Shown here one piece after another: positions 1 to 11,841 of a stretch of 11,841 bases of DNA. Position 1 is the first letter of the stretch. Every line of letters starts with the position of its first letter. The position numbers and the translations under genes were made by a program. The notes under the pieces were generated by a model. The model worked only from the letters and a program-made list of their open reading frames with translations, had not been told where the DNA came from and did not search any database. The DNA lies in NCBI GenBank assembly GCA_007127495.1, contig SKZG01000338.1:1-11841 (forward strand). The letters run 5' to 3'. Source of the DNA: Planctomycetales bacterium. Its GTDB lineage: Bacteria > Planctomycetota > Planctomycetia > Pirellulales > Thermoguttaceae.

Positions 1-768
1 AGGCGGCGTGGTGCCGTGGCGCAGCGACAAGGCCAATACGATAACCATGAATACGGCACAAGCGGCAGCCGCGGGAAGCGTCGCCACCGGCCACCGCACC
101 TCGGTGGGCTGCCCGGCCTTAGCCTCCTGCCACTCGGCCCGGACCAAGAGATAGCGCAACAGAAGCAGCAGAAAGATGAAAGCCCCGCCGAAGAGCCCGA
201 TGTGCAAGGCCTGAAATCGGGGCAGGGTGAGGTGCCCGAAAACGGGCCCCGGACCTCCGATGGCGACCTTGTAAAGATCGCTGCCGATCCAAGGTACGAG
301 TCGCAGGTAGCTGAACCGCGTCAGACTTGCCGAATAACTGTTGCGGTCCCACGCGAGCAGGTCGCCGGTGAGCAGCAGGCCCAGGGAAACACAGCCCAAG
401 AGAACGGTTGTCCAGAACACCAACTCACGCGGCTTGCGATATTCCGCGGTCACGACCAACTGGATCAGGTACAGCCCGATCAACACCACCACCAGGTTGG
501 CCGAATAGTGATGAATCGCCCGCAGGAGCCACCCGCCGGCCACAAAGGTTTCGAGGTAGTACACGCTTTCCCAGGCGGAATGGTCGCTGGGGGTGTGATA
601 GCTGAACAGGACAAACCCCGTCGTACCCTGCACGACAAGGGCAAACAGCAGCACGGCGGGAATAATGCGTTTCCAGGCGGCGCCTCGCGGCAGAGGATGC
701 TCCGCCCACAGTCGCCACAAGTCGACGGCGCCAAGCCGCTCGTCAAGCCAATGAAGGATGGTGTTCAT
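1..768 (-). CDS. Cytochrome b of a Rieske/cytb complex, apparently lacking heme bH ligands (partial, 3' end outside window)
   Basis: This is the membrane quinol-oxidising subunit that partners the Rieske protein just upstream. 256 codons are visible from ATG at 768-766, in frame to position 1 with no stop, so the C-terminal part is missing. The ATG overlaps the Rieske stop (ATGA), so translation is probably coupled. Seen: helix A about residues 35-57 with TTGF (49-52); helix B about 78-106 with GGWLLRAIHH (78-87); the KPREL loop (112-116); helix C about 117-138; AWD (139-141); helix D about 186-208; a further hydrophobic stretch about 226-248 that resembles helix E of the subunit IV half, suggesting a fused long cytochrome b. 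In by-eye alignment to cytochrome b6 the heme bL ligands are His86 and His189. The positions of the bH ligands are Tyr100 and Leu204, and there is no His elsewhere in helices B or D except His87. Position 35, Cys in b6, is Ile. The quinol-site PEWY region would lie beyond the edge. Family assignment is firm; the single-heme reading is inference from the residues. Confidence 0.9.
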   Translation of the reverse strand, partial: MNTILHWLDERLGAVDLWRLWAEHPLPRGAAWKRIIPAVLLFALVVQGTTGFVLFSYHTPSDHSAWESVYYLETFVAGGWLLRAIHHYSANLVVVLIGLYLIQLVVTAEYRKPRELVFWTTVLLGCVSLGLLLTGDLLAWDRNSYSASLTRFSYLRLVPWIGSDLYKVAIGGPGPVFGHLTLPRFQALHIGLFGGAFIFLLLLLRYLLVRAEWQEAKAGQPTEVRWPVATLPAAAACAVFMVIVLALSLRHGTTPP

Positions 769-1340
769 GATTCTGCAATCTGTTGGGATGTACCGAGAAT
801 GAAGTTTTCAAATTTGACCCAAACTTCACCGTCGCGAAGCTCCACCTCGAGCCTGTCCATGTCGCGCGGACTGGGCGAGGGGCGATCGGTGCGGCGTCCC
901 TCAAGGTCAAACCCGGCCACGTGGCACGGGCAGAAGAAACGCACCCCGTCCGGTGTCGTGTCGAGCCCGATGATACAGCCTGCATGTGGGCAAACGACCT
1001 GAAACGCCGCAACGGGGTCCTGCTGATCTCCGGTGCGCCGCAGCCACACCGCGCCAATCGGCTCGCGAGGATACCGGTTCCATGCGTCCCTCCGATCCGT
1101 GATGACCGGGAACCTGCGCGGCGTGCCGTCCTCGGGCAACGTGGCCAGCGCCGTCAGGCGGAAGAACTCGCCGCCCGGGCTCCTCTGCCGAACCGGATTC
1201 AAATAGGCCGTCAGGGCGGTCAGCGCCGGCACAACCAGCGCGAAGCCTCCGAGAACCGCTGCGCTCATTTTGGCGATGAAGCTTCGCCGCGCGTCATTCG
1301 AGCCGCTCTCCGGCGCTGGGGAAGAAACGGTAGGTTCCAT
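765..1340 (-). CDS. Rieske [2Fe-2S] iron-sulfur protein of a cytochrome bc-type complex
   Basis: This 191-residue protein would be the high-potential-branch electron acceptor of a quinol-oxidising Rieske/cytochrome b complex, anchored in the membrane with its cluster outside. Seen: a twin-arginine motif RRSFIAK (19-25-ish) followed by one hydrophobic segment (about 27-47), as in Tat-exported, uncleaved Rieske anchors. The cluster domain has CPHAGC (117-122) and CPCH (137-140), giving ligands Cys117, His119, Cys137, His140 and the disulfide pair Cys122-Cys139. A Pro-rich loop follows (153-158), and the chain ends with the usual LEVELRDGEVWVKF strand pair. Length is normal for the family. Oddity: the residues after CPCH read VAGFD, not the usual GSxYD, so the Ser and Tyr that hydrogen-bond to the cluster are Ala and Phe. 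Start ATG at 1340 is supported by AAGGAG 9 nt upstream. The gene overlaps cytochrome b by 4 bp. Confidence 0.97.
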   Translation of the reverse strand: MEPTVSSPAPESGSNDARRSFIAKMSAAVLGGFALVVPALTALTAYLNPVRQRSPGGEFFRLTALATLPEDGTPRRFPVITDRRDAWNRYPREPIGAVWLRRTGDQQDPVAAFQVVCPHAGCIIGLDTTPDGVRFFCPCHVAGFDLEGRRTDRPSPSPRDMDRLEVELRDGEVWVKFENFILGTSQQIAES

Positions 1341-1349
1341 AGTTCAACT

Positions 1350-1355
1350 CTCCTT
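1350..1355 (-). promoter_or_regulatory. Shine-Dalgarno site of the Rieske gene
   Basis: AAGGAG on the minus strand lies 9 nt before ATG 1340 and fixes that start. It is the strongest ribosome binding site in the left block. The 159-bp gap to nrnA suggests that the Rieske/cytochrome b pair may be its own transcription unit, although no clear promoter is visible in the gap. Confidence 0.75.
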
Positions 1356-1499
1356 ATTGTATCCGATCGGTTCGGGCTGCGCCGGCCGCGAATCATTGGG
1401 TTTCTTGCGTTCTAGGTGCAGGCAGCCTTCGTATCATGGACGGCACACGGCGCGTGGCTACTCCCTTGAAGCGGCCCGCACCTGGAACCGGAAGAGCCA

Positions 1500-2480
1500 T
1501 TATTGCATGATCGTTCGCATGGCGTCAAGTATCCTGTCGCGGGCTGACTGAAGTGTCCCATCAATGAAAGCCCCGGCTGCCTTTTTGTGACCGCCGCCGC
1601 CGAACTGCGCGGCAAGCTGATTGCAATCGAGGTCGCATCGGCTGCGAAAGCTGGCCTTGAACCCGCCGGTCGACTGCTCAACCAAGATGAACGCGGCCTG
1701 CGTTCCCCCAACGGACAGAAGCGTGTTGATCAAATCTTCGCTGTCGGAGGGCAGCGCGCTGGCAGCTTCGAAATCGCTTTGCTCGATCCAGGTGTAGATT
1801 AAGCGGCCGTCCAGTTCGCACGTCGCCTTAGCCAGCGTGCTGCCGGTGAGCTTCAGCCGGCCGAGCGTTTCCTCCTCGTACAAATCCTTATAGAGTTGGG
1901 AGGGGTCGGCCCCGGCGGCAACCAAGCGGGCGGCAAGTAGGAGGGTCTCCGCCGAAGTGGAACTGAAGCGAAACCAGCCGGTGTCGGTCGCCAGTGCCGC
2001 AAATGCGCATTGAGCGATCTCGGGAGTCAGGGCGACCCCCAGAGCGTCGGCGGCCTCCACGACGATTCTGCCGGTGGCCTCGGCGTGAGTGTCCTTGAAT
2101 AATTCCGCGCCCAGATCGTCGCCGCCAATGTGGTGGTCAATGACCAGCTTGCGCATCGATGTGTTGCGCACCACCTCGCCCATGGCGCCAAGTTGGGCCC
2201 AGGCTGAGGTGTCAAGAATAATCAGAACCTCGTACGGCTCGAGTTCCTTTGCGTCCATGTCGACGCCCAATTGGCGCAGCTTGCCGGTCGGATCCAAGAA
2301 ACCATAATTGGGCGGAACATCGGAGGCATTGCATATCACAACCTCCTTACCCAGTTTCTCCAGGATGGCGGCCAGCGCCAGCTCACTTCCCAGGGCGTCG
2401 CAGTCGGGCCGTACGTGCGAGGTGAGCGCAAACCGCCGGCTCCCACTGACAATTTCTGCAAAACGCGACCAATCAGGCAT
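1500..2480 (-). CDS. nrnA: DHH/DHHA1-family phosphoesterase, NrnA-type (nanoRNase / pAp phosphatase)
   Basis: This is a 326-residue cytoplasmic metal-dependent phosphoesterase. Family members degrade very short RNA oligonucleotides and dephosphorylate 3'-phosphoadenosine 5'-phosphate. Seen: motif I SHVRPDCDALGS (21-32; His22, Asp26, Asp28), a second Asp in LIILDTS (Asp90), the DHH signature VIDHH (113-117), ATDTGWF (164-170; Asp166), and a C-terminal DHHA1 domain with FRSR (278-281) and the GGGGHKKAAG glycine loop (294-303). All expected metal and substrate motifs are present, and the length is typical. The start ATG at 2480 lies 11 bp after the ribF stop, so the two are almost certainly co-transcribed. 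In many bacteria nrnA sits in the rbfA-nrnA-truB-ribF neighbourhood, which supports the subfamily call. Related DHH enzymes with other oligonucleotide or cyclic-dinucleotide substrates cannot be excluded from sequence alone. Confidence 0.92.
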   Translation of the reverse strand: MPDWSRFAEIVSGSRRFALTSHVRPDCDALGSELALAAILEKLGKEVVICNASDVPPNYGFLDPTGKLRQLGVDMDAKELEPYEVLIILDTSAWAQLGAMGEVVRNTSMRKLVIDHHIGGDDLGAELFKDTHAEATGRIVVEAADALGVALTPEIAQCAFAALATDTGWFRFSSTSAETLLLAARLVAAGADPSQLYKDLYEEETLGRLKLTGSTLAKATCELDGRLIYTWIEQSDFEAASALPSDSEDLINTLLSVGGTQAAFILVEQSTGGFKASFRSRCDLDCNQLAAQFGGGGHKKAAGAFIDGTLQSARDRILDAMRTIMQ

Positions 2481-2491
2481 GGTGTTTCCGG

Positions 2492-3457
2492 TTACGTCTG
2501 TAAGGCTCCGTCCTGTTCGCTCGCGCGCTCGGCAACGCGGCGGGTCGCAAGAACATCGCGGTCCATCTGGGCGATCAGTTCGGCGGGAGTTGTGAAACGC
2601 ACAATGTCCCGCAAACGCGCCAAGAAGTCAACCTGGACCTGCTGCCCGTAAAGGTCGCCGTCGAAATCGATCAAATACGCTTCAGCCTTCATCGCGGCGT
2701 CGCCAAAGGTGGGGTTGGGGCCCAGGCTGAGCGCCGTGGCCCAGCTTCCTTCTTGAGTATGCGCGAAGCCGGCGTAAATGCCTTCACGTGGTAGAAGGGT
2801 ATCAATGCACTCCAGATTAGCTGTCGGATACCCCAGCGTGGCGCCTCGCGAGGCGCCACGGACCACTCGGCCGCGAATTCGATACGCCCGAGTGAGTAAG
2901 CGATTGGCCGCCCCGACGTCGCCCCCCGCAATCAGACGCCGCACGCGTGAACTGGAGATGGGTTCGTCCTCGAACAAAACGGGAGCCACCACCTCAATCG
3001 GCGTATCGGCGTCAGCGCAAAATTGCCGTAACAATTCGGTATTGCCGGACCGACCGCAGCCGAAATGGAAGTCCGGTCCCTCGACCATTGCACGTGCGGC
3101 CAGGCCTTTGCGAACAATTCGCGAAAAAAATTCCGAGGGCGAAAGGTTGAGTAGTTCCCGGCTGGTCGGATAGGCCACGACAGCGTCGACGCCCAGCGCG
3201 GCAAGCATCTCCGCTTTGCGTTCCGTCCAGCACAGCGGCGCGGGCGCAGCCTCGGGGCGAAGTAACTTGGCCGGGTGCGGGTCAAAAGTAAAGGCGATCG
3301 CCGGGCCCCCGCATCTGCCGGCCCATGCGACAAGCCGCTCGATCAGGTGGGCATGCCCGCGATGCACGCCGTCGAAGTTGCCGATGGAAACGGCTCCGCC
3401 CCGAAATTCGACGGGTAGCGAGTTGAGGTCGTAGGTCAGATACACGGCTGAGAACAC
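2492..3457 (-). CDS. ribF: Bifunctional riboflavin kinase / FAD synthetase
   Basis: This cytoplasmic enzyme of 321 residues phosphorylates riboflavin to FMN and adenylylates FMN to FAD. Seen, N-terminal FAD synthetase (nucleotidyltransferase) domain: GNFDGVHRGH (26-35), FTFDPHP (56-62), GPDFHFGCGRSG (127-138) and ISSSRVR (167-173). Seen, C-terminal riboflavin kinase domain: GYPTANL (209-215), LGPNPTFGD (245-253) and a strand with Glu258/Glu259-region acid followed by FDGDLYG (265-271). Both domains look intact and the length is normal. The start is uncertain: GTG at 3457 has no clear ribosome binding site, and a second GTG lies four codons in (3445). The gene follows the DUF4912 gene by 56 bp and precedes nrnA by 11 bp on the same strand. 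Confidence 0.97.
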   Translation of the reverse strand: MFSAVYLTYDLNSLPVEFRGGAVSIGNFDGVHRGHAHLIERLVAWAGRCGGPAIAFTFDPHPAKLLRPEAAPAPLCWTERKAEMLAALGVDAVVAYPTSRELLNLSPSEFFSRIVRKGLAARAMVEGPDFHFGCGRSGNTELLRQFCADADTPIEVVAPVLFEDEPISSSRVRRLIAGGDVGAANRLLTRAYRIRGRVVRGASRGATLGYPTANLECIDTLLPREGIYAGFAHTQEGSWATALSLGPNPTFGDAAMKAEAYLIDFDGDLYGQQVQVDFLARLRDIVRFTTPAELIAQMDRDVLATRRVAERASEQDGALQT

Positions 3458-3513
3458 GCTGCGTGGTGATTACGGCTGGGCGCTGTCGAAACGGTCCTCG
3501 AACATCGGCCAGT

Positions 3514-4638
3514 TCACTCGCCCGGCTCGCGAATCACCGCTTCCATGATCTTTGTGTTCCTGTCGATGGCCAAGACAATCGTCCGCTGTTGGCCGCCATC
3601 AGGACTGCATGCGACCACCGGCAGCACGTGGCGACGGTCGGGGAGGGAAAACCGAACCGCAAAGGAGCCGTCGCTGCGCACGTGAATTGGTTCACCCCGC
3701 AGCGTTACGTGGGCATCGGGAGCGGTTTGACCATGGACGATCAATTCCGTGTCGAGTTCAAACGGCATTTCCGAATCGGCGTCGTGCGGCGAGCCAGCCG
3801 CCCCTGGACCAAAACGTGTCTCCATCGGATTGCCCATCGGCCGGTGGAGCTGCTCCTCAAACACTTCGCGTAAGTGGCCATTTGTGTCGGAATCGGCGTA
3901 TCCGTCGCTCATGGCATAAATGCGGTCGAAGTCCTTGGCCACTTCCGCCCAGTTCCGATCGAAAGTATCGTCGGCCCCGGCGTGGGGGGTGGTGACGCGG
4001 TTGCTCCGAGCAAGTGAGTAAAACCGTTCTCCGGCAAGGTAGCCGATTTCCAACTGGAAGCTCTTCGGGGGCGATTGGACGTCAATGTACCAATTATTCA
4101 CGCCGCCATGCACGGGAATATCACGTACGAGCCGTTTGCCTGCGTTTGTGGTGCCGTCACGGACGACTTCATACACACGGAGCACCGGGTGCGACAGGTG
4201 CCAATCGTGCCCCAAAGCCGCCTGGGCCCGCTGCACGCTGCGCCGCGAAAGCTCCCAGTAGGCGTGCAACCAGAAGGGGTCGCGGACCATCACCACGAGT
4301 CGATCTTTCGTCTCGCCGTTGTTGAGCTGTTCCGCCTTGAGTGCTAAATCCTTCGATTTTGCCAGTTTGTCACGAAGCTCTTTCAGCCGCTTTTCAATCC
4401 GCGCCTTGCGCCTATCGGTCTTTGCCCGACCGTCGGCTTTCGCCGCCCGGGATTGCGGGCGGCTCGGTGTCGCCTTCCGTGAGGTCGGCTTTCCGTTGCG
4501 CCGCTCTGCCTTCGCCTGCTTCAGCAGCGCCTTGATCAGCTCTTCTTTCCGCATGGAATGCCAGCCGGGTACTCGCTTGTGTTTGGCCATTGAGGCCAAC
4601 TCTTTGGCTGTGTGTGTCTTCAGTGTCGCCGCGGTCAT
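3514..4638 (-). CDS. Rho-N-like / DUF4912 protein with C-terminal Ig-like segment, function unknown
   Basis: This is a protein of about 374 residues with no established function. Numbering here is from the chosen ATG (4638). Residues about 4-38 form a helical Rho-N/SAP-like module of the type that opens many DUF4912 proteins (THTAKELASMAK, then MRKEELIKALLKQ). Residues about 42-108 are a Lys/Arg-rich linker and probable coiled coil. The DUF4912 core follows (about 110-235), with MVRDPFWLHAYWEL (117-130), LRVYEVV (153-159), NNWYIDV (181-187) and LARSNRVTTP (209-218). The C-terminal part (about 295-365) reads like a small beta-sandwich, with VRSDGSFAVRF and LAIDRNT strands. Start choice: an upstream in-frame TTG (4656) overlaps the GGAGG site itself, so the start is ATG 4638 or the adjacent GTG 4641. 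The basic linker and Rho-N-like module suggest nucleic-acid contact, but that is inference. No signal peptide is seen. Confidence 0.87.
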   Translation of the reverse strand: MTAATLKTHTAKELASMAKHKRVPGWHSMRKEELIKALLKQAKAERRNGKPTSRKATPSRPQSRAAKADGRAKTDRRKARIEKRLKELRDKLAKSKDLALKAEQLNNGETKDRLVVMVRDPFWLHAYWELSRRSVQRAQAALGHDWHLSHPVLRVYEVVRDGTTNAGKRLVRDIPVHGGVNNWYIDVQSPPKSFQLEIGYLAGERFYSLARSNRVTTPHAGADDTFDRNWAEVAKDFDRIYAMSDGYADSDTNGHLREVFEEQLHRPMGNPMETRFGPGAAGSPHDADSEMPFELDTELIVHGQTAPDAHVTLRGEPIHVRSDGSFAVRFSLPDRRHVLPVVACSPDGGQQRTIVLAIDRNTKIMEAVIREPGE

Positions 4639-4648
4639 CACGGGATCT

Positions 4649-4654
4649 ACCTCC
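4649..4654 (-). promoter_or_regulatory. Shine-Dalgarno site deciding the DUF4912 gene start
   Basis: GGAGGT on the minus strand lies 10 nt before ATG 4638 and 7 nt before GTG 4641. Because it overlaps codons 1-3 of the longer TTG-initiated reading frame, it argues for the shorter protein. Confidence 0.7.
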
Positions 4655-4740
4655 AAAATAGCTGGTGCGCCCCGGTGGGTACGAAGGAACGGGTGGGCAA
4701 TAGGTTGGCTTCGTCCGTGAACCGTTCACTTCGGCTACAC

Positions 4741-4757
4741 CGTGCCGGTGTGGCACG
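4741..4757. repeat. Short perfect hairpin in the DUF4912 leader
   Basis: CGTGCC (4741-4746) and GGCACG (4752-4757) form a perfect 6-bp stem with a 5-nt loop. It overlaps the palindrome GCACGTGC (4753-4760). It lies about 100 nt upstream of the DUF4912 start and would be inside the leader RNA if the promoter near 4904-4932 is used. It could be an operator or a leader structure; no function is claimed. Confidence 0.35.
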
Positions 4758-4903
4758 TGCAGCGAACGTTTCGCCGTGACGGGAACCGCAGCCATCCGTT
4801 CAATGCTCGAGTGGCCGCGGCGTGAGGGCATCGCCCGTCGCAACGGGCCGCTTTACCGGCATGTCGCACGAGGCACGCCACATCGCCCCTGTCACTACTT
4901 TTG

Positions 4904-4932
4904 ATTATAATCGCGGTGTTGCTCAAATACAA
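4904..4932 (-). promoter_or_regulatory. Candidate sigma70-type promoter for the leftward DUF4912-ribF-nrnA genes
   Basis: On the minus strand TTGTAT (4932-4927) is followed after 17 bp by a perfect TATAAT (4909-4904). Transcription would start near 4897 and give a leader of about 260 nt before the DUF4912 start. The hexamers and spacing are seen in the sequence; activity is inferred, and the consensus is assumed to hold in this organism. Confidence 0.5.
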
Positions 4933-5010
4933 CAACTGTCCCTGTGGAACCGGCCACTTCCGCCGTACCCAGGACACGCCATTCCGTGGTGGATGATTCG
5001 TAAGTGAAGT

Positions 5011-5016
5011 TATAAT
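5011..5016 (+). promoter_or_regulatory. Candidate -10 element for the rightward YfhO-like gene
   Basis: A perfect TATAAT lies 115 bp upstream of ATG 5132 on the plus strand. I see no recognisable -35 hexamer at 16-18 bp spacing, so this is only a weak promoter call, made mainly because it mirrors the leftward candidate. Confidence 0.25.
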
Positions 5017-5131
5017 CAAGGGTTACAATGACCATGCACCGGAGCCCAGTCACTCGGGCTGGTATGAATGTGGCCCTGGGGAGTTACACCACAATAGGTG
5101 GTTTCCGAGTAAAAACGTCACCTGATATCGC

Positions 5132-7699
5132 ATGAAGCGTATGGCTATTTCTTCCTCGCGGCCGACACAAAGGGGTGGTACGGGAATCGTCGTCGCGTTT
5201 TGGATGTCCGCACCCGTCCTTCTCGTCACCATCGCCGTATTCGCTCCCGTGCTGTTTGCGGATCGGACGTTTGCCTTCCGTGACGCCGCACACTTTTTTC
5301 CGCCATTATGGCGGATGACGTTTGGCGAATGGTCGGCGGGCAGGATACCGCTCTGGAATCCGTACGAGAATCTTGGTCAGCCCCTCTTGGCGAACCCCAC
5401 GGCTGCCGTCTGCTACCCTGGGCAATTGCTTTTTCTGCTGCCATTGCCTTTTCTTGAAGCGTTCAAGGTCTATATCGTGGGGCATGTACTGCTTGCTGCG
5501 GCGGCCGCGTACCGGCTTGCCCGGGCATTCAAGTCGACTCGTGCCGCAGCGGTCGTTTGCGCTCTGGCGTACGCTTTCTCGGGTACCGTCCTGATGCAGC
5601 ATACAAATCCCCCATTTCTGGTAGGCGCCGCTTGGTTGCCCCTGGCAGTACTTTGCATTGACCGGATCGCCAGGCTTAGCATCGGCGGTCTTTTCAGGGG
5701 CGAGCCGGGTGGTTCAAAATGGTGGTCGGTGGCGGCCGTGCGATGGAGCGTCGGGCTGGGCACGCTCCTGGCAATCATGGTTCTGGGAGGCGACCCACAG
5801 ATGGCGTACAACGTGGGACTGATTGCCGCACTGTACCTGACGATTGCGCTAATGCGCCGCCGCCGTGGTCTCACTGCCTTGAAACAGGTGCGTTGGGAAT
5901 CGCTTCGCTCCTCGTGGCGCCCTGTTGTGCAGGCTGCCGCCCTGTTCGGCGGTGCCGCTCTGGTCGCTGTCGTTCTTGCAGCGGTACAGCTACTACCTGC
6001 TTGGCAATTTGCCGGGCGAAGCGATCGTGTGCCGCCCCAATGGCGCGACTTGGCAAAAGCGCGGCTTCAGCCGCATTCGCATCACGAGCATGTCTACCAT
6101 TTCAGCGTCGGACCGTGGCGCTTGGCTGAATTTCTGTGGCCAAACGTTGCCGGTCGCCAGTACCCTGTGAATCGCCGGTGGTTTCGGGCGATCCGTGCCG
6201 AGGGCCGCGTCTGGACGCCGACCCTATACATGGGCATCTTGCCGGTGGTGCTGGGGCTGACGGCCATGCGATTCCGCCGCGGATCGATACGGCATCGTTG
6301 GCTTTCGTGGCTGGTACTGCTCAGCACGCTGGCCGGCTTCGGCTATTACGGATTGGGATGGCTCCTGAGGGAGTTCGGCGTCGATACCGCCCTTGGTGGC
6401 CCCTTTGGGGGCCTCTACTGGCTTATGACGCTCGTGTTACCCGGCTATGTGCGTTTCCGATACCCGGCGAAACTCTTGGTCGTGACCGCATTGGCGTTGA
6501 GCGTCCTCGCGTCTCTCGGATGGGACCGGGCGTTTTCCGGGCATAGTGGCCGTGTTTACCGGATGCTGGTTCGCCTCGGAGTGCTGAGCCTGCTGGGATG
6601 TCTCAGCGCTCTCGCCGTCAGGCCATTTTGGGCGGCCTGGATGGCGGCGGTGCCGGCCGATCCGCTCTTCGGCCCCCTCGATGCTACCGGCGCATGGCGC
6701 GACCTTGCCTCCGGATTCGGACAAACAGCCCTTCTATGCGCCATCTTCGGATGGCTCGTGCGAATGCACATGAAAACAACGAGTCGCAAAGCAGGGCGGC
6801 TGCTTCTCGTCGCGCCGCAGGCGGCCCTGGTGCTCTTGGCCGTCGAGCTGGGCTGGTCGAATGCCTGGATGGTGGCAACGGCTCCGACCGAAGTGGCGGA
6901 GTCGGCATCGCGATTCGCCGGCCGCATTGCCGACATGGCGGCCGAAGGACCGCGGGCCGGCGAACCGGTAAGCGCGCGCGTTTGGCGATATCCGATATGG
7001 CTCCCGGCCCCATGGGGCGAAACCGGCTCTGTCGACCGGCTGACAACGTCCATGTGCTTTGATCGCGACACGATCTGGCCTAACCACCACCTCGATTTTG
7101 ATATTGCCGTCGTGGAGATGCATGGCACTATGATGCCACGCAGCTTCGGCGCCCTTCTCGCCGCCCGCAGCGCCGGCAAGCCCGACCGCCGGGTGAGGGT
7201 GCTTGACCTCGCTTCCTACGCCGTGACGCCTCCGGCCGCCCGGCTGCCGCTGTCATGGGAACGACTCGATCGCTTACCCGGCGCCGTCTTGTGGCACAAC
7301 CGCCGTCCCTTGCCGCGCGCGTGGATTGCCGATGCGGATTACCCAGAACGCCCCCGAAACCCTGAGGCGGAATCCTGTCACGTGGTGTATTTCGATCCGC
7401 AGCGCGTCGTCGTGGACGCGAACCTGCGTGAACCGGGACTTCTTGTCCTTGCCGAGCAGTTCTATCCGGGATGGCGTTTGGAGGTGAGCAGGGCAGGGGA
7501 GGGGGGGCGCGACGTCCCCATCCGGCGCGCCAACGAGGCCATGCGCAGCGCCGAGCTTCGTGCCGGTGCGTACCGGCTGACCTTTGTGTTCCGGCCTCGG
7601 CTCGTGTTCCTCGGCGCCGCCATCAGTGCCGTTGGCTGGTTGCTCCTGGCGGCATGGGCTGCCTGGACGGCTTCGCAACGACTGAACTGGAACCGGTGA
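5132..7699 (+). CDS. YfhO-like polytopic membrane protein (GT-C type glycosyltransferase-like)
   Basis: This is an 855-residue inner-membrane protein. YfhO relatives are GT-C-fold proteins; characterised ones in Gram-positives glycosylate cell-surface polymers using lipid-linked sugar. Seen: a first membrane segment (about 22-43), then an external loop with Asp51 in FRDAAHFFPP and the family-typical PLWNPYENLGQPLLANP (73-89) and YPGQLLF (95-101). Further hydrophobic segments lie at about 112-130, 138-157, 162-178, 205-240, 265-292, 365-378, 390-410, 425-440, 446-464, 478-497, 530-545 and 556-575. A large extracytoplasmic domain (about 580-815) contains the family-typical EQFYPGWRLEV (775-785), and a last membrane segment lies at about 822-846. 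The start could be ATG 5132 or ATG 5141; neither has a good ribosome binding site. No glycan genes lie beside it, so its substrate cannot be told. It stands alone between two leftward blocks and converges on the efflux operon. Confidence 0.82.
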   Translation: MKRMAISSSRPTQRGGTGIVVAFWMSAPVLLVTIAVFAPVLFADRTFAFRDAAHFFPPLWRMTFGEWSAGRIPLWNPYENLGQPLLANPTAAVCYPGQLLFLLPLPFLEAFKVYIVGHVLLAAAAAYRLARAFKSTRAAAVVCALAYAFSGTVLMQHTNPPFLVGAAWLPLAVLCIDRIARLSIGGLFRGEPGGSKWWSVAAVRWSVGLGTLLAIMVLGGDPQMAYNVGLIAALYLTIALMRRRRGLTALKQVRWESLRSSWRPVVQAAALFGGAALVAVVLAAVQLLPAWQFAGRSDRVPPQWRDLAKARLQPHSHHEHVYHFSVGPWRLAEFLWPNVAGRQYPVNRRWFRAIRAEGRVWTPTLYMGILPVVLGLTAMRFRRGSIRHRWLSWLVLLSTLAGFGYYGLGWLLREFGVDTALGGPFGGLYWLMTLVLPGYVRFRYPAKLLVVTALALSVLASLGWDRAFSGHSGRVYRMLVRLGVLSLLGCLSALAVRPFWAAWMAAVPADPLFGPLDATGAWRDLASGFGQTALLCAIFGWLVRMHMKTTSRKAGRLLLVAPQAALVLLAVELGWSNAWMVATAPTEVAESASRFAGRIADMAAEGPRAGEPVSARVWRYPIWLPAPWGETGSVDRLTTSMCFDRDTIWPNHHLDFDIAVVEMHGTMMPRSFGALLAARSAGKPDRRVRVLDLASYAVTPPAARLPLSWERLDRLPGAVLWHNRRPLPRAWIADADYPERPRNPEAESCHVVYFDPQRVVVDANLREPGLLVLAEQFYPGWRLEVSRAGEGGRDVPIRRANEAMRSAELRAGAYRLTFVFRPRLVFLGAAISAVGWLLLAAWAAWTASQRLNWNR

Positions 7700-7776
7700 A
7701 GGTCGGGTATGCAGCTTCGGTTCGCAGAAATACGGTCCAATCCCCACCCGCCCAGAAACGGAGGGCGCCGGACAAT

Positions 7777-7814
7777 GTAACGCGGCAGTAGTTCTGCCGA
7801 CATCCAACCGTTAC
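7777..7814. terminator. Dyad between convergent genes, possible bidirectional terminator
   Basis: GTAACG (7777-7782) pairs with CGTTAC (7809-7814), and inside it CGGCAG (7783-7788) pairs perfectly with CTGCCG (7794-7799) across a 5-nt loop, with a 9-nt bulge on one side. The outer stem includes the stop codon of the leftward PII-like gene (7813-7811). It lies where the YfhO-like gene and the efflux operon converge. There is no T-run on either side, so this is not a classical intrinsic terminator; the structure is clear, the role is inferred. Confidence 0.4.
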
Positions 7815-8101
7815 AGACGGCGTTCGATGGGCAGCACCAGCGCTTGCAGGTGGCGGTGGGCCGGCTTGGCGTCGCGGAAGCGGCGCAGCTCGTCGAGGAC
7901 GGCATCGAGAGTGTCTTCGGGCACCTGCGCGTGGACCACGCTGCTGTTGCCGGGAAATACTTGGCTGCCGAAGTGCTTCCCTTCGGCGTCCTTTCCCTCC
8001 ATCATTCGGAAGCGGACGTAATCTGCGATGCCGTGCCGGTCGAGAATGTCCTCGATGGCCTCGGTATATTCAAAGTGAAATGTAATGGCGACGAGCTTCA
8101 T
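7811..8101 (-). CDS. Small PII-like protein coupled to the RND pump (resembles PG0541-type transporter-associated family)
   Basis: This is a 96-residue protein with the size and alternating strand/helix pattern of the PII/ferredoxin-like fold: strand MKLVAITF, helix 12-22 (EAIEDILDRHG), a central loop about 34-48 (MMEGKDAEGKHFGS), strand SSVVHAQV (53-60), helix 62-76, and a final strand LQALVLPIE (85-93). The GxHFGSxVFPG loop and the ending resemble small transporter-associated proteins encoded next to RND pumps, from memory. A role as ligand-sensing regulator or trimeric partner of the pump is inference. The start ATG 8101 overlaps the pump stop (ATGA), implying translational coupling. The reading frame remains open upstream to 8527, but that part lies antisense-free inside the pump gene in another frame and has no family resemblance, so the short start is chosen. 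Confidence 0.82.
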   Translation of the reverse strand: MKLVAITFHFEYTEAIEDILDRHGIADYVRFRMMEGKDAEGKHFGSQVFPGNSSVVHAQVPEDTLDAVLDELRRFRDAKPAHRHLQALVLPIERRL

Positions 8102-11100
8102 CCGGCGGTCGGCTCCGCGGCGAGGTTCGATTGGCTCGGCGAGGCGGTCTGTCCCGCAGGCCGGCCGACCAGGGCCGCCTGCGCCTGGGCGACGAGCGTG
8201 TACATGACCGGAATCACCACGAGGGTCAGCGCCGTCGAGGTGAGCATGCCCCCGGCCACCGAAACGCCCAGCGGCATGCGGGCCTCGCCGCCGGCGCCGA
8301 AGCCCGTGGCGATGGGCATCATACCGAGGATTGTCGAAACGGCGGTCATCAAGACTGGGCGGAAGCGGACCGCCGCCGCCTCCTTCGCCGCCGTGAAGGG
8401 GTCGCGTCCGCGAGCCACCAGGATATTGGTATAGTCGACCACGAGAATCGAGTTCTTCGTGACCAGCCCCATGAGCATGATGAGCCCGATGAATGCATAC
8501 ACGTTGAACGAAAGCCCCAGCAGCCACAGTCCTCCAAAAGCCCCAATGGTGGCCAGCGGCAGGGCCGCCATGATCGTGAAGGGGTGGAGGAACGACTCGA
8601 ACTGCGCCGCCAGTACGAGGTAGATGAACACAATCGAGAATACGACAGTAATGGAAAGATAGTAGAACGATTCCTCAAAGATTTGCGAGAGACCGGTCAG
8701 TTCGTGGTCAGTCCCCGGGGGAAGCTCCCGCTCGATGTATTCCTCGAGCCGCGCGACAGCCTCACCCAGCGCCACTCCGGGCGGCACCTGCGAGGAGATC
8801 GTCGCCGAACGCATGCGGTTGTAGCGGTGGATCTGGCTTGGGCCAATCGTCTCATCGAGGTCCACCAGGTTGTCCAGCGAGACGAGCATCCCTTCCGGCC
8901 CGCGGATGTAGATATCGCGCAGTGCGGCCGGATTCATCGTCCCGCGGCCGGTCGCCTCGGTAATCACGTCGTAGCGCTCGGCGTTGCGTTCAATGGTGGA
9001 AATGGTCGGGCCGCCGAACAGGAATCGCATGGTGTTGGAAATATCGGCTACGGAAATACCCATCTGCGACGCCTTGTCGCGATGGATATTCACGTCAACC
9101 TGGGGGTTATTCAATTCGAGGTTCGTCCGTACGCCCACGTACCATTCCGGCTGGGCACGCATCCAGTCCATCACCTGTTCCTGCTGGCGGGCAAGCGTTT
9201 CGAGGTCAGGGTGCTTCAAGACCACCTCGACCGGCGCGCCGCCGACGCCGGCCGGATTCATTTCCAATACGAACGCCCGGCCGGCCGGGATGGCGTTCAA
9301 CCGCACCCGAAGCCTCTGCATCACCTCCGTCTGGTGCAGCTCGCGCTCCTGCCGCGGGGTGAGGCGCACAAAAGCCATTCCAGTGTTTGGCTGCCCCGGC
9401 CCGGCTCGGGTCAGGCCCATGGCCAGAAACTGGTGTCGCACTTCGGGCGTTTCGGCCAGCACCTCCTCGATTTGGCGGGCGAAGGCGTCGGTCTCGGCGA
9501 GGGTCGCGCCCTGCGGCGTCTCGAAGACGAGCATGAAGGCGTTGCGGTCTTCCTCGGCGGCGAACTCGCGTGGGATGTTGGCCAGCGCCAACATTCCGGC
9601 CCCGAAGGCCGCCACGCCCAGAAGCACGGTCAACCACCGCGCGCGAAACGCCCCCGCCAGCACCTTCCCGTACACCCATTCAATGGCTCGGAACACCTGC
9701 TCGGACAAGCGGAAAGCGGGGCCATGCCGCTCCGGCACTCGCAGCAACCGGGAGCACAGCATGGGGGTGAGAGTCAACGCTACGAAAGTGGACGCGAACA
9801 CGGTAATCGCGACCGTGAGACCGAATTCCATGAAGAAGCGCCCGATCAGCCCGCCGGTGAACGCAACGGGAATGAACACGGCGCCCAGCGCCAGCGTATT
9901 GGCCAGGGCGGGAAAGGCCACTTCGGTGGTTCCGACGCGGGCGGCCGGCTCCGCTTCGGCCCCTTCCTCCATGTGCAGGTAACACCGCTCCAGTACGACG
10001 ATCGCGTCGTCAATCACGATGCCGATGACCAGGATCAGCGCCAACATGGTCAGGACGTTGATGCTGAACCCGAGCATGCTGATGCCCGCCAGGCCGATCA
10101 GCAGTGAGGTGGGAATGGCTAGCAGCGTGATGATGGTTCCGCGCCCGCTTCGCAGAAACGCCAGCACGACGAACATTACCAAGGCGGTGGCGATGAAGAT
10201 GGTCAGCAAGAGGTCCCGGATGCTCTCCTGAATGTACTCGGAGTTGTCGGTGGCGATGGTGTAGCGCAGCCCGGGCGGGAAGTCTGCGCCGATTTCGGCC
10301 ATCCGCCGGTGCAGCGACGCGGCCAACTCGACGGTGTTGGCGTCAGCCTGCTTGATCACGCCCAGGCCCACGGCGGTCTCGCCGCGAAAGCGGGCGCGCT
10401 GGCGGTCGTCCTCCACGCCATCGACGACCTCTCCGATGTCGCGAATACGAACTGGGGCTCCGTTGCGGTATGCAACCACCAGTTGGTTCATCGGCTCGGC
10501 TTCGGAAAACTGTCCGCGCGTTTGGATGAGGAACTCGCGCCGCTCTCCCTCGACGCGGCCGGAGGGGATATCGGCATTGTTGATCTGTACGGTGCGAACG
10601 ACGTCCTGGACGGTAAGCTGGTGGGCCGCCAACCGGGCCGCGTCCATGCGGACGCGAACGGCGTACTTGCGCCGTCCCCCAACTCGAATCTGCCCCACGC
10701 CGCGCAGCGTCTCCAACTGCTGCTTCAGCACGTTCTCGGCGTATTCCGTCATGCGGACGGCGTCCCAGCGTTCATCGCCGGTGAGCGTGATCCACATGAT
10801 CGCCTGGGCGCCGAGTTCCAGCTTCCGCACGATGGGCGACTCGATATCGTCGGGCAGCAGCCGCTGGGCTCGTTCCACCGCGTCGCGCACGTCCTGCGCA
10901 GCCACGTCGATATCGCGCCACAGTTCGAACTCGGCCGTGATGGTGGCCACCTGCTCCATCGCGGTCGAACTAAGAGTTCGCAGCCCCTCGATGGTGTTGA
11001 TCTCGGCTTCGAGCGGGTCGATGATTTCCGACTCGATCACCCCGGGGGCCGCGCCGGCCAGCACCACGTTGACACTGACAATCGGAAACTCGACGTCCGG

Positions 11101-11208
11101 ATCCTGCTGTACCGGCATCTGCACGTAGCCGTAGCCGCCAAAGATGGCGAGCACCGTGAAGACCACGATCGTCATCACCGGACGGCGGATACAGAAGTTC
11201 CAAATCAC
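8098..11208 (-). CDS. RND efflux pump, inner-membrane transporter (AcrB/MexB-like, HAE type)
   Basis: This is a complete 1036-residue proton-driven pump subunit, normal in length for the family. With a periplasmic adaptor and an outer-membrane channel it would export hydrophobic or amphiphilic compounds. Seen: N-terminal WNFCIRRPV (3-11) and the first membrane helix (about 9-28); a first periplasmic porter domain (about 35-330); helices 2-6 (about 331-490) with the proton-relay GIVIDDAIVVLER (396-408; Asp400, Asp401); a seventh helix (about 523-543); a second periplasmic domain (about 548-845); helices 8-12 (about 850-1005) with GLVTKNSILVVDYTN (914-928; Lys918). The TM4 DD and TM10 TKN signatures point to HAE pumps and not heavy-metal (HME) pumps. 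Start GTG 11208 overlaps the adaptor stop (GTGA), with GAGGA about 9 nt upstream. The stop overlaps the PII-like gene start. No channel gene is in view. Substrate unknown. Confidence 0.97.
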   Translation of the reverse strand: MIWNFCIRRPVMTIVVFTVLAIFGGYGYVQMPVQQDPDVEFPIVSVNVVLAGAAPGVIESEIIDPLEAEINTIEGLRTLSSTAMEQVATITAEFELWRDIDVAAQDVRDAVERAQRLLPDDIESPIVRKLELGAQAIMWITLTGDERWDAVRMTEYAENVLKQQLETLRGVGQIRVGGRRKYAVRVRMDAARLAAHQLTVQDVVRTVQINNADIPSGRVEGERREFLIQTRGQFSEAEPMNQLVVAYRNGAPVRIRDIGEVVDGVEDDRQRARFRGETAVGLGVIKQADANTVELAASLHRRMAEIGADFPPGLRYTIATDNSEYIQESIRDLLLTIFIATALVMFVVLAFLRSGRGTIITLLAIPTSLLIGLAGISMLGFSINVLTMLALILVIGIVIDDAIVVLERCYLHMEEGAEAEPAARVGTTEVAFPALANTLALGAVFIPVAFTGGLIGRFFMEFGLTVAITVFASTFVALTLTPMLCSRLLRVPERHGPAFRLSEQVFRAIEWVYGKVLAGAFRARWLTVLLGVAAFGAGMLALANIPREFAAEEDRNAFMLVFETPQGATLAETDAFARQIEEVLAETPEVRHQFLAMGLTRAGPGQPNTGMAFVRLTPRQERELHQTEVMQRLRVRLNAIPAGRAFVLEMNPAGVGGAPVEVVLKHPDLETLARQQEQVMDWMRAQPEWYVGVRTNLELNNPQVDVNIHRDKASQMGISVADISNTMRFLFGGPTISTIERNAERYDVITEATGRGTMNPAALRDIYIRGPEGMLVSLDNLVDLDETIGPSQIHRYNRMRSATISSQVPPGVALGEAVARLEEYIERELPPGTDHELTGLSQIFEESFYYLSITVVFSIVFIYLVLAAQFESFLHPFTIMAALPLATIGAFGGLWLLGLSFNVYAFIGLIMLMGLVTKNSILVVDYTNILVARGRDPFTAAKEAAAVRFRPVLMTAVSTILGMMPIATGFGAGGEARMPLGVSVAGGMLTSTALTLVVIPVMYTLVAQAQAALVGRPAGQTASPSQSNLAAEPTAG

Positions 11209-11841
11209 CGCTTTCGTTCCTCACTCGGATGTTCCGCTGGAGAATCCTCCGCTGCGATGACCGGATGGCCGGGGCTGAGTCGCAGGTGCCCTTCGCGGAC
11301 CACCTGCTCACCGACTGTCAGGCCGTCAAGGATTTCCACCAGTCCCTCGTATCGCAATCCCGTCGACACCTCCCGAGATGCGGCAACGCCGTCCTCGACC
11401 ACAAACACCATGTAGCCGCGCCGCGTAGCCACCAGCGCGACGTCGGGAATGACAGGGCGATCCTCCCGGCGGCCCACCGTGACCGACGCCGTGGCGAAGA
11501 GGCCCGGCTTCAGTTCATGTTTCTCGTTCGGGATCAGCGCCTTCACGAGGAACTGGCGGGTGGAGGGGTCGATCGCCGGGCTGACAAACCCCACCGCGCC
11601 TTCGAACGCCCGGTCGGGATACGCGGCCACCGTGACGCCCACCCGTTGCCCCGGCCGTACGCGGGCGAGGTGCCGCTCGGGCAACCAGAAGTTCATTTCC
11701 AGGGGGTCGATCTGATAGAGCTTCGCCAGCATGCGCCCCACCGTCACGTGTGCGCCCCGATCCACTTCGCGGTGCGACAGGACGCCGCTGAAGGGGGCCA
11801 GGATGCGCATGTCCTCCAGTTCCCGCTCGATGAGCGAAAGC
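11205..11841 (-). CDS. RND membrane fusion protein / periplasmic adaptor (partial, 5' end outside window)
   Basis: This is the C-terminal 212 codons of a HlyD/AcrA-type adaptor that would link the RND pump to an outer-membrane channel. The frame is open to the right edge (first whole codon at 11840), reading LSLIERELEDMRILAPFSGV, which is the end of the coiled-coil hairpin followed by the second half of the lipoyl domain. The Met at 11810 is therefore internal and not a start. After that come a beta-barrel region (QIDPLEMNFWLPE, then GQRVGVTV and the VGFVSPAIDPSTRQF stretch), the LKPGLFATASV turn and a membrane-proximal domain ending with GEQVVREGHLRL. The extreme C-terminus is charged (EERKR) and its stop overlaps the pump start by the GTGA arrangement. 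Signal peptide and N-terminal lipoyl half would lie outside the window. Confidence 0.95.
   Translation of the reverse strand, partial: LSLIERELEDMRILAPFSGVLSHREVDRGAHVTVGRMLAKLYQIDPLEMNFWLPERHLARVRPGQRVGVTVAAYPDRAFEGAVGFVSPAIDPSTRQFLVKALIPNEKHELKPGLFATASVTVGRREDRPVIPDVALVATRRGYMVFVVEDGVAASREVSTGLRYEGLVEILDGLTVGEQVVREGHLRLSPGHPVIAAEDSPAEHPSEERKR

Follow-up and report, generated by a model that had tools for sequence, protein, structure and literature searches.

The locus raises the question whether a natural cytochrome b can keep the heme on one side of the membrane and do without the other. The window, that is, the whole stretch of 11,841 bp analysed here, is the entire contig SKZG01000338.1 of a planctomycete of the family Thermoguttaceae, from an assembly of 592 contigs that is 84% complete. 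Its positions 1..768 (minus strand) encode the first 256 residues of a cytochrome b, comprising the petB-like half and helix E; the frame leaves the contig end at position 1. Pfam and the predicted structure assign this protein to the cytochrome b fold and sequence family. The initial annotation held that the protein retains both ligands of heme bL and has lost both ligands of heme bH. The ORF, its strand, coordinates and codons are as it described.

The gene and its surroundings

The Rieske gene (765..1340, minus strand; Pfam Rieske, E = 1.2e-7) precedes the cytochrome b gene, and the two overlap by four bases, ATGA, at the cytochrome b start. All four cluster ligands, two Cys and two His, are present in the motif CPHAGC...CPCHVA (915..992, minus strand, positions counted manually along the translation). 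The window protein ends at residue 256; the PEW motif and the c hemes are known from its relatives only. A search of the rest of this assembly (84% complete) did not recover its C-terminal half. The source genome encodes a second cytochrome b (L001/L061, contig C325) with His at all four ligand positions and, as judged by eye, with a Rieske gene of its own.

Upstream of the Rieske gene, positions 1500-3457 carry an NrnA-like DHH phosphatase and RibF, and by eye these neighbours recur at many related loci. An AcrB-family RND efflux pump and an HlyD-type adaptor occupy positions 8098-11810; the adjacent 96-residue ORF (7811-8101) has no Pfam match.

Heme ligand columns

The four ligand columns were tabulated over a broad cytochrome b set, as the annotation had proposed. 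The set comprises 176 rows of the clade to which the window protein belongs (56 from loci and 120 proteins listed out of 1724 found; 172 are distinct over the first 250 residues, with duplicate genes such as L107/L124 and P0002/L063) and 40 controls, namely 19 orthologous sister-family fusions and a selection of 21 other cytochromes b chosen from the same set of genomes, the second cytochrome b of the source genome among them.

The heme bL ligands are His86 (511..513) and His189 (202..204), both on the minus strand, as are all residues below; each column is His in 176/176 clade rows and in 40/40 controls. The heme bH columns of the window hold Tyr100 (469..471) and Leu204 (157..159), and each is His in all 40 controls. 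Among the clade rows, column 100 is Tyr in 141 and His in three; column 204 is His in 93, Arg in 32, Trp in 24, Asn in 18 and Tyr in five. In this alignment no clade row has both bH histidines and 80/176 have neither. All four columns are His in 19/19 sister-family fusions and in 21/21 other cytochromes b. Both halves of the claim are thus borne out, the loss of the bH pair as well as the retention of the bL pair.

Alignment details do not change this result. HMMER comparison with cytochrome b6 pairs Tyr100 with the histidine of b6. For helix D, the HMMER alignment of the single sequence introduces a one-residue gap that sets Arg205 opposite the b6 histidine; the family alignment is gap-free and sets Leu204 there. 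Hence neither Tyr100 nor the Arg205/Leu204 position yields the His by which a profile alignment could have contradicted the annotation. A general misalignment was rejected, since the 40 controls have His at all four columns in the same alignment. A shifted substitute His in helix B or D was also rejected: none is conserved in the 176 clade rows, in agreement with the annotation, which had seen none in register. Stray histidines of these helices occur at about residue 91 in 34/176 rows, at 103 in 9/176 and at 107 in 19/176.

Other changes on the n side

The ligands are not the only columns of the bH half that differ. Pro37 (658..660) stands at a helix A position that is Gly in 40/40 controls, in none of the 56 clade rows from loci (one of which, L109, begins near residue 67, its columns 37 and 51 being meaningless) and in none of the 120 listed proteins. 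Thr121 (406..408) occupies a helix C position that is Gly in 40/40 controls and in 3/176 clade rows. The bc1 counterparts of Gly37 and Gly121 presumably pack against the bH porphyrin.

The quinone-reducing Qi site is altered as well. Ala233 (70..72) corresponds to Asp252 of Rhodobacter capsulatus, a column with Asp in only 10/176 clade rows. It is Asp in 18/18 sister fusions that have a letter there; the 21 other cytochromes b have Asp in nine, Glu in eight, Asn in one and a gap in three. The correspondence follows HMMER mapping, by which Lys231/Asp232 of the sister fusion L025 equal R. capsulatus Lys251/Asp252 and its Tyr136 equals Tyr147, the numbers being counted from the alignment. In one study, R. 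capsulatus D252A grows very weakly, D252 mutants are impaired, and in K251M/D252 double mutants hemes b are not re-oxidised on the millisecond scale (PMC5001787).

Among the columns universal in the controls, the losses in the clade fall on the n side, at Gly37, His100, Gly121, Pro194, Gly212 and, in part, His204. The retained ones are Gly51, Gly79, Arg83, His86, Gly135, His189 and the PEW Trp. From the missing ligands, heme bH seems to be absent from the clade enzyme, and it seems that both the heme and the quinone site of one membrane side have been lost. Three observations speak against a loss of the bH side: 93/176 rows keep His204, the Qi Asp persists in 10/176, and conservation of the n-side PRE loop (113-115) is 98–100% in the clade.

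Tyr100 is present in 91/93 rows with His204 versus 50/83 rows without it (Fisher p = 7e-11, relatedness ignored). Because Tyr100 tracks His204 tightly, and more loosely once His204 is gone, the covariation suggests that the pair has some role, perhaps a hydrogen bond or ligation, possibly of a Tyr/His heme. A heme might accordingly still sit at the bH place in the His204 members, held together with Tyr100 or water, the true loss being confined to members like the window; His-Lys ligation of bH is functional in R. capsulatus (PMC4807273). We consider this distinctly unlikely. Gly37 is absent from all 176 clade rows and Gly121 from 173, and just 10 of the 93 His204 rows keep the Qi Asp; moreover, such a heme would be inapplicable to the window, which has no His204. 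The cultured Thermogutta terrifontis combines Thr100 and His204 with Leu37 and Arg121.

The clade and the probable order of losses

A scan of contigs with two clade-derived patterns, which misses relatives without those patterns, yielded 48 loci, all from the Planctomycetota except L064. The latter is labelled Nealsonbacteria, and its sequence is that of a Thermoguttaceae genome (G018). L108, labelled Blastopirellula marina, clusters with T. terrifontis in the phylogeny. Of 37 genomes of the family, the source genome among them, 26 encode a close homologue (E = 8.8e-39 or better).

In a tree from which seven trait columns were left out, the clade is a single branch (support 100/100), and so are the 19 sister fusions (98/93). 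By these sequences, the gene belongs to one well-supported clade within the Thermoguttaceae (Planctomycetota, order Pirellulales), which includes T. terrifontis R1. Column 204 changed at least five times inside the clade. Read most simply, the tree places the loss of the first bH ligand at the base of the clade and the loss of the second later, several times. The rows with neither ligand (80/176) include whole subclades.

In the window, the replacement of His204 by Leu is private to a long branch, and its closest neighbours in the tree have His204. The window gene could be regarded as decaying, its last bH ligand lost under relaxed selection in that lineage. Its branch length is 0.98 against 0.25 for the neighbour, it retains 87% of the 55 columns conserved in the clade, where the median row retains 98% (3/176 rows are lower), and two genomes of the same genus (86% and 72% complete) have no detected cytochrome b. 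However, the frame is open, the overlapping Rieske gene is undamaged, and the protein still has the bL ligands, Arg83, Asp136 and Arg151; both bH ligands are missing from entire subclades besides; and one of the same-genus genomes, G002, has a partial Rieske match, so that its copy may merely be unassembled. Decay is thus highly unlikely to account for the window gene.

The Qo side and the Rieske protein

On the quinol-oxidising side, the window has Asp136 (361..363) where R. capsulatus has Tyr147, which belongs to the Qo proton network (PMC10583091). The column is Asp in 176/176 clade rows, a count biased by the fact that the rows were picked by Gly135-Asp136 (TGD); it is Tyr in 19/19 sister fusions and in 12/21 other cytochromes b. 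A fairer count is given by the companion residue Arg151 (316..318), Arg in 176/176 clade rows and in 0/19 sister fusions, all of which have Ala; the 21 others have Gly in 17, Ala in three and Glu in one.

The Qo motif PEW(Y) has P in 175, E in 171, W in 175 and the final Tyr in only four of the 176 clade rows, Ala, Ser or Phe replacing that Tyr in most. The motif is complete in all 17 sister fusions with a letter there. As read from these columns, the Qo side of the clade enzyme is retained yet remodelled.

The Rieske protein has changed too. In the window, Ala replaces the Ser of CHGS-type Rieske proteins. This Ser is found in 15/17 sister fusions versus 0/48 clade members, counts that omit the loci with no motif match (8/56 clade, 2/19 sister and 7/21 other loci). 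It does not mark heme bH in general, since only 5/14 Rieske proteins found next to other cytochromes b with bH have it. In yeast, loss of this Ser cuts the potential of the Rieske protein by 130 mV (PMC12954380). The loss would fit a non-bifurcating enzyme, the argument being that without bifurcation a low-potential bL need not be balanced by a strongly oxidising cluster.

L064, one of the eight omitted clade loci, has a Rieske protein with an altered motif. Encoded on the same contig at L037:2404-3012, it reads CPHLGG...CPLH, in which both disulfide cysteines are absent and the four cluster ligands kept. At six loci (L050, L051, L058, L096, L103 and L104) no Rieske motif was found near the cytochrome b gene. 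Absence of the Rieske protein from a subclade was rejected for the genomes G010, G034 and G011, each of which has a Rieske-like match on another contig, partial in G011.

Fusion architecture and a possible exit for the electron

Full-length relatives are fusions of about 600 to 1080 residues, in which the petB-like half is followed by a petD-like part with PEW and then by C..CH motifs, two in most and four in a subset. The four-motif fusions, of about 860 to 920 residues, are L071, L077, L100, L102, L108 and the T. terrifontis protein (L052). The Pfam family Cytochrom_B_C matches the sister fusion L025 (E = 1.7e-5); the clade member L063 has no match, but it shows the PEW stretch when aligned.

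This architecture bears on the fate of the second electron. The annotation had left two options, another partner for the low-potential electron, perhaps encoded beyond position 1, or quinol oxidation without bifurcation. The data lean to the latter, and the former was not seen. What follows position 1 would not be a new partner, because the relatives show continuation of the same polypeptide, the petD-like part and c hemes, and so do the bH-containing sisters. No downstream gene family occurs at more than 8/53 loci, and on this count a new low-potential partner next to the gene was rejected. Of the 53 loci, 47 have any downstream ORF and 12 offer less than 600 bases of downstream sequence; some of the clustered ORFs were spurious antisense frames.

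The fused hemes themselves might serve as the exit, the electrons still being split and the bL electron leaving on the p side to a fused c heme or another periplasmic carrier. The universal retention of the bL ligands and the presence of two c-heme motifs in most full-length relatives, and of four in some, would agree with it. Yet the same two motifs occur in the bH-containing sister enzymes and hence are no new exit, and the neighbourhoods just described hold no further gene family at more than 8/53 loci. We regard such an exit as unlikely. Electron transfer to bH of the other monomer was dismissed by reasoning: it is impossible in a homodimer without bH.

A proposed mechanism without bifurcation

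We favour, with a probability of roughly 60%, the reading that the clade enzyme acts as a non-bifurcating menaquinol:cytochrome c oxidoreductase. Its basis in the sequences is that the bH ligands, the glycines and the Qi Asp are lost, that the bL ligands, the Qo PEW and the Rieske ligands are kept, and that the relatives carry fused c hemes. The Qo site would oxidise menaquinol and hand the first electron to the Rieske cluster. The second would be held on heme bL, with crossing of the membrane impossible, and would go back, by way of the quinone at Qo, to the Rieske cluster at its next visit. Both electrons would then pass to the fused c hemes and on to a periplasmic acceptor, and the two protons would be released on the p side. 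In this scheme we infer the absence of bH, the delivery of both electrons to the p side, the storage role of bL, and the identity of both the quinone and the acceptor.

The energy-saving Q cycle is probably no longer run by this enzyme. The annotation, too, had not expected a normal Q cycle, a point strengthened now that two bH-side glycines and the Qi Asp are also seen to be lost. In R. capsulatus, an engineered enzyme that lacks bH can still reduce bL but shows no antimycin-sensitive phase (PMC4330944). Against the non-bifurcating route stands the presence of the bL ligands in all 176 rows, though a simple route of this kind has no obvious need of bL.

On a broader view, we give slightly better than even odds to the Q cycle having been abandoned in one enzyme by stepwise dismantling of its n-side half and retuning of the p side, the latter through Asp/Arg by the Qo site and a lower-potential Rieske protein. 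Part of this reading, held with the same slight preference, is that the steps survive in living species, from His/His outside the clade through Tyr/His to neither ligand.

Comparison with known systems

The closest comparison is with the 19 other cytochrome b-c fusions of Pirellulales families. They likewise have the petD-like part and c-heme motifs fused, and in 17/19 an upstream Rieske gene of the same CPH.GC type; unlike the clade, they have His100, His204, Gly37 and Gly121 in 19/19, the Qi Asp in 18/18, and TGY. The clade shares with cytochromes bc1 and b6f the cytochrome b fold, the bL ligands, the Rieske ligands and, in the relatives of the window protein, the Qo PEW. It differs from them in lacking both bH ligands together, the bH-side glycines and the Qi Asp, and in having Asp at the Tyr147 position.

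The R. capsulatus bH knock-out H212N resembles the clade in performing Qo and bL reduction without bH (PMC4330944, PMC4807273). However, it is a laboratory mutant in one ligand, whereas the clade is natural and much of its n side is changed. A growth-selected revertant of H212N regained a ligand, Lys, as the same two sources have it. The Rieske/cytochrome b complexes of the anammox bacterium Kuenenia are also planctomycete enzymes for which an unusual use of low-potential electrons was proposed; in contrast to the clade, they are discussed with both b hemes and NAD(P) oxidoreductase subunits (PMC12954380). Complex III of T. terrifontis was assigned to THTE_1510-1512, beside nitrate reductase genes, and heme ligands are unmentioned in the available part of that account (PMC5673643).

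A search by title and abstract in full-text literature, mostly non-subscription, found no natural cytochrome b without heme bH. If the present reading is true, a natural clade shows that the two halves of cytochrome b are separable in evolution, and it offers a natural test of Qo quinol oxidation without the second heme, short circuits and oxygen radicals included. As T. terrifontis is cultured, the heme content and proton stoichiometry are directly measurable.

Genome setting

Among the 26 genomes with the gene, ten have another cytochrome b that passes the Pfam cut-off, one has a fragment (G021) and 15 have none that passes, two of the 15 showing weak matches below it. A COX1-family heme-copper oxidase had no match in 13 of these 15 sole-cytochrome-b genomes, absences that are weak, as the assemblies are mostly incomplete; G013, among the 13, encodes an ordinary cytochrome bd.

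A divergent homologue of CydA, subunit I of cytochrome bd, is found in 21/37 genomes of the family and in 0/23 genomes of the sister families. That it accepts electrons from the clade enzyme is a guess, because it also occurs in family members without that enzyme. In nine stretches (L145:1215-3833 and L146-L153) the CydA-like ORF carries one C..CH, the Pfam check covering L145. In six of these (L145, L147, L150, L151, L152 and L153) it is adjoined by an ORF of 355 to 510 residues with several hydrophobic helices.
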